Shown here piece after piece: positions 1-64,000 of a stretch of DNA of 64,000 bases. The translations under genes and the position numbers were made by a program. The DNA is taken from assembly GCF_024643285.1 (NCBI RefSeq), contig NZ_JAMSLW010000003.1, positions 472,787-536,786 of the forward strand, given 5' to 3'. The notes under the pieces are model-generated. The model ran no database searches. It saw only the letters and a list, made by a program, of their open reading frames with translations, and had not been told where the DNA came from. This DNA comes from Parapedobacter lycopersici (GTDB lineage: Bacteria > Bacteroidota > Bacteroidia > Sphingobacteriales > Sphingobacteriaceae). The first letter of the stretch is position 1, and each line of letters starts with the position of its first letter.

Positions 1-936
1 ATGTTTTACCCGCCGGGCCGGGAGAAACTGCATGGACTGGGTGCCATAGAGATGGCACTTTGGGACATTAAGGGGAAGGCACTCGGCGTGCCGGTATATG
101 AGTTGCTGGGCGGGGCTACGCGCAAATATGTGGAATGCTATGCCACGGGGTTCCGCGCATCCAAAGCCACGAACGAAGCCGACCGGGCACGCGACTGCAT
201 TGCTGCAGGACTGCGGTGTTACCGCATCGGTCCGACCGGAGGTAACGGAAAAGATCCATTTGATTTTTATACGCATGTAAACCAGACCATCGAATACGCC
301 CGGCAGATTGACCAGGCGGTTGGTGGCAATGGCAATTGGGCGATCGATCTCCACACGCGGTTCGACCTGACGGACGGCATTAAGATCTGCAAGGCCTTTG
401 AAGAACTCCAGCCTTATTTTGTAGAGGATATCGTGCGGTCCGAGAACCCGGGGGTATATGAGCAGGTCCGGCAGATGACCAATGTTCCGATCGCGGTGGG
501 CGAGCAGTTCGGCGACCGCTGGGATACCAATGAACTGGTTGAGAAAAAGCTGATTGACTACAGCCGGATGACACTCCCCAATACCGGCGGCATTACCGAA
601 TACAAGAAAATTGCGGCCATCTGCGAAACGCATTATGTGGGGCTGATCCCGCATTTTACCGGACCGCTTTCCTCGGCTGCGCTGGTACATGTGCTGGGTT
701 CGAGCAGCCCGACCCGCTGCATGATGGAACTGGCGGGCGGTGAACCCGAACGGCCGGCTTATTTCAACGAAGATTACATCGATTTCCGGGAAGGGAAACT
801 ATACTTAAAACCCGAACCGGGGCTCGGGGTTACCTTTGATCCGAAAAAGGCAGATCTCGTCATGGAGATTACGGAAAACACGCCGTTTCCGCATCCGTAC
901 CTTAAAAGTCCGGATGGTGCTATCCACAACTGGTGA
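1..936 (+). CDS. Enolase-superfamily sugar-acid dehydratase (5'-partial)
   Basis: C-terminal part of a mandelate racemase/muconate lactonizing-type enzyme, which dehydrates sugar acids through an Mg-stabilised enolate. The 311 visible residues open at the ALWDIKGKALG segment, so the roughly 90-100 residue capping domain lies left of the window and the ATG at base 1 is probably internal. The barrel is complete: metal ligands D116 (in DLH), E142 (in VED) and E168 (in GEQF) are spaced exactly 26 residues apart, H118 follows the first, and H218 sits in PHFTGP, the position of the general acid/base histidine. The substrate cannot be read; sugar-acid dehydration is inferred from the neighbours. A susC gene follows after 36 bp on the same strand, so it probably shares the operon. 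Whether it carries an export signal, like its two paralogues here, cannot be seen. Confidence 0.9.
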   Translation: MFYPPGREKLHGLGAIEMALWDIKGKALGVPVYELLGGATRKYVECYATGFRASKATNEADRARDCIAAGLRCYRIGPTGGNGKDPFDFYTHVNQTIEYARQIDQAVGGNGNWAIDLHTRFDLTDGIKICKAFEELQPYFVEDIVRSENPGVYEQVRQMTNVPIAVGEQFGDRWDTNELVEKKLIDYSRMTLPNTGGITEYKKIAAICETHYVGLIPHFTGPLSSAALVHVLGSSSPTRCMMELAGGEPERPAYFNEDYIDFREGKLYLKPEPGLGVTFDPKKADLVMEITENTPFPHPYLKSPDGAIHNW

Positions 937-972
937 TACGCCAATTTAACACAAGTAATAAACCAACCAATT

Positions 973-3900
973 ATGACTATGAAATCAGAACGTTTACAAG
1001 TAAACAAGCTGGAGCTGCAAGGCATTCGGCTCGCTTGTTGGTGCCTGATACTGGCACTTTTTACGGTTCCGTCTTTCGCCCGTCAGCAAAATGCCGTACG
1101 GGGGCAGGTGACAGCCACGGACGGCAGCGCCCTGGCTGGCGTTAGTGTACAGGTCAGGGGCAGCGGCGCCGGCACGGTAACCGACGGGGAAGGAAATTAC
1201 ACCCTTCAGGCAGGTGCGGATGCTGTGCTGGTATTTTCCTACGTGGGATACAGCACGCAGGAAATCAGGGTCGGCACGCAAGCTACCATCAACGTACAGC
1301 TGCAAACCGACCTCGCTGCGCTGGATGAAGTAGTGGTTGTGGGATATGGTACCCAGCGGCGGACCGACCTGACGGGTTCGGTGGCCTCCATCTCACCCAC
1401 CGAATTTGAGGAACAGCCGGTGTCGCGTGTCGATCAGGTACTCCAGGGCCGGGCAACCGGCGTGCAGGTATCCAACGCCAGCGGCGCGCCGGGAAGTGAT
1501 GCCCGGATCCGGATCCGCGGCGCGAATTCGGTACTTGGCGACAATAACCCGCTGTATGTGGTAGACGGTTTCGTGGGTGTTGATTTTAATACCATCAACC
1601 CGAACGATATTGAAAGCATCCAGATACTGAAAGACGCGGCTTCCACGGCGATCTATGGTAGCCGGGGTGCCAACGGGGTGGTGATCGTAACGACAAAAAA
1701 GGGGACAAGGAGCGGGTTTAACGTGACGTATTCGGCACAGGGTTCCCGTTCTTACCTGATCAACCGGTGGGACGTGCTGAATGCCGGGGAATTCGCGGAT
1801 ATTGCCAATACACGCTCCGACGATATGGGTATTTCCCGGATTTTTACCGACCAGGAGGTGGCCGATTTCAAACAACGTGGCGGAACTGACTGGCAGGACC
1901 TCGTTTTCCGTCCGGCCTGGGGCCAGCAGCACCAGCTGACGGTTTCCGGCGGGGGTGAGAAAACTACCTACATGGTATCCGGAAATTACCTGAACAACGA
2001 CGGGATTATTAATAATTCCGGCTTTAAAAGGTATATGTTCCGTTCCAATATCAATTCCAACCTAACCGATGATATCAGCATCCGGGTGAATGCGACGGGA
2101 TCACGCACGGAAAACAGCAACACGAACCTAATGAGCGGCACCGGCAATCCGGTAGTGCAGGCCCTGTCGTGGGCGCCGACAACCTCGGCCTATGATGCCG
2201 ATGGCGGATTTACAGCCGCCGATCCCGTCGGGTCGGTCATGGTCAGTCCGGTTGCGCTGATGTATGACCGAGCGAACCTCAACCAGGGAAACTTTGTTAA
2301 CCTGATCGGTGGCCTGAATTACCACCTGCCGGTGGAAGGGCTGACGCTCGACCTGCAATACGGCGTGAATTACCTGAACCGGCAAAGCCAGTCCTATAAC
2401 GGCCCGGTGGTCAGCCGGAACAATCCGAGCGCCTCGCGGTCGTCGGCCGAGGACTGGACGTTGCAGGGCACGGCATCGTTGTCCTATAACCGCGTATTCA
2501 ACGAAGCGCACCGTGTGGATGCGGTCGCTGTTTTTGAAACGCAGCAGTTCGTCACCAATAATTTTTCGTCCACTGGCAATGGACTGAAATTCCCGTCATT
2601 GGAATACTATAACCTACAGCTGGCCAACTCCTTTGCCGTGGGAACCGGGTTCAGCAAGTGGACCCTGCTTTCTTACCTCGGCCGGGTGAACTATGCGTTC
2701 CGCGATAAATACCTGCTGTCGGTGGCTGTACGGCACGACGGATCCTCCAAATTCGGCGAGGGCAACAAATACAGTACGTTCCCCACCGTAGGCATCGGCT
2801 ACAACCTGGCCGAGGAGACATTTATCCGGGACCTCAATGTATTCCACTCGCTGAAACTGCGTGGCAGCTGGGGAAAGACCGGCAGCCAGGCCATCAACCC
2901 CTATGCTACGTTGTCCTCTTACAACACCAACGCGCCGGTTGCGTTTGACAATTCAGGCATTGCAAGCGGCATTATGCTGGGCAACCCGGGGAATCCGAAT
3001 CTCCGGTGGGAAACAACCGAGCAGGTGGATATAGGGCTGGAAATGAGTTTCTTCCAGGGGCGTCTTGCGCTGGAAGCCGACTACTTTAATAAAAACACCA
3101 CCGACCTGTTGTTAAATCAATCGCTCCCGGCATATGTGGGTGGCGGATCCCTGACCAAAAATATCGGCGAGGTGCACAACAAGGGTTTTGAAGTAGCGCT
3201 GCGTGGCATCATTCTCGACTCAGACGACTGGAACTGGACCAGTAACTTCAATGTTTCACGGGTCACGAACGAAGTGGTCAGCCTGGGTGGGATTGCCCCG
3301 CGCATCGGCCAGGGCACCGGAGTTGGTGCGGGCATGTCAACCACCAACGAATTCATGCTGATTCCGGGTTATTCGCTCGGTTCGTACTGGGGACTGAAGT
3401 ACCTGGGTACCTGGAAACCTGGACAGGAAGCCGACGCTGCCGTGTTTAATGCAAAGCCGGGCGACTCCAGGTATGAGGACATCAATGATGACGGAGAGAT
3501 CACGACGGACGACTTCCAGGTGATCGGCCGGGGCATTCCAGCGACTACCGCGGGCTGGAACAACACCGTTTCCTATAAATCATTCACGCTGAATGTATTC
3601 TTCCAGGGGGTATTTGGTATAGACAAGCTTAATTATACACGTGCAGCGGCAATGTCCGGAAGCGGGGATGCCCGGCAGTACATCCTGTCGGAGATCAAGG
3701 ACCGTTACATTCCGGGGGTAAATGAAACGTCGGATATTCCGGCATTCAGCGCTACCAATGTCGTCTATACCCAATCGAGCCGGTTCATTGAAGATGGCAG
3801 TTACATCCGGCTGAAAAACCTGAGTCTATCCTATAAGCTGCCGACCCTGAATAAGCTGGGTATATCCGTTTTTGTCAGCGGAACCAACTTATTTACCATT

Positions 3901-4029
3901 ACCGATTATAAGGGTATTGATCCGGAATCCAGCAACATCGGCTCCGGTACGGATACGGCACAGGGTATTGATTACGGGGCATACCCCAACTCGCGTACCT
4001 ATACGGCCGGCGTTAACTTAAGTTTTTAA
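973..4029 (+). CDS. susC: SusC/RagA-family TonB-dependent outer-membrane transporter
   Basis: TonB-linked outer-membrane importer working with the SusD lipoprotein encoded next. The 1018-residue product has a signal peptide (hydrophobic run about 20-36), a carboxypeptidase-regulatory-like domain at about 40-115 (VTATDGSALAGVSV, then FSYVGY), a plug domain at about 120-235 with the SusC signatures VVVVGYGT, LYVVDGF and AIYGSRGANGV, and a long beta-barrel ending in the aromatic NLSF expected for outer-membrane insertion. Start ATG at 973; an in-frame ATG at 979 is also possible. The susD start lies 5 bp after the stop. Substrate is unknown; the surrounding oxidase and dehydratases suggest a mono- or oligosaccharide or sugar acid rather than a large glycan, since no glycoside hydrolase is present. 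Confidence 0.96.
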   Translation: MTMKSERLQVNKLELQGIRLACWCLILALFTVPSFARQQNAVRGQVTATDGSALAGVSVQVRGSGAGTVTDGEGNYTLQAGADAVLVFSYVGYSTQEIRVGTQATINVQLQTDLAALDEVVVVGYGTQRRTDLTGSVASISPTEFEEQPVSRVDQVLQGRATGVQVSNASGAPGSDARIRIRGANSVLGDNNPLYVVDGFVGVDFNTINPNDIESIQILKDAASTAIYGSRGANGVVIVTTKKGTRSGFNVTYSAQGSRSYLINRWDVLNAGEFADIANTRSDDMGISRIFTDQEVADFKQRGGTDWQDLVFRPAWGQQHQLTVSGGGEKTTYMVSGNYLNNDGIINNSGFKRYMFRSNINSNLTDDISIRVNATGSRTENSNTNLMSGTGNPVVQALSWAPTTSAYDADGGFTAADPVGSVMVSPVALMYDRANLNQGNFVNLIGGLNYHLPVEGLTLDLQYGVNYLNRQSQSYNGPVVSRNNPSASRSSAEDWTLQGTASLSYNRVFNEAHRVDAVAVFETQQFVTNNFSSTGNGLKFPSLEYYNLQLANSFAVGTGFSKWTLLSYLGRVNYAFRDKYLLSVAVRHDGSSKFGEGNKYSTFPTVGIGYNLAEETFIRDLNVFHSLKLRGSWGKTGSQAINPYATLSSYNTNAPVAFDNSGIASGIMLGNPGNPNLRWETTEQVDIGLEMSFFQGRLALEADYFNKNTTDLLLNQSLPAYVGGGSLTKNIGEVHNKGFEVALRGIILDSDDWNWTSNFNVSRVTNEVVSLGGIAPRIGQGTGVGAGMSTTNEFMLIPGYSLGSYWGLKYLGTWKPGQEADAAVFNAKPGDSRYEDINDDGEITTDDFQVIGRGIPATTAGWNNTVSYKSFTLNVFFQGVFGIDKLNYTRAAAMSGSGDARQYILSEIKDRYIPGVNETSDIPAFSATNVVYTQSSRFIEDGSYIRLKNLSLSYKLPTLNKLGISVFVSGTNLFTITDYKGIDPESSNIGSGTDTAQGIDYGAYPNSRTYTAGVNLSF

Positions 4030-4034
4030 CGATC

Positions 4035-5516
4035 ATGAAAGGAATTAAGATCATGAAAAGAAATTTAATATGGGCATTGGGCGCTGCCGTGATCATGGTG
4101 GCGGGATGCAAGAACTATTTGGATGAAGATATCCGGGGTGGGTTGCTGGGCGCCCAGGCGCTGGAAAGCCAGGAAGGGCTGGAAGCTGCGCTGACCGGTG
4201 CATATAAGGGCTGGGCAAACACCTGGGGCTATGGGTTTATCCATGCCACAGGCATTGCCGCCACCATGGGGGGCGACGATGTGACTACCCATAAGGCGAG
4301 TAACAAAGCGGATTTCCGGGAGTTTGACCAATTTGCCGTACCGGCCACCAACCAGCGTACACAGGCGCTGTACAACGGGTGCTATAAAGCGATACAGGGC
4401 GCAAATAACATCATTGCGAACTACCAGAATACCCAGGGTGATGCGGCAACCATCGATGCGATTGTCGGTGAAGCATATTTCATCCGCGCGGTTTCCTATT
4501 ACTGGCTGGTCCGGTTATATAAGGATATTCCGCTTATTCAACAGGCAGAGTTTTCGGAGGACCTGCTGGCCATCGGAAAAAGCGGTCCGGAAGAAGTGTA
4601 TAACTTAATTGTAGGCGACCTGCAAAAGGCTGAAGAGCTGGTTCCCAATACCAAACGTGATCCTGGACGGCCAAACAAGGGCACGGTGAAGGCCTACCTG
4701 GCCGATGTTTATTTAACCATGGCAGGCTGGCCGCTCAAGCAGACGGATAAATATGCCCTGGCGGCCGCGAAAGCCCGTGAGGTTATTGAAAATAAGGACC
4801 TGTACGGTTTCCGGCTGCTGGATACTTATACCGAACTGTTTGAAAACGATCCGGAAAAGAACGGAACGGCCGAATCAGTTTTCCAGATTTCCACCTTTAT
4901 GGGCGTTGGCTCCACAAACAATGCGAATTACGGATTCTCGGCCATGCCGGGTGAAGAGGGGGGATGGGACGACTTTTTTGCGGAGCTTAACTTCTTCCGT
5001 GATTTCCCTGAGGGCCCGCGCAAAGACGCAACGTTCCGGACCACATTCGTAAAAGGTGACGGCAGTACCATATCGTGGGAAGACAGCCAGACGCAACACC
5101 CCTATTACTATAAGTATTACCAGAAGGACGAAGTGAAGAACTGGGCATCGCAGATACCGGAATCCATGATGCGCTACGCACATGTGCTGACCATTTATGC
5201 GGAAGCCCAGGCGCGTGCCACCGGTACGCCGGATGATCTGGCATACGAGTGCATCAATGCCATCAGGCAACGGGCTGAACTTGATCTTTTTGAAAACATG
5301 TCGGGTCCGGAGTTTGCGGATGCGGTGGTGCAGGAACGCGCATGGGAATTTGCTGCGGAACGCACCCGGTGGTTCGACCTCGTGCGGCTCGAGCTGGTGG
5401 CGGAAGCCAATAGCAATAAAGACGCTAACGACCTGCAGCCGATTGGCACGCTCACGGAAGAAAACTACGTTTTCCCGTTACCCTTTTCGGAAACATCAGC
5501 CAACCCGAATCTATAA
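4035..5516 (+). CDS. susD: SusD/RagB-family nutrient-binding lipoprotein
   Basis: Surface lipoprotein that caps the partner SusC and binds the substrate. The N-terminus is a lipoprotein signal with lipobox VAGC (Cys25 from the first ATG; Cys19 if the ATG at 4053 is used). The helical SusD fold is indicated by the TPR-like stretches AYFIRAVSYYWLVRLYKDIP and RPNKGTVKAYLADVYL and by the C-terminal region AWEFAAERTRWFDLVRL that is typical of the family. Length (493) is normal. It is followed after 13 bp by a strong terminator, so the susC-susD unit may end here or be partly uncoupled from the PQQ dehydrogenase gene downstream. Confidence 0.95.
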   Translation: MKGIKIMKRNLIWALGAAVIMVAGCKNYLDEDIRGGLLGAQALESQEGLEAALTGAYKGWANTWGYGFIHATGIAATMGGDDVTTHKASNKADFREFDQFAVPATNQRTQALYNGCYKAIQGANNIIANYQNTQGDAATIDAIVGEAYFIRAVSYYWLVRLYKDIPLIQQAEFSEDLLAIGKSGPEEVYNLIVGDLQKAEELVPNTKRDPGRPNKGTVKAYLADVYLTMAGWPLKQTDKYALAAAKAREVIENKDLYGFRLLDTYTELFENDPEKNGTAESVFQISTFMGVGSTNNANYGFSAMPGEEGGWDDFFAELNFFRDFPEGPRKDATFRTTFVKGDGSTISWEDSQTQHPYYYKYYQKDEVKNWASQIPESMMRYAHVLTIYAEAQARATGTPDDLAYECINAIRQRAELDLFENMSGPEFADAVVQERAWEFAAERTRWFDLVRLELVAEANSNKDANDLQPIGTLTEENYVFPLPFSETSANPNL

Positions 5517-5529
5517 TTTAAATTTGGAC

Positions 5530-5575
5530 GCCAGGCGCGGGATAACCCCGGTTATCCTCCGCCTGGCACTTTTTT
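5530..5575 (+). terminator. Rho-independent terminator after susD
   Basis: A near-perfect hairpin: GCCAGGCG (5530-5537) pairs with CGCCTGGC (5560-5567); after one C/C mismatch the stem continues to GATAAC (5541-5546) with GTTATC (5551-5556) around a CCCG loop. A run of T follows at 5570-5575. It lies 13 bp after the susD stop and 8 bp before the PQQ dehydrogenase start, so it can end the SusC/D transcript or lower expression of what follows. Confidence 0.85.
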
Positions 5576-5583
5576 GACATCAG

Positions 5584-7773
5584 ATGAAATTGCATACGCT
5601 TTCTGTATTAGCCGTTACCCTGTTATTTACCGCCTGTCAGTCAGCCATTGATCCCTTAAACAGGGATTGGCCCGCGTATGGCGGGAACAAGGCCGGCAAT
5701 CGATATGCCGACTTAACGCAGATTAATAAAACCAATGTTGATTCACTTCAGGTAGCGTGGATTTATGATTCCGGTGACAACGACGGTACCACCGGATGGA
5801 CGCGGATGGTGGAATGTCAGCCAATTGTGGTGAATGGTATTTTTTATGGAACGACAGCTACGATGAAGTTGTTTGCCGTGGATGGCGTTACGGGGAAGGA
5901 ATTGTGGAAATTTGATCCGTTTGGCCAGTCGGATAAAAAGCCGGTATTCCACCCGATCCGGGGAGTTGCCTACTGGGAAGACGGTGATGACAAACGGATT
6001 TTATATGGCGTGGGCCCCGTACTGTATGCCATTGATGCGACAACGGGCAAAAAGGTAACCGGTTTTGGCGACGATGGTGGAACGAGTCTGTATCAGGGAC
6101 TGGGCGACCTCGACTCGATCGGACGCGATGTGTCTAAACTGCTCGTGGATTTAACCACACCGGGGGTAGTCTATCGTGATCTGCTTATTATCGGATCACG
6201 GGTATCCGAAGGCGGCGATGCCGCGCCGGGGTATATCCGGGCGTTCAACATCCGGACGGGCGAACTCGCCTGGACTTTCCGGACCATTCCATTGCCGGGC
6301 GAAGAAGGGTACGAATCCTGGGCACCCGGTGCATATAAGAAAATGGGCGGTGCCAATAACTGGGCGGGCCTGGTAGTGGACGAAAAGCGGGGCATGGTGT
6401 ATGCCGGGACCGGATCCCCTTCCGTCGATTTCTATGGCGGCGACCGCGAAGGGCAGAATCTGTTTGCAAATTCGGTGCTGGCACTGGATGCCGGGACCGG
6501 AAAGCGGATATGGCATTTCCAGACCGTTCATCACGACCTGTGGGACCTGGATCTCCCCACACCGCCGAACCTGATGACGGTCACCCATAACGGCCGTAAA
6601 ATTGATGCGGTTGCCCAGGCAACCAAGGATGGCTATGTATTCCTGTTCGACCGGGAAACCGGTGAACCGCTGTTTCCGGTAGAGGAAGTACCCGTACAGG
6701 GCTCCTATGCCCTGCCAGGGGAACACCCGTGGCCTACACAGCCCCGGCCCACGAAGCCGCGGCCTTTTGCCATGCAGGTGCTTACGGAAGACAGCCTGAC
6801 CAACCGCACACCCGAGGCCCGTGCTTATGTGCTCGACCGATTCAGAAACAGCCGGTACGAAGGCCGTTATACCAATCCCAGTATGGAAGGTACGTTGTTT
6901 TTTGCGTTCGGCGGAGGCGCGGAATGGGGCGGCAATGCGGCGACTCCCGACGGCATCCTGTATCAGAACTCCAATAACATGCTTTGGTGGCTGCAGATGC
7001 GCGAGAACCCGAATTACGGCCAGACAGCGGCAGCCCGGTCGACCGGACAGGCACTGTTCAACACCAACTGTGCATCCTGCCATGCGATTTCAAAGGAAGG
7101 TGCCGGTAGTACTGCTGCCCAGGCTATTCCCAACCTGTGGAACGTCGGCGATCGCCTGACGCGGAAACAGATTACCGCGCTGGTCGAAAGCGGCAGCGGA
7201 CGTATGCCGTCCTTCCAGCACCTGGAGCGGCAGGAACGCGAGGCCATCATCGATTACCTGCTGCAGGGGAACAAACCGGATGCGGAACGTGATTTTCATG
7301 CCGGACCCGCAGATCTTGCGAACACGGGAGCCGATTTTCCGTATATTCCGCCCTATTTAAATAATGGGAATATCCAGTTCCGCGATCAGGAGAATTATCC
7401 GGCGATTAAGCCGCCCTGGGGATTGCTCAATGCCATTGATATGAACACCGGCGAATACCTGTGGCAGGTGCCGCTGGGGGAATACCCCGAACTAAGGGCA
7501 CAGGGCATTCCACCAACGGGCACCGAGAACCACGGCGGTCCGGTGGTGACGGCTGGCGGACTGGTTTTTATTGCCGCAACTTATGACGAAAAAATACGGT
7601 CGTTTGACCGCGATACCGGTGAAATTTTATGGGAACATCAGCTGCCGGCGGGTGGCTTTGCTACGCCCATTACGTATATGATTGACGGTAAACAATACGT
7701 TGCCATCGCTGCGGGCGGTGCGCGATACGGGCTTAAATCCGGAGGGACTTACGTGGCTTTTGCTCTTCCATAA
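5584..7773 (+). CDS. PQQ-dependent sugar/alcohol dehydrogenase with inserted cytochrome c domain (lipoprotein)
   Basis: Periplasmic quinoprotein expected to oxidise an aldose (or alcohol) and pass electrons to its haem c and then the respiratory chain. The first 18 residues form a lipoprotein signal (lipobox FTAC). The body is a beta-propeller of the glucose/methanol dehydrogenase type, starting DWPAYGGNKAGNRY and carrying repeated tryptophan-docking-like motifs such as GELAWTF and TGEYLWQVPLG. A c-type haem motif CASCH (Cys496, Cys499, His500) lies in a segment of roughly residues 480-565 inserted before the last propeller blades, which resume at PPWGLLNAIDM. Length 729. No PQQ biosynthesis genes are visible here. 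The MFS permease follows after 35 bp. The sugar specificity cannot be read; conversion of an aldose to the aldonate used by the neighbouring dehydratases is inferred. Confidence 0.9.
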   Translation: MKLHTLSVLAVTLLFTACQSAIDPLNRDWPAYGGNKAGNRYADLTQINKTNVDSLQVAWIYDSGDNDGTTGWTRMVECQPIVVNGIFYGTTATMKLFAVDGVTGKELWKFDPFGQSDKKPVFHPIRGVAYWEDGDDKRILYGVGPVLYAIDATTGKKVTGFGDDGGTSLYQGLGDLDSIGRDVSKLLVDLTTPGVVYRDLLIIGSRVSEGGDAAPGYIRAFNIRTGELAWTFRTIPLPGEEGYESWAPGAYKKMGGANNWAGLVVDEKRGMVYAGTGSPSVDFYGGDREGQNLFANSVLALDAGTGKRIWHFQTVHHDLWDLDLPTPPNLMTVTHNGRKIDAVAQATKDGYVFLFDRETGEPLFPVEEVPVQGSYALPGEHPWPTQPRPTKPRPFAMQVLTEDSLTNRTPEARAYVLDRFRNSRYEGRYTNPSMEGTLFFAFGGGAEWGGNAATPDGILYQNSNNMLWWLQMRENPNYGQTAAARSTGQALFNTNCASCHAISKEGAGSTAAQAIPNLWNVGDRLTRKQITALVESGSGRMPSFQHLERQEREAIIDYLLQGNKPDAERDFHAGPADLANTGADFPYIPPYLNNGNIQFRDQENYPAIKPPWGLLNAIDMNTGEYLWQVPLGEYPELRAQGIPPTGTENHGGPVVTAGGLVFIAATYDEKIRSFDRDTGEILWEHQLPAGGFATPITYMIDGKQYVAIAAGGARYGLKSGGTYVAFALP

Positions 7774-7808
7774 TTGCATTTAACAAAAAACTAGATAAGA
7801 AAGGAAAT

Positions 7809-9113
7809 ATGATTACTGCTAAGATTAAAAATTACCGTTGGTACATACTGGTGCTGTTATTCGTGGCCACGACCATCAACTACCTCGACCGTCAGATTAT
7901 CGGGCTGTTAAAGCCCATTTTGGAAGCGGAGTTTGACTGGTCCGAAACGGACTTTGCCTATATTGTGATGGCATTTACTGCGGCCTACGCCATCGGCCTG
8001 CTTTTCTTCGGCTGGTTTGTCGATAAGGTCGGCACCAAAAAGGGATACTCCATCATCGTCGGCATCTGGAGCCTGGCAGGCATGCTGCATGCCGTGGCCA
8101 GGGGTGCCTGGGGTTTTGGTATCGCACGTTTGGGACTCGGCCTTGGCGAGGCCGGTAATTTTCCGGCGGGGGTAAAGGCGGTATCCGAGTGGTTTCCGAA
8201 AAAGGAAAAGGCGCTGGCCACCGGTATTTTTAATTCAGGCACCAGCGTTGGTGTTGTTGTTGCGTTATTGCTTGTTCCTTGGATATTAAGTCATTACGGC
8301 TGGCATGAGGTGTTTTTGATTACAGGTGCCCTGGGATTTATCTGGATGATCTTTTGGCATTTTATGTACAGTGTTCCAGCTAAAAATAAATGGATTACCG
8401 ATGAGGAGCGCGAACTCATCCGTACCGGACAGGAAGAGGGGGAAGTACAGGAGAAGGTGTCGATTAAATGGCTCAAGCTTTTCTCTTTCCCCCAGACATG
8501 GGCATTCGTTGTCGGAAAGGCATTTATTGATCCCATATTCTGGTTTTTCCTGTTCTGGCTACCGGCCTATTTTTCGAGTACCTTTAACCTTGACCTGACC
8601 AAGCCGAGTCTGGAGCTGATGATTATTTATACGTCGACCACGGTGGGCAGTATCGGTGGCGGCTATTTGTCGTCGCTGCTGATCAAAAGGGGATGGCCTA
8701 CACTCAAAGCCCGGAAAACGGTGTTGCTGGTGTTTGCGCTGTGTGAGATCTCCATCATTTTGGTTCAGTTTGCATCGAACATGTGGATGGTGGTGGCGCT
8801 CATCAGCTTGGCGGTTGCTATCCACCAGGCATGGGCTACGAACGTATTTACCATCGCGTCGGATCTATTCCCCACACAGGCCGTCAGCTCGATTGTCGGG
8901 ATCGGCGGAATGGCAGGGGCCGTTGGCGGAATCCTGTTTCCGATGCTGGTGGGCACACTCCTGGATTACTATGAAGGGCTTGGCAACATTACGGCTGGCT
9001 ACAATATTTTATTTACGGTGTGCGGATTTACGTATCTGATTACTTTTGCGATCATCCACCTACTGACGCGAAACCCCAAGCGTGTGAAATTGGAAGATAT
9101 TGTGAGTCAGTGA
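7809..9113 (+). CDS. MFS transporter, anion:cation symporter (ExuT/galactonate-type)
   Basis: Twelve-helix inner-membrane permease of 434 residues. The NYLDRQ motif in the first helix, the loop FGWFVDKVGTKKGY between helices 2 and 3 and the LGLGEAGNFPAGVKAVSEWFP stretch are characteristic of the anion:cation symporter branch, which includes hexuronate (ExuT) and galactonate (DgoT) permeases. It sits between the PQQ dehydrogenase and a galactonate-dehydratase-like gene, so its cargo is probably an aldonate or, if dehydration is periplasmic, a 2-keto-3-deoxy acid. The symbol is left empty because cargo cannot be decided from sequence. Confidence 0.93.
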   Translation: MITAKIKNYRWYILVLLFVATTINYLDRQIIGLLKPILEAEFDWSETDFAYIVMAFTAAYAIGLLFFGWFVDKVGTKKGYSIIVGIWSLAGMLHAVARGAWGFGIARLGLGLGEAGNFPAGVKAVSEWFPKKEKALATGIFNSGTSVGVVVALLLVPWILSHYGWHEVFLITGALGFIWMIFWHFMYSVPAKNKWITDEERELIRTGQEEGEVQEKVSIKWLKLFSFPQTWAFVVGKAFIDPIFWFFLFWLPAYFSSTFNLDLTKPSLELMIIYTSTTVGSIGGGYLSSLLIKRGWPTLKARKTVLLVFALCEISIILVQFASNMWMVVALISLAVAIHQAWATNVFTIASDLFPTQAVSSIVGIGGMAGAVGGILFPMLVGTLLDYYEGLGNITAGYNILFTVCGFTYLITFAIIHLLTRNPKRVKLEDIVSQ

Positions 9114-9166
9114 TATATAGCAAACAAATTAACCAATTAAATCAGTTAACTAAAATGTAACAAATT

Positions 9167-10432
9167 ATGACAGCAAAAAGAAAACCTAGTATGTCGAGAA
9201 GGGCTGCCATCCAGTCGGTGCTTGGTGTGGCGGGTGCAACCGCCCTGTCTCTTCCGCAATCGGTCTATGCCATGCAGGATGGGAAAGGCAGGCCAATGGC
9301 CGGACAGATCAAAGGGAACGGGGAGGTGAAGATCACAAAGCTGGAAACATTCCTCGTCAAACCGCGGTGGATTTTCCTGAAGATCCACACCGACGTGGGC
9401 GTGGTGGGCCTGGGTGAACCGCTGCTGGAGGGACGGGCACTGACCATCCAGACTGCTATCAAGGAAATTGAACCGTATCTGATTGGTAAGGACCCCCGGA
9501 ATATCGTACACCACTGGCAGGCCATTTACCGGCATGCTTTTTACCGTGGCGGCCCGATACTGACCAGTGCGCTCAGTGGAATTGACCATGCGCTGTGGGA
9601 TATTAAGGGAAAGCTGCTGAATGTGCCGGTATGGGAGCTGCTCGGCGGTCCTACGCGCGACCGTGTGCGGGTCTATGGACGAGCGTCCAATGCCGAACAG
9701 ATGAGGCAACGCAAAGCGGAAGGGTATACCGTCATCAAGACTGGGGTAGCGAAGGAGCATCCGGCTGATTTTGTGGAAAACCCCAAATTCGTGAAGCATG
9801 CAATCGATAATTTCGCATCGCTCCGGGACGCGGGTGGGGACGACATGGATATTGCGATTGATTTTCACGGCAGTATCCCGCCGCAGACATCCAAGCTGCT
9901 CATTAAGGAAATGGAACCTTATCAGCCTTATTTTATCGAAGAACCCTGCCAGGCGCAGAACCTGGACGTACTGGCGGAGATTGCCCGGAGCACCCATATT
10001 CCGATTGCCACCGGCGAGCGGGTCTATACGAAATGGGGATTCCGCGAGGTACTGGAAAAGGGGGCAGCCAGCATCATCCAGCCTGATCTTTGCCATGCAG
10101 GGGGAATCACGGAAGGGCGGATCATTGCCGGAATGGCGGAGGCCTATTACGTGCCTATTGCACCGCACAACCCGATGGGACCTATTTCGCTTGCGGTAGG
10201 ACTTCACCTGGCAGCCAGTGTGCCTAATTTCCTGGTACAGGAGCAGGTTTCCCTTGGAGAAGGTTACCTGAAAAACCCCTTTCAACTGCAAAAGGACGGC
10301 ACCGTACTCATTCCACGGGGTCCGGGTCTCGGCATTGAACTCGATGAGGACCAGCTGGCCGACAAAATCGGACACGACTGGCGGAATCCGGAATCCTACA
10401 ATGCATTGGACGGCTCGGTGGTCGATTGGTAA
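9167..10432 (+). CDS. Galactonate dehydratase-like enolase-superfamily enzyme with twin-arginine signal
   Basis: Resembles D-galactonate dehydratase (DgoD type), which turns an aldonate into the 2-keto-3-deoxy acid. The capping domain starts at about residue 52 (KITKLETFLVKPRW), and the barrel carries metal ligands D232 (DFHG), E258 (IEEP) and E284 (GERVY), 26 residues apart, plus H234 and H334 (PHNPMGP), matching the catalytic His pair of that subgroup. The first 35 residues are extra compared with cytosolic DgoD: MSRRAAIQ followed by a hydrophobic stretch and an A-x-A-like end (SVYA), that is, a probable Tat signal, so the enzyme may act in the periplasm. Length without the signal is usual for the family. 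It lies 53 bp after the permease gene. The exact substrate (galactonate, gluconate or another aldonate) is not decided. Confidence 0.9.
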   Translation: MTAKRKPSMSRRAAIQSVLGVAGATALSLPQSVYAMQDGKGRPMAGQIKGNGEVKITKLETFLVKPRWIFLKIHTDVGVVGLGEPLLEGRALTIQTAIKEIEPYLIGKDPRNIVHHWQAIYRHAFYRGGPILTSALSGIDHALWDIKGKLLNVPVWELLGGPTRDRVRVYGRASNAEQMRQRKAEGYTVIKTGVAKEHPADFVENPKFVKHAIDNFASLRDAGGDDMDIAIDFHGSIPPQTSKLLIKEMEPYQPYFIEEPCQAQNLDVLAEIARSTHIPIATGERVYTKWGFREVLEKGAASIIQPDLCHAGGITEGRIIAGMAEAYYVPIAPHNPMGPISLAVGLHLAASVPNFLVQEQVSLGEGYLKNPFQLQKDGTVLIPRGPGLGIELDEDQLADKIGHDWRNPESYNALDGSVVDW

Positions 10433-10469
10433 TCGACCGACACGATTAAATCGGGCTTTTTGTCCTTTT

Positions 10470-10485
10470 GTTTAATCGATTAAAC
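10470..10485. promoter_or_regulatory. 16-bp perfect palindrome, candidate LacI/GntR-type operator
   Basis: GTTTAATCGATTAAAC is a perfect palindrome with a central CG, the architecture of LacI-family operators. It lies 41 bp before the start of the second susC gene. A shorter dyad, CGATT-A-AATCG, lies just upstream at 10443-10453. No cognate regulator gene is visible in the window. Confidence 0.5.
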
Positions 10486-10526
10486 CAAATAGTACTAACC
10501 AATTATTCATTTTAAAACCTTTTATC

Positions 10527-13500
10527 ATGAAAACAAAAAAATCGCTTTTTTATTGGTTTCTGATAATGAATCTATGTCCGCTGGCCAGTTTGGCAGTGCC
10601 GGGTAATCCGGCTCCGGAAAAAGGGGATCATTGGGTTCAGGAGGAGATCAATGGCACGGTTACGGACGCCGAAGGCACGCTGCTTTCGGGTGTTACGGTC
10701 CGGGTCAAGGGTGCGGAAACTTCGACGGTTACCAACGACAACGGGCAGTATGCCCTGCGCAATGTACCGGCCACGGGGGTGCTGGTATTTACGTCGGTGA
10801 GTTTTGTGGCACAGGAAGTTCAGCTGGAATCCGGCCGGACCACCTACAACGTGCAATTGCAACGGGATGAGCGGCAGATCGGCGAAGTGGTGGTGACGGC
10901 GCTTGGTATTAAGCGCGAGGCGCGGTCGCTTGGCTATTCCACGGCAACCGTGGGCGGCGAGGACCTGAGCGTTAACCGGACCTCCAACCTGGTGGGATCG
11001 CTGCAGGGAAAGGTATCGGGGGTGAATATTTCAAGCATGTCTACCGGTCCGGGTGGAACCAGTAAAATCCGGATCCGCGGCCAGTCTTCTTTCAGTGGCC
11101 AGAACAGCCCGTTAATTGTTGTGGATGGTGTACCAATCAATAACCAGAACTATGGCATCGGCGGGGATTTCGGTAATCGGGCGGCCAATAATTCGGATGG
11201 CGGTGATGGGTTATCGAGCATTAATCCGGATGATATTGAATCGCTGACCGTGTTAAAAGGAGCGACGGCGGCTGCGCTGTATGGCTCGCGGGCAAAGGAC
11301 GGGGTGGTCATGATCACCACCAAGAACCGGGGGGAAGGACAGGGTTTGGGACTTCAGTATAATGTCAACTTCACGGCCGAAACACCCTTGGATTTTACGG
11401 ATTTTCAGTACGAATACGGTCAGGGAGAAGGCGGCGTGCGGCCTACGTCCCCGTTCCCCACATCCGGGGTGTGGAGTTTCGGTGAAAAATTTGAGCCGGG
11501 GATGACGCAGATCCTGTTTGACGGAGAAGAATGGCCTTATGAACCCGTAAGGAACCGGATACGCAGGTTCTATAATACGGGGAAAAACCTGACCAATACC
11601 ATTACGCTCTCCAACAACGGGGATAACGGCGGATTCAATCTTTCGCTGTCAAACACGGATAACCGGGGTATTGTTCCCAATTCCGAATTTAACCGGAAGA
11701 CGGTTAACCTGGGATTCATCCAGACCATCTCGCGGAACAAGAAACTGACGGTACAGGGGAATATCAATTATTCGAATGAACAGAACCGTAATCCGCCGCA
11801 GACCAACACCCAGGATTTTGCAACGGCTACGGTGATCAATACCCTGGCCAATTCGATGCCCTTCGAGGCGCTGGAGCAGAACCAGCTGATGCCCAACGGC
11901 GATGAATTTGTCTTTTCGCGCTTCCTGGTGAGGAATAACCCTTACTATTCGGTAAACCAGCATTTTGAAAACATCAAACGCGACCGTCTTTTTGGCAACA
12001 TTCTGCTCAAGTACCAGTTTGCGGACTGGTTGTATGTGCAGGGCCGCATCGCGCAGGATTTTTATAGCCGCGACCAGGACTACAACATTCCGAACGGCTA
12101 TGCACCGATTGCTGAAGCGCCGGTAGGTTTTGTGAATGGCGCCTATACGCAGGATACGCGACGGTTCAGGGAGCAGAACTTCGATTTCCTGGTCGGGGCA
12201 AACCGCACGTTCGGTGATTTCAATATCGACCTTACCGTTGGAGGTAACCAGCGGTTTGAGCGGATGGATTACAACAGCGTAACGGTTACGGATTTCATTC
12301 AACCGAACTTATATACGATCATGAATGGCCGGGTGAAGGATCCGTTTTACAGCATTTCGGAGAAGAAAGTCAACTCGTTATATGGAGCAGCCACCGTCGC
12401 CTTCCGCGAATACCTGTATATCAATGCCACGGTGCGTAACGACTGGTTTTCTACGCTGGCGCCGGGAAGTCGGAGTATCCTTTACCCTTCGGTTACCGGT
12501 AGCTTTCTGTTCTCGGAGGTATGGCAGATGCCCGATTGGATCAGCTTTGGAAAACTGCGCGCAGCATTTGCCCAGGTGGGTGCGGATAACGTGGCGCCCT
12601 ATTCCAACGCATTGTATTATAGCGTGAATAACAATTTAATACCAACACCGTCGGGTCAACAGGTGCCTGTGGGCCAAATCAATACCGGAACAATCCCCAA
12701 TGCCAACCTGCGCCCGCTGCGGGTTACGGAGGCCGAGGCCGGTATCGAGCTGCGGCTGTTCAACAATATCGGGCTGGACCTGACCTACTACCGGAAAATC
12801 ACGGAAGACCAGATTCTCGCCGCTCAGGTGTCGGACGCTTCGTCTTATACCACGCGGCTGATCAATGTGGGTAAAAGTATGAACCAGGGGGTGGAGTTCC
12901 TGATTTCGGGTACGCCGGTCCAGACCGATGCCTTCCGCTGGGATATCGCATTTAATGCATCTTTCAATACGTCCGAAGTACTGTCCCTTGGCCTTACCCC
13001 GGCCGACACGATGATCACCGTGGGTGGCAGCGGCGGCAGTACGCTCCGGCAGGTGGTGGGAAAGCCACTCAGTCAATTGTATGTGTTTGGCTACCTGCGC
13101 GATGAGCAGGGGAGAAAGGTGTTCGACGAGAATAGCGGCCGTCCCATGCGGGATCCCGATCCGATCAATGTCGGTAGTGCACTCCCGAAATATTTCGGCG
13201 GGATTACCAATACGTTCAATTACAAGGGAATATCGCTTTCGACGTTGATCGACTTTAAACTCGGAAACAAAATGATCGGCGGCTCCAATATGAACTACAT
13301 CCGCCACGGGCTGCACAAAGTGACCCTTGGCGGACGGGAAGAAGGTTATGTGATCGGCGAAGGGGTAAACCCCGATGGCGGAATAAACGAAACGCAGTCG
13401 GCATTGCAGCCGTTCTACGAAAGCACCAATGTACTGGGGATATATGAAGACCTGGTATTCAACGGCGGCTACTGGAACCTGCGGCAGGTAACATTAAGCT

Positions 13501-13712
13501 ATGATTTCAGCAAGCTGCTGCCGACCAATTTCTTTGTAAAGGGCTTAACACTGAGCGCGGTATCCAACAACGTCCTGACCATCAAGAAATGGACGGATAA
13601 CATGCATCCGGAAATGGTAAGCAGCAATTCCGACAACGCTGTGGGCCTGGACTTCTGGCCCAGCCTGCCGCTTACCAGAAGCTTTGGATTTAACCTCAGC
13701 CTGAAGTTGTAG
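10527..13712 (+). CDS. susC: SusC/RagA-family TonB-dependent outer-membrane transporter (second)
   Basis: Outer-membrane importer of 1061 residues, paired with the SusD-like gene 31 bp downstream. An N-terminal signal (FYWFLIMNLCPLASLAVPG) is followed by a carboxypeptidase-like domain (about 42-115, NGTVTDAEGTLLSGVTV), a plug domain (GEVVVTALGIKREARSLGYS; LIVVDGVPINN; AALYGSRAKDGVV) and a barrel. It ends NLSLKL, with leucine rather than phenylalanine last. It belongs to a different branch from the first SusC of the cluster (TALGIKR instead of VGYGTQR after the VVV motif), so the two pairs probably take different substrates. A 94-bp gap upstream with a 16-bp palindrome suggests separate control. 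Confidence 0.96.
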   Translation: MKTKKSLFYWFLIMNLCPLASLAVPGNPAPEKGDHWVQEEINGTVTDAEGTLLSGVTVRVKGAETSTVTNDNGQYALRNVPATGVLVFTSVSFVAQEVQLESGRTTYNVQLQRDERQIGEVVVTALGIKREARSLGYSTATVGGEDLSVNRTSNLVGSLQGKVSGVNISSMSTGPGGTSKIRIRGQSSFSGQNSPLIVVDGVPINNQNYGIGGDFGNRAANNSDGGDGLSSINPDDIESLTVLKGATAAALYGSRAKDGVVMITTKNRGEGQGLGLQYNVNFTAETPLDFTDFQYEYGQGEGGVRPTSPFPTSGVWSFGEKFEPGMTQILFDGEEWPYEPVRNRIRRFYNTGKNLTNTITLSNNGDNGGFNLSLSNTDNRGIVPNSEFNRKTVNLGFIQTISRNKKLTVQGNINYSNEQNRNPPQTNTQDFATATVINTLANSMPFEALEQNQLMPNGDEFVFSRFLVRNNPYYSVNQHFENIKRDRLFGNILLKYQFADWLYVQGRIAQDFYSRDQDYNIPNGYAPIAEAPVGFVNGAYTQDTRRFREQNFDFLVGANRTFGDFNIDLTVGGNQRFERMDYNSVTVTDFIQPNLYTIMNGRVKDPFYSISEKKVNSLYGAATVAFREYLYINATVRNDWFSTLAPGSRSILYPSVTGSFLFSEVWQMPDWISFGKLRAAFAQVGADNVAPYSNALYYSVNNNLIPTPSGQQVPVGQINTGTIPNANLRPLRVTEAEAGIELRLFNNIGLDLTYYRKITEDQILAAQVSDASSYTTRLINVGKSMNQGVEFLISGTPVQTDAFRWDIAFNASFNTSEVLSLGLTPADTMITVGGSGGSTLRQVVGKPLSQLYVFGYLRDEQGRKVFDENSGRPMRDPDPINVGSALPKYFGGITNTFNYKGISLSTLIDFKLGNKMIGGSNMNYIRHGLHKVTLGGREEGYVIGEGVNPDGGINETQSALQPFYESTNVLGIYEDLVFNGGYWNLRQVTLSYDFSKLLPTNFFVKGLTLSAVSNNVLTIKKWTDNMHPEMVSSNSDNAVGLDFWPSLPLTRSFGFNLSLKL

Positions 13713-13743
13713 TCCTGATTCCTGACTTATAAAACAGCTTATT

Positions 13744-15285
13744 ATGAAAGCGAACAACATCATCAGTTTAATCTGCTTCACCGGCCTGATTGCATTTTCG
13801 GGCTGTGAAGCGGGGTTTGACGATATTAACACCAATAAAGTCGATCCCACGAGCCTGGATGCGCCATTGTTGCTGAACCAGGCGATCCTTGATGCCAATT
13901 ACCGCGATGGAACCGCGACACTGGGCATGCTTACCTATCACTTCGGCATCGTGCAGCAGATCATCACACCTTATGGCAGCTCACTGGCCGGTGCAAATTA
14001 CAACCAGAACAATACGGCAAATACCAACCGGCTCTGGGTTAATTTTTACCGGAATGTCCTGAAACAGTTGGTGGATGTGGTAAACCGCACCCAGGGCGAT
14101 GAAAATCAGTCGAACCTGTATAATGCCGCCCGGATATGGAAGGCGTATGCATTCATGATCCTGACCGACTCGTACGGTGATATTCCGTATTTTGAAGCCG
14201 GAAAGGGGTACCTTGAAGAATTGATTACGCCGAAGTACGACGCACAGCAGGCGATTTATATGGATATCCTGAAGGAACTGGAAGAGGCCGCGGCGTCGCT
14301 GGATCCGGGAAAACCGACATTCAATACGGAGATCCTGTACGGGGGCGATATCACGCAATGGAAACGGCTGGGTTATTCCCTGATTCTCCGGGCGGCTATG
14401 CGCCTGAGCAAAGCCGACCCCGGTACGGCCCAGACGTATGTCACAAAGGCGGTAGCCGGCGGCGTCATGCAGTCCAACGCGGATAATGCAACGGTCAGGC
14501 ATACCTCGCTTTATAACAACTACATGGCCTGGTACCTGTCGGCCCGGGAAAAGACTAATTTTTACCTGGCCAAGCCATTTGTGAGCTTCCTCCAGGAAAC
14601 CGACGATCCCCGGCTGGCAGGTATCGCGGTCCGCTATGTGGGTGCCAAAGGTGGACCGGATCAGGAAATGTCGCGGGCCTCAACCGATCCGGATGTACAG
14701 GTGGGCATGCCGATGGGCTATGACGACGTTTCCATTAACACCACACTGGAGGAAAACGGGGTGGCGAGCCTGTGGGATTATTCACAGGGCAACCTCACCA
14801 CCATCTTCCGTGTGGATGCACCGGAATACCACGTTACTTACTCACAGACCCAGTTGCTCCTTGCGGAAGCTGCGGTAAGAGGATGGGTTTCGGGTGATCC
14901 GGCGACTTACTATGCGACCGGTGTACGGGCACATATGGAACAGATGGCCGATTACGGACCGGGCGCTGTGGTTGAAGAAGCGGCGATTTCGGGATACCTG
15001 ACAACCCATCCGTTTGATGCCGCAAATGCATTTGACCAGATCAATACGCAATACTGGGTTTCGTCTTTCCTGAACGGACCGGAAGCTTTTGCCAATTTCC
15101 GGCGTAGCGGATATCCGGAACTGGAACCGAATCCGTATCCTGCATCTGAAACCCCGGGTGCATTCATCCGGCGGATGCCTTATCCGGACAGCGAAGTGAT
15201 CGTTAACCAGTCGAATGTGGCCGAGGCTATCAGCCGGCAGGGCCCGGATAACCTCAGCACCCGTGTGTGGTGGGATGCCGAATAA
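13744..15285 (+). CDS. susD: SusD-like lipoprotein (second pair)
   Basis: Partner of the preceding SusC. It has a lipoprotein signal with lipobox FSGC (Cys21), then FDDINTNKVDPTSLDAPLLL, the opening typical of the SusD-like superfamily whose members start with a short Asn/Asp-rich stretch. The helical region contains YNAARIWKAYAFMILTDSYGDIPYFEA, a strongly conserved SusD signature, and the C-terminal end has NFRRSGYPELEPNPYP. Length 513 is normal. It differs clearly from the first SusD of the cluster. A Tat-signal dehydratase gene follows after 32 bp. Confidence 0.94.
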   Translation: MKANNIISLICFTGLIAFSGCEAGFDDINTNKVDPTSLDAPLLLNQAILDANYRDGTATLGMLTYHFGIVQQIITPYGSSLAGANYNQNNTANTNRLWVNFYRNVLKQLVDVVNRTQGDENQSNLYNAARIWKAYAFMILTDSYGDIPYFEAGKGYLEELITPKYDAQQAIYMDILKELEEAAASLDPGKPTFNTEILYGGDITQWKRLGYSLILRAAMRLSKADPGTAQTYVTKAVAGGVMQSNADNATVRHTSLYNNYMAWYLSAREKTNFYLAKPFVSFLQETDDPRLAGIAVRYVGAKGGPDQEMSRASTDPDVQVGMPMGYDDVSINTTLEENGVASLWDYSQGNLTTIFRVDAPEYHVTYSQTQLLLAEAAVRGWVSGDPATYYATGVRAHMEQMADYGPGAVVEEAAISGYLTTHPFDAANAFDQINTQYWVSSFLNGPEAFANFRRSGYPELEPNPYPASETPGAFIRRMPYPDSEVIVNQSNVAEAISRQGPDNLSTRVWWDAE

Positions 15286-15317
15286 TTAAATCATTCAGTT
15301 ACCTAATTTTTAATGCG

Positions 15318-16682
15318 ATGAAACAACAAACAGCAAACAAGGGGATGAGCCGGCGCGAATCCATGAAGCTACTGGGTATCGGCTCTGCTGCCGGATTGAT
15401 GGGGCTTGCAGGCTTCGGATCAAATGCGATGGGGCAGGAGCGGGATACGCCTTCTTATGCGCGCGCCACCTCAAAAGTGACGATCAGGAGTGTTAAAGCA
15501 ATTGCTACGGCACCGCAAGGACCCAACCTGGTTGTCGTAAAAGTGGAAACCAGCGAACCGGGATTATATGGGCTTGGCTGTGCCACATTCACCCAACGTG
15601 CGGCTACTGTCGTTACGGCGATTAATGAATATTTACATGATTTCTGTGTTGGAAAGGATGTCGACAACATCGAAGACATCTGGCAGTCTGCCTACGTCAG
15701 TTCCTACTGGCGTAATGGTCCGGTACTGAATAACGCGCTGAGTGGCCTTGACCAGGCATTATGGGATATCAAGGGGAAGCGTGCGGGAATGCCGGTGTAT
15801 CAGTTGCTTGGCGGAAAGGCGCGGTTTGCCATCGACTGTTATGCCCACGGCAACGGCCGGACACCCGAGGAAATTGCCGACGATGTACAGCGGTTTATGG
15901 ACCTGGGCTTCCGGCACGTGCGGATTCAGCAAGGGGGTTACGGTGCGCTGAACCTGGCGGAGGAACCGGATTTCCGGGTCGCCGGATTCGGCGGGGAAAA
16001 GGATGCATACATGAACCAGCGGGTTTACCTCGAATCCGTGCCCAAGATGTTTGAAGCGGTACGGAAGAGGTGCGGGGATGAGGTGGAGCTGCTGCACGAT
16101 ATCCACGAGCGTGTGGAGCCGATGGATGCCATCAACATGATCCGGAAACTGGAGGAATACCGGCCTTTCTTCATTGAAGATCCGTTCTCCCCCGAGAATA
16201 TAGCGTGGTTCAAACAGCTTCGGATGAGCACGACGGTCCCTATTGCCATGGGAGAGCTGTTTAACAGTCCACATGAATGGAGGCAGCCCATGGTTGAACA
16301 GCTGTTTGATTACATCCGCGTGCACGTATCCCAGGTGGGCGGCATTACGCCGGCAATGAAAATCGCACGGCTGGGCGAGTGGTTTAACGTCAGGACAGCC
16401 TGGCACGGACCACCCGATGTTTCCCCTGTGGGGCACGCGGCACACGCCCATATTGATTTCGCGATATGGAATTTCGGTATCCAGGAATCCGTGAGCTTTA
16501 ACGAGGCCATGCTGGAAGTATTTCCGGGTAGCCCTACGATAAAAAACGGATACATGTACGTCAACGAGGCGCCCGGACTCGGGGTTGATATCGATGAAAA
16601 GGCAGCTGCCAGGTATCCGGCACATTTCAAGCCCGGAAACTGGCAGGTGCGGAAACGCGACGGAACCATTATCCGCCCGTAA
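15318..16682 (+). CDS. ManD/RspA-like enolase-superfamily dehydratase with twin-arginine signal
   Basis: Resembles the RspA/D-mannonate dehydratase subgroup, which dehydrates mannonate or gluconate to 2-keto-3-deoxygluconate. Shared features are YVSSYWRNGPVLNNALSG, LLHDIHERVEP, the tail AWHGPPDVSPVGHAAH and the ending with EVFPGSPTIKNGYM and NEAPGLGVDIDEK. Metal ligands are D261, E287 and E313, 26 apart, with H263 after the first. The frame is open from 15267, but I place the start at ATG 15318, giving 454 residues and a clean N-terminus MSRRESMK plus a hydrophobic stretch, a likely Tat signal; an earlier start would overlap the susD coding end. Many members of this subgroup have weak activity, so the reaction is uncertain. 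A terminator follows 8 bp after the stop. Confidence 0.88.
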   Translation: MKQQTANKGMSRRESMKLLGIGSAAGLMGLAGFGSNAMGQERDTPSYARATSKVTIRSVKAIATAPQGPNLVVVKVETSEPGLYGLGCATFTQRAATVVTAINEYLHDFCVGKDVDNIEDIWQSAYVSSYWRNGPVLNNALSGLDQALWDIKGKRAGMPVYQLLGGKARFAIDCYAHGNGRTPEEIADDVQRFMDLGFRHVRIQQGGYGALNLAEEPDFRVAGFGGEKDAYMNQRVYLESVPKMFEAVRKRCGDEVELLHDIHERVEPMDAINMIRKLEEYRPFFIEDPFSPENIAWFKQLRMSTTVPIAMGELFNSPHEWRQPMVEQLFDYIRVHVSQVGGITPAMKIARLGEWFNVRTAWHGPPDVSPVGHAAHAHIDFAIWNFGIQESVSFNEAMLEVFPGSPTIKNGYMYVNEAPGLGVDIDEKAAARYPAHFKPGNWQVRKRDGTIIRP

Positions 16683-16690
16683 TGCGGGTT

Positions 16691-16728
16691 CACCCGGTGC
16701 CCATCGGGGTGTGGGTACCGGGTGTTTC
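16691..16728 (+). terminator. Rho-independent terminator ending the sugar-acid operon
   Basis: A 13-bp stem: CACCCGGTGCCCA (16691-16703) pairs with TGGGTACCGGGTG (16712-16724) with one G-T wobble, around the loop TCGGGGTG, followed by TTTCT. It lies 8 bp after the dehydratase stop and separates this operon from the kinase-aldolase pair. Confidence 0.8.
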
Positions 16729-16846
16729 TAATTAGGCATGCGCAAGTTGATGATAATTTGTATTTTCGCAGGCTTAATCCATTAAGCTGGCGCAATGAAA
16801 ATCGTATTCAGCTTATCAAACAGTGTTAATTCTTCTTTATAGTATA

Positions 16847-17863
16847 ATGCACCAGATACCAAATTATATTTTTTGCTGCGATTGGGGGACATCGTCATTG
16901 CGCCTGCGTCTGATCGATCGGAAAACGTTGCAGGTTGTCGGCCAGACGCACACGGACGAAGGGATCGGGCGTTTATTCGCCACTTGGTCGGCCCGGAAAT
17001 CCGGGGGTGAAACGCGCCAGGAACACCTGCTCCGGACATTAAACCGAAGCATAGCTGCAGTACAGCAGCAGGTCGGTTTTTCTGTCGACACCATACCAAT
17101 GGTTATTTCCGGCATGGCTTCATCTTCGATCGGGTTGCGCGAAATTCCTTATGCGCAGCTCCCGTTCTCAACGGCGGGTAAGGATATTTCTGCCGAATAC
17201 TTGGCTGCCACAGCCGGATTTACACATGATATTTACCTGATTTCGGGTGTTAAGAGTGATGACGATGTGATCCGGGGAGAAGAGATCGAAGTCATCGGAT
17301 TGGCTGTAATGGGCGAATTGGATGCCCCGCAGTTTGCCGGGGAGCATATTCTCGTATTACCCGGGACGCACTCCAAGCACATCCTGATCAAAGGAAAGCA
17401 GATTGTGTCATTTAAGACGTTTATGACCGGGGAGTTTTTCAGCCTGTTGACTGAGCACAGCATCCTGAAGGATTCCGTGGCCAGCGCTGACAGTGCCGGA
17501 CTGTCGCACCCGGCAAACCGGGAAGCATTTGACCAGGGCGTGCAGACCGCGGTGTCAAACGACCTGCTGCACGCCTGTTTTCTGGCGAGAACCAATAATT
17601 TATTTGGTAAATTTACCAAAGCGGAAAATGCGTTTTTTCTGAGCGGCCTGCTGATCGGTTATGAACTGCGGGACCTGGCAAAAGGGCCAAAGGCCAGCCG
17701 CCTGGTAATCTGCTGCGGCGAAAAGCTGCTCCAGCAATACCGTTATGCCTGTCAGGGCTTGGGGTATGACCAGGTGACCTATGTTCCGTCGGAGATCCTG
17801 GAACAGGCTGTCGTGATGGGACAGATTGAAGTATTTAACCGATTTAATAAAAACGAATTCTGA
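16847..17863 (+). CDS. dgoK: 2-dehydro-3-deoxygalactonokinase
   Basis: Cytoplasmic sugar kinase of the DgoK family, which phosphorylates 2-keto-3-deoxygalactonate at C6. The N-terminal phosphate motif CCDWGTSSLRLRL and the middle motifs GMASSSIGLREIPY, LPGTHSKHI (general DgoK fingerprint) and FMTGEFFSLLTEHS are all present. The frame is open from 16823; I choose ATG 16847 because the protein then starts 11 residues before DWGTS, as usual, giving 338 residues. There is no signal peptide, in contrast to the exported dehydratases upstream. The stop overlaps the start of the aldolase gene (TGATG), so the two are translationally coupled. It could also act on the gluconate epimer. Confidence 0.92.
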   Translation: MHQIPNYIFCCDWGTSSLRLRLIDRKTLQVVGQTHTDEGIGRLFATWSARKSGGETRQEHLLRTLNRSIAAVQQQVGFSVDTIPMVISGMASSSIGLREIPYAQLPFSTAGKDISAEYLAATAGFTHDIYLISGVKSDDDVIRGEEIEVIGLAVMGELDAPQFAGEHILVLPGTHSKHILIKGKQIVSFKTFMTGEFFSLLTEHSILKDSVASADSAGLSHPANREAFDQGVQTAVSNDLLHACFLARTNNLFGKFTKAENAFFLSGLLIGYELRDLAKGPKASRLVICCGEKLLQQYRYACQGLGYDQVTYVPSEILEQAVVMGQIEVFNRFNKNEF

Positions 17864-18498
17864 TGGATAACAAGGCATTTAACTGGCCCCGCTTCAATCA
17901 GGTGCCGATTGTGGGCATTATTAGAAACCTGTCTTTGGCACAGGTACGTATGGTACTTCCGCTGTATGTGGAAGCCGGCCTGAACACCGTGGAAATTTCG
18001 CTGACCACCCCCGATGCGCTGCATATCATCGAAGAGGCGAATACCCGGTTTGGTGCGCAGCTGAATATCGGTGCGGGGACGGTATGTGACATGGACGAAC
18101 TGCAGCGCAGCCTGGATGCAGGTTCGACGTTTATCGTCAGCCCAATCACGGACGCGCAGTTAATTAAATCCTGTGCGGACCGCGGCATACCGGTATTTCC
18201 CGGAGCGTTTACACCCACCGAAATTTATCAGGCATGGAAAGCAGGGGCTACCATGGTTAAAATATTTCCGGCGTCCCTGGGTGCACAGTATATTAAAGAC
18301 ATCAAAGCTCCGTTTCCGGACATTAAGCTGCTCCCAACTGGTGGGGTAGGACTCGATAACCTTGCTGATTTCGTTGCGGCCGGTGCGGAAGGTTTTGGTA
18401 TTGCTTCCCAGTTGTTTGACAAGCAGGCGATTGCGGCAAACGATCAAAAGGCACTACTGAATCATTTTATGCAATACGCCCGCTTTTTCCAGCGCTAA
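17863..18498 (+). CDS. dgoA: 2-keto-3-deoxy-6-phospho-galactonate/gluconate aldolase
   Basis: Class I aldolase that splits KDPGal (or KDPG) into pyruvate and glyceraldehyde 3-phosphate. The 211 residues form the KDPG aldolase barrel: VEISLTTPDAL (catalytic Glu region), GAGTVCDMDEL, PGAFTPTEIYQAWKAGATMVKIFPA with Schiff-base lysine K133, and KLLPTGGV near the phosphate site. Its start overlaps the kinase stop, confirming a two-gene unit, and a terminator follows directly. With DgoK it completes a DeLey-Doudoroff route. DgoA and Eda cannot be told apart by eye; the symbol follows the kinase partner. Confidence 0.9.
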   Translation: MDNKAFNWPRFNQVPIVGIIRNLSLAQVRMVLPLYVEAGLNTVEISLTTPDALHIIEEANTRFGAQLNIGAGTVCDMDELQRSLDAGSTFIVSPITDAQLIKSCADRGIPVFPGAFTPTEIYQAWKAGATMVKIFPASLGAQYIKDIKAPFPDIKLLPTGGVGLDNLADFVAAGAEGFGIASQLFDKQAIAANDQKALLNHFMQYARFFQR

Positions 18499-18506
18499 GC
18501 AGACGG

Positions 18507-18527
18507 TTCCCCGCACATAGCGGGGAA
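18507..18527 (+). terminator. Hairpin after the aldolase gene
   Basis: TTCCCCGC (18507-18514) pairs perfectly with GCGGGGAA (18520-18527) around ACATA, 8 bp after the stop. The following T-tract is weak (GCTGAAACTTT), so termination efficiency is uncertain. Confidence 0.6.
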
Positions 18528-18573
18528 GCTGAAACTTTACGTTCCATCAACATCGCGATAAAAAAAATACTCG

Positions 18574-18581
18574 TACCTTTG
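18574..18581 (+). promoter_or_regulatory. -7 box of the sufS promoter, possibly leaderless
   Basis: TACCTTTG is a perfect match to TAnnTTTG and ends 5 bases before the first possible ATG of sufS (18587). If transcription starts 5-7 bases after the box, the mRNA has almost no leader. No clear -33 TTG is seen. Confidence 0.6.
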
Positions 18582-18586
18582 TTTCT

Positions 18587-19831
18587 ATGATGGAAAAGAC
18601 AGCAGTTTTGGAGCAATTTGACGTATATGGCATTCGGAAAGATTTTCCAATTCTAACCCGCACCGTAAATGGGAAACCGCTGGTGTACCTGGATAACGGG
18701 GCTACCACACAGAAACCCCTGCAGGTGATCGACGCCATCCGGCATTATTATACCGAATTGAACAGTAATGTTCACCGTGGAGTACATCACCTGAGCCAGC
18801 TGGCAACGGACGCATTTGAAGTAACCCGGCATCAATTGAAGGGATTCATCAATGCGGCACACGATCATGAAATTATCATCACGAAGGGGACAACGGATAG
18901 CATCAATCTGGTAGCCAGTAGTTTTGGTAGCGCATTTGTAAAAACCGGTGATGAAATTATCATTTCTGCCATGGAGCACCATTCCAATATTGTGCCCTGG
19001 CAGTTGCTGTGTGAGGACCGGGGCGCGGTGTTGCGGGTTGTTCCCATCAATGCGGCAGGTGAACTGGATATGGATGCTTACCGGGCATTGCTTACTGACC
19101 GGACAAAGCTGGTAGCGATTACGTATGTATCCAATTCATTGGGCACCGTTAATCCCGTACGGGAGATTATTGAAGCAGCGCATGCCAATGGTACGCCCGT
19201 ACTCCTGGATGCGGCACAGGCTATACAGCACATTGCAATAGATGTGCAGGCATTGGATGTTGATTTTCTGGCGTTTTCAGGTCACAAAATGTACGGCCCG
19301 ACGGGGGTAGGTGTACTGTATGGTAAGGAAAAATGGCTCGATGCAATGCCACCTTATCAGGGCGGCGGCGAAATGATCAAAGAGGTTACTTTTGAGAAAA
19401 CCACTTACAACGAACTGCCCTTTAAGTTTGAAGCGGGAACCCCGAACATTGAAGCAGGCATCAGCCTGGCTGCGGCGATCGGTTACATACAGGACATTGG
19501 GATGGATCGCATCGCGGCATACGAGCATGGGTTACTGGAATATGCAACAGCGCGGCTGCTTGAAATACCCGGTATCCGACTCATCGGGACAGCAGCAAAT
19601 AAGTCAAGCGTGCTTTCTTTTTTGGTGGATGGCGCACATCCCTACGATGTGGGGGTCATACTGGATAAATTAGGTGTGGCAGTACGTACGGGACATCACT
19701 GTACACAGCCATTAATGGACTGGTATGGCATCCCCGGCACGGTCCGGGCTTCCATCGCGATGTATAATACCAGGGAAGATATCGACACCCTGGCTGCCGG
19801 TGTACAAAAAGCGGCCTCCATGTTGGTTTAA
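18587..19831 (+). CDS. sufS: SufS-type cysteine desulfurase
   Basis: PLP enzyme taking sulfur from cysteine for iron-sulfur cluster assembly. The 414 residues follow the SufS (group II) layout: IRKDFPILTRTVNGKPLVYLDNGATTQKP at the N-terminus, NVHRGVHHLS, MEHHSNIVPW, PLP lysine K234 in AFSGHKMYGP, and the sulfur-accepting cysteine C372 in RTGHHCTQPLM. The double ATG (18587 and 18590) leaves the start uncertain by one residue. The SufE partner gene follows after 71 bp. SufBCD are not in the window. Confidence 0.96.
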   Translation: MMEKTAVLEQFDVYGIRKDFPILTRTVNGKPLVYLDNGATTQKPLQVIDAIRHYYTELNSNVHRGVHHLSQLATDAFEVTRHQLKGFINAAHDHEIIITKGTTDSINLVASSFGSAFVKTGDEIIISAMEHHSNIVPWQLLCEDRGAVLRVVPINAAGELDMDAYRALLTDRTKLVAITYVSNSLGTVNPVREIIEAAHANGTPVLLDAAQAIQHIAIDVQALDVDFLAFSGHKMYGPTGVGVLYGKEKWLDAMPPYQGGGEMIKEVTFEKTTYNELPFKFEAGTPNIEAGISLAAAIGYIQDIGMDRIAAYEHGLLEYATARLLEIPGIRLIGTAANKSSVLSFLVDGAHPYDVGVILDKLGVAVRTGHHCTQPLMDWYGIPGTVRASIAMYNTREDIDTLAAGVQKAASMLV

Positions 19832-19902
19832 CATGGGCGACTGGTTTTTCAGGCATATCATTTAGGCACGACTACGGATCTCCGACCATAGACCAAACAA
19901 AA

Positions 19903-20325
19903 ATGACCATAAACGAAATACAGGACGAACTTATAGCGGATTTTGCTTTTTTTGACGATTGGATGGCGAAATATGAATACATCATTCAATTGGGCAAGGA
20001 ACTGCCGCTCATCGATGCGCAATACAAGAAGGATGAATACCTGATAAAGGGCTGCCAGTCCAAAGTATGGCTGCATGCCGATTACCGGGATGGACGGGTG
20101 ATTTTTACGGCTGACAGCGATGCCATTATCACCAAGGGACTGGTTGGCCTGATGGTTCGCGTACTTTCGAACCATTCGCCGCAGGAAATTGCAAATAGCG
20201 AATTATACTTTGTCGATCAGATCGGTCTTAAGGAACACCTTTCTCCGACACGGGCGAACGGACTGCTGTCGATGATCAAGCAGATGAAACTGTATGCCAT
20301 CACGCTCCAGGCAAAAACGACCTGA
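19903..20325 (+). CDS. sufE: SufE sulfur-transfer protein
   Basis: Accepts persulfide sulfur from SufS and hands it to the cluster scaffold. The 140-residue protein has the SufE core: DELIADFAFFDDWMAKYEYIIQLGKELP, then YLIKGCQSKVWL, where the cysteine in KGCQS is the family's sulfur acceptor, and later AIITKGLVGLMVRV. Length and order are normal. It lies directly behind sufS on the same strand and ends convergently with lysS, 20 bp apart, with no obvious terminator between them. Confidence 0.94.
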   Translation: MTINEIQDELIADFAFFDDWMAKYEYIIQLGKELPLIDAQYKKDEYLIKGCQSKVWLHADYRDGRVIFTADSDAIITKGLVGLMVRVLSNHSPQEIANSELYFVDQIGLKEHLSPTRANGLLSMIKQMKLYAITLQAKTT

Positions 20326-20345
20326 TTCAACTCATTCCCGTTCCC

Positions 20346-22064
20346 TTATTCGAACCATTTCAGCACGTCTTCCTTTGCGGGCATAGCAACGTCCAGTTTC
20401 ATTTTTTTCCGCAGTCCACCCATATCATTGAATACTTTGTTCGGGTTGGCTGCCTGGAGTGCTTCTATGGTGTTCAGTCCCATTTTCTGCAGTACCGGGA
20501 CCCACACGGCCGGTATACCGCGTGCCTCGTAATCCGCTACGGACACCTGTTTAACGGTTTTTTCGGGACGCATCTGGGGGAAAAACAAGACATCCTGAAT
20601 GCTTTGCTGGTTAGTCATCAGCATAGCCAGCCGGTCGATGCCAATGCCGATACCGGCAGTGGGAGGCATGCCGTATTCCAGGGCCCGCAGGAAATCATAG
20701 TCGATGAACATGGCCTCATCATCACCCCGTTCCATTAGTTTAAGCTGTTCCTCGAAGCGCGTACGCTGGTCGATCGGGTCATTCAGTTCGCTATAGGCAT
20801 TTGCCAGTTCTTTGCCATTGACCATCAGTTCGAAGCGCTCCACCAGCCCGGCCTTGCTGCGGTGTTTCTTGGTAAGCGGGCTCATCTCCACGGGGTAATC
20901 AATGATGAAGGTGGGTTGTATATAGTGATGTTCGCATTTTTCGCCGAAAATCTCGTCGATGAGCTTGCCTTTGCCCATGCTGTCGTCGGTAGCAATACCC
21001 AATTGCCTGCATACATCGCGCAACCCCGATTCATCCATTTCGGAAACGTCAAATCCGGTATGTTCCCTGATTGCATCGTAGATACTCACACGCGGGTATG
21101 GTGCTTCAAAATTAATTTCATTGTTGCCGACCTGTAGCGTAGTGGTGCCGTTGGTGGCCATGGCGACCTGCTCAAAAAGCTGCTCGGTGGTTTCCATCAT
21201 CCACAGGTAATCCTTATACGACACGTAAAATTCCAGTACCGTGAATTCGGGATTATGGGTACGGTCCATGCCCTCGTTCCGGAAATTCCGGCTGAATTCA
21301 TAGACCCAGTCGTAACCGCCGACAATTAGGCGTTTGAGGTAAAGTTCGTTTGCAATACGAAGATAGAGCGGAATATCCAACGCGTTGTGATGCGTAATAA
21401 ATGGACGTGCCGCCGCACCACCTGGAATGCTCTGTAATACAGGCGTATCCACTTCCAATGCGCCCCGCTCATTGAGGAAGTCCCTTATGGCGGTTTTTAC
21501 TTTCGATACTTTTACAAACGTATCGCGCACCTGTGGGTTTACCACGAGGTCGACATACCGCTGGCGGTAGCGGAATTCCGGATCGGTAACCGCATCAAAT
21601 GTCTTGCCGTCCGCAGATTTTACCACGGGAAGCGGCTTCAATGATTTGGCCAGCAGGGTAAATCGCTGTACGTGAATGGAAATCTCACCCGTTTGGGTCG
21701 TGAACACAAATCCCTCAATGCCAACAAAGTCACCGATATCCAGCAATTTCTTGAATACGGTATTGTACAAGGTCTTATCATCATCGGGGCAGAGGTCGTC
21801 GCGCTTAAGGTATACCTGTATTCTTCCCGTGGCGTCCTGAAGTTCGATAAATGAAACGCTGCCCATCACCCGCCGGCTCATCATGCGCCCCGCAATGCGG
21901 ATGTTTTTATAGCTGGTTTTATCGCGTTCGTAATTCGCCAGGATATCTGCCGCATTTGCGTTGACTTCAAATGCTTCGGCCGGGTACGGATCGATACCCA
22001 ATGCGATTAACGCCGTCAATGCCTGCCGGCGTTGCTGTTCCTGTTCGGATAATGCTGTATTCAT
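20346..22064 (-). CDS. lysS: Lysyl-tRNA synthetase, class II
   Basis: Charges tRNA-Lys. The 572 residues comprise an N-terminal OB-fold anticodon-binding domain (about 50-150, IAGRMMSRRVMGSVSFIELQD) and the class II catalytic domain with motif 2 (YEFSRNFRNEGMDRTHNPEF) and motif 3 (AGIGIGIDRLAML). After the usual end of the enzyme (LFFPQMRPE) there is an extra C-terminal stretch of about 70 residues (KQVSVADYEARGIPAVW... to DVLKWFE) that resembles a helix-hairpin-helix module predicting DNA or RNA contact; I recall such tails in Bacteroidota homologues. A -7 box lies 23 bp before the start. Confidence 0.97.
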   Translation of the reverse strand: MNTALSEQEQQRRQALTALIALGIDPYPAEAFEVNANAADILANYERDKTSYKNIRIAGRMMSRRVMGSVSFIELQDATGRIQVYLKRDDLCPDDDKTLYNTVFKKLLDIGDFVGIEGFVFTTQTGEISIHVQRFTLLAKSLKPLPVVKSADGKTFDAVTDPEFRYRQRYVDLVVNPQVRDTFVKVSKVKTAIRDFLNERGALEVDTPVLQSIPGGAAARPFITHHNALDIPLYLRIANELYLKRLIVGGYDWVYEFSRNFRNEGMDRTHNPEFTVLEFYVSYKDYLWMMETTEQLFEQVAMATNGTTTLQVGNNEINFEAPYPRVSIYDAIREHTGFDVSEMDESGLRDVCRQLGIATDDSMGKGKLIDEIFGEKCEHHYIQPTFIIDYPVEMSPLTKKHRSKAGLVERFELMVNGKELANAYSELNDPIDQRTRFEEQLKLMERGDDEAMFIDYDFLRALEYGMPPTAGIGIGIDRLAMLMTNQQSIQDVLFFPQMRPEKTVKQVSVADYEARGIPAVWVPVLQKMGLNTIEALQAANPNKVFNDMGGLRKKMKLDVAMPAKEDVLKWFE

Positions 22065-22086
22065 GCGGGTGCTGATTTCTTTGGCG

Positions 22087-22094
22087 CAAAAATA
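22087..22094 (-). promoter_or_regulatory. -7 box of the lysS promoter
   Basis: On the minus strand, TATTTTTG matches TAnnTTTG perfectly and ends 22 bases before the lysS ATG. No clear TTG is seen 19-20 bases further upstream. Confidence 0.6.
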
Positions 22095-22222
22095 GCATTT
22101 TATGCGAAATTAAATGAAACGCATGTAGCGTTGGCCGGTGCGGTTTCGTTTGTTTTAATAAAACAGGAATTGCTTATCGAAACATGGTGCATGGACTAAT
22201 TTTTAACTAGGCAGGCTACATA

Positions 22223-22268
22223 CGGTGGATGTTTGATCCACCGCCCGGTTTCGGACCGGGGAGGTGGA
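22223..22268. other. Two mutually exclusive hairpins in the lysS/sigma gap
   Basis: CGGTGGAT (22223-22230) pairs perfectly with ATCCACCG (22236-22243) around GTTTG. The same TCCACC (22237-22242) can instead pair with GGTGGA (22263-22268), extended by CCCGGT/ACCGGG (22244-22249 with 22255-22260) around TTCGG. Both cannot form together. The element lies in the 305-bp gap between the divergent genes lysS and the sigma factor, upstream of the sigma promoter, and I see no gene in it. It could be part of a small RNA; no T-tract follows on either strand. Confidence 0.45.
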
Positions 22269-22295
22269 CGGTGAATGAACCGGTGATATAATCAT

Positions 22296-22325
22296 TTGAA
22301 TATAAAGCCAGTTTATCTAAGTTTG
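22296..22325 (+). promoter_or_regulatory. Promoter of the ECF sigma factor operon
   Basis: TTG (22296-22298), 19 bases, then TAAGTTTG (22318-22325), a full match to the Bacteroidota housekeeping promoter. Transcription would start near 22331, leaving about 40 bases before the GTG start. A CGATTAATCG palindrome lies at 22345-22354 within that leader. Confidence 0.75.
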
Positions 22326-22369
22326 TAACGTTTAAAGAGTGAGCCGATTAATCGTATTGTAGCTGCATA

Positions 22370-22975
22370 GTGAGTATTCACATTCGATATTTTAAGAGAA
22401 AGCATGCGCTGTCTTTGGAAAGTGCGGTGAAAGACTGTGCCCAGCATGGAGGGGAGGGGAGCCAGGCATTTATTTACAGGAGCTGCTACGGATATGTGCT
22501 TTCCATTACGTTACGCTATGTGAAAAATGAATTTGATGCCGAGGAGCTTACCAATGAAAGTTTTATGCGGGCATTTAATAAAATAGCCACATTCAGCAGC
22601 AAAGAGGAGGGGCCACGTTTTGAGAAGTCGTTCCGCTCCTGGCTGGCCCGGATTGCCGCTAATATTTCCATTGATTTTCTCCGGGCCAAAAAGCAGCTTG
22701 TTGCGCTGGATGACATTAGTGAACAGGAACTTGGTCCGAACCAGGTCAATGTATCCGGTGATCTTGAAGTTGCGGATATTCTGAAGCTGCTGGAACGGTT
22801 GCCGGAAATGCAGCGGGCGATATTCAATCTGTATGAAGTGGAAGGTTACTCGCACGAGGAGGTTGCTACCATGCTGGAGATTCCCGAAAGCACTTCGCGT
22901 ACGTATTTAACACGGGCGAAGAAAAAATTAAGGAAACTGTACTTGGAGTCAATAGATATTACAGCGAAGTTTTAA
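22370..22975 (+). CDS. ECF-type RNA polymerase sigma factor
   Basis: Sigma-70 family factor with regions 2 and 4 only, 201 residues. Region 2 is seen at about 40-110 (CYGYVLSITLRYVKNEFDAEELTNESFMRAF, then WLARIAANISIDFLRAKK) and region 4 at about 140-195 (LLERLPEMQRAIFNLYEVEGYSHEEVATMLEIPESTSRTYLTRAKKKLRKL). The start is a GTG. Its stop and the next start share bases (TAATG), so the downstream membrane protein is translated with it and is the obvious candidate regulator. The target genes are not identifiable here. Confidence 0.93.
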   Translation: MSIHIRYFKRKHALSLESAVKDCAQHGGEGSQAFIYRSCYGYVLSITLRYVKNEFDAEELTNESFMRAFNKIATFSSKEEGPRFEKSFRSWLARIAANISIDFLRAKKQLVALDDISEQELGPNQVNVSGDLEVADILKLLERLPEMQRAIFNLYEVEGYSHEEVATMLEIPESTSRTYLTRAKKKLRKLYLESIDITAKF

Positions 22976-24297
22976 TGGACGAAACGGGAAAAAATAGAGA
23001 ATTAATCGAGCATATCGCGGATAAGCTGCGTAATCATGCCGAACCGTATAGGGAAGGTGCCTGGGAGCGGTTTTCTGCGCGTTCCGCTGGCCGGCCGCGG
23101 AAGCAGGTTGCCTGGCTGGGCTGGGCTGCAGCTGCAGTGGTGCTGTTGGCTGCCGGCCTGTTTTGGTTTACCGGGCCGCAACGTGATATGCGTATCGCCC
23201 GGCAGGCCCCGGCAGCGTCACCGGTGGTTTCCGGCGTACAGGCCCCGGAAGTTAATACGCCCGAACCCCAGGCAATACCGCCGTCCGTGGTTGCTGAGCA
23301 AAACCGTACGGATGTGCGGGGAGATAGCGAGGCGGGTACGGTGCCACTTCCGTTGACCGCCCGGAAACGGCAGGCACCGGTTGAACCGGAGAGGGGAAAT
23401 ACATCGGCATTGCAGCCGGTACTTGCACGTGTTGCCGCGACAGCAGATACGCAACAGATGGCTGCTGTACCGGAGATGCAGCAACGCGTTGCAGAAACAG
23501 CAACGGATACATCCGCGGAGACCCTGGTGACAGCGCCCACGGAAACGAAGCCGGAACCACCAGCGGAATCGGAGCACCGTTCGTCCGTTGAACAGCTGCT
23601 GGCGCTGGAACCCGGACGATCCGACTATATCAGTACGGTACGTAACGACGATCGAGAAGCAGCTGATAAATGGGATCTCGGCATCGTCGTCGCTCCATCA
23701 ATGACCAGTGAACGGTTGAATATGGGAGGCGGTTTCGCTGTGGCCTACCGGGTGTCCAATAAAATTTCGCTGGCCTCGGGAGTTTCCCTCAACGACCTGG
23801 GAGTTGCCCAGCAACAGGTCGGCCGGCCGCATGTTCCCCAGATGAGCCTGGATTCACCTATGCCAGGGCATGAACCGGGTATTCAGGAACCTTACAGGAG
23901 CAGGGAAGTCACCTCGGTAACCAGTACATTACTTGCCATTGATGTTCCGTTAAACCTGCGATATCATGTTACCGAAGGGTTTTATACGGCTGTAGGTGTG
24001 TCTTTTCTGGGTATCCTGAATGAAAGGAGAACCAATCATTTTGTCGACCACATGAATCAGCCGACGGATCAATCCGGAAACCTGAAGGCTGTCCATTCGG
24101 CCGAGCGGTCCAACGAACAACCGTTACAGGGCAAGGGGTACGCCGGATTTGTTAATTTTTCGATCGGCCGGAGCATTCCCATTTCATCGAAGCTCTCCAT
24201 TTCCCTGGAACCTTACTTTAAACTTCCCGTTGGGCGGCTATCCCGTGAGGATATGGACCTGACCAACGGCGGGATCCGGATTGTAACCGGATTCTAA
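22975..24297 (+). CDS. Membrane-anchored barrel protein paired with the sigma factor (possible anti-sigma fusion)
   Basis: 440 residues with an unusual layout. Residues 1-42 are charged and lack a signal peptide (IADKLRNHAEPYREGAWERFSA, like the cytoplasmic end of anti-sigma factors), about 43-65 form one transmembrane helix (LGWAAAAVVLLAAGLFWF), about 66-210 are a Pro/Ala/Thr/Gln-rich linker, and about 225-440 look like a small porin-type beta-barrel (alternating strands such as GGGFAVAYRVSNKISLASGVSLN, NLRYHVTEGFYTAVGVSFLG) ending in phenylalanine. Translational coupling with the sigma gene suggests it holds or releases the sigma factor, but no anti-sigma motif such as a zinc-binding HxxxCxxC is visible, so this is inference. 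How an inner-membrane helix and an outer-membrane-like barrel coexist is unclear. Confidence 0.7.
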   Translation: MDETGKNRELIEHIADKLRNHAEPYREGAWERFSARSAGRPRKQVAWLGWAAAAVVLLAAGLFWFTGPQRDMRIARQAPAASPVVSGVQAPEVNTPEPQAIPPSVVAEQNRTDVRGDSEAGTVPLPLTARKRQAPVEPERGNTSALQPVLARVAATADTQQMAAVPEMQQRVAETATDTSAETLVTAPTETKPEPPAESEHRSSVEQLLALEPGRSDYISTVRNDDREAADKWDLGIVVAPSMTSERLNMGGGFAVAYRVSNKISLASGVSLNDLGVAQQQVGRPHVPQMSLDSPMPGHEPGIQEPYRSREVTSVTSTLLAIDVPLNLRYHVTEGFYTAVGVSFLGILNERRTNHFVDHMNQPTDQSGNLKAVHSAERSNEQPLQGKGYAGFVNFSIGRSIPISSKLSISLEPYFKLPVGRLSREDMDLTNGGIRIVTGF

Positions 24298-24302
24298 TGC
24301 CA

Positions 24303-24935
24303 TTATAACTGATCGATACGTACCCAGTCCATGCCGGCTGCAATGGCGCCCTGTACACCCGGATCACCGTCCTCGAATACCAGGCAATCCTGGGGATCGA
24401 CACCCAGCTGTTCCGCAGCCAGTAAAAAGGGATCAGGATGAGGTTTTCCGTGTGCAGTGTCACCGGCGCAGACCAGTGTTTCAATCGTGTCCAGCAATCC
24501 GATTACCGTCAGTGTTTTCGTAACGGTATTGCGGCTGCCCCCGGATACTACGCCAACACGTACTTTGCCAACATGGCTTTTCAGGTGTTCCACTACAAAT
24601 GCGATGGGTAACGTATCGGTAATGTATTTTTCGATAAATATAGCCGACTTTTCCGCGGCGAATTCCCGCGCAATTAACCGGCTTCCATACCGGCGGTTGA
24701 TCTCTTCGACCACGAGTACCGTTGGCCATCCGGCCAATTCATCAATGATGACGGTATCCAGCGTTACACCATGCCGCGCCGCGGCTTCGGCATATGCTGC
24801 TTTATGTGCGTCCATGTTATCGGCAAGCGTGCCATCACAATCGTAAAGGAAAGCACGGTAGTTTTTCCGGTTGCTGATACGGGTTAATGCATCCAGTTGC
24901 TGTTGTATTGTCATATGTTGCTGTATCTCCATCAT
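24303..24935 (-). CDS. HAD-superfamily hydrolase, beta-phosphoglucomutase-like
   Basis: Phosphatase or phosphomutase of the HAD superfamily, 210 residues. Motif I is YDCDGTLAD (nucleophile Asp and acid/base Asp), motif II the serine in VVSGGS, motif III the lysine in GKPHPDPF, and motif IV EDGDPG. The cap between motif I and II is the small helical C1 type, as in YqaB/PgmB relatives (fructose-1-phosphate, 6-phosphogluconate or beta-phosphoglucose enzymes). The substrate is not predictable. Its start overlaps the proline dehydrogenase stop by 4 bases, so the two are coupled. Confidence 0.9.
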   Translation of the reverse strand: MMEIQQHMTIQQQLDALTRISNRKNYRAFLYDCDGTLADNMDAHKAAYAEAAARHGVTLDTVIIDELAGWPTVLVVEEINRRYGSRLIAREFAAEKSAIFIEKYITDTLPIAFVVEHLKSHVGKVRVGVVSGGSRNTVTKTLTVIGLLDTIETLVCAGDTAHGKPHPDPFLLAAEQLGVDPQDCLVFEDGDPGVQGAIAAGMDWVRIDQL

Positions 24936-26122
24936 CTATGTTTCCTTCGCTTTATTTCTTTGGTGATGAGTGCAAGTTCCCGGCTTACCTGTCCGACAAC
25001 GGCGGTATTCTCCGCCGCCCTGCGGAAGAGATAAGGCATGACGGCCTTTACCGGTCCGTACGGCATGTACTTAGCCACCCGGTAGCCCGCTTCCGCCAGG
25101 TTAAATGTCAGGTTGTCGCTCATGCCCAGGAGCTGGGCAAAATAAATATGCGGATGGTCACGCGGTAGGTTCCGGCGATCAATTTCGGTGGCCAGTAACA
25201 GGCTGCTGGCCTCGTTATGCGTGCCGGCCATCATACCCAGGCGATCGATGTGATCCAGGCAGAACCGTACTGCATTGTCGTAATCACGGTCGGTTGCAGC
25301 TTTGTCTGGCTGGATGGGATCGGGATAGCCGAGTTCAGCTGCCCGTTCGCGTTCCGTTTCCATATAAGCACCGCGCACCAGCTTGGCGCCGAGAAAGAAG
25401 CCGGCTGTTTCCGCCAGGTAATAATCGGCTTTAAGGGAAGCCAGCTTGTCGTTTCGGTAGAGCTGATAGGTATTGTATACGATCGGGGTCTGTTTATTGT
25501 ATTGCTGCATCATTTCCCGAGCAATGTCGTCGATTGCCTGCTGGATCCACGAATGTTCGGCATCAATCAGCACACTTACGCCTGCATCATGACAGGCCCT
25601 GCAGATCCGGTCCACCCGGTGCTTTAGTCGGTCGTATGCCGCGGCCTCCTCCATATCCAGGGTTTCCCCGCGGTTTATTTTTTCCAGTACGCTGAATAGA
25701 CCCAGTCCCGAAGGTTTAAATACCGAGAATGGAATATGTGTATGGGCCTGGGCATAAGCTACCGTCCGCAGAATCTCTTCACAGGTATGGTCAAAGTCTG
25801 TTTCCGAGTCTTCTCCTTCCACTGAATAGTCCAGGATGGTGCCTGTATGCTGGCCCGCCAGGTTTTGGATAGCTGCTTCACATCCCGAGATAGTTTCACC
25901 GCCACAGAAATGCCGGTAGATTGTCCGACGGATCAGCCCGGATACCGGCAGACCGATACGTAAGGCGAATCGGGTAAACGGAGTTCCTATTTTTACGAGC
26001 AGCTGACTGCCGAGCAGCTTGAATAGCCAATACGCCCGTTTAAGGTCATTGTCGCTTCTGCCGCGGAAGGCTATTTCCGTATTATCAAAGGAGAGGGGGT
26101 GATCCTGTGTTTCCTGCACCAT
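24932..26122 (-). CDS. putA: Proline dehydrogenase (monofunctional)
   Basis: FAD enzyme oxidising proline to pyrroline-5-carboxylate at the inner face of the membrane. 396 residues: a helical N-terminus, then the beta/alpha barrel with SVLIDAEHSWIQQAIDD, AKLVRGAYMETERERAAELGYPDPIQ (FAD and substrate contact region) and the C-terminal YFAQLLGMSDNLTFNLAEAGYRVAKYMPYGPVKAVMPYLFRRAAENTA, which includes the family signature YxPYGxxxxxxPYLxRRxxEN. No P5C dehydrogenase domain is fused. A HAD phosphatase gene overlaps its end. A -7 box lies 24 bp before the start. Confidence 0.95.
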   Translation of the reverse strand: MVQETQDHPLSFDNTEIAFRGRSDNDLKRAYWLFKLLGSQLLVKIGTPFTRFALRIGLPVSGLIRRTIYRHFCGGETISGCEAAIQNLAGQHTGTILDYSVEGEDSETDFDHTCEEILRTVAYAQAHTHIPFSVFKPSGLGLFSVLEKINRGETLDMEEAAAYDRLKHRVDRICRACHDAGVSVLIDAEHSWIQQAIDDIAREMMQQYNKQTPIVYNTYQLYRNDKLASLKADYYLAETAGFFLGAKLVRGAYMETERERAAELGYPDPIQPDKAATDRDYDNAVRFCLDHIDRLGMMAGTHNEASSLLLATEIDRRNLPRDHPHIYFAQLLGMSDNLTFNLAEAGYRVAKYMPYGPVKAVMPYLFRRAAENTAVVGQVSRELALITKEIKRRKHR

Positions 26123-26146
26123 TCAGTCAAAGAAGTTTAGCCGCAG

Positions 26147-26154
26147 CAAAAATA
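26147..26154 (-). promoter_or_regulatory. -7 box of the proline dehydrogenase promoter
   Basis: Minus-strand TATTTTTG, a perfect TAnnTTTG, ends 24 bases before the ATG. No TTG partner is seen at the expected distance. Confidence 0.55.
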
Positions 26155-26327
26155 GGAATAAAAGGGCGCAGTTCAAATGACCGCACAAGGGGTGTGTTAG
26201 GGGACCTGCGGGCGGTCCTGCGTGAATCACTTTACAACCCTATTTGTAAAACGGATGTAATTTAAGCGGAATTCCAAAATTTTTCCTGTTTCCATATGTT
26301 ACTTTGACAAAAAATAATAGAAAAGCA

Positions 26328-26783
26328 ATGAAATTAAAACAGGTAACATTGGGATTGCTGGTTATGGGGTTAGCCACTTCCCCGGCTTTGGCACAACATA
26401 TTGTTCAGCGGAATCTGCCCGCGGTGGTTTTGAATACCTTTCAGCAACAGTTTTCGAAAGCCCGGAATGTCGAGTGGGAGAAAACAGCCTCCGGCTCATT
26501 TGAGGCTGAATTTGAAATGGGATTGATGCAGCGCGATCACACGGTGTATATCAGTCCGGATGGTAAACTGGAACGGCATATTGAAGAAATTTCCACCGCA
26601 TCTCTGCCTGATGCTGTTAAAAAACAGTTAGCCGCCGAATATGGCAATTACCGGGTGAACGACGCGAAAAAAATCGAGTCGGGTCAGCAGGTCACCTATC
26701 GCGTTGAACTGGAGAACCGTATGGAAGAACTGGAACTTACCTTTGATACTGCAGGAAAAGTGCTTCAGGAGCGGGCGGATTAG
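26328..26783 (+). CDS. PepSY-like (PF11396-type) secreted protein
   Basis: Small exported protein of 151 residues from ATG 26328 (the frame is open from 26304, but the signal peptide MKLKQVTLGLLVMGLATSPALAQ begins here). After the signal there are two similar halves: VVLNTFQQQFSKARNVEWEK... and LPDAVKKQLAAEYGNYRVNDAKK..., each followed by short beta strands (SFEAEFEMG; VTYRVELEN), the arrangement of the putative beta-lactamase-inhibitor-like PepSY family of Bacteroidota. No function is established. It stands alone; a near-consensus -7 box TTACTTTG lies about 20 bp upstream. It converges with trpA. Confidence 0.8.
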   Translation: MKLKQVTLGLLVMGLATSPALAQHIVQRNLPAVVLNTFQQQFSKARNVEWEKTASGSFEAEFEMGLMQRDHTVYISPDGKLERHIEEISTASLPDAVKKQLAAEYGNYRVNDAKKIESGQQVTYRVELENRMEELELTFDTAGKVLQERAD

Positions 26784-26816
26784 GCACTTGATGCCTATCC
26801 GCGTATCGCCGCATGA

Positions 26817-27590
26817 TTACGGTTTCAGCTGCCGGATAAATTCCGGGATTTTTTCCAGGTAATCCACCTCACCCAACAACCGGACAAACGCGCTGCCTAC
26901 GATGGCACCGTCGGCAAAGTCGGTGGCCCGGACAAAGGCCTGGCGATCGGAGATCCCGAATCCAATCACTACAGGGTTGGTAAGTTCCATGCGTTGGATC
27001 CGTGCAAAATAGGCATCCGTGCTTTCCGATACGGTCAGGTTTTTACCGGTAGTGGCCGAAGAAGAGAGCAGGTAGATAAAACCGGTCGATAGCTGATCGA
27101 TCTTGCGGATCCGCACCTCGGTTGTTTGTGGGGTTACAAGGAAGATGTTGCTGAGTCCATTTTCCTGGAAAATGTCCCGGTAGTGTGTTTCATATTCATC
27201 CATAGGCAGATCAGGTACGATCACGCCATCCACCCCCGCAGCACGGCAGTCGCGGCAAAACCGTTCAATACCGTATTGCAGCACCGGGTTCACATAACCC
27301 ATTAACAATACGGGTATAGTTACCCGCTGACGCAGGACCTTAAGCTGGTCAAACAGCAGCGCCAGCGTCATCCCGTTTTTCAGCGCGACTTCCGAACTGT
27401 GCTGGATAACGGGACCATCCGCCACCGGATCCGAGTATGGGAAGCCGATTTCCAGGAAATCAGCCCCGGATTGCTCAAGCGCCTCGGCAATATCCAGGGT
27501 GCTGTCCAATGTAGGGTACCCGGCGGTAAAGTAAATAGAAAGGATGCGTTTGTTGCCTTTAGCGGCAAATAAGCTGTTAATTCTGTTCAT
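26817..27590 (-). CDS. trpA: Tryptophan synthase alpha chain
   Basis: Releases indole from indole-3-glycerol phosphate and passes it to TrpB. 257 residues of TIM barrel with catalytic Glu in FLEIGFPYSDPVADGP and the active-site Asp in the same loop, GVIVPDLPMDE, and STGFIYLLSSSATTG. Length is typical. It is the last gene of the trp unit, starting 2 bp after the trpB stop. Confidence 0.97.
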   Translation of the reverse strand: MNRINSLFAAKGNKRILSIYFTAGYPTLDSTLDIAEALEQSGADFLEIGFPYSDPVADGPVIQHSSEVALKNGMTLALLFDQLKVLRQRVTIPVLLMGYVNPVLQYGIERFCRDCRAAGVDGVIVPDLPMDEYETHYRDIFQENGLSNIFLVTPQTTEVRIRKIDQLSTGFIYLLSSSATTGKNLTVSESTDAYFARIQRMELTNPVVIGFGISDRQAFVRATDFADGAIVGSAFVRLLGEVDYLEKIPEFIRQLKP

Positions 27591-27592
27591 GG

Positions 27593-28777
27593 TTAAAACC
27601 CGAAATACTTCATGTAATTATCCAAATCCTTATCTCCCCGGCCTGAAAGGCAAACAACGACGTTGTCATCTTTGCGAAACGTCATTTTTTCCAATTGGGC
27701 CAGCGCATGTGCACTTTCAATGGCAGGTATGATTCCCTCCAACCGGGTAAGCAGCAGACCGGCCTTCATAGCTTCGTCGTCTGTAATGCTGCTATATTGT
27801 GCACGCCCCGATGTATAAAGCCATGCATGCTGTGGCCCGATACCCGGATAGTCAAGTCCAGCCGATATGGAATAAGGTTCTACCACCTGACCATCTGCCG
27901 TTTGCATTAAAATGGACCTACTGCCATGCAACACACCCTCCCGGCCCAATGCCGTAGTAGCTGCTGACTCTCCGGATTCCACACCCAATCCGGCGGCCTC
28001 TACAGCAACCAGCCGCACCGTAGGCTCATCAAGAAAATGGTAAAACATACCGATGGCATTGCTGCCGCCACCTACACAGGCAATGGCAAAGTCGGGGTTT
28101 TCGCGTCCCGTCTGTTCTAGCAATTGTCGCTTTGTTTCTTCGGAAATCACCGATTGGAAACGGGCTACCATATCCGGGTAAGGATGCGGACCCACCACCG
28201 ACCCGATGATGTAGTGCGTATCCACCGGATTATTTATCCAGTCGCGCAGTGCTTCATTGGTTGCGTCTTTCAGGGTCTTGCTGCCGGAGTTAGCAGCTAC
28301 TACTTCGGCGCCCATCATTTTCATCCGTGCCACATTGGGTGCCTGCCGTTCGATGTCGACTGCGCCCATGTAAACGACACATTCCAATCCTTTCAATGCA
28401 CATACGGTTGCGGTAGCCACCCCATGCTGTCCGGCGCCGGTTTCGGCAATGATCCGTTTTTTCCCCAGGCGCTCGGCAAGCAGGATCTGTCCGATAGTGT
28501 TATTTATCTTATGTGCACCCGTGTGGTTCAGGTCTTCCCGCTTGAGGAAAACATTGGCCTTATACCGTTCGGATAGGCGCCTGGCCAGGTAAAGCGGCGA
28601 AGGCCTGCCAACGTAGTCTTTCAATAACTGGTTGAACTCGGCCCTGAAATCAGGGCGCTGCATGATTGTCAGGTACTGCTGGCGAAGTTCTTCCACATTG
28701 GGATAAAGCATCTCGGGAATATATGCACCTCCGAAATTGCCGTAATACCCTTTTTCGTTAACCTGGTATTTACTCAT
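27593..28777 (-). CDS. trpB: Tryptophan synthase beta chain
   Basis: PLP enzyme joining indole and serine. 394 residues with PLP lysine in [21 protein letters not shown], the phosphate-binding [10 protein letters not shown], and the C-terminal [11 protein letters not shown]. It belongs to the standard TrpB1 type that works with TrpA. It overlaps trpF by 4 bases upstream and is followed by trpA after 2 bp. Confidence 0.98.
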
Positions 28778-29397
28778 CGTGCTATCAGTTGAAATGTTTT
28801 CTTCAGTAATTCAATGTTCTTAACACCCGGGCTGGTCTCAAATTTAGAGTTTAAATCCAGGGCATAGCACCGGGAGTCATTCAGCCGAAGGGCTTCCTGG
28901 ATGTTCTCGTAACGGAGCCCTCCGCTCAAAAAATACGATTTGGCAGACGGATAATCTTCCAGCAGTTTCCAGTCGAAAACCTTTCCCGTCCCACCATATT
29001 GGCTGCTTTGGGTATCGAACAGGTAATAGTCTGCCGCATCTTCATAGGGAATCAGACGGGACCAATCGTATGCGGCTCCGATACCGAATGCCTTGATGAC
29101 CTTCACATGCTGCGCCCGCAGGGCCATGCAATAGGCAGGAGATTCATCACCATGCAGCTGTACGGCCTGGAAATCATACGCATTGATGGCCGCCTGTACT
29201 TCTTCAAGTGGGTGGTTTACGAAAACCCCCGTCTTTTTTACCCCCTGTAACGTTTTCACCCATGCGGGGTCCAGCTGGTCGACAAAACGACCGGAAGGTA
29301 CATGGAAAATAAAACCGATATAATCCGGCTGTAACCCGATCACATCCAGGATGTTTTCCCGGTCCTTCAGTCCGCATATCTTTATTTTGGGTTTCAT
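28774..29397 (-). CDS. trpF: Phosphoribosylanthranilate isomerase
   Basis: Converts PRA to CdRP in tryptophan synthesis. 207 residues; the catalytic cysteine is in KICGLKD near the N-terminus and the general acid in the C-terminal region around [33 protein letters not shown] and [16 protein letters not shown] are family motifs. It overlaps trpB by 4 bases. The 116-bp gap to trpD holds no trpC; only a short ACGGCTG/CAGCCGT dyad is seen there. Confidence 0.96.
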
Positions 29398-29513
29398 CTT
29401 CCTTGCCAGCTAACGGCTGTCAGCCGTTTTGTATTATTTTGCTTTTATTCTTATTCTGTGCCAATCTTTTGTCCATTGGTTCGATGCGCCATATCAAAGG
29501 CATTAGCCACAAC

Positions 29514-30506
29514 TTATCGACTGCCCACCAGTTTCTTTAAGCAGCCCAGGGCATTCTTCCCGACCAGGGATATTTCTGCTTCATAATAACAATCGCCAAA
29601 GCTTTTCTCCGGATGGATAGTCTGGATGGCAATAGCCGCATTGGTCAATACCACCATGTTCTGGGTGTCAGTTCCGTCTCCGCTCAGTACACGCATAAAA
29701 ATGTCTGCGGCTTCCTTTATTGTTTCCCCTCCGGTTATCAAGCTGGGGTCGATGGGTTCGAAACCCAATTGCTGAACGGTATGGTACTGTTCCCCGCGGC
29801 CGCTGATGGTTTTGAAGTCGCCCGTGAGTGAGATTTCATCGTAACCATCCAATGCATGCAATATCGTATACTGTTTGTCCGTATGCTGGTACAGATAACC
29901 ATACAGACGGGCAATCTCCAGACTGAATACACCAACAGACTGATAGCGGGGATTAGTAGGATTAACCAACGGACCGATCATATTAAAAAAGGTCTTCACG
30001 CCTAATTCACGGCGTATGGGGGCGACGGTCTTCATCGCCGGATGGAAGAGCGGTGCATGAAGAAAACAGATGTTAGCCGTGTCCAGCTGTCGTTTAATTT
30101 CACCCTTATCATTCGTGAAAACATGACCGAGATATTCGATCACATTCGATGATCCGCAACTGGATGAAACACCATAATTACCATGTTTGGCTACGGTGTA
30201 GCCCGCCCCGGCCACAATAAACGACGCCAGGGTGGAAATGTTAAACGTATTTTTACCATCACCGCCCGTACCACATAGATCGATCAGGTCATACCCCGGA
30301 AAATCCATTTTGAGACACAGGTCATACATGGCATCACGAAAGCCGGCCAATTCTTCTACCCGTATGCTGCGCATACCGTATGCCGTCATAAATGCTGCAA
30401 TCTGAGAAGCGTTGTACTTACCTGAGGCAATATTGGTCAAAATCTCATAGGCTTCATTTTTCGTGAAGGTTTTATATTCAAAAAGATGTGTTAGAATCTG
30501 TTTCAT
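29514..30506 (-). CDS. trpD: Anthranilate phosphoribosyltransferase
   Basis: Joins anthranilate and PRPP. 330 residues with the PRPP loop LCGTGGDGKNTFNIST, KHGNYGVSSSCGSSNVIEYLG, and VKTFFNMIGPLVNPTNPRYQSVGVF. It is the first structural gene after the trp leader and attenuator; trpE and trpG, which normally precede it, are missing here. A short A-rich stretch precedes the start. Confidence 0.97.
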   Translation of the reverse strand: MKQILTHLFEYKTFTKNEAYEILTNIASGKYNASQIAAFMTAYGMRSIRVEELAGFRDAMYDLCLKMDFPGYDLIDLCGTGGDGKNTFNISTLASFIVAGAGYTVAKHGNYGVSSSCGSSNVIEYLGHVFTNDKGEIKRQLDTANICFLHAPLFHPAMKTVAPIRRELGVKTFFNMIGPLVNPTNPRYQSVGVFSLEIARLYGYLYQHTDKQYTILHALDGYDEISLTGDFKTISGRGEQYHTVQQLGFEPIDPSLITGGETIKEAADIFMRVLSGDGTDTQNMVVLTNAAIAIQTIHPEKSFGDCYYEAEISLVGKNALGCLKKLVGSR

Positions 30507-30520
30507 GCAGTGTAATAGGT

Positions 30521-30549
30521 AAAAAAAAAGCTCGCCTATATTGGCAAGC
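30521..30549 (-). terminator. trp attenuator (terminator hairpin before trpD)
   Basis: On the minus strand GCTTGCC (30549-30543) pairs with GGCGAGC (30536-30530), including one G-U, around AATATA and is followed by nine T. It lies 15 bases upstream of trpD and 55 bases downstream of the leader peptide stop, the position of a transcription attenuator. A possible anti-terminator partner is TTGGGGCAG further upstream, which can pair partly with TTGCCAA; that alternative was not computed. Confidence 0.8.
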
Positions 30550-30603
30550 CGTTATGATATACTGTATAGTGATTACGATAATCAATAAGCGCTGCCCCAA
30601 CAA

Positions 30604-30651
30604 TTAACTGCCGGGCCACCACCACGTAATATATACTGTTAAAGAAGTCAT
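30604..30651 (-). CDS. trpL: trp operon leader peptide with three tandem Trp codons
   Basis: A 15-residue peptide MTSLTVYITWWWPGS, read on the minus strand, with three consecutive TGG codons. It lies between the promoter and the attenuator hairpin of trpD-F-B-A. In this design a ribosome stalled at the Trp codons for lack of charged tRNA-Trp favours an anti-terminator. The stop is followed by GCCC/GGGC complementarity that could form the pausing hairpin. The Trp-triplet together with position and terminator makes the assignment strong, although the peptide itself has no function. Confidence 0.88.
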   Translation of the reverse strand: MTSLTVYITWWWPGS

Positions 30652-30666
30652 TTGATTTCAGTGAGG

Positions 30667-30697
30667 CAAATATGGTTGTTTATTTTGAAAGATGCAA
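30667..30697 (-). promoter_or_regulatory. Promoter of the trp leader operon
   Basis: Minus strand: TTG (30697-30695), 20 bases, then CATATTTG (30674-30667), seven of eight matches to TAnnTTTG. Transcription would start near 30661, only about 10 bases before the leader peptide ATG. Confidence 0.7.
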
Positions 30698-30732
30698 TAG
30701 GCAATCAGGTTTTTTTCGGACGGGCAGTTAAC

Positions 30733-30763
30733 AAAACTGCCCCGCAGTATGCGGGGCAGTTTT
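30733..30763 (-). terminator. Terminator after the DUF2795 gene
   Basis: A perfect 13-bp inverted repeat, AAAACTGCCCCGC (30733-30745) and GCGGGGCAGTTTT (30751-30763), around a 5-base loop, placed 3 bp after the gene's end. It is symmetrical enough to work on both strands and shields the trp promoter from read-through. Confidence 0.8.
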
Positions 30764-30766
30764 ATA

Positions 30767-30988
30767 TTAATATTCGTCTTCGTTGAAGAAGAAATCATCC
30801 TTGGTCGGATAATCTGGCCAAATCTCCTCAATGTTTTCATAGGGCTCCCCATCGTCCTCAAGAGCCTGCAGGTTTTCAATCACCTCGACAGGCGCTCCCG
30901 AACGTATGGCGTAGTCAATGAGTTCGTCTTTTGTTGCTGGCCATGGTGCATCTTCCAAATGCGAGGCTAACTCTAATGTCCAATACAT
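30767..30988 (-). CDS. DUF2795 family protein
   Basis: A 73-residue acidic protein, MYWTLELASHLEDAPWPATK..., ending FFFNEDEY. This short protein is highly conserved across Bacteroidota and matches the DUF2795 family as I remember it. No transmembrane helix or signal. It is a single-gene unit with its own -7 box and terminator. Function is not known to me. Confidence 0.88.
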   Translation of the reverse strand: MYWTLELASHLEDAPWPATKDELIDYAIRSGAPVEVIENLQALEDDGEPYENIEEIWPDYPTKDDFFFNEDEY

Positions 30989-31015
30989 AACTCAATACTT
31001 TAATTTAATTTTGCG

Positions 31016-31023
31016 CAAAAATA
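31016..31023 (-). promoter_or_regulatory. -7 box of the DUF2795 gene
   Basis: Minus-strand TATTTTTG, perfect TAnnTTTG, 27 bases before the ATG, in an AT-rich region. Confidence 0.55.
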
Positions 31024-31138
31024 TAATATTTATATTATGTTTTTTAAATTTTTTGATAACATTTTTAATAGATGGTTTAAGTAGTTATTTATTAAGGTGT
31101 TAGGTGTGTTATGTGTGTGCATTGTATACGTGCAAACA

Positions 31139-31897
31139 CTAAATATGCTCAAAATCGCTCCCTTTCTCCCGCAGCGCTGCAAGCCGGGGTGAAACTTGCT
31201 TAATGTCGTTGTTCGGATAATCGTCCTCAATTAAACCATCGCGCATCCGCACGATGCGGTGGGCATGTTGGGCAATATCTTCTTCGTGGGTAACCAGGAT
31301 AATGGTATTTCCTTTGGAATGTATTTCTTCAAGCAATCCCATGATTTCAACCGATGTTTTGGTGTCCAGGTTTCCGGTAGGCTCATCGGCGAGTATGATC
31401 GAGGGATCATTGATGAGTGCCCGGGCTACTGCCACGCGTTGGCGCTGTCCGCCGGATAACTCATTTGGCTTGTGGTCTACCCGGTTACCCAGTCCTACGC
31501 TTTCCAGCGCCGCCTGTGCTTTTTCTTCGCGGTTCTTCTTGCTTAATCCAGCATAAATCAGCGGGAGCGCCACGTTATCCAGTGAGGTAGAACGCGGAAG
31601 CAGGTTGAACGTCTGGAATACAAATCCAATTTCCTTGTTTCGGACTTCAGCGAGTTCATCGTCCGTCATGTCACTTACGTTAACTCCATTGAGGACATAT
31701 TCTCCGCGTGTCGGTGTATCCAGGCAGCCCAGGATGTTCATCAGGGTGGATTTCCCTGATCCCGAAGGCCCCATAAGCGCCACGAATTCACCTTTATTGA
31801 TTTGGAGGGTCACCGATTTTAATGCATGGATGGTTTCGGCCCCAATGACATATTTGCGCCCGATATCACTGATTTGAATAAGTGGCTGTTGTGACAT
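31139..31897 (-). CDS. ABC transporter ATP-binding protein (LolD/MacB type)
   Basis: ATPase subunit of a type VII-like ABC system (lipoprotein release, FtsE-like or macrolide-type efflux). 252 residues with Walker [11 protein letters not shown]-loop [10 protein letters not shown], signature [15 protein letters not shown], Walker [13 protein letters not shown] and switch HEED. A C-terminal tail of about 25 residues follows the core. No permease gene is next to it, so the partner is elsewhere. It is the last gene of a unit with an acyltransferase (42 bp upstream) and a dipeptidase. Confidence 0.92.
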
Positions 31898-31939
31898 AAC
31901 TGTATTTTATTTTGATAAGACGAATGAAAAGAAAAAATG

Positions 31940-32683
31940 TTACAGTCCCCCGATCCTGTTCCATTGTTCCCGGATCCGGTTATATACTTCATCTCGCAAT
32001 TGGTCGGCCCCAGCAGGACCGGAATCGTTAACGACAATGGGAGCCAGTACTTCCACGCGAACGACGCCGGGCCTGCTACCGAACTGACGGGCTTCATCCC
32101 AATGGAGCTTCCACGCATTTTGGATAACCACGGGGATGATAGGCACTTGTGCCTCAACGGCCAGTTTAAACGGCCCATTTTTGAAACTATAAAGTCGCGG
32201 GGGAAACTCTTCGCCTATATGGCCTTCCGGAAAGATAGCCATGCTTTTACCCCGCTGGATATGCCCAAGCGCACGCTGGAAAGCCCGAAATCCTGAAATT
32301 TTACTATCGCGTTTCAATGGAATATCAATTGTGCGGAAAAACATTCCCGTTACCGGATTATTGAGCAATTCCACTTTACCCACGAACGAAAACCCTGTCG
32401 GACAAAGCAGAACAAGCGCTGTGATGTCCAGATTGGAGGTGTGATTCGCACAGATAATGTGCGGTTTCGACCAATCAATGGCCGTTTCGTATCGAAAGCG
32501 GTAAAAAATACCTACCATGGCTGAACTCAGTACGCCAATGATGCGGCGGCATCGCGCTATGCCGTTAAAATGACGTTCCGGATCCCGGGCAAGTACCCAC
32601 AGGACCGGATAAAATAGGGTAAAGAAAAACAGGACGGATGCCAGATATAGGTAGCGATGCAATTTTCTTAATAAATGTACCAT
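31940..32683 (-). CDS. plsC: 1-acyl-sn-glycerol-3-phosphate acyltransferase (PlsC family)
   Basis: Membrane-associated acyltransferase making phosphatidic acid. 247 residues: hydrophobic N-terminus (YLYLASVLFFFTLFYPVLWVLA), then catalytic NHTSNLDI (HX4D), PLKRDSKISGFRAF, and the FPEGHIGE substrate motif. It lies 18 bp after the dipeptidase gene and 42 bp before the ABC ATPase. It could also be a lysophospholipid or ornithine-lipid acyltransferase of the same family. Confidence 0.9.
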   Translation of the reverse strand: MVHLLRKLHRYLYLASVLFFFTLFYPVLWVLARDPERHFNGIARCRRIIGVLSSAMVGIFYRFRYETAIDWSKPHIICANHTSNLDITALVLLCPTGFSFVGKVELLNNPVTGMFFRTIDIPLKRDSKISGFRAFQRALGHIQRGKSMAIFPEGHIGEEFPPRLYSFKNGPFKLAVEAQVPIIPVVIQNAWKLHWDEARQFGSRPGVVRVEVLAPIVVNDSGPAGADQLRDEVYNRIREQWNRIGGL

Positions 32684-32701
32684 CCTTACCCTATTATGCC
32701 A

Positions 32702-34069
32702 TCAATCGAGCGCTGCAAAATATTTATGGAACAGCGGAATGGTTTCAATCCCTTTCAGGTAATTGGCAATGTCGTACTTTTCGTTAGGCGAGTGGAGGTT
32801 ATCGCTATCGAGACCAAAGCCCATGAGTACCGTTTTCAGGCCAAGCACTTTTTCAAACAAAGAAACAATTGGAATGCTGCCGCCACCGCGTGTGGGGATT
32901 GGCTTTTTTCCGAAAGCGGTTTCGATTGCTTTTTCAGCTGCCCGGTAGGCCTTGCTGTCAGTAGGTGTAACCGCAGGTTCACCGCCGTGATGCGGTGTTA
33001 CTTTCACCTTTACATAATCCGGTGCAATGCGTTCAAAATGTTTTACAAATAATTCGGTGATTGCGTGCGAATCCTGGGTGGGCACCAGCCGCATGGAGAT
33101 TTTGGCATGCGCTTTTGAAGGTAACACCGTTTTAGCCCCTTCTCCGATATATCCGCCCCAGATGCCGTTCACTTCAAGGGTAGGCCGGATGCCGGTCCGT
33201 TCGATTGTTGTATATCCCTTTTCACCCCAAAGCGCGTCAATACCGAGGTCCTTTTTATATTCAGCTTCATCGAAAGGTGCTTCGTTGAGCGCCTTGCGTT
33301 CCGCATCAGTGAGTGCTACCACATCGTCATAGAAACCCGGAATAGTAATCCGGTTATCCGCGTCATGTAATGATGCGATCAACTTGGCCAGTACGGTAGC
33401 GGGATTGGCCACAGCACCGCCGTATACACCTGAATGCAGGTCCCGGTTCGGGCCGGTCACTTCCACTTCGAGGTATGACAGTCCACGGAGGCCGGTCTCC
33501 AGTGAAGGCGTATCAAGACTGATCATCGCCGTATCCGAGATCAGCACAATATCCGCGGCAAGCCGCTCTGTATTCGCTTTTACAAATTCACCCAGGTGAT
33601 CGGACCCCACTTCTTCTTCCCCTTCAATCATAAACTTGATATTGCAGGCCAGTGTGCCGGTCGCTTCCATCAGCTCAAGTGCCTTAATATGCATATAAAA
33701 TTGCCCTTTATCGTCGCATGCGCCACGGGCGAATATCTTGCCGTCACGTACGGTGGGCTCAAAAGGAGGAGTTTCCCAAAGTTCCAGCGGGTCAGGCGGC
33801 TGTACATCATAATGCCCGTACACCAGTACAGTAGGTCGATCCGGATCGATGATTTTTTCACCGTATACGATCGGATGGCCCGCAGTAGGGCATACTTCCA
33901 CTTTATCGGCCCCTGCATCGCGCAGTTTTTGAGCCACGAATGCTGCGGTTCGGCTTACATCATCTTTATATTTCGGGTCCGCGCTTACCGAAGGATATCG
34001 GAGCAATTCAAATAATTCGTCAAGGAAACGCTGTTGATGGGTAGCTACGTACTCTTTTATTTTTTGCAT
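32702..34069 (-). CDS. M20-family dipeptidase
   Basis: Zinc-dependent peptidase of the M20 family (carnosinase/PepV-like branch). 455 residues with VYGHYDVQPPDPLELW (metal His and Asp), RGACDDKGQF, EGEEEVGSDH (catalytic Glu plus metal ligand), a lid/dimerisation domain around 190-320, and RGGGSIPI near the end. No signal peptide, so cytoplasmic. It is the first gene of a three-gene unit with plsC and the ABC ATPase. Confidence 0.93.
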   Translation of the reverse strand: MQKIKEYVATHQQRFLDELFELLRYPSVSADPKYKDDVSRTAAFVAQKLRDAGADKVEVCPTAGHPIVYGEKIIDPDRPTVLVYGHYDVQPPDPLELWETPPFEPTVRDGKIFARGACDDKGQFYMHIKALELMEATGTLACNIKFMIEGEEEVGSDHLGEFVKANTERLAADIVLISDTAMISLDTPSLETGLRGLSYLEVEVTGPNRDLHSGVYGGAVANPATVLAKLIASLHDADNRITIPGFYDDVVALTDAERKALNEAPFDEAEYKKDLGIDALWGEKGYTTIERTGIRPTLEVNGIWGGYIGEGAKTVLPSKAHAKISMRLVPTQDSHAITELFVKHFERIAPDYVKVKVTPHHGGEPAVTPTDSKAYRAAEKAIETAFGKKPIPTRGGGSIPIVSLFEKVLGLKTVLMGFGLDSDNLHSPNEKYDIANYLKGIETIPLFHKYFAALD

Positions 34070-34094
34070 AAGTCGTGCGATTAACGGTTCAGGA

Positions 34095-34102
34095 CAAAAC
34101 TA
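34095..34102 (-). promoter_or_regulatory. -7 box of the dipeptidase operon
   Basis: Minus-strand TAGTTTTG, perfect TAnnTTTG, 25 bases before the ATG; no clear TTG partner. Confidence 0.55.
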
Positions 34103-34203
34103 CATAATGTATTGATGAATACCATACTGTTTTACCGATTCCTTCGGACGATGTGTTAAAAATAGTTAAATAAGTTATTGGTTATTTGATATATACTTTA
34201 TAT

Positions 34204-34234
34204 TCGTATTTTTACGATTAATTCGTAGTTACGA
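34204..34234 (+). promoter_or_regulatory. BlaI-like operator cluster before the barrel protein/GLPGLI operon
   Basis: Alternating half-sites TCGTA (34204-34208), TACGA (34213-34217), TCGTA (34223-34227) and TACGA (34230-34234). The middle pair forms TACGA-N5-TCGTA, the same dyad with the same spacing as in the blaI-type promoter at 48480-48494. It overlaps a possible -7 box TATTTTTA (34207-34214) and lies 32-62 bp before the gene start, where a repressor would act. Confidence 0.6.
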
Positions 34235-34265
34235 AAGAAAAGAACCATGACCATAAATCTAACCA

Positions 34266-37061
34266 ATGAAACAATTATTCATCGCGCTGATTGTCATTAG
34301 TACCGGCTGGCTGTCGGCCGTCGCACAGGAGCAGGGATTTGCTGTTCAAGGCGTTGTAATCGATACGGTATCGGACGTCGGATTGGCACAGGCTTCCATT
34401 GTGTTGATGCAAGCACGTGATTCCATGCTTTACCGGTTTGCACGAACGGACCAGAGAGGAAATTTCCGAATCGACGGGTTAGCTGCCGGTGAATATTTGC
34501 TGATGGCCACATATCCGGAATATGCTGATTATGTGGAACAATTTACGCTGGACAGTGCCGTTGGGACGATCGATTTTGGCAGCCTGGGGTTGGTATTGCG
34601 GACGAAATTACTGGAGGAGGTACTGGTAAACCGCAGTCAGGCCATTACCATCCGCGGCGATACCACGGAATACGATGCAGCAAGTTTTGTGATCCAGCCC
34701 AATGCAAAGGTGGAGGACTTACTTAAGCAGCTGCCGGGTATTCAGGTCGACCAGGACGGCAAGATTACGGCGCAGGGACAGACCGTAAATAAGGTACTTG
34801 TGGATGGTGAAGAATTTTTTGGTGACGATCCCGTGCTGGTTACTCGCAACCTTCGGGGAGACATGGTTGACAAAGTCCAGCTGTACGACAAGCAAAGCGA
34901 CCAGGCCGAATTTACGGGAGTCGATGATGGAGAACGCACCAGAACACTAAACATTCAGTTGAAAGACGACCAGAAAAAAGGGTATTTCGGTAAAGTGGAT
35001 GCCGGTGCCGGTACCAACGACATGTACCAGGGACAGGTTATGTTTAACCGCTTTAACGACAAGCAGCGGTTTTCAACATTTGGTACCCTGGGCAATACCG
35101 GCCGTACAGGGTTGAACTGGCAGGATGCGCAACGGTACGCACCCTCCGGTTCAATGACGTTTATGGACGACGGAGGGATTATGTTCACATCGACCGGGGG
35201 CCAGGACGACATTGAATCGTGGAGTGGGCGCTACGACGGACAGGGAATTCCCTCCGCGCTCAACGGGGGCGTTTATTACAGCAACAAATGGAATGACGGC
35301 AGGCAGTCCATCAACGGGAATTACAAAATAGGAGAACTGAGCGTGAATGGATCGGGCGCTACGATAACCCAGAATGAATTGCCCGGCGGTGCGATCCACA
35401 CAGTAGCTGATCAGACCTTTGACCGGCGGATATTCCGGCAGCGGGGCGGGGCAATTTTCGAAACACAGTTTGATTCGACGTCGACACTGAAAGTAACGGT
35501 GGATGGGACATTGAAAAACGGGGAAACCGCGGCGTTTAATCAGTCGATGGGTACGGATGCCTTCGGTGGGATGCTCAATGAATCGATGCGTCGTACCACC
35601 AACGATACGGAAGGGCAGGACGCCTATCTGACAGCGTTGTGGACAAAGAAGCTACGTAAGCAGGGGCGGACGCTTTCCTGGGAGGTCAATGAAACTATTA
35701 ATCAAAGTAGGTCCAATGGTCGGCTGTATGCCGCAAACTCCTTTTACGCGGATGGCGTAATAGACAGCACCTCTCTCGTAGACCAAATGAAGGTAAATGA
35801 CAGCAGAAACTCCGTGTTTAATTCAAATATCACCTATTCGGAGCCGTTTACCAAAACGCTTTCCATGGTGGTGAATTACAGGCTTTCAGCGAACAACGGG
35901 ACCTCCCTCAGGCAATCTTTCAACGAAACCGGAACGGGAGGTTATACGGATCTGGACTCATTGTACAGCAATGATTTTAAATTAAACCAACTTGCCAATC
36001 AATTGGGGGCAATTCTTAATTTTCGGAAGGGGAAATCCACGCTTAATGTAGGCACCCGGATAAGCCGTGTGCAGTTTAACCAGACCGACCGGTATGCCGA
36101 CAATCACTTTGGGCGTAGTTTTACCAACCACAATCCGCAATTGACATGGCAATATCGTTTTTCGCAGCAGAAATCGCTTCGTTTTTCCTACAATGGCAAT
36201 AACACCCAGCCAACCATCAACCAGATACAGCCTGTGCGCGTAAACGATGATCCGTTAAATATTGTATTGGGAAACCCCAATCTGAAGCCTTCGTTTACTA
36301 ACCGGATTAACCTGAGTTACAACTCATTCAGGGTGATCGGAAATCAGTATATATATTTCTCCGGTAGTTTTTCCAATACCGGAAACCCCATCGTCAGCAA
36401 TGTGAACACCGATGCTGTCGGACGGAGTGTCCTTCAGTATGCCAATTTGAACGGGAAGTCGCCCATGAACTACAGCTTTTATTCCGGCTTCAGTAAGAAC
36501 ATCAAAAAGATCAATGTCGATGTTGGCGGTGGACTGGAGGCCAACGGCAATACCTATTACAATTTGACTAATGGGGAGCTGAACAAGACCCAAAATTCAA
36601 CTTATTCGGGTAACCTGACGATCCGGCAGTACATTCAGAAAAAATACGGTTTCAATATCAATTTCGGTCCGTCCTATACGTATAGCAGGGCATCATTGCA
36701 ACAGCAACGCAACAATGACGGATGGGGACTGAATGGACGCTTTGGTTTCAGCATCTTCCTGCCCTGGAAACTGGAAATCACATCCGAAGGCCGGTATACC
36801 TACACCGCACCTACGGCGCTGTTTGATGAAAATTTTGAGCAGTTTATTGTTGATGCTTCGGTCGGGAAGAAATTCCTTAAGGACGAGACACTCCGTTTTT
36901 CCATCGGGGTAAATGACCTGTTTAACCAGAACAGAGGTTTCAGCCGGTATGCCAATAACAACATGTTTACACAAAACAGTTACACCACGATTACCCGTTT
37001 CCTGTTATTTTCACTCACTTGGGATTTCAGTAAAATGGGAGGAGTATCCGTACAAAATTAA
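34266..37061 (+). CDS. TonB-dependent receptor-like outer-membrane barrel protein
   Basis: 931 residues: signal peptide (to about 20), a carboxypeptidase-regulatory-like domain (about 25-110, VQGVVIDTVSDVGLAQASIV), a plug-like domain (about 130-215, IQPNAKVEDLLKQLPGIQVDQDGKITAQGQ, then VNKVLVDGEEFFGDDP), then a long barrel. This is the outer-membrane beta-barrel subgroup often found beside GLPGLI proteins, distinct from SusC. It ends in GVSVQN, not an aromatic residue. The GLPGLI gene starts 5 bp downstream. Cargo is unknown; the operator shared with the BlaI/BlaR1 locus suggests response to that sensor. Confidence 0.9.
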   Translation: MKQLFIALIVISTGWLSAVAQEQGFAVQGVVIDTVSDVGLAQASIVLMQARDSMLYRFARTDQRGNFRIDGLAAGEYLLMATYPEYADYVEQFTLDSAVGTIDFGSLGLVLRTKLLEEVLVNRSQAITIRGDTTEYDAASFVIQPNAKVEDLLKQLPGIQVDQDGKITAQGQTVNKVLVDGEEFFGDDPVLVTRNLRGDMVDKVQLYDKQSDQAEFTGVDDGERTRTLNIQLKDDQKKGYFGKVDAGAGTNDMYQGQVMFNRFNDKQRFSTFGTLGNTGRTGLNWQDAQRYAPSGSMTFMDDGGIMFTSTGGQDDIESWSGRYDGQGIPSALNGGVYYSNKWNDGRQSINGNYKIGELSVNGSGATITQNELPGGAIHTVADQTFDRRIFRQRGGAIFETQFDSTSTLKVTVDGTLKNGETAAFNQSMGTDAFGGMLNESMRRTTNDTEGQDAYLTALWTKKLRKQGRTLSWEVNETINQSRSNGRLYAANSFYADGVIDSTSLVDQMKVNDSRNSVFNSNITYSEPFTKTLSMVVNYRLSANNGTSLRQSFNETGTGGYTDLDSLYSNDFKLNQLANQLGAILNFRKGKSTLNVGTRISRVQFNQTDRYADNHFGRSFTNHNPQLTWQYRFSQQKSLRFSYNGNNTQPTINQIQPVRVNDDPLNIVLGNPNLKPSFTNRINLSYNSFRVIGNQYIYFSGSFSNTGNPIVSNVNTDAVGRSVLQYANLNGKSPMNYSFYSGFSKNIKKINVDVGGGLEANGNTYYNLTNGELNKTQNSTYSGNLTIRQYIQKKYGFNINFGPSYTYSRASLQQQRNNDGWGLNGRFGFSIFLPWKLEITSEGRYTYTAPTALFDENFEQFIVDASVGKKFLKDETLRFSIGVNDLFNQNRGFSRYANNNMFTQNSYTTITRFLLFSLTWDFSKMGGVSVQN

Positions 37062-37066
37062 CGATC

Positions 37067-37849
37067 ATGAGAATCAAGATTTCCTTTCCGTTAGTCTGTT
37101 TGGTGGGTTTGATGCTTTCCTGCCAATTGCTACAAGCGCAATACGCACACTTTGTTAAACAGGGTGTAGTCGCGTTTGAGAAACGGGTGAATATGTATGC
37201 CAAGATCAAGAGCAGGGTGGGCAGCAATTCATTCATGGAGCAGGCTTTTGAACAATATCGGCGGAACAATCCGCAATTTAAGACATTCAAGTACCGTCTT
37301 GCCTTTGATGGCGACCGGACGCGCTTTTGGCCGCTGGATGATCAGGCTACGCCATCGGCCGGCTTTTTTGGTAACGACCCTTCCGTAGACCTGGGAAATA
37401 CCATCGTAGCCGACCTGCTCGCGGGGCAGCGCATCAGCCAGAAAAGTGTGTATGAGCAGACGTACCTCGTTACCGATAGCATCCGCCGTATCCAATGGCG
37501 TATTACCAACGAAACACGGGAAATTGCCGGTTACCAATGCCGCCGGGCCAATGCGGTGGTACTTGATTCCGTATACGTAGTTGCTTTCTATACCGACCAG
37601 ATTCCAGTATCGGGTGGCCCGGAATCATTTGCCGGGTTGCCGGGTATGATACTTGGTGTTGCGCTTCCCTACGAGAACACGACTTACTTTGCAACAAGTG
37701 TGGAAGACCGGCCTGTTACAGCTCAGGAACTGGAGGTGCCAAAAAGGGGTAAAGCGGTCAATTACGGTCAGCTGCGTGCCGAACTGGAAGCCAGCCTGAA
37801 AAACTGGGGCGATTACGCACAGGCGATACTTAAAGCGATGTTATTGTAG
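37067..37849 (+). CDS. GLPGLI family protein
   Basis: Secreted protein of 260 residues with signal peptide (PLVCLVGLMLSCQLLQAQ) and the family's naming motif here as FAGLPGMILGVALPYENT. The middle contains EIAGYQCRRANAVV and VVAFYTDQIPVSGGPESF, standard GLPGLI features. Such proteins sit beside TonB-type barrel genes in Bacteroidota, as here; their role is unknown. It converges with nuoN with 3 bp between the stops. Confidence 0.92.
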   Translation: MRIKISFPLVCLVGLMLSCQLLQAQYAHFVKQGVVAFEKRVNMYAKIKSRVGSNSFMEQAFEQYRRNNPQFKTFKYRLAFDGDRTRFWPLDDQATPSAGFFGNDPSVDLGNTIVADLLAGQRISQKSVYEQTYLVTDSIRRIQWRITNETREIAGYQCRRANAVVLDSVYVVAFYTDQIPVSGGPESFAGLPGMILGVALPYENTTYFATSVEDRPVTAQELEVPKRGKAVNYGQLRAELEASLKNWGDYAQAILKAMLL

Positions 37850-37852
37850 GGG

Positions 37853-39352
37853 CTACCCAAACCAGTTGGTTAGCCATTGCGGAAAAATGCCAAACACGAG
37901 GGTGGCACCGGATAAGATCACGATTAGCCACAGCAGTCCGCCAGACAACGGGGCGGTTTCCATGGTCTGGTCGGCATCCGGCTTTTTCAGAAAAGCATTT
38001 AATGGTACTTTAAAATAATAAAACAGCGAAATGACCGTAGTGAGTGCTCCCACGATTAGCAGACCGATCATACCCGGATTACCGGTTGCCTGCCACCGTT
38101 CAAATACAACTGAAAATATCAGTAGCTTACTTACAAATCCCGCAGTAGGGGGGATACCCGTCAGCGAGATCACGAGAATCACGAAACAGACCATGGCAAG
38201 CGGAACGCGTTTGCCCAAACCGTTGTATGCGGCAAGGTCGGTAGCGCCCGTCCGGGATTCAATATGATCAGCGAGCATGAATACCCCCATATTCATAATT
38301 GTATATACCGCAAGGTAAAACAGCAGGACCGTATAATCACCTGCGGAATAAGCCAGCGCCGCCATCATCAGGAAACCGGTGTGTCCGATGGATGAATACG
38401 CCATCATACGCTTCACATTTGCCTGACGCAGGGCAGCCAGGTTACCCAATAACATGGTGGCAATGGCAGCCACGAGCAGCATGGTATGCAGCGACTGCGC
38501 CGGGGCGCTGCTTTCCGGCCAGGCATACAGTATCCGCACCAGCATCGCCATCCCCGCAATTTTTGGAGCGGTCGAAAGAAATGCGGTCACGGGAGTGGGA
38601 GCCCCCTGGTAGACATCCGGACTCCAGAAATGGAAAGGTACAAAGGATAGTTTGAACCCGATACCCGTAAAGACCAGCAACAATGCCAGTGTGGTCAGCA
38701 GCGGAGGTGTGGCCGTCAACCCGTCGATAAAAGGTTGCGCCGTGAACTCCAGGCTGCCTGTGAAGCCGTATAGCAACGACAGTCCATATAACATGACCGC
38801 AGAGCACACCGCCCCGAATAACGCATATTTCATCGCAGCTTCCGTCTGCCGCGCTTCCTTGGCGAGGTAACCCACCATAATATAGGAGCCAATGGAGACC
38901 AGTTCGATGGCAACAAACAACATCAGCCAATGTGTAGCCATCACCATCAGGTTAAGCCCGATGTGAACCGCAATCAGCACGCTGTATAAATCAGCCGTTT
39001 TTTTCCGGTGTGCGGTAAAATCCGGGTTGGCAACAATCGATAGTGCAAACAAAATGCATGCGGCGGCGATGAATATCCGGATATATCCGGCAAAGGCGTC
39101 GGGCAGTACCGTGCCAAAGAGCAGATTTTCCGCAGCCGGTGTACGCAGTTCCAGTCCGCTGCATACGGCCGCTGCAATCATGCCGAGCAGCGCAACAGCC
39201 AACGTGCTGTGCCGCCACAGCCGGTCAACAAATACACCCGAAAAAATACTGAGAACGAATGCGGCGATCAGCACCAGTTCAGGCAGTAAGCCCGGTAATC
39301 CGGAAATGACCTGATCCAGTAATGATGTGATATGGAACTGTGTTGCCTGCAT
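37853..39352 (-). CDS. nuoN: NADH-quinone oxidoreductase subunit N
   Basis: Antiporter-like membrane subunit of Complex I. 499 residues and about 14 helices; the transport-helix lysine/histidine region includes GIGFKLSFVPFHFWSPDVYQGAPTPVTAFLS and QANVKRMMAYSSIGHTGF. Last gene of the nuoHIJKLMN run. Confidence 0.96.
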   Translation of the reverse strand: MQATQFHITSLLDQVISGLPGLLPELVLIAAFVLSIFSGVFVDRLWRHSTLAVALLGMIAAAVCSGLELRTPAAENLLFGTVLPDAFAGYIRIFIAAACILFALSIVANPDFTAHRKKTADLYSVLIAVHIGLNLMVMATHWLMLFVAIELVSIGSYIMVGYLAKEARQTEAAMKYALFGAVCSAVMLYGLSLLYGFTGSLEFTAQPFIDGLTATPPLLTTLALLLVFTGIGFKLSFVPFHFWSPDVYQGAPTPVTAFLSTAPKIAGMAMLVRILYAWPESSAPAQSLHTMLLVAAIATMLLGNLAALRQANVKRMMAYSSIGHTGFLMMAALAYSAGDYTVLLFYLAVYTIMNMGVFMLADHIESRTGATDLAAYNGLGKRVPLAMVCFVILVISLTGIPPTAGFVSKLLIFSVVFERWQATGNPGMIGLLIVGALTTVISLFYYFKVPLNAFLKKPDADQTMETAPLSGGLLWLIVILSGATLVFGIFPQWLTNWFG

Positions 39353-39358
39353 AGCCTG

Positions 39359-40963
39359 TTAGCCTCCGGTTACCAACGATACCAGCGCCAGCACCGAGGC
39401 GTTGATTTTTTCCAATGCAAATGCTGGATAAATCCCCAGTGTCAGTGCCAGCATCAGCATGGGCAGCATGATCAGGGTTTCCCGTGTACTGGTGTCCTTC
39501 AGCACCGCCAGCCATTCCTGGCCGCCTTTAAACCGGGGTTGGCCAAAAAACATCCGTTGCAGGGTCCACAGAAAATAAGCAGCACTGAGCAGAATACCCA
39601 CCGAACCTGCAATAGCCATCCACCGGGGCAAAACACCATGGGCACTTTCCGAATTGAAGGTTCCGATGATAACAAAAGCTTCGCCGATAAAAGCAGAAAA
39701 TCCCGGCAATCCCAATGAGGCAAAGAACGTCATCGCCACCAGCGCCGTATAACGGGGCATTGTTGATGCCAATCCCCGGAAATGGTAAATATCACGGTCG
39801 TGTACCCGGTCGTAAAGCACCCCGACTAGAAAAAACAGTGCTGCCGATAGAAAACCGTGGCTGATCATCTGGAAAATTCCGCCAGCCAGTCCTTCTGCCG
39901 TGAGCGATGCGGCGCCGAGCAGCACAAACCCCATGTGTGATACCGAAGAATAGGCGATCATGCGTTTCAGGTCGCGTTGCGCCAGGGCAACAAACGCTCC
40001 ATACAGGATGGACACGACGCCGATCAGTCCGAGCCACCAGGCCGATTGAAGGGCCATATCGGGAAAAATACCAAAGCAGATGCGTAGAATGCCATATCCT
40101 CCTATTTTGAGCAATATCCCCGCCAGGATAATGGATATTGGTGTAGGGGCTTCCACGTGGGCATCGGGGAGCCAGGTATGCAACGGCACGATGGGCACTT
40201 TGATGGCGAACGCCACAAAAAGTACAATGAAAGCCAGTAGCCGTGCCGGCACACCAAACAACTGATTTTCGGCTAACCAGGAAAATAGGCTATTAGGTGC
40301 ATAATTGCCCGGATCCATCATGTGCAGCATGTTGAATGTATGTGCACCGGTTTCCGGATTGGTCACGGAGAAATACAGTCCCACGATAACCAGGAGCATG
40401 AACACCGATCCGAATAACGTATAAAGGAAAAATTTAATGGCTGCATACTCCCGCCTGGCACCCCCCCATATCCCGATGAGGAAGTACAGTGGCAGCAGCA
40501 TCAGTTCGTAAAACACATAAAACAGGAAGAAATCGAGTGCCGAAAAGACACCCATTACCGCCATATTGAGGATCATCAGCAGTACAAAATAGCCTTTCAG
40601 CTGTTTCTGCATGTTCCAGGAAGCGCCTATGGCGATGATCATAATCAGCGCTGTTAAAAAGAGGAACGGCATGGAAAGTCCGTCGACCCCGATAAAGTAG
40701 TCGATTTCCAACCTGCCCATACCTCCCATATCCAACCGGATCCACGGCAGATGCTCCTTAAACTGATAGAGGCGTTCCTCGGTAATGCCGGCTCCTTTCG
40801 GGTGAAACCGATAATACATATATCCGCTCAGCAGCAATTGCAAGCCTCCCGTGACCAGTGCAATATACTTGTATGCCGCTTTTTGGACAGTAGGGATAAG
40901 CAGCATCACCACGGCAGCCAGCAGCGGCAGAAAAATGAGTATGGATAACAAGTGCGGATTCAT
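39359..40963 (-). CDS. nuoM: NADH-quinone oxidoreductase subunit M
   Basis: Antiporter-like subunit of Complex I. 534 residues, about 14 helices; key stretches are FFLFYVFYELMLLPLYFLIG (with the essential Glu), FAIKVPIVPLHTWLPDAHVEAPTPISIILAG and QRDLKRMIAYSSVSHMGF. The start overlaps the nuoL stop by 4 bases (ATGA), so the two are coupled. Confidence 0.97.
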   Translation of the reverse strand: MNPHLLSILIFLPLLAAVVMLLIPTVQKAAYKYIALVTGGLQLLLSGYMYYRFHPKGAGITEERLYQFKEHLPWIRLDMGGMGRLEIDYFIGVDGLSMPFLFLTALIMIIAIGASWNMQKQLKGYFVLLMILNMAVMGVFSALDFFLFYVFYELMLLPLYFLIGIWGGARREYAAIKFFLYTLFGSVFMLLVIVGLYFSVTNPETGAHTFNMLHMMDPGNYAPNSLFSWLAENQLFGVPARLLAFIVLFVAFAIKVPIVPLHTWLPDAHVEAPTPISIILAGILLKIGGYGILRICFGIFPDMALQSAWWLGLIGVVSILYGAFVALAQRDLKRMIAYSSVSHMGFVLLGAASLTAEGLAGGIFQMISHGFLSAALFFLVGVLYDRVHDRDIYHFRGLASTMPRYTALVAMTFFASLGLPGFSAFIGEAFVIIGTFNSESAHGVLPRWMAIAGSVGILLSAAYFLWTLQRMFFGQPRFKGGQEWLAVLKDTSTRETLIMLPMLMLALTLGIYPAFALEKINASVLALVSLVTGG

Positions 40964-42996
40964 GCGTGAATGATCATTTGATAGAGCAAAACTATCAATA
41001 CTATAAAAAACATGGTAAATAAATAATACTGTACCCTTCCCGTCTGTGTCCGTCGAAGCACATTACCCAGCCCATAGGCTATTTTACCGATCAGCCGCAC
41101 CGTACCATCCACCACATATTGGTCCATCCACCCGGCCAATGCTGCCAGTAATCGGCCCAACCGGCCCAGTCCGTCAATCGTCCCATCTACCAAATACCGG
41201 TCAGCCTCCCTTAACACATGAGACAACCGCAATACAGGTGATATGACCGCTAGGTCATAAAGTTTATCCAGATATCCCTGATTGAGCGACAATTTGTATA
41301 ACAGCCCCGTCGTCCGCAATGGATAAGCGCCTTTTACATACCATTTCCAGGCCAACCAGGCCATCAGCAGCGCAATGAGCGTAGCGGTAACCGGAACCAG
41401 CGTGTGCGCGGCAGGGAGGGTAGGCGGCAGGGTGTCCGGTACCATTCCCTGGGTCAGCCACGCCCGGCCTACATCGAAGGGGTGCAGCGAAAATACGAGG
41501 AACAGCGAGCAGGCGGCCAGGAATAGCATGGGCACCAGCATCCATTTACCCACTTCGTGAATCTGTGTTAACCGGTCGATAGCCGGCGGTGCCACGAATA
41601 CTTTAAAAATCAGCCGGGCAATATAAAAGGCAGTCAGTCCAGCGGCTGCAAACAGGAAATAGGGCAGTAACCGGAGCAAGCCCGGCTGAATGGCACCCCA
41701 TTCCAATGCGTGAACCAACAGGGCATCTTTGGAGAGAAATCCGCCCGTCAGCGGAAAACCGCCCAAGGCGAGGGCAGCAATTGCCATCACCGTAAAGGTA
41801 AGAGGCATCTGCCGTCTGAGTCCGCCCATACCACGGATATCCTGCGGGTCGATCTCCAGCCCGTATTGCTTATTCAGGTGCTGCATTTCGTGGATGACTG
41901 CACCGGCGGCCAGGAACAACAGGCATTTGAAGAATGCATGGGTAGCCAGGTGGAATAGGGCGGCATGATAAGCGCCCATGCCAATGCCGGCAACCATGAA
42001 CCCAAGCTGTGAAATCGTTGAGAAAGCCAGTATCTTTTTAATGTCGTATTGGGTCAATGCAAAGTATGCCGCCATGCAGGCCGTGAAGACACCGATACAG
42101 GCCATCACCATAAGCGCGGTTCCGTTAAACAGCGGAAATATCCGCGCCAGCAGGAATACCCCCGCGGCCACCATGGTTGCGGCATGGATAAGTGACGACA
42201 CTGCTGTGGGACCCTCCATGGCATCGGGCAACCATACATGGAGCGGAAACTGTGCCGATTTGGCGATTGCACCCAGCAAAAAGGCCAGTCCACTTAAGGT
42301 AAGCCAGATGGCCGGCATGGAACGGCCGGAGGCTATCCATTGGCCATCCGCCACTACAGATGCTGCAACAAGGCCATGCGGATCAAAGAGGGTGCGGATG
42401 TCCAGGGTGCCGAACTGCGCGTACAAAATGGCGATGCCGATCAATAACCCAATATCCCCGATGCGGTTGACAATAAACGCCTTTTTATTTGCCTGCACGG
42501 CCGTATCCCGCGTAAACCAGAACCCAATGAGCAGGTAAGAGGCGAATCCAACCAGTTCCCAGCAGACGTATAGGAGAAACAGGTTGTCGGCCACTACCAA
42601 CGCCATCATCGCAAAGCAGAATAGCCCCAGGTACATCCAGTAGCGGTGAATACCCGGATCGCCTTTCATGTAGGCCACGGAATAGAGGTGTACCGGCAAC
42701 GCGATCAGCGGTACAAGCAGCAGCATGAGTACCGACTGGTTATCAAGCAGCAATCCTACGTGAAACGGCGTTTCGCCGATAACAAACCACTGCCATTGCC
42801 CGTGCACCGGGGCATTACCCCACACCTGGGCGAATACGTAGGCTGCAGTCAACAGGCTGCCGGCAATTGCAGTAATGGCAATTGCACCGCTTTGGCTCCG
42901 CCTGCCCGCTATTGCCGATAACAGCGACCCTGCAAAAGGAAGCAAGACAGCTGCAAGAGCTACAAATGGGAGATATGTCACTGAGGGCTGCGGCAA
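40960..42996 (-). CDS. nuoL: NADH-quinone oxidoreductase subunit L
   Basis: The largest antiporter-like subunit with the long lateral helix. 678 residues, slightly longer than the usual 610-660. Motifs: FLLYVCWELVGFASYLLIGFWF, IAKSAQFPLHVWLPDAMEGPTAVSSLIHAATMVAAGVFLL, QYDIKKILAFSTISQLGFM. The C-terminal part holds the amphipathic helix and a final membrane helix (YYLFTMFFIVLIVLLYQMII). nuoK lies 4 bp upstream. Confidence 0.97.
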   Translation of the reverse strand: MPQPSVTYLPFVALAAVLLPFAGSLLSAIAGRRSQSGAIAITAIAGSLLTAAYVFAQVWGNAPVHGQWQWFVIGETPFHVGLLLDNQSVLMLLLVPLIALPVHLYSVAYMKGDPGIHRYWMYLGLFCFAMMALVVADNLFLLYVCWELVGFASYLLIGFWFTRDTAVQANKKAFIVNRIGDIGLLIGIAILYAQFGTLDIRTLFDPHGLVAASVVADGQWIASGRSMPAIWLTLSGLAFLLGAIAKSAQFPLHVWLPDAMEGPTAVSSLIHAATMVAAGVFLLARIFPLFNGTALMVMACIGVFTACMAAYFALTQYDIKKILAFSTISQLGFMVAGIGMGAYHAALFHLATHAFFKCLLFLAAGAVIHEMQHLNKQYGLEIDPQDIRGMGGLRRQMPLTFTVMAIAALALGGFPLTGGFLSKDALLVHALEWGAIQPGLLRLLPYFLFAAAGLTAFYIARLIFKVFVAPPAIDRLTQIHEVGKWMLVPMLFLAACSLFLVFSLHPFDVGRAWLTQGMVPDTLPPTLPAAHTLVPVTATLIALLMAWLAWKWYVKGAYPLRTTGLLYKLSLNQGYLDKLYDLAVISPVLRLSHVLREADRYLVDGTIDGLGRLGRLLAALAGWMDQYVVDGTVRLIGKIAYGLGNVLRRTQTGRVQYYLFTMFFIVLIVLLYQMIIHA

Positions 42997-43000
42997 GGTG

Positions 43001-43309
43001 TTATTTTTCTTTTAGATCGCGGATATCTTCCGGGTTAATGGTCTTATAGTGCTGGTATACGTTCAGGATGATGGCCAGTGCCACGGCAACCCCTGCGGCA
43101 GCCAGCACAATCGCAAACACCGCAAATACCTGCCCCCCATAATGCGTACTGTCGTATCGGCCAAAAGCAACGAGGTTCAGTATCGCGGCGTTGATGATCA
43201 GTTCGATTCCCACCAATACCATAATGGCGTTTCGCCGCGCCAGTACAGCATACATACCCGCCGCAAAAATGCAGGCGCTGACGACTAGGAAATGCGTAAG
43301 TGTAATCAT
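43001..43309 (-). CDS. nuoK: NADH-quinone oxidoreductase subunit K
   Basis: Small membrane subunit of 102 residues with three helices; the conserved membrane glutamate is in VGIELIINAAILNLVAF and a second in the AVLARRNAIMVL region precedes it. It overlaps nuoJ by 4 bases. Confidence 0.95.
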   Translation of the reverse strand: MITLTHFLVVSACIFAAGMYAVLARRNAIMVLVGIELIINAAILNLVAFGRYDSTHYGGQVFAVFAIVLAAAGVAVALAIILNVYQHYKTINPEDIRDLKEK

Positions 43310-43851
43310 GTCTGGCCTCCTTTCCTTGCCAGGTGGGCGGCCCCCATAAGGGCCATCATCAACAATACAGAAATCACTTCAAAGGGGAGGAGGTAGCGCG
43401 TCATCAGGTGGATACCCAGGTGCTGCACAGTACGGTCCGTTGGCGTGATTACAGTGCCTGCCTCGCGTGCGGCCGCAATCCATTGCGGTTCATGCCGGTC
43501 AAATTGCAGGGCGGCATACAATAACACACCCAGAAACAGCAGCGCAACGGTCAGCGCCTGCCATACCGGGAGCGCAAAAAAGTGCGAGGTACCGGCCTGG
43601 AGCTGGTTCAGCAGTTCCTTGTTGGATAACATGAAAGCAAACAGCAACAGCACCAATACACCACCCACGTAGATCAGAATTTGCGTGAGCGCCACGAAAT
43701 CGGCCAGGGCAAACACATATAAACCCGCCATGGCAAACAACACCACAAAAAACAGGAATAATGCACGGGCTATATTGCGCATGCTTACCAGGATAAATGA
43801 GGTGCCCACCGCGACGGTTGCAAAGCAATAGAACAATATACTTTCCATCAT
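43306..43851 (-). CDS. nuoJ: NADH-quinone oxidoreductase subunit J
   Basis: Membrane subunit of 181 residues with five helices; the typical NuoJ stretch FVALTQILIYVGGVLVLLLFAFML is present. It overlaps nuoI at the 5' end and nuoK at the 3' end by 4 bases each, showing tight translational coupling. Confidence 0.94.
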   Translation of the reverse strand: MMESILFYCFATVAVGTSFILVSMRNIARALFLFFVVLFAMAGLYVFALADFVALTQILIYVGGVLVLLLFAFMLSNKELLNQLQAGTSHFFALPVWQALTVALLFLGVLLYAALQFDRHEPQWIAAAREAGTVITPTDRTVQHLGIHLMTRYLLPFEVISVLLMMALMGAAHLARKGGQT

Positions 43852-44408
43852 TTATGCTTTGCTGCCTCCTTCTCAGCCTGAAACCGGGTCCATTCCTGCT
43901 TTCTGGCGTCCACCTCTTCGGGCGTCATGTCCGAAAAGGAATAAGTCAGCTCCGCAAGTTGGAACGTACTCCGGTCATATTGGTCGGTCATGGTAATACA
44001 TTCGGTAGGGCATACCACCGTGCAAAGTCCGCAGTACATGCATTTGGCCATGTCAATATCAAACTTGGCAGCATACAGCCGTTTCACACTGCCGTCCGAT
44101 GTCTTTCCGATCACGCCGGTGGCTTTCACCGCATCGATAGTGATGCAGTCGACGGGGCAGGCCTTGGCGCATAGGTCGCATACGATGCAGTCGTCGATTT
44201 CGACGTCCAGCTGATAACGGGCTACCTCGGGGATCGGCATTTTGGTTTTTGGAAACTGTACCGTGGTAACCCCTTCCTGCTGGTCGAAATAGGACGCTTT
44301 ACGCACATCCACTTCCCTGCGCGACCGGCGTGCGCCAAAGAAGTGCCGCAGGGTTATTGTTAACCCTTTTACTGCGGTAACGAATGCCTGTAAAGCCGTC
44401 TTTAACAT
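43848..44408 (-). CDS. nuoI: NADH-quinone oxidoreductase subunit I
   Basis: Peripheral iron-sulfur subunit carrying clusters N6a and N6b. 186 residues with two 4Fe-4S motifs, CIVCDLCAKACPVDC and CMYCGLCTVVCPTEC. The C-terminal tail is charged (QEWTRFQAEKEAAKHK). A 61-bp gap separates it from nuoH. Confidence 0.97.
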   Translation of the reverse strand: MLKTALQAFVTAVKGLTITLRHFFGARRSRREVDVRKASYFDQQEGVTTVQFPKTKMPIPEVARYQLDVEIDDCIVCDLCAKACPVDCITIDAVKATGVIGKTSDGSVKRLYAAKFDIDMAKCMYCGLCTVVCPTECITMTDQYDRSTFQLAELTYSFSDMTPEEVDARKQEWTRFQAEKEAAKHK

Positions 44409-44469
44409 TTCTTTATAAGCTTGTATTCACGGATACTTTTGACTGCAAAAGTACCCAATCAGTCCTTGA

Positions 44470-45543
44470 TCAAACCATCACCATCACCCGCCATATCCCC
44501 GAAATCGCCATGCACAGGAATCCCAGCGGTGTCAGCACTTTCCAGCAGAGTGTCATCAGCTGGTCGGCACGAAGCCGTGGAAGTGTCCATCGGATCCACA
44601 TCTGCACCCCCACAAAAAACAAGGTTTTCGACAGGGTCCAGAAAAATCCCCATATTACCCCCGTCGTCCAGTCGGCCAGCTTAAGCGCACCGATATTGGG
44701 CAGGGGTGTATTCCAGCCGCCGAGGAATACCACTACACCGATCATCGCCACCAAAAACATCATGGCGTATTCGGCAAGGAAGAGAAAAGCGAACCGCAGG
44801 CCGCCGTATTCCGTATGGAACCCGCCCACCAGTTCCGATTCTGCCTCGGGGATATCAAAAGGTGCCCGGTTGCATTCCGCAAGCGAAGCGATGAAAAACA
44901 GCACATAAGCCACCAGCAGGTGGGGTGCCTGAAAAACATTCCACGCCAATATTCCTCCGATCTCCGTAACTTCCCACACACCCAGAAAGTGGAGCGGGAC
45001 CGTGGCGCGGATCCCCTGGTTGGCTACCATTTCCTGCATGTTGAGTGTCTGGGCAACCATTACAGCCGCAATCAGTGCGAGGCCGGCGGGGATTTCATAC
45101 GATACGATCTGCGCCACCGCCCGGAGTGACCCCAGCAATGAAAACTTATTATTGGAGCCCCATCCGGCCATCAGAATACCGATAGCATCAACCGAAACGA
45201 CGGCCAGCACATAAAACAAGCCGATATTCAGTGCGGCAGGAACCCATCCCGGAGCCCAGGGCATGGCAATAAAGCCAAAGAACACCGCCATGAAAATGAT
45301 GACCGGAGCGGCGATAAACAGCACCTTGTCGGCTGCTGCAGGTGTAATAAATTCCTTTTGAATCAGCTTGAGGATATCCGCAAGGGTCTGCAGGCTGCCA
45401 TACCTGCCCGTTTCCATCGGGCCCAGGCGATCCTGGACAAAGCCGGCAATTTTACGTTCCGCATATACGGCCGCTAACGCAAACAATGCGATAAACCCAA
45501 ATAGGGCTAAGCCGATACCGATATATGTGATGTAAAAAGCCAA
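44470..45543 (-). CDS. nuoH: NADH-quinone oxidoreductase subunit H
   Basis: Quinone-site membrane subunit of 357 residues. Family stretches: VYAERKIAGFVQDRLGPMETGRYG, GWGSNNKFSLLGSLRAVAQIVSYEIPAGLALI, and AECNRAPFDIPEAESELVGGFHTEYGGLRFAFLFLAEYA. It is the first gene of the local run; nuoA-G are not upstream, so the peripheral arm is encoded elsewhere. A perfect -7 box lies 26 bp before the start. Confidence 0.97.
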   Translation of the reverse strand: MAFYITYIGIGLALFGFIALFALAAVYAERKIAGFVQDRLGPMETGRYGSLQTLADILKLIQKEFITPAAADKVLFIAAPVIIFMAVFFGFIAMPWAPGWVPAALNIGLFYVLAVVSVDAIGILMAGWGSNNKFSLLGSLRAVAQIVSYEIPAGLALIAAVMVAQTLNMQEMVANQGIRATVPLHFLGVWEVTEIGGILAWNVFQAPHLLVAYVLFFIASLAECNRAPFDIPEAESELVGGFHTEYGGLRFAFLFLAEYAMMFLVAMIGVVVFLGGWNTPLPNIGALKLADWTTGVIWGFFWTLSKTLFFVGVQMWIRWTLPRLRADQLMTLCWKVLTPLGFLCMAISGIWRVMVMV

Positions 45544-45569
45544 TTTATTTTACATGCGAATAATTCGTG

Positions 45570-45577
45570 CAAACATA
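45570..45577 (-). promoter_or_regulatory. -7 box of the nuoH-N operon
   Basis: Minus-strand TATGTTTG, perfect TAnnTTTG, 26 bases before the nuoH ATG. Its presence supports nuoH as the first gene of its own transcript. Confidence 0.6.
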
Positions 45578-45852
45578 AGGATTTGAACGGATAATATATA
45601 GTAGATTGATAGATTATTTTGAATCATTCTAAAACGGCGGGAACATGTTTTTTAGGCAGGAAATGCCGCATTAATTTCCAATTCCACCGGATGAATCCTA
45701 ATTTAGGTGCTTTCTGCCGGACGGCGAAAAGATGAACCTGCGTGCCCGGCCGTTTTGGGACGGGTTTAGTAAGCGAAGGATAGGGATTCCGGATTACCGG
45801 GTATTTAGCCTTCCATAGCAGGTAAAAAGCAACGTTATATTACAAAATCCAT
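45578..45852. other. Intergenic gap between nuoH and the metallophosphoesterase
   Basis: About 275 bp between divergent genes (309 bp counting the nuoH promoter). I see no coding frame, repeat or terminator-like hairpin. The promoter of the rightward gene should lie here but no TAnnTTTG box is evident. Confidence 0.5.
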
Positions 45853-46869
45853 ATGAGATTCAAATTTGTGCTATTACTGCTATGCTGGCTGTTTACGGCC
45901 AGCGCATTTACAGCGGAACCCAGTTACGGACAGTCGGATGACCGATTATCCCTCAGGCAGCGTGATCAGGATAAGCCATTAAAGATCATGGTAATAAGTG
46001 ATCTAAACGATAGCTATGGTTCCACAACATACAGCAACGAAGTAGCTGCCGTAATCGACAAGGTGAAGACAATTAAGCCTGACATAATATTGTGTGGCGG
46101 CGATATGGTGGCCGGTCAAAAGGCTTCCCTGACGGAAGCGCAGTTAACGGCCATGTGGGAAGGTTTCAACCAAGCCGTGCTGAATCCGATTGACAGCCTG
46201 AAGATTCCCTTCGGATTCACGGTAGGGAATCACGACGCTTCACCAAGCTACCAGAAGGACAGGGCCGCGGCCAGCCAATTCTGGAATCAGCACATCGGAG
46301 CCACCAACCTCACCTTTATCGACCGCACCCATTATCCCTTTTATTTCAGCTACAAACAAAACAATGTTTTTTTTATCAGCTGGGATGCATCTTCGGAGAC
46401 CATCACGCCTGAAATGCTGGACTGGATGGAAGGCCAGCTGAAAAGCGGAACTGCAAAGCAAGCAAGGTTACGCATCCTGCTCGGACACTTGCCCCTTTAC
46501 GCGATAGTAGCCGACAAAAACAAACCGGGTGAAGTTATCGCGGAAGCCGATCGAACGCTCGACTTTTTTAAGGAAAATGGAGTGGATATCTATATCAGCG
46601 GGCATCAGCATGCCTACTTTCCTGCACGTAAAAACGGCGTGGTTTTATTTAACTCCGGTTGCCTGGGCGGCGGTCCGCGCCCGATATTGGGGCACGATGA
46701 AGGGCCCACGAAAGCGTATGCGATTATTGACATACCGGCAACATCCGCCGCGCGGTTTGATTTTAATGCGTTTGTCCCCGGAACAGATTCATTGATCAAC
46801 CTGCAAGACCTACCGGAATCAGTACTCGGATTCAATGGCCTGATTCACCGGATCGATATAACCGATTAA
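45853..46869 (+). CDS. Secreted calcineurin-like metallophosphoesterase
   Basis: 338 residues with an export signal (LLLLCWLFTASAFTAEPSYGQ). Metal-site motifs in order: ISDLNDSYGS (motif I, with Asn where most relatives have DxH), GGDMVAG (GDxxxx), FTVGNHD (GNHD), LLGHLPLY and SGHQHAYF (GHxH). The substitution in motif I replaces one His ligand, a variation I recall in a subgroup that opens with DLN and YGS. Substrate is unknown (phosphodiester or nucleotide). It stands alone and is followed by a terminator shared with gltA. Confidence 0.88.
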   Translation: MRFKFVLLLLCWLFTASAFTAEPSYGQSDDRLSLRQRDQDKPLKIMVISDLNDSYGSTTYSNEVAAVIDKVKTIKPDIILCGGDMVAGQKASLTEAQLTAMWEGFNQAVLNPIDSLKIPFGFTVGNHDASPSYQKDRAAASQFWNQHIGATNLTFIDRTHYPFYFSYKQNNVFFISWDASSETITPEMLDWMEGQLKSGTAKQARLRILLGHLPLYAIVADKNKPGEVIAEADRTLDFFKENGVDIYISGHQHAYFPARKNGVVLFNSGCLGGGPRPILGHDEGPTKAYAIIDIPATSAARFDFNAFVPGTDSLINLQDLPESVLGFNGLIHRIDITD

Positions 46870-46936
46870 TGGAACTGCAGCGGGTTTAGTCGCCCGCCGG
46901 GACATCACCGCGGCAAACCGTACCACTATAAACAAC

Positions 46937-46972
46937 GCAGCCGGCCCATTTTGAGCCGGCTGTATATTTATT
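46937..46972. terminator. Bidirectional terminator between the phosphoesterase gene and gltA
   Basis: CAGCCGGC (46938-46945) pairs with GCCGGCTG (46955-46962) around a 9-base loop; T-rich sequence follows on the + side. The two genes converge here. Confidence 0.65.
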
Positions 46973-46997
46973 TATGCCGCTAACTGATTAACTTCAA

Positions 46998-48284
46998 TTA
47001 ACGCTTTTCAATCGATACGTAGTCCCGGATTACGCTGCCGGTGTACACCTGCCTCGGGCGGCCGATAGGCTCCTTGTTCGCCCGCATTTCCTTCCACTGT
47101 GCAATCCATCCCGGCAGGCGGCCCAAGGCGAACAGCACCGTGAACATATCGGTGGGGAAGCCCAGCGCCCGGTAAATGATTCCGGAGTAAAAATCCACAT
47201 TCGGATAGAGCTTGCGGTCAACAAAATACTGGTCCTTCAATGCCGCTTCTTCCAGTTCCTTGGCAATATCCAGTACTGGATCGTTGATGCCGAGGCGCTC
47301 AAGTACGTCATCACATGCCTTTTTGATGATTTTGGCCCGTGGATCAAAGTTTTTGTATACGCGATGCCCAAATCCCATCAGGCGGAACGGATCGTTTTTA
47401 TCTTTTGCCTTGGCCAGCCATTTGGCACTGTCGCCACCGTCGTTCTTGATATTCTCCAGCATTTCGATGACCGCCTGATTGGCCCCACCGTGCAGCGGGC
47501 CCCAAAGGGCGGAGATACCGGCAGATATGGAGGCGTACAGGTTGGCATTGGAAGAGCCCACGATACGTACCGTTGAGGTCGAGCAGTTTTGCTCGTGATC
47601 GGCATGCAGGATCAGCAGCTTGTGCATGGCACTTACCACTTCCGGCTCAATTTCCACATCTTCCGTAATCTGGCCAAAGGTCATGTTCAGGAAGTTATGC
47701 ACGAAATTCAGTCCGTTACGCGGATACATCACCGGATGTCCGAGCGACTTTTTATAGATCCATGACACAATTGTCGGCATTTTAGCCAGCAGCTTAACGA
47801 TGGTCAGGTCCTCTTCTTCTTCTGTAGGATTCGGGTCGAGTGATTCAGGGTAAAAAGCCGATAGCGCGCCAACCAGACAGGAGAGCTGGCCCATCGGATG
47901 CGATTTCGACGGAAACCCGTCAAAAAACTTTTTCATATCCTCGTGGATCAGCGTATGCCGGTCGATTTTCTTGCGGAATTCCTCCAGGACAGTTGCAGAC
48001 GGCAATTCGCCATAGATCAGCAGGTAAGCCACTTCAAGAAATGTTGATTGCTCCGCCAATTGTTCAATCGGGTAACCGCGGTAACGCAAAATACCTTTTT
48101 CACCATCCAAAAAAGTGACTGCGCTCTGTGTTGCGCCGGTATTCTTAAATCCGGGATCCAATGTAATTGCTCCAGTCTGATCCCGTAATTTTGAAATGTC
48201 GATAGCCTTTTCATTTTCCGTTCCTGTGATCACAGGAAACTCATGTGTCTTACCGTCAATAGATATTGAAGCTGTCTCTGTCAT
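46998..48284 (-). CDS. gltA: Citrate synthase (type II)
   Basis: First enzyme of the TCA cycle, 428 residues. Key parts: DGEKGILRYRGYPIEQLAEQS, HADHEQNCSTSTVRIVGSS (catalytic His region), ALWGPLHGGANQAVIEML, MGFGHRVYKNFDPRA (catalytic His and substrate Arg) and, near the end, GWIAQWKEM with GRPRQVYTG. The long N-terminus of about 50 residues is typical of Gram-negative hexameric enzymes. A perfect -7 box lies 20 bp before the ATG. Confidence 0.98.
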   Translation of the reverse strand: MTETASISIDGKTHEFPVITGTENEKAIDISKLRDQTGAITLDPGFKNTGATQSAVTFLDGEKGILRYRGYPIEQLAEQSTFLEVAYLLIYGELPSATVLEEFRKKIDRHTLIHEDMKKFFDGFPSKSHPMGQLSCLVGALSAFYPESLDPNPTEEEEDLTIVKLLAKMPTIVSWIYKKSLGHPVMYPRNGLNFVHNFLNMTFGQITEDVEIEPEVVSAMHKLLILHADHEQNCSTSTVRIVGSSNANLYASISAGISALWGPLHGGANQAVIEMLENIKNDGGDSAKWLAKAKDKNDPFRLMGFGHRVYKNFDPRAKIIKKACDDVLERLGINDPVLDIAKELEEAALKDQYFVDRKLYPNVDFYSGIIYRALGFPTDMFTVLFALGRLPGWIAQWKEMRANKEPIGRPRQVYTGSVIRDYVSIEKR

Positions 48285-48304
48285 AATTTTTTTTGGATGA
48301 GATG

Positions 48305-48312
48305 CAAATGTA
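48305..48312 (-). promoter_or_regulatory. -7 box of the gltA promoter
   Basis: Minus-strand TACATTTG, perfect TAnnTTTG, 20 bases before the gltA ATG. The gap to blaI (234 bp) is shared by the two divergent promoters. Confidence 0.6.
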
Positions 48313-48471
48313 ATGAAATTGCACTAATAAAAAAGTTAACGACGTAATATTATTGCCATTTTTTGTAACTAAATAGCGATTTAAACGGCTCCCTTTAAAT
48401 TTAGGAAACTACACCCCGCTTCACGCGATTGATATAAAATAGGTGCACCGAAAAAAAAGTTGTTCCCTTTT

Positions 48472-48514
48472 TTGGATATTACGATTTTTTCGTATATTTA
48501 CGACAATAGCGTAA
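48472..48514 (+). promoter_or_regulatory. blaI-type promoter with overlapping operators
   Basis: TTG (48472-48474), 18 bases, then TATATTTA (48493-48500, seven of eight matches). Two dyads overlap the box: TACGA-N5-TCGTA (48480-48494) and TTACG-N7-CGTAA (48498-48514), centres 19 bp apart. The second ends 4 bp before the ATG. This is the usual arrangement for autorepression by a BlaI/MecI protein, although the core differs from the classical TACA/TGTA of that family. Confidence 0.7.
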
Positions 48515-48518
48515 TATT

Positions 48519-48884
48519 ATGGAAAAGCTAACCATACAGGAAGAAGAAGCAATGCAGCTGATCTGGCGCTGCAATGGGGGGTTTGTCAAGGAACTGCTTG
48601 ATGAAATGCCCGACGGAAAAGTGCCTTACACTACATTGGCGTCAACCATTAAAAACCTGCAGCGCAAAGGCTACGTAAAGGCAGTGAGGTATGCCAATGC
48701 GTACCGTTATGAGCCACTGTTGACGGAGGAGATCTACAAGAAAATGTTTATGAGCGGATTCGTGAGCGATTATTTCAGGAATTCCTATAAGGAACTGGTG
48801 AGCTTTTTTGCCCGGGATAAAAAAATCAGTACCGAAGAGCTAAAGGAAATCATCAACATGATTGATCAGGAAAAAAGCAAATAG
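48519..48884 (+). CDS. BlaI/MecI/CopY family transcriptional repressor
   Basis: 121-residue winged-helix repressor. The N-terminal domain reads LTIQEEEAMQLIWRCNGGFVKELLDEM and YTTLASTIKNLQRKGYVKAVRYANAYRYEPLLT, matching the family; the C-terminal half is the helical dimerisation region that BlaR1 proteases cut. The sensor gene starts 2 bp after the stop. Two dyads overlap its promoter, so autoregulation is likely. No beta-lactamase is nearby, so a role in beta-lactam resistance is not implied. Confidence 0.93.
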   Translation: MEKLTIQEEEAMQLIWRCNGGFVKELLDEMPDGKVPYTTLASTIKNLQRKGYVKAVRYANAYRYEPLLTEEIYKKMFMSGFVSDYFRNSYKELVSFFARDKKISTEELKEIINMIDQEKSK

Positions 48885-48886
48885 CC

Positions 48887-50461
48887 ATGCCCGATTTCGT
48901 CATTCATCTGCTCAAAGCCAACCTTTCGTTGGTATTCTTTTACCTGGGGTACCGGCTGTTGCTCCGCAGGCTCACGTTTTATCGCCTCAATCGGTTTTAC
49001 CTGCTGTTTGGGTTGCTGTTTTCTGCTGTATACCCACTGGTAGATATCAGCGACTGGCTGGTAGCCCGGCAGGATACAGCCCCGCAGGTAATTTATCTTA
49101 TCTCCGATTGGCAGCAAATGCCGGTCAGGGCCTTTAACTGGTGGCCGCTGCTTACTGCGCTGTTCTGGCTGGGTGTTATTTACTTTGGCTGGCGACTGCT
49201 TGTCCGTCTCCTCAGCCTGCGGAAACTCCATACCGCTTCACAACCTGCGGTCTGGCGGCTGTTCCGTTATCGGCAGGTATTTCATCCGGTGGCACCGTTT
49301 ACGTTCTGGCGGAACATTTACCTTAACATTCACCAGCACGACGAGCCCGAACTGGCCGAGATTTTCAGTCACGAGCGGATTCATGCGAAAGAGCTGCATA
49401 CCCTGGATGTATTGCTGGCCGAGCTGTGCCGTACCGTTTGCTGGTTCAATCCCGGTGCATGGCTCATCCGGCGCGCCATTCATGAAAACCTCGAATACAT
49501 CACCGACAGTAACGTACTGCGGCAGGGGGTGGATAAAAAGACCTACCAGTACCACCTGTTAAAGGTGAGCCAATATACCGGCGACCAGCCGGAAATTGCC
49601 AATCATTTTAATTTTAAAAGCCTAAAAAGGAGAATTGCCATGATGAACAGAAAACGGTCATCCGCATTGCAGCTGGGGAATTATGTTTTTGCACTGCCGG
49701 TAATTGCGGTGCTTGTACTGGTGTTTAGCGTTTCGCGGGCGTATCAGCAGGAGCCTGTAGTCGAGGAGATCGGAAACCGGAATTCCGCATTACCCGGTCC
49801 GGTGGCGCCGCCCCGGTCCGATACGATCCACATTCGGGTCGATCAGCCGAAGGATGGGATGGAGGCCCACCATCAGCCTGACGAACACAATCAGGATCCA
49901 TCAGCTGCCACCAAACCGCCGGGGGCCGTCAGCATAAGCTCTCCCGGCAGGGGTGGAAGCGGACCGGTTAAGGCTATTTTTTTTGATAAAGCCGATTCTG
50001 CCCGCGCACCGCTTATTATTGTAGATGGTATGCCCGTGAAGGATACCGACTCCCTTCAGAAAATGGCGGCTGATAACATCGCCAGCATCAGTGTTTGGAA
50101 AGATGAGCGGCTGGCCACTTCGTTGTATGGTAAGGCGGCAGAAAACGGATTGGTCGTTATTAAAATGAAACCCGATACGGCAGCCATTGGCATAACCGTC
50201 CGGGGAAACCGATTGGACACGGCCATAAATGCAGGAGCGACCGGGTTATCAGCAGAAAAATTTGCGGCGATTCACAGCGCGCAAAAACCGGACTTCAACG
50301 GCGCATTGATCATCATCGATGGCAAGGAAAGCACAGCTGCAGCATTCAGATCGCTCTCAACCGATAAAATCACGTCCATTAATGTATTAAAAGGCAATGC
50401 GGCTAAGGAAGCGTACGGCGATAGGGGGGCAAACGGTGTAATTGAGGTAGCCGTTCAGTAG
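48887..50461 (+). CDS. BlaR1-type M56 metallopeptidase sensor with two plug-like C-terminal repeats
   Basis: 524 residues. The N-terminal half is a membrane M56 peptidase with helices at about 10-26, 36-54 and 84-108, zinc motif HERIH (H162, E163, H166) in FSHERIHAKELHTLDVLLAEL, and a fourth helix at about 263-283 (LGNYVFALPVIAVLVLVFSV). The exported C-terminal part lacks a penicillin-binding domain. Instead it has two copies resembling the plug of SusC-type receptors: APLIIVDGMPV...ASISVWKDERLATSLYGKAAENGLVVI and GALIIIDGKES...TSINVLKGNAAKEAYGDRGANGVIEV. It presumably senses an envelope or TonB-related signal and cleaves the repressor encoded just upstream. The role of the plug-like repeats is unknown. 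Confidence 0.88.
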   Translation: MPDFVIHLLKANLSLVFFYLGYRLLLRRLTFYRLNRFYLLFGLLFSAVYPLVDISDWLVARQDTAPQVIYLISDWQQMPVRAFNWWPLLTALFWLGVIYFGWRLLVRLLSLRKLHTASQPAVWRLFRYRQVFHPVAPFTFWRNIYLNIHQHDEPELAEIFSHERIHAKELHTLDVLLAELCRTVCWFNPGAWLIRRAIHENLEYITDSNVLRQGVDKKTYQYHLLKVSQYTGDQPEIANHFNFKSLKRRIAMMNRKRSSALQLGNYVFALPVIAVLVLVFSVSRAYQQEPVVEEIGNRNSALPGPVAPPRSDTIHIRVDQPKDGMEAHHQPDEHNQDPSAATKPPGAVSISSPGRGGSGPVKAIFFDKADSARAPLIIVDGMPVKDTDSLQKMAADNIASISVWKDERLATSLYGKAAENGLVVIKMKPDTAAIGITVRGNRLDTAINAGATGLSAEKFAAIHSAQKPDFNGALIIIDGKESTAAAFRSLSTDKITSINVLKGNAAKEAYGDRGANGVIEVAVQ

Positions 50462-50482
50462 TAAACGGTATAGTCAGTCGAT

Positions 50483-51049
50483 TTACGTATTAAATACATT
50501 CATCGTCCGTTCCAGGCCGATGTCGATAAAACTGTTTGCTGCCTGTACAGAACGCTCGATCAATGCCGGCAATTCCAGCAATTCATCGGTGTCAAATCCG
50601 CTCAGCACATAATCCACCTGCCGTCCTTTCGGAAAATGATCGCCGATGCCGAACCGCAGGCGTGGATATCCCTGGCCACCACACATAGCCTCGATGCTCT
50701 TTAACCCGTTATGCCCTGCACTGCTGCCCTTGGCCCGCAGCCGGATCTTGCCGAAGGGGAGGGCCAGCTCGTCAACGATTACCAGCACATGCTCAAGGGG
50801 GATTTTCAATTCATGCATCCAATAGTTCACCGCCTTGCCACTTAGGTTCATGTAGGTCGTTGGCTTGATTACATACACCCCGTGCCCGCGCTGGCGGTAT
50901 TCGGTATAGTAGGCATGCCGCAGCGTGGAAAACGTGACTTTCGCCTGCCTCGCCAGTTCATCGGCGACCATAAATCCAATGTTATGGCGGGTATCCGCAT
51001 ATTCAGGGCCAATGTTACCCAGCCCTACGATTAAATATTTTGTTGCCAT
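50483..51049 (-). CDS. pth: Peptidyl-tRNA hydrolase
   Basis: Frees tRNA from dropped-off peptidyl-tRNA. From ATG 51049 the protein has 188 residues and begins ATKYLIVGLGNIGPEYADTRHNIGF, with the catalytic His in TRHNIG; VVDELALPFG carries the acidic residue and KPTTYMNLSGKAVNYW and SSAGHNGLKS are family motifs. An upstream ATG (51082) would add 11 unlikely residues and start inside the A-tract of a terminator. It follows rplY and converges with the BlaR1-type gene. Confidence 0.95.
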   Translation of the reverse strand: MATKYLIVGLGNIGPEYADTRHNIGFMVADELARQAKVTFSTLRHAYYTEYRQRGHGVYVIKPTTYMNLSGKAVNYWMHELKIPLEHVLVIVDELALPFGKIRLRAKGSSAGHNGLKSIEAMCGGQGYPRLRFGIGDHFPKGRQVDYVLSGFDTDELLELPALIERSVQAANSFIDIGLERTMNVFNT

Positions 51050-51083
51050 GGGAACGCAAACATACTGAATTTGATGCATCACG

Positions 51084-51113
51084 AAAAAAAAACACCGGCA
51101 TTACGTGCCGGTG
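51084..51113 (-). terminator. Terminator between rplY and pth
   Basis: Minus strand: CACCGGCA and TGCCGGTG form an 8-bp perfect stem (51113-51106 with 51100-51093) around CGTAA, followed by nine T (51092-51084). It lies 38 bp after the rplY stop. Confidence 0.8.
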
Positions 51114-51151
51114 CTTCTGTATTGTGCAGCGGGGTATTTCCCCGGACTGTA

Positions 51152-51736
51152 TTATTTTTTATCCTTCGCTGCTTCCTGCTCTGCCTGGCGCAATGCACGC
51201 GACATGATTACCGATACGATGGTGTCATCGCTGTTGTTCAGTACTTTGGCATTTTCAAGCTGGATTTCTTCCACGCGTACGGATTTGCCTACCTCGAGTG
51301 CGCCAAGTGGAACCTCGATGTATTGCGGAAGGGCATTAGGTAACGCTTTTACGCGAAGATTACGCAGTTTCTGCACCAGTTTACCCCCCATCTTCACGCC
51401 CGGTGATGTACCGGTAAGTTTGATCGGGATGTTAACGGATACTTCCTTCTTGTCATTCAGTAAAAGAAAGTCAACATGGCGCAGTTGATCAGTTAATGGG
51501 TGAAACTGTGTTTCCTGGATGATAGCCCGGTGTTTGTCACCGTCGATATCCAGGTCGATGAAATGAACATCCGGCGTATAGATGGCCGGCTTCAAATCAG
51601 CTGCGGATACGGCAAAGTGGTACTGTTTTTCGCCACCATAAAGCACTGCGGGTACTTTTCCCTGGTAGCGCAGCTCTTTCGCATCTCTTTTCCCTACGTT
51701 CTCTCTTAGAGAACCGCTAATAGCAATTGATTTCAT
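51152..51736 (-). CDS. rplY: 50S ribosomal protein L25/general stress protein Ctc
   Basis: 5S-rRNA-binding ribosomal protein in the long two-domain Ctc form (194 residues). N-terminal L25 domain: MKSIAISGSLRENVGKRDAKELRYQGKVPAVLYGG...; C-terminal TL5-like beta domain from about residue 100 (EVSVNIPIKLTGTSPGVKMGGKL); a charged tail RQAEQEAAKDKK. It lies downstream of prs on the same strand, and a terminator follows. Confidence 0.96.
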   Translation of the reverse strand: MKSIAISGSLRENVGKRDAKELRYQGKVPAVLYGGEKQYHFAVSAADLKPAIYTPDVHFIDLDIDGDKHRAIIQETQFHPLTDQLRHVDFLLLNDKKEVSVNIPIKLTGTSPGVKMGGKLVQKLRNLRVKALPNALPQYIEVPLGALEVGKSVRVEEIQLENAKVLNNSDDTIVSVIMSRALRQAEQEAAKDKK

Positions 51737-51768
51737 TTGTTATACGATATAAAATTAAATTGAGGCCG

Positions 51769-51776
51769 CAAAGGTA
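51769..51776 (-). promoter_or_regulatory. -7 box before rplY
   Basis: Minus-strand TACCTTTG, perfect TAnnTTTG, 32 bases before the rplY ATG, in the 61-bp gap after prs. It suggests rplY has its own promoter. Confidence 0.55.
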
Positions 51777-51797
51777 TGAAAAAAGTTGGAATTTAAT

Positions 51798-52742
51798 TTA
51801 ATCAACTTTAAACAAATCACTGATTGAGCCGTGTTCATTTACGTTTTTAATGGCGTTGGCAAACAGCTCGGCGGTAGAGAGTACCTTGATTTTACTGCTT
51901 TGCTGCTTCAACGGGATGGTATCCGTAACGATCAGCTCGGTCAGCGCCGAGTTTTCGATGGTTTCATAAGCCTTGCCCGATAACACCGGATGTGTACAGA
52001 CGGCCCGCACGCTTGTGGCTCCGTTTTCCATAATCAGGGAGGCAGCTTTTGACAGCGTGCCGGCTGTGTCGCAGATATCGTCGATCAATACAATATCCTG
52101 GCCGGTTACGTCACCGATAATCGACATGGATTCGATTTCATTGGCACGTTTGCGTTGTTTGTCGCAGATGACCACCTCGGCATTGAAATACTTGGCAAAA
52201 GTACGTGCACGATAAGAACCACCCATGTCCGGCGAGGCGATGGTCAGGTTGGGCAGGTTCAGCGATTTGATGTGGGGTACAAAAATTACCGAAGCATCCA
52301 GGTGATCCACCGGAATATCAAAGAAACCCTGGATCTGTGCCGCATGGAGGTCCATCGTCATGATCCGGTGGGCGCCGGCAGCGGTAATCAGGTTGGCAAT
52401 CATTTTCGCGCCGATCGCAACCCGGGGCTTGTCTTTACGGTCCTGGCGTGCGAAACCGAAGTAAGGAACCACTGCAGTGATGTAATGCGCAGAAGCCCGT
52501 TTGGCCGCGTCAATCATCAGCAATAACTCAAAGAGGCGCTCAGAAGGCTGGTTGGTCGACTGAATCAGGAATACGTCGCATCCGCGTATGGATTCGTTGT
52601 AAAAAGGCTGGATTTCTCCGTCGCTGAAACGGGATAAGGTCATTTCACCGAGTTTTTTTCCGTAAGACTGCGCGATTTGCTCAGCCAGTTCCGTAGTACC
52701 TGAACCGGAGAAAAGTTTTACCTCATTGAATTGCAAAGGCAT
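51798..52742 (-). CDS. prs: Ribose-phosphate pyrophosphokinase
   Basis: Makes PRPP from ribose 5-phosphate and ATP; PRPP feeds trpD, pyrR and nucleotide synthesis. 314 residues with RFSDGEIQPFYNESIRGCDVF, YFGFARQDRK, MDLHAAQIQGFFDIPVDHL, VICDKQRKRANE and the PRPP loop VLIDDICDTAGTLSKAA. Class I enzyme. It is preceded by the tRNA-Gln terminator. Confidence 0.98.
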   Translation of the reverse strand: MPLQFNEVKLFSGSGTTELAEQIAQSYGKKLGEMTLSRFSDGEIQPFYNESIRGCDVFLIQSTNQPSERLFELLLMIDAAKRASAHYITAVVPYFGFARQDRKDKPRVAIGAKMIANLITAAGAHRIMTMDLHAAQIQGFFDIPVDHLDASVIFVPHIKSLNLPNLTIASPDMGGSYRARTFAKYFNAEVVICDKQRKRANEIESMSIIGDVTGQDIVLIDDICDTAGTLSKAASLIMENGATSVRAVCTHPVLSGKAYETIENSALTELIVTDTIPLKQQSSKIKVLSTAELFANAIKNVNEHGSISDLFKVD

Positions 52743-52811
52743 GGCAATAGTTGTTTTTTGTGGGTTAGCAGTGGGATTGGGATATTATTATTCCGATGTT
52801 AAAGTTACATT

Positions 52812-52851
52812 AAAAAATTACGGATTGCCAAACGGCAATCCGTAATTTTTT
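52812..52851. terminator. Terminator after tRNA-Gln
   Basis: An 18-bp perfect inverted repeat with arms 52812-52829 and 52834-52851, core ATTACGGATTGCC, around AAAC; its ends are A- and T-tracts, so it works on both strands. It separates tRNA-Gln from prs. Confidence 0.85.
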
Positions 52852-52855
52852 TTTG

Positions 52856-52926
52856 TTGCCCGACCAGGATTCGAACCTAGACAAACAGAACCAAAATCTG
52901 TCGTACTACCATTATACTATCGGGCA
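52856..52926 (-). tRNA. tRNA-Gln (UUG)
   Basis: 71 bases excluding CCA. Acceptor arm TGCCCGA pairs with TCGGGCA, D-arm has AATGGTAG, the anticodon stem ACAGA/TCTGT encloses the loop TTTTGGT with anticodon TTG (reads CAA/CAG), and the T-loop is TTCGAAT. No CCA is encoded. It has its own promoter and terminator, as a single-tRNA unit. Confidence 0.96.
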
Positions 52927-52963
52927 ATCCGGATCTGTTTTACCGCCCTTGCGAACGGGACTG

Positions 52964-52994
52964 CAAATATAGGGTGATGGAATAATTATTGCAA
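52964..52994 (-). promoter_or_regulatory. Promoter of tRNA-Gln
   Basis: Minus strand: TTG (52994-52992), 20 bases, then TATATTTG (52971-52964), a perfect -7 box. Transcription would start about 30 bases before the mature tRNA. Confidence 0.8.
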
Positions 52995-53183
52995 AAATAT
53001 TTTTCTTTTTGCTGGAAAGCGCTGATACCCTCGGAGATTGCCTGTTGTAAAGCCGGCAAACATACCCCCTTAAGCCCCGTTTTTTGTATTTGTACGGATT
53101 CAGTATCGGGAAAACCTGCCGGATCGGCTATCGTACCGGCCCGGCTGCGCCTATACCCGCCGAATGTGTTAAAATCCGAATAA
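52995..53183. other. Intergenic gap between tRNA-Gln and the DUF2723 gene
   Basis: Within the 326-bp gap between the tRNA and the DUF2723 start, apart from the two divergent promoters I see nothing convincing. Short frames on both strands here show no family resemblance and overlap the promoters. Confidence 0.5.
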
Positions 53184-53191
53184 TATATTTG
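53184..53191 (+). promoter_or_regulatory. -7 box before the DUF2723 gene
   Basis: TATATTTG, perfect TAnnTTTG, 61 bases before the ATG; no TTG at the expected distance. Confidence 0.5.
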
Positions 53192-53252
53192 CATTACCAT
53201 ACTATTCCTTATTTTCGGGGCGTAATTTAATCAAGAACCATACGCGACATTT

Positions 53253-56200
53253 ATGAGCTATACTCGGATTAACAATATTATCGGATGGGCATGCGGGCTG
53301 ATCGCCACGCTCGTATACGTGCTGACGGTAGAGCGGACAACCAGCTTCTGGGATACGGGTGAGTTTATCGCCTCCGCCTATAAAATGCAAATTGTCCACC
53401 AGCCGGGTGCGCCGCTGTTCCTGATGTTGCAGAACGTATTTTCAAACCTGGCTTTCGGCAATCCCGAGCGCATTGCCTACTGGATGAACATCGGATCGGC
53501 CATTACCAGCGGCCTTACGATTGTTTTCCTCTTTTGGAGCATCACCGCCCTTGCGCGCAAAGCACTGTGGAAACCCGGGGCTGAACTCACGCAGGGTAGC
53601 CTGATCCAGATTATGGGCGCCGGTGCAGTGGGTGCACTCGCATATACATTTTCCGATACATTCTGGTTTTCGGCAGTAGAGTCGGAAGTGTATGCCATGT
53701 CGTCGCTGTGTACGGCGGTTGTATTCTGGGCCATCTTAAAATGGGAACGCCACGCCGATGAACCCGGCGCTGATAAGTGGCTGATTTTCATTGCCTATAT
53801 TATGGGGCTTTCCATTGGTGTGCACTTGTTGAACCTGTTGGCCATTCCGGCCATTGCGGTAGTGATTTATTTCCGCCGCACAGCTAATGCCACCGGAAAG
53901 GGGGCCATCCGTGCGCTGCTCATTGGCTGTGTCGTGCTCGGCCTGATCCTGTGGGGCATTATCCAGTACCTCATTAAATTTGCTGCATATTTCGACCTGT
54001 TCTTCGTAAATACACTGGGACTGAGCTTCGGTTCCGGCGTCGTCGTATTTGCCGTATTGGTTGCCGGAGGACTCGCATATGGTATCTGGCATTCCATCCA
54101 GCGGGCCAAGCCATTGCTGAATGTGATCCTGTTGTCTGCTGCGTTTATTGTTTTCGGATACAGCTCTTTTACCATGATCCTCATCCGGGCGAAAGCCGAC
54201 CCGACACTGAACAACAGCGATCCGGATAATGCATTTTCGTTCCTGGGTTACCTCAACCGCGAACAGTACGGTGACGAGCCGAAATTCAAGGGCCCTTATT
54301 TTGATTCGCGCCCCATTGATATTTCCTATGGCAGCAATACCTACCGTAAGGGTGCCGAACGCTATGAAGTGGCCGGCCAGAGCTTTGATTACGTATACGA
54401 CCGGGAGACCATCTTCCCCCGGATATACAGCACACGCGATGGCCATCCGCAATACTACCGCAATTACCTGAACCTGGGCGAGAGTGAAAAGCCTTCATTT
54501 GGCGATAACCTCCGCTTTTTCTTCAATTACCAGGTGGGCCATATGTATGGCCGTTACTTCCTGTGGAACTTTGCGGGAAGGCAGAACGACCAGCAGGGAC
54601 ATGGCGATTTCACTACGGGCAACTGGATCAGCGGTATCAAGCCCATCGATCAGTGGCATGTCGGTGGCCAGGATGCGCTGCCTGAATCACTGAAGTCCGA
54701 TCCGTCCAATAATAAATTTTACTTTTTACCCCTGATTCTGGGACTTATCGGTGCGTTCTGGCACTTCAAGCACCGGCAGAAAGATGCGGGCATCGTAGGC
54801 CTGCTGTTTTTCTTTACCGGGCTGGCCATTGTGCTGTACCTGAACCAGAGCCCGCTGCAGCCCCGTGAACGGGATTACGCCTATGCCGGATCGTACTACG
54901 CCTTCGCCATATGGATCGGCCTGGGGGTGGTGGGCATCAGTGGATGGCTCACGAAGAAACTAAATGCGCGCACGGCCGCTATTGCCGCCACGGCGGTCGC
55001 CCTGCTGGCCGGACCGGTGCTGCTGGCCAGGGACGGGTGGGACGATCACGACCGGTCGCAGAAATACCTCGCCCGCGACATCGCCAAAAATTACCTGGAA
55101 TCCTGCGCCCCCAACGCCATCCTGTTTACCTATGGGGATAACGATACCTACCCGTTGTGGTATGTACAGGAGGTGGAAAATGTGCGCCCCGACGTGCGTG
55201 TAGTCAACCTGAGTTTACTCAGTGCCGACTGGTATGTGCGTCAGATGAAGGCGAAAGTCAATGAGGCGGAGGCACTGCCCATCACCATTCCGGATGAAAA
55301 ATATGTAAAAGGCGTGCGCGATGTCATTTATTACCAGGACGCGAGTATACCGGGATACGTAGACGTGGCAAGCCTTGTGGCGCTGATGCTTTCGGACAAT
55401 CCGAACGACAAAATCCAGCTCCAGAGCGGCGAACGCGAAAACTTCCTGCCCACGAAAAACCTGCAACTGACCATTAATCGGGATGATATCATCAAAAATA
55501 ACGTGGTGCCCGAGCGGTGGCAGGATAGCATCGTGGATACCATGCAATGGACATACAACCGCAATTACGTATCGCGTGCGGAGCTGGCCATGATGGACAT
55601 CCTGGCCAACAATAACTGGAAACGGCCCATTTATTTTGCCACCACGGTACCGGCTGATAATTTCATGGGACTTGATAAATACCTGGTGTCTGAGGGCTTT
55701 GCCCTGCGGCTGATGCCCATTGAGGTGGCCGACAACACGGCACAGCAGGGGCTGGTAAATGCGGAAGCACTGCATGACCATGTGCTGAATAAATACGTGT
55801 GGGGGAACATCGGGAACTCACCCTATATTGATCCGGAATCGTATCGGATGATCAGCCTGATCCTGAACAATATTTACTCGGCGCCGGCAGAGGTGCTTGT
55901 TGCCGAAGGCAAGCTCAATGAGGCAAAGGAACTGCTTAACAACGCCCTGGAACACATGCCTAAGCGCCTCTACCGCATCATGGACAGCTACGCCTATTCA
56001 TTCTTCGTGCGCAGCCTGTATGCTGTCGGTGAAACCGAGAAAGCCAACGAACTGGTGACACGCAACGTGGATTACCTCGAAGAGCAGCTTCGGTATTATG
56101 CGGCCATTGCCGAAACCAAACCCAACCTCGAAATGCAGAACATCCAGTACAGCATGTTCACGTTGAACAGGTTTGCGGAAACCACACAGGAACATGGGCA

Positions 56201-56273
56201 GGCCGACCTGAACGCGCGCATCATGAAAATTTTCGGGCAGTATGAAACCCGGTTTTTTGGAGGCGCGGGATAG
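53253..56273 (+). CDS. DUF2723 multi-spanning membrane protein (GT-C-type glycosyltransferase-like)
   Basis: 1006 residues. About the first 600 carry some 10-12 membrane helices, beginning GWACGLIATLVYVLTVERTTSFWDTGEFIASAYKMQIVHQPGAPLF, in which the early acidic motif WDTGEF and HQPGAP define DUF2723 (related to GT-C enzymes such as protein O-mannosyltransferases). Then comes a periplasmic region (NAILFTYGDNDTYPLWYVQEVENVRPDVRVVNLSLL is characteristic) and a helical, TPR-like C-terminus from about 880. Family members have been linked to protein O-glycosylation in Bacteroidota, but donor and acceptor cannot be read here. A WYL regulator gene follows after 23 bp. Confidence 0.88.
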   Translation: MSYTRINNIIGWACGLIATLVYVLTVERTTSFWDTGEFIASAYKMQIVHQPGAPLFLMLQNVFSNLAFGNPERIAYWMNIGSAITSGLTIVFLFWSITALARKALWKPGAELTQGSLIQIMGAGAVGALAYTFSDTFWFSAVESEVYAMSSLCTAVVFWAILKWERHADEPGADKWLIFIAYIMGLSIGVHLLNLLAIPAIAVVIYFRRTANATGKGAIRALLIGCVVLGLILWGIIQYLIKFAAYFDLFFVNTLGLSFGSGVVVFAVLVAGGLAYGIWHSIQRAKPLLNVILLSAAFIVFGYSSFTMILIRAKADPTLNNSDPDNAFSFLGYLNREQYGDEPKFKGPYFDSRPIDISYGSNTYRKGAERYEVAGQSFDYVYDRETIFPRIYSTRDGHPQYYRNYLNLGESEKPSFGDNLRFFFNYQVGHMYGRYFLWNFAGRQNDQQGHGDFTTGNWISGIKPIDQWHVGGQDALPESLKSDPSNNKFYFLPLILGLIGAFWHFKHRQKDAGIVGLLFFFTGLAIVLYLNQSPLQPRERDYAYAGSYYAFAIWIGLGVVGISGWLTKKLNARTAAIAATAVALLAGPVLLARDGWDDHDRSQKYLARDIAKNYLESCAPNAILFTYGDNDTYPLWYVQEVENVRPDVRVVNLSLLSADWYVRQMKAKVNEAEALPITIPDEKYVKGVRDVIYYQDASIPGYVDVASLVALMLSDNPNDKIQLQSGERENFLPTKNLQLTINRDDIIKNNVVPERWQDSIVDTMQWTYNRNYVSRAELAMMDILANNNWKRPIYFATTVPADNFMGLDKYLVSEGFALRLMPIEVADNTAQQGLVNAEALHDHVLNKYVWGNIGNSPYIDPESYRMISLILNNIYSAPAEVLVAEGKLNEAKELLNNALEHMPKRLYRIMDSYAYSFFVRSLYAVGETEKANELVTRNVDYLEEQLRYYAAIAETKPNLEMQNIQYSMFTLNRFAETTQEHGQADLNARIMKIFGQYETRFFGGAG

Positions 56274-56296
56274 CCCGGAATCGCTAAGTTAAGCTC

Positions 56297-56989
56297 ATGA
56301 ACCGAATCGACCGTTTATTCGGCATCCTGACACTCCTGCAGTCAAAGAAATATTTGACGGGAGAGCGGATTGCCGAGCGGTTCGGCATCAGTATCCGTAC
56401 GGTGTACCGCGATATCCGGGCACTCAACGAGCAGGGAATACCTGTCGGATTTGAGCCGAATAAGGGTTATTTTGTAGTAGACGGCTTTTTTCTGCGGCCG
56501 GTATCCTTTAGCCTGGAAGAGGCCAATGCCCTCCTCCTGATGGAGAACCTGGTGACAGGCTTTGCCGATAAATCCATTCAGAAACATTATTCAAGTGCCC
56601 TCAGCAAGGTGAAAGCCGTTATGCGCGATTCGCAGAAGGAAAAGCTGGAATACCTGACCATCAGTACCGGGTTCCAATTTCCCCAGCGGTTGCTCAATGA
56701 GGCCAATGAACACCTGGCCACGCTGCAGGAAGCCGTAACCGCCCGTACCATACTGGACGTCCGTTACTGCAAGGCAGATGGCTCGGAAAGCAACCGCCGG
56801 GTTGAACCGGTCGGACTTATTTTCTATGCCTTTAGCTGGCACCTGATTGGCTGGTGCCACCTCCGCGAAGATTACCGGGATTTTAAGGTGTCGCGCATGG
56901 TGCATGTGCAGAACAGCGGGATGCCCTTTACCAAAACCACCCATCCGCCGATTGCTGATTTTATGAACCAGCTGCCGGTGGATTATTGA
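56297..56989 (+). CDS. YafY-like transcriptional regulator (HTH + WYL domain)
   Basis: 230 residues. The N-terminal winged helix reads RLFGILTLLQSKKYLTGERIAERFGISIRTVYRDIRALNEQGIPV; the WYL domain lies at about 135-210 (ILDVRYCKADGSESNRRVEPVGLIFYAFSWHLIGWCHLREDYRDFKVSRM). It is shorter than many relatives and lacks the C-terminal extension seen in phage-defence WYL proteins. It is 23 bp behind the DUF2723 gene, so probably co-transcribed; targets unknown. Confidence 0.92.
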   Translation: MNRIDRLFGILTLLQSKKYLTGERIAERFGISIRTVYRDIRALNEQGIPVGFEPNKGYFVVDGFFLRPVSFSLEEANALLLMENLVTGFADKSIQKHYSSALSKVKAVMRDSQKEKLEYLTISTGFQFPQRLLNEANEHLATLQEAVTARTILDVRYCKADGSESNRRVEPVGLIFYAFSWHLIGWCHLREDYRDFKVSRMVHVQNSGMPFTKTTHPPIADFMNQLPVDY

Positions 56990-57137
56990 TGTTAAAAAAT
57001 GTTAAAACCTCATTAACAGCCAAATAAAACGCCATTATTGGTTACTTTAGCGTAGCAATTAGGATCGCCTACCAAGGCCGTTGCGGTGGAGTTTGCCGCA
57101 CGGATAGGGCGGGGGGCGGCGCCGGGCCCGTTAACCC

Positions 57138-57384
57138 TTCGGGAAAGGATGCAGGCCGTTCCGGGTCTTCCCCGGGACTGCTTCGGGGTTCCTTCGACCC
57201 TTATTCGGTATTCCTTCGGGGGTTGTTCGGGGCTCGCCGAAGGATGGTCGAACAGCGCCCGAAGCCGGGTCGAAGCCGGGTCGAAGCCAACTCGAAGCGG
57301 ACTCGAACAGCAGTCGAAGCGGTCCCGAAGCCGGGTCGAACAAGGGTCGAAGGAACCCCGAAGCGGTGTCGAAGCGGACTCGAA
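57138..57384. repeat. 11-bp-phased TTCG/CGAA tandem array with orientation switch
   Basis: In the 572-bp gap between the WYL regulator and pyrR. TTCG recurs at 57182, 57193, 57204, 57215 and 57226 (exactly 11 apart; an outlier in the same phase at 57138), then the complement CGAA recurs 14 times from 57238 to 57381, again exactly 11 apart. Spacer bases vary but often read GCNGNNT. A 23-bp segment of the left part (57180-57202) is the perfect reverse complement of 57342-57364. Because 11 is not a multiple of 3 and the unit has no stop, open frames run through on both strands and are not genes. Confidence 0.85.
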
Positions 57385-57494
57385 CACATGTCGGACAATA
57401 GGTGATGAAAGGCTTTTGGCCGGGAATGATGCCGGACCGGAAGCCGGGATCGAAGCAGGATGCCAATAAAGTTTAAAAAATAAAAAAAATATAG

Positions 57495-57502
57495 TAGGTT
57501 TG
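57495..57502 (+). promoter_or_regulatory. -7 box of the pyrR-pyrB promoter
   Basis: TAGGTTTG, perfect TAnnTTTG, 59 bases before the pyrR ATG. The leader is too short for an obvious PyrR-type attenuator. Confidence 0.55.
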
Positions 57503-57561
57503 CGCCATATTCAGCGGTGTTTCCACATGCGATACAACAGGCCTTTTGAAGTCAATTCCAG

Positions 57562-58113
57562 ATGAAACAATCCATTTTATTAGACGGCCCGAAATTCCAG
57601 ATCACCATTCAACGGCTTTGCCATCAATTGATTGAAAATCATGGTGATTTTTCGGATACGGTAATTATTGGCATCCAGCCGCGGGGAATTTACCTGAGCC
57701 GCCGCATCGTGGAGGAGCTCCGCCAGGTGCCGGCATTGTCCGATGTGCCGTACGGAGAGCTGGATATCACGTTTTTCCGGGATGATTTCCGGCGGCCGGA
57801 CAGCGGACCGCTGGTACCCAACAGCACACACATGGATTTTATCGTGGAGGGGAAAAAGGTGATCCTGATGGATGATGTGCTGTGGACCGGCCGTACCATC
57901 CGGGCGGCTATGGATGCCCTGCAGGCCTTCGGCCGTCCGGCGAAGATTGAACTGCTGGTACTGGTTGACAGGCGCTTTTCGCGGCAATTGCCCATCGAAC
58001 CGGATTACATCGGTATACAGGTGGATTCCATCGATTCGCAGAAGGTCAGCGTAAGCTGGGCCGAAGTGGAAAAACGCGACCGGATCACACTGCTTACCGA
58101 TATTAATAATTGA
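57562..58113 (+). CDS. pyrR: PyrR bifunctional pyrimidine regulator/uracil phosphoribosyltransferase
   Basis: 183 residues of the PRT type I fold. The PRPP loop is KVILMDDVLWTGRTIRAAMDAL, preceded by the PyrR-typical IGIQPRGIYLSRRI and GELDITFFRDDFRR. In Bacillus it binds pyr leader RNA and also makes UMP from uracil; here no leader hairpin is visible, so only the enzymatic role is supported by sequence. pyrB follows after 36 bp. Confidence 0.94.
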   Translation: MKQSILLDGPKFQITIQRLCHQLIENHGDFSDTVIIGIQPRGIYLSRRIVEELRQVPALSDVPYGELDITFFRDDFRRPDSGPLVPNSTHMDFIVEGKKVILMDDVLWTGRTIRAAMDALQAFGRPAKIELLVLVDRRFSRQLPIEPDYIGIQVDSIDSQKVSVSWAEVEKRDRITLLTDINN

Positions 58114-58149
58114 TACATCTATTTTGAACCTGCTATTCAAACCGTATCC

Positions 58150-59088
58150 ATGACAGCCTCAGCAAGACAAATCAGCACCCGGCATCTTTTGGGAATCAAG
58201 GACCTCAATGAAGCGGATATCCAGCTTATCTTTGAGACGGCCGAAAATTTTAAGCAGGTACTGAACCGCCCCATAAAGAAGGTGCCCTCGCTGCGCGATA
58301 TTACCATTGCCAACGTTTTTTTTGAAAATTCCACACGCACTCGGCTGTCATTTGAACTCGCTGAAAAACGGCTGTCAGCCGATATCGTTAATTTTGCGGC
58401 CTCTTCATCTTCGGTCAGCAAAGGGGAAACGCTGATCGACACGGTCAACAACATCCTGGCCATGAAAGTGGATATGATCGTCATGCGCCACCCTTATGTG
58501 GGGGCAGGGGTATTCCTCAGCCGGCACGTAAAGGCGCAGATTGTAAATGCCGGTGACGGGGCCCATGAACACCCTACCCAGGCCCTGCTGGATGCTTTTT
58601 CGATCCGCGAGCGCTACGGCGACGTGGCCGGCAGGAAAGTAGCTATTATCGGAGATATTCTCCATTCGCGCGTGGCGCTGTCCAACATCCTTTGCCTGCA
58701 GAAGCTGGGCGCCGAAGTGATGGTATGCGGTCCGACCACGCTGATTCCGAAACATATTGCCGCACTGGGCGTGCGTGTTGAGCACGACCTTACCGCGGCG
58801 CTGAAGTGGTGCGATGTAGCCAACATGCTGCGTATTCAGCTGGAGCGACAGGATATTGCTTATTTCCCCTCGCTGCGTGAATATTCCATGTTGTATGGAT
58901 TGAACAAACGGCTGCTCGACTCGCTTGATAAAGAAATCACCATCATGCACCCCGGACCCATTAACCGGGGAGTGGAATTGACCAGCGATGTGGCCGACAG
59001 CAAACACGCCATTATCCTGGACCAGGTAGAGAACGGGGTAGCCATCCGGATGGCTGTACTTTACCTGCTTGCCGGAAGGCAGGAGTAG
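58150..59088 (+). CDS. pyrB: Aspartate carbamoyltransferase catalytic subunit
   Basis: Commits carbamoyl phosphate to pyrimidines. 312 residues with FFENSTRTRLSFELAEKRL (carbamoyl phosphate STRT motif), MRHPYVGAG, EHPTQALLDAFSIRERYG, and MHPGPINRGVELTSDVAD. Length is normal. It sits behind pyrR in the same unit; pyrI is not present. Confidence 0.97.
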   Translation: MTASARQISTRHLLGIKDLNEADIQLIFETAENFKQVLNRPIKKVPSLRDITIANVFFENSTRTRLSFELAEKRLSADIVNFAASSSSVSKGETLIDTVNNILAMKVDMIVMRHPYVGAGVFLSRHVKAQIVNAGDGAHEHPTQALLDAFSIRERYGDVAGRKVAIIGDILHSRVALSNILCLQKLGAEVMVCGPTTLIPKHIAALGVRVEHDLTAALKWCDVANMLRIQLERQDIAYFPSLREYSMLYGLNKRLLDSLDKEITIMHPGPINRGVELTSDVADSKHAIILDQVENGVAIRMAVLYLLAGRQE

Positions 59089-59381
59089 TTTTTGGCAATC
59101 GGCGGTCGGCGGATTTGCCGATGACACGGGGCGGGGATGAACGGCTGAAAACGGAAACAAATAGTGAACAGCAATTGTATTTTTCTGCCTATTTTTTCGT
59201 TAGCATATTAATGTTATCAACATGTGTGAACAACTTTTGAGGAAAACTTTTCCGTTTCGCGTTAAATTAGCGAATTAGATTGGGCTACGTGTATTTTATG
59301 GCCCCAACTTTGTTTGTAAAGAGGGCAGCGGGGCTCCCGGGAAATGGAAATTGAGGATCAAGCTATAGATAATTGGATCGT

Positions 59382-62300
59382 ATGTTTAATAAAGTTTACC
59401 AGGTAAGTGTAATACTCGGTTTGGCTGTTACACCTGCCCTGGCGCAGCAAAGTGCCTGGCAGGAAATCAACCAAGCCTATAAGTCGGGAATGGAATTGTA
59501 CCAGCATGGGAAATATGCCTCGGCGGCCAAGCAATTCGATAAAGTGGAGGATATGCGGATTTATTCCACATTGCAGCAGGATGAGCATGTAGAACTTTCC
59601 CTCTTGAAGGAAAGCGCGCGTTTTTATCAGGCCATCTGCGCATTGGAACTGGGCGAGTCGGATGCGGAGACCCGTTTCCTGCAATACATCAAGGATTATC
59701 CGGAAAGTGCGAATGCGAAGGCAGCCTACTTTCAGATGGGCCGTTCTTATTTCGCACGGAAAGATTACGACAAGGCGATCGAATGGTTTGAAAAACTGGA
59801 CAGCCGCAACCTCGCAGGCAGTGAAAATAAAGAATACCGGTATAAGCTGGGGTATGCCTTGTTCATGAAGGGTGATTATGCCGCCGCAAAACCGCTGTTC
59901 CGGCAGCTAAAGGACGAAGGCGGAACCTACAACGAGGCTTCCGTGTATTATTATGCCTACCTCGCTTACCTGGACGGGGAATATGCTATTGCGCTGGCCG
60001 AATTCGAACGGCTGAAAGGCACCAAATTCTATGAGAACAGTTATCCGTATTACCTGTCGGCGCTCTATTTTCTGGACGGGCGGTACGACGATGTACTGGA
60101 ATACGCTGTCCCGATACTCGAAACCACCCAGCAGGAAAACGAAACCGACATGCTCCGCATTGTAGCAGCTACTTATTTTGTGACAGGCGACCTGAAAAGC
60201 GCCGAAGCTTACTACGATAAGTTCCAGGCCAGGGATCAGGGAAAAACACAGAACAACCAGGATAATTACCACATTGGCTACATCGCCTATGAAAACGGCG
60301 ATTACAAGAAGGCTATCGCCGAATTGGAAAAAATGGAAGAGCCGGATGCATATTACCAGGCTGCCATGATTACCCTGGGCGACGCTTTTTTGAAAACAGG
60401 CGATAAACAGAGTGCACGAAATGCATTTTTTCGGGCGTCAAAGCTTGATTTTGATCCGAAACTGAAAGAAGAGGGATTGTTTAACTACGCGAAACTTTCC
60501 TATGAACTGGACTTTCACCAGGTTGCGCTGGATGCCGCCCAGGAATACCGGGATACGTATCCCAACTCGCGCCCGGAAGAGACCCGTACCCTGCTTGCAG
60601 AGACCCTGCTGGGTACCAGCAATTACCGGGCTGCCGTGGACCTGCTGGAATCCGTCGACCGGCGCGGACCGGAAGCCAATGCAGCCTATCAACGGGTAAC
60701 GTATTACCGTGGACTGGAATTCTACAACGAACGGGCTTTTGAGAACAGTATTTCGATGTTCATGCGGTCGGAGAGTGTTCCCGTTGATCCGCGGATTGCC
60801 GCGTTGGCGACCTACTGGAAAGCGGAAGCCATGTACGAGGTACGGAAATACGGCGAGGCGGTACAGGCCTTTTCCCGTTTCCTGCGGATGCCGGCGGCCC
60901 CGGAAACCGACGTGTATGCCTACGCGAATTATGCATTGGCGTATGCAGCCTTCCGTAACAACAGTTTTAATACGTCGGCCAATTATTTTGAACGGTTTCT
61001 GTCGACCGGGGGTAACTCAATCGACCAAAACGTACGCAACGATGCCATTGCCCGTTTGGGGGATTCGTACTTTTCGATGCGCAATTACGGCCGGGCGATG
61101 CAGTATTACGACCGGCTGATCAATAGCAAGGCCCAGAGCCAGGACTATGCCCTGTTCCAACGGGGGATTATCCAGGGACTCCAGGGCGACAACAGCACGA
61201 AGCTGAGCACCCTTCGGTCGGTGATCCAGCAGTTCCCGAACTCGAACTATGCGGATGACGTTGCTTTTGAGATCCCGTATACCTATTTCACGATGGGCGA
61301 CTACGATACGGCGATCGAGGGGCTGCAGCAGATGATCGAAAAATACCCGCGCAGCAGCTATGCCCCCCGGGCGCTGATGACAATCGGGCTGGTGCAGTAC
61401 AACAAGGAGGACAACGAAGCGGCCATGGCGACGTTCAGAAGGGTAGTGGAGGAACACGCCACGACCGATGAGGCCCGCCAGGCACTGCGCTCCATCGAAA
61501 ATATTTACCTCGACCGCGGCGACGCATCGGGCTATATTAACTATGCAACGAGCACAAGCCTGGGCGATCTGTCCAAATCGGAACAGGATAACCTGGCCTT
61601 CCAGGCGGCACACACACTGTTTGCCCGTGGACAGTACCAGGCGGCTGTGGAGGCCATCAATGCGTATTTTGATAAATTTCCGAAACCGGGCCAGGAGAAA
61701 CATGCCCGTTACATCCGTGGGGTGAGCCTGTACCGTACCGGCCATCCGAAGGAGGCGCTGCACGACCTGAACATTATCCTGAACGACTGGACGAGCCAGT
61801 ATACGGAGAACACGCTGCTCACGGCGGCGGAACTGTACCTCGGACTGAAGCAGTACAACGAGGCCATCGTACACCTGAAGAAGCTGGAGCTTACCTCGGA
61901 ATACAAGGCCAATTACGGTTATGCGGTGAACAACCTGCTGGTGTGCTACTATGAAATCGGCGATATGGAGCAGGTGCTCAAGTATGCGAAACTGATCAAG
62001 GAATACGACCGCTCCTCGGAGGAGGATATCGCACGGGCCCACCTGTACACCGGCCATGCGCTGCTGAAGGAGGGGAATGCCAAGGAGGCAGCCAAGGAAA
62101 TGAACCTGGCGGCCCTGAAGAGCCAGACGGTGGTGGGAGCAGAGGCGCAGTACTACGTTGCCCAGCTGCAATATGAGGCCAGGGACTACGATAAGGCGAT
62201 TGAGAGTGCCTTTGATGTGATCAACAACAGGTCGTCATACGACTACTGGGTAGCCAGGAGTTTTATTGTGCTGGCCGACGGCTATGCGGGTAAAGGTGAC

Positions 62301-62414
62301 GATTTCCAGGCGAAGAGTACCCTGGAAAGCATCATTGAAAACTATGGAAATGATGAAGACGGCATAATCGTTTCGGCTAAGGAACGGTTGAATAAGCTCA
62401 ATAATAAGGAATAG
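59382..62414 (+). CDS. Large tetratricopeptide-repeat protein, signal peptide
   Basis: 1010 residues from ATG 59382 (the frame is also open from a TTG at 59373, less likely). A signal peptide (VSVILGLAVTPALAQ) is followed by TPR-type helical repeats to the end; good examples are AAYFQMGRSYFARKDYDKAIEWFEKL, AYYQAAMITLGDAFLKTGDKQSARNAFFRASKLDF and RPEETRTLLAETLLGTSNY. Such large TPR proteins often sit before an outer-membrane barrel gene in Bacteroidota. A second, related gene starts 15 bp downstream with blocks of almost identical DNA. Confidence 0.88.
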   Translation: MFNKVYQVSVILGLAVTPALAQQSAWQEINQAYKSGMELYQHGKYASAAKQFDKVEDMRIYSTLQQDEHVELSLLKESARFYQAICALELGESDAETRFLQYIKDYPESANAKAAYFQMGRSYFARKDYDKAIEWFEKLDSRNLAGSENKEYRYKLGYALFMKGDYAAAKPLFRQLKDEGGTYNEASVYYYAYLAYLDGEYAIALAEFERLKGTKFYENSYPYYLSALYFLDGRYDDVLEYAVPILETTQQENETDMLRIVAATYFVTGDLKSAEAYYDKFQARDQGKTQNNQDNYHIGYIAYENGDYKKAIAELEKMEEPDAYYQAAMITLGDAFLKTGDKQSARNAFFRASKLDFDPKLKEEGLFNYAKLSYELDFHQVALDAAQEYRDTYPNSRPEETRTLLAETLLGTSNYRAAVDLLESVDRRGPEANAAYQRVTYYRGLEFYNERAFENSISMFMRSESVPVDPRIAALATYWKAEAMYEVRKYGEAVQAFSRFLRMPAAPETDVYAYANYALAYAAFRNNSFNTSANYFERFLSTGGNSIDQNVRNDAIARLGDSYFSMRNYGRAMQYYDRLINSKAQSQDYALFQRGIIQGLQGDNSTKLSTLRSVIQQFPNSNYADDVAFEIPYTYFTMGDYDTAIEGLQQMIEKYPRSSYAPRALMTIGLVQYNKEDNEAAMATFRRVVEEHATTDEARQALRSIENIYLDRGDASGYINYATSTSLGDLSKSEQDNLAFQAAHTLFARGQYQAAVEAINAYFDKFPKPGQEKHARYIRGVSLYRTGHPKEALHDLNIILNDWTSQYTENTLLTAAELYLGLKQYNEAIVHLKKLELTSEYKANYGYAVNNLLVCYYEIGDMEQVLKYAKLIKEYDRSSEEDIARAHLYTGHALLKEGNAKEAAKEMNLAALKSQTVVGAEAQYYVAQLQYEARDYDKAIESAFDVINNRSSYDYWVARSFIVLADGYAGKGDDFQAKSTLESIIENYGNDEDGIIVSAKERLNKLNNKE

Positions 62415-62429
62415 GAATTTAAACGGACG

Positions 62430-64000
62430 ATGATAACGCAAGAATCGATCGGCTTCAGATACCTGCTTACCGCAGCTTTTTCGGTCTTCCTCGCTATTGG
62501 TTACGCGCAGGAAGATGAAAAGCAGCCGATACCGGAGCAGCCGAGTGAGCAACAGGGGGAACGGGCACCCGTCACGATCGATTCGATCGATGTCGTGCGT
62601 GACTACCGGCCCATGCTGGCGGATGCCGTAAAGATTCGCCGGACCCCGGATATGGATATCAACCGCCAGGTACTTGAAACCGAGCTGCGCAGGATTGCGG
62701 CCACTACTTATTTTGAGAAGAATGCATTCAGAAAACCTTATTACGGCAGGTTGCAGGAACGGCATAAGGACGCAGCGCCGGACAATATAAACAACTACCG
62801 GATCGGTTACTTGGCTTACCAGAACCGCGAATTCGAAAGAGCGGGTACCATTTTGAAAAAACTGCCGAAGTCGGATGCCTTTTACCAGAGCGCGCTGATT
62901 GTGCTGGGCAATATTTCCATGGAAACCGGTGATAAGGAAGGGGCACGTGATGCGTTTGTCAAAGCATCCGAACTGGATTTCGACCAGGCATTGAAAGCGG
63001 ACGGACTGTTTAACTATGCCAAAACCTTATATGAACTGGACTCCCCCAGCGTAGCCCTGAAAGTCGCTACGGAATTTGTTACCCAGGAACATGCGGATAT
63101 TGCTCCAGGGGATGAGAAAACAGAAACTCCTGAAACCCTGCTGGCTGAAATTCTGCTGGGTACGAGCAATTTCGAGGCTGGCGTAAATATGCTGGAAGCG
63201 TTCACTAACCGGGACAGGGAAGCGGACATAACCTATCAAAAGGCGGCGTATTACCGCGGACTGGAATTCTATAACGAACGGGCCTTTGAGAACAGTATTT
63301 CGATGTTCATGCGGTCGGAGAAATTTCCCATTGATCCGCGGATTGCCGCGTTGGCGACCTACTGGAAAGCGGAAGCCATGTACGAGGTACGGAAATACAG
63401 CGAGGCCGTGCAGGCTTTTTCGGCTTTCCTGCAGAAGCCGGCCGCACGTAATACCGATGTATATAATTATGCAAACTATGGACTTGCGTATGCGGCTTTC
63501 CGTAGCGACAATTTCAGCACATCGGCCAATTATTTTGAACGTTTTTTGACTACTGATGAAGGTTCAAGGGAGGAAAATGTACGAAATGACGTGATCGCCC
63601 GGCTGGGTGATTCCTATTTATCCATGCGCAATTACGATCGGGCCAACCAGTACTACGACCGGCTGATCAACGAGCAGGCGCCTAATCAGGACTATGCCCT
63701 GTTCCAGCGGGGGATTATCCAGGGGCTTCAGGGCGATAGCAACACGAAGCTGAGCACCCTGCGTTCGGTGATCCAGCAGTTCCCGAACTCGAACTATGCA
63801 GACGACGTTGCCTTTGAGATCCCGTATACCTATTTCACGATGGGCGACTACGATACGGCGATCGAGGGGCTGCAGCAGATGATCGAAAAATACCCGCGCA
63901 GCAGCTATGCGCCCCGGGCGCTGATGACAATCGGGCTGGTGCAGTACAACAAGGAAGATAACGAAGCGGCCATGGCGACGTTCAGAAGGGTAGTGGAAGA
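62430..64000 (+). CDS. Second TPR protein, 3'-partial, chimeric N-terminus
   Basis: Continues past the window; 523 codons are visible from ATG 62430. After a signal peptide (YLLTAAFSVFLAIGYAQ) and a Pro/Gln-rich linker comes APVTIDSIDVVRDYRPMLADAVKIRRTPDM, a motif I recall from a barrel protein usually encoded after the TPR gene in related bacteria, not from TPR proteins. From about residue 120 (NINNYRIGYLAYQN) it aligns with the first TPR protein from about its residue 294 with no net length change at the DNA level over at least 60701-61453 versus 63248-64000. The start of the first protein is thus replaced by a different N-terminus. Confidence 0.8.
   Translation, partial: MITQESIGFRYLLTAAFSVFLAIGYAQEDEKQPIPEQPSEQQGERAPVTIDSIDVVRDYRPMLADAVKIRRTPDMDINRQVLETELRRIAATTYFEKNAFRKPYYGRLQERHKDAAPDNINNYRIGYLAYQNREFERAGTILKKLPKSDAFYQSALIVLGNISMETGDKEGARDAFVKASELDFDQALKADGLFNYAKTLYELDSPSVALKVATEFVTQEHADIAPGDEKTETPETLLAEILLGTSNFEAGVNMLEAFTNRDREADITYQKAAYYRGLEFYNERAFENSISMFMRSEKFPIDPRIAALATYWKAEAMYEVRKYSEAVQAFSAFLQKPAARNTDVYNYANYGLAYAAFRSDNFSTSANYFERFLTTDEGSREENVRNDVIARLGDSYLSMRNYDRANQYYDRLINEQAPNQDYALFQRGIIQGLQGDSNTKLSTLRSVIQQFPNSNYADDVAFEIPYTYFTMGDYDTAIEGLQQMIEKYPRSSYAPRALMTIGLVQYNKEDNEAAMATFRRVVE

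Follow-up and report, generated by a model that had tools for sequence, protein, structure and literature searches.

An 11-bp-phased CGAA array of Parapedobacter lycopersici, one of at least 22 dispersed V-shaped elements, as a possible track for a cooperative DNA-binding protein

What does a row of short words, set at exact 11-bp steps and reversing its direction part of the way along, do between two genes of a bacterial chromosome? The row in question lies in the window, by which we mean the whole 64-kb stretch of Parapedobacter lycopersici DNA (64,000 nucleotides) that was analysed. There, in a 254-bp intergenic stretch between a WYL regulator and pyrR, five TTCG words are followed by 14 CGAA words. 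Pattern searches show that this genome has at least 22 such elements, V-shaped and dispersed, and from comparisons among them and across the family we propose, with confidence somewhat short of even, that they are tracks for a cooperative DNA-binding protein that takes one word per 11 bp. The finding is larger than first described from the window; the mechanism is a reasoned guess.

Layout and gene setting

The locus has the following features, in window coordinates.

56297..56989, forward strand: upstream gene, HTH_11/WYL regulator (Pfam), ending 148 bp before the first in-phase TTCG
57138..57236, reverse strand: short (left) arm with nine slots of 11 bp, a perfect TTCG in six and degenerate letters at 57149, 57160 and 57171
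57180..57202, forward strand: left half of a perfect 23-bp inverted repeat
57226..57241, no strand: switch, TTCG-N8-CGAA, of the short-centre type
57238..57391, forward strand: right (long) arm, 14 consecutive CGAA-N7 units, with a degenerate 15th slot at 57392
57342..57364, reverse strand: right half of the perfect 23-bp inverted repeat
57492..57502, forward strand: promoter-like TAGTAGGTTTG, between array and pyrR
57562..58113, forward strand: downstream gene, phosphoribosyltransferase-domain protein, pyrR-like (Pfam)

The sequence-only reading had described five TTCG and 14 CGAA words at 11-bp steps, a one-base slip of phase at the switch and a 23-bp inverted repeat between the halves, and the exact positions agree on every point. 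Consecutive TTCG words start at 57182, 57193, 57204, 57215 and 57226. A further TTCG at 57138 is likewise in phase, 44 bp (4 x 11) before 57182, and the slots between the two are degenerate (ATGC, TCCG, CCCG). The CGAA words run from 57238 to 57381, the slot after them reads CGGA, and the step from 57226 to 57238 is 12 bp, which places the arms one base out of phase. Periodicity of this kind lies beyond shuffled controls: in 5,000 dinucleotide-preserving shuffles of the region 57100-57400 the longest run was 0 in 2, 1 in 4,737, 2 in 259 and 3 in 2, and no run above 1 occurs elsewhere in the 64-kb window. The period-11 score of the array is 0.37, unmatched by any other part of the window, and the best window score at nine other periods (7-10, 12-14, 20 and 21) is 0.13. 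The suggestion that all cores face one side of the helix requires a pitch of exactly 11.0 bp; with 10.5 bp per turn, the cores are rotated by ~17 degrees per unit. The long open frames on both strands, which had been put down to the array, are in keeping with the unit logo, in which T is rare at positions 5-8 and a pyrimidine almost always occupies position 11. A coding role for the array was rejected because the unit length is no multiple of three.

Does the array serve the genes on either side? The motif TAGTAGGTTTG before pyrR is promoter-like, and TAGTAG(G/T)TTTG precedes pyrR in all eight other genomes of the genus, none of which carries an array upstream of this gene. One of the eight (G001) keeps the same WYL-pyrR gene order, yet has no array. 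These comparisons therefore lend no support to a link between the array and WYL or pyrR.

Dispersed copies and their internal conservation

Pattern searches of the whole assembly (3,619,545 bases, or 3.62 Mb, in 22 contigs, 99% complete) revealed at least 22 array elements, spread over all six large contigs, so that the array is not unique; on contigs C17-C22 the count may miss arrays shorter than seven units, and one short run noticed on C20 stands outside it. All 22 are V-shaped, with a shorter TTCG arm, a centre and a longer CGAA arm. The centre GCAA-N4-TTGC is present in 18, and in the other four, including the window copy, the cores are instead separated by a short centre of just 8-9 bp (N8 in the window copy and L046, N9 in L037 and, by eye, N8 in L048, where the script gave 41). 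When the 22 loci were compared by BLAST, 192 of the 231 pairs matched within the element, at 66-92% identity (median 75%), and only the pair L042/L050 matched over more than 60 bp outside it. That pair is the sole one with common flanks (L042:3713-4263 and L050:3677-4221, ~550 bp, 84%).

Many copies, with flanks unrelated in all but one pair, are what a MITE would present. The main rival explanation, which we consider rather unlikely although it deserves serious weight, is accordingly the selfish short repeat that had been listed among the possible roles: a MITE- or REP-like element copied between genes by an enzyme acting in trans that recognises the cores. Two arms around a centre would suit such an element. 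The copies have, however, ragged ends and none of the usual marks of insertion that were looked for. Target-site duplications were not found, shared direct words averaging 5.1 between own and 5.3 between mismatched 45-bp flanks, nor were terminal inverted repeats (inverted word means of 5.2 and 5.3 in the same flanks). No mobilising gene is tied to the elements, and BLAST searches of plasmids and phages, with the low-complexity filter on, gave no match to the window copy. Remnants also seem few: the centre motif has 11 matches at 0-1 mismatch, all inside arrays, and seven at two mismatches, of which four lie in arrays and three outside, against one in the reversed control. Because centre matches fall mostly in arrays, there are few if any stripped elements. 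The dispersal with unrelated flanks thus stands from the selfish-repeat proposal, while the duplications and terminal repeats that would mark such an element were not found in the 45-bp flanks.

Is the array simply an ordinary, diverged tandem repeat, a minisatellite without function? Arrays of 7-bp and 21-bp period are likewise intergenic in this genus, which favours the idea, but the internal structure of the CGAA elements argues against it and makes it improbable. A logo built from 229 right-arm and 107 left-arm units reads CGAA followed by G/C, A/C, further positions, G/C and T/C, and the extended unit word is SYCGAASM. When 18 copies were aligned on their centres, peaks of information content recurred every 11 bp in both arms, like the teeth of a comb. 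The left arms provide a fair test, because right-arm runs alone suffice to find the copies; in these arms exact TTCG occupies 59 of 90 in-phase slots versus 6 of 666 off-phase positions. Over all pairs of the 18 left arms, spacers differ at 2,364 of 4,284 positions (55%) and cores at 727 of 3,060 (24%), the core figure being raised by copies whose left arm is shifted by one base. The 40 pairs with a spacer difference below 0.45 have means of 11.5% for cores and 36% for spacers. Cores are thus better kept than spacers. A point to the contrary is that in three of the four closest pairs, all involving L034, the values are nearly equal (cores 0.15, spacers 0.14-0.21). Within the 18 arrays, spacer identity is 0.44 at a unit distance of 1 and 0.37-0.45 at distances of 2-9; it shows no clear fall with distance, and the units are therefore not fresh tandem copies. 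The V form, which occurs in two word families (see below), is a further point against a minisatellite.

The inverted arms raise another alternative, that they pair into one long hairpin as a folded RNA or a cruciform. Folding energy lies below that of shuffles on both strands, with a mean z of -5.4 over the 22 copies for mononucleotide shuffles and of -3.8/-3.4 for shuffles in which the cores are kept. The window copy has its perfect 23-bp inverted repeat, and arms complement their own partner better than a swapped one (permutation p ~1e-4, in 20 of the 22 copies, L038 and L048 being left out). This excess resides in a minority of copies, however: among the 20 left arms, the own one comes first for six right arms and 14th or lower for seven. 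Moreover, when units are compared one by one at fixed registers, arms of one copy are about as complementary as arms of different copies, there is no strand preference, and the 1,001 bp around the window copy yield no Rfam match at E<=1. We give the hairpin little credence. A universal hairpin was rejected, as own-arm pairing is better only in some copies and at changing registers.

The slimmest chance is left to intrinsic curvature, in which AA steps phased at the in vivo pitch would bend the DNA and pin supercoils. In bacterial genomes the usual period is 11 bp (PMC516772, PMC4132750), and plectonemes locate to curved DNA upstream of promoters (PMC6301789). Bend predictions, made with a wedge table, go up for the CGAA arrays when the pitch is set to 11.0 bp (mean z 2.1). 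For nine arrays of the second word family described below they reach 0.83 and 0.95 deg/bp, with z of 1.5 and 2.3 against a background not taken from their own genomes. At 10.5 bp per turn, however, the 22 CGAA arrays average 0.53 versus 0.55 deg/bp in the flanks (z 0.5); even at 11.0 only three of the 22 exceed the flanks' 95th percentile, and curvature leaves the strict core letters unexplained.

The elements sit between neighbouring genes, many of them 50-240 bp ahead of a start codon. The neighbours are mixed and often of the housekeeping type, including rimP, glutamate dehydrogenase, an S1-domain protein, homoserine O-succinyltransferase, a class I tRNA synthetase (ileS by eye), leucyl-tRNA synthetase, Hsp70/dnaK and ribosomal protein L3. 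No orientation rule was seen among the 22 copies relative to neighbouring genes, and relative to local GC skew ten are plus, 11 minus and one zero. A replication- or segregation-linked site, another of the roles proposed from the window, is not borne out by copies on all six large contigs and this even split of orientations. Even spacing of the elements was considered and is not relied upon: none of the 16 gaps within contigs is shorter than 41.8 kb, a minimum that 0.15% of random placements reach, and their coefficient of variation is reached by 1.3%, but both figures are post hoc, the census is possibly incomplete and seven genomes of another genus show no clear sign of it.

Relatives, changing words and shared sites

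Across the family, a six-unit pattern occurs in 37 of 251 genomes, the present one included, and its reversed control in none. A five-unit pattern occurs in seven of 60 relatives, again counting the present genome, and its reversed control matches one other genome (G048) four times. At least 114 contig stretches were matched; at least 23 are members by eye, and the others are near-identical tandem repeats or use other words. V elements are present in Sphingobacterium, Daejeonella, Olivibacter and Breznakibacter, the last carrier, Breznakibacter xylanolyticus, belonging to another order, Marinilabiliales. Seven genomes of another genus, likely Sphingobacterium, which were picked for their matches, have 4-9 V centres each. 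As copies are found across the genome and in relatives, and the 11-bp step is kept, the concern that it might be a solitary, unconserved oddity falls away. A phage or plasmid origin was rejected, as the window copy has no BLAST match there and none of 28 viral contig stretches resembled this class.

In three Sphingobacterium species the 11-bp phase continues past the CGAA units while the word drifts block by block, for ~1 kb in S. paucimobilis. Lag-11 identity in these stretches is 0.49-0.59 versus 0.18-0.29 at lags 9, 10, 12 and 13; the block L089:100-353 is not periodic (lag-11 identity 0.27). Such drift along a single array would not be expected of one strict reader and counts against the proposed track. 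The drifting stretches are L176:3900-5100 (S. paucimobilis), L177:300-900 (Sphingobacterium sp. UT-1RO-CII-1) and L089:484-900 (S. nematocida), and the words met along them include GTACC, CATGTGT, CTAGTTCA, TTCG/CGAA and AAGTATT. In L176 the array lies upstream of an open frame that is SusC-like by eye; a 1,682-codon open frame fusing array and SusC-like gene was not accepted as a protein. Array flanks are common, in mosaic fashion, to one set of three Sphingobacterium species. That orthologous arrays can be one 11-bp unit longer or shorter than each other is another point against the track. CGAA arrays of P. defluvii and P. indicus (L060, L062, L064 and L065) precede near-identical leader regions, as would follow from a joint duplication of leader and array, and in L060 and L062 genes for TonB receptors (Plug domain) follow.

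Relatives within the genus also carry arrays with the same 11-bp step and another word, GTAA/GTAT, most of them V-shaped. Four-unit GTAA-N7 matches number 8, 19, 41, 7, 6 and 24 in genomes G001 to G006, and none in G007, G008 or the present genome; the reversed control gives none in 15 of 16 genomes and three in G071. By our own count the matches form 21 clusters in the genus, of which nine were fetched. When 12 GTA arrays were inspected, nine proved to have TAC words in a left arm at least three units long, and eight read TAC-N7-GTA across the switch; five permuted left words reach three units in 0, 0, 1, 0 and 0 of the 12 arrays. A spacer vocabulary common to the CGAA and GTA families was rejected, since the two have 20 six-letter words in common and column shuffles give 27.

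Three of the nine fetched GTA clusters occupy a gap, bounded by the same pair of genes, that in the present genome holds a CGAA element. The gap between YjbR and dnaK holds a GTAA array in G001 and a CGAA array here, and the gap between an Fe-S protein and ileS holds GTAA arrays in G002 and G005 and a CGAA array here. Two independent coincidences among eight would be expected with a frequency of ~0.6% if 22 of ~1,500 gaps are occupied, a number of gaps that we assume. A third location, before rpsA, has a GTAA/GTAT 11-bp array in G002 and G004 and a CGAA element here; the gene upstream of our element was not found within 1.5 kb in either relative, so that only the downstream gene is shared. The same-place argument is carried by dnaK and ileS. 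As the CGAA and GTAA arrays at dnaK run in opposite directions, the change there is no simple in-place swap of letters. In most relatives an array of 11-bp step was not seen before dnaK or rpsA; no clear period-11 signal was seen before rpsA in G001, G003, G005, G006 or G007, and in G008 the gene is at a contig edge. Array sites hence vary between species, elements coming and going, and this variation counts against the binding track and, together with two word families per genus, in favour of the selfish repeat. Before dnaK, three relatives (L238, L240 and L242) carry 7-bp repeats (CTAATGT-like) where the present genome has its CGAA array.

A putative reader and its known counterparts

What are the implications of strict words, free spacers and a switch of direction? 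Because the cores are strict and the spacers free, with a single core in every 11 bp and a change of direction, we infer cooperative binding, one core at a time, and from the change of word at constant step a reader whose specificity turns over. Protein molecules would line up side by side along both arms, one per CGAA core, reading the spacers weakly or not at all. The switch would be the meeting or starting point of two protein rows that point in opposite directions, and the longer arm would hold the longer row. The binding word may change between lineages. The placement between genes suggests a boundary or an anchor, and the elements may act in this manner between transcription units and not as regulators of one gene. 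Thus, of the phased protein-binding array that had been offered as one role, the array itself is real, recurrent and conserved in step, and the binding is the reading we rate highest, by reasoning from these patterns.

In a fuller and more doubtful version, we speculate that the V tracks of the Sphingobacteriaceae are boundaries of transcription units, on which a filament-forming reader, starting from the switch, takes one word per helical turn. The step, the V form and some of the sites would be kept as the word changes with the lineage (CGAA, GTAA/GTAT, drifting in Sphingobacterium), and the system would be a chromosomal counterpart of centromere repeats and readers that rapidly co-evolve. 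If the proposal is true, a nucleoid or insulator protein is loaded across a bacterial chromosome at phased sites that the sequence itself encodes, the specificity of its reader turns over between species while the architecture stays, and a testable handle is gained on how Bacteroidota separate transcription units and organise the nucleoid.

Among the top results of searches in open-access titles and abstracts for similar repeats, ParR and 11-bp periodicity, no description of such arrays was found. The centromere parC of plasmid R1 consists of two blocks of five repeats around a promoter, and the blocks are not inverted. It resembles the present arrays, which likewise have two blocks around a centre and hold several direct repeats at an 11-bp step. 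It differs from them as a single, plasmid-borne site beside parM/parR, the present elements having at least 22 copies and inverted arms. ParR binds the 11-bp-step direct repeats of R1 cooperatively (PMC9426499), and it serves here as a model for array binding. A pair of ParM-like ATPase and ParR was found neither among 44 neighbour frames inspected by eye, some of them spurious, nor among 20 neighbours searched with Pfam.

Two dispersed repeats of the Bacteroidota invite comparison as well. The BrickBuilt MITE of Porphyromonas gingivalis has 19 intergenic copies in one genome, built of tandem short units with predicted stem loops, and to this extent is alike; it differs in its 23-nt repeats without spacers, in a leader and a tail with IS5-like terminal repeats, and in a range of P. 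gingivalis and P. gulae as against a family-wide one (PMC4596501). The present arrays are unlike it in their 11-bp steps, variable spacers, direction switch and interchangeable words, and no terminal repeats were found in them. The TAACTGA heptamer repeats are likewise direct repeats of a short word between genes, sporadic across Bacteroidetes and in some cases ahead of housekeeping genes, but they consist of one fixed heptamer, and the portion of the report consulted presents no variable spacer or direction switch (PMC4679880).

Could the reader be encoded beside the arrays? An HTH_17-like gene adjoins an array in five Parapedobacter loci (L225, L235, L226, L227 and L228), assignments that rest on mutual similarity, and also in one Olivibacter (L054/L232) and one Sphingobacterium locus (L169). 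Pfam supports HTH_17 in L054 and L169, places it below the cut-off in L066 and gives none in L067 or in the frame taken for L058. The excisionase Xis of phage lambda forms a micronucleoprotein filament, its winged helices, of the excisionase-like kind, lying head to tail on DNA at three sites in one phage att region. The likeness lies in the HTH_17 genes that adjoin some arrays in relatives; the present genome is without such adjacency, its single HTH_17-like homolog lying ~11 kb from the nearest array. Furthermore, two HTH_17-like paralogs (L230 and L236), in two Parapedobacter genomes, adjoin arrays of 21-bp period. HTH_17 was therefore rejected as the binder, the case for it being one of location only. 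The 21-bp arrays, downstream of the two paralogs, use other words (CCCCGTAC; CCATGGC..CGTAG).

Genes for DUF6266 (Pfam in L054, L058, L063 and L066) and DUF5675 (Pfam in L058 and L067) follow, and the order HTH_17-like gene, array, DUF6266, DUF5675 recurs in L054, L058, L063, L066, L067 and L227, with support that varies between its parts. In the Parapedobacter loci a TTGGCA-rich, operator-like block was noted by eye before the promoter of the DUF6266 gene.
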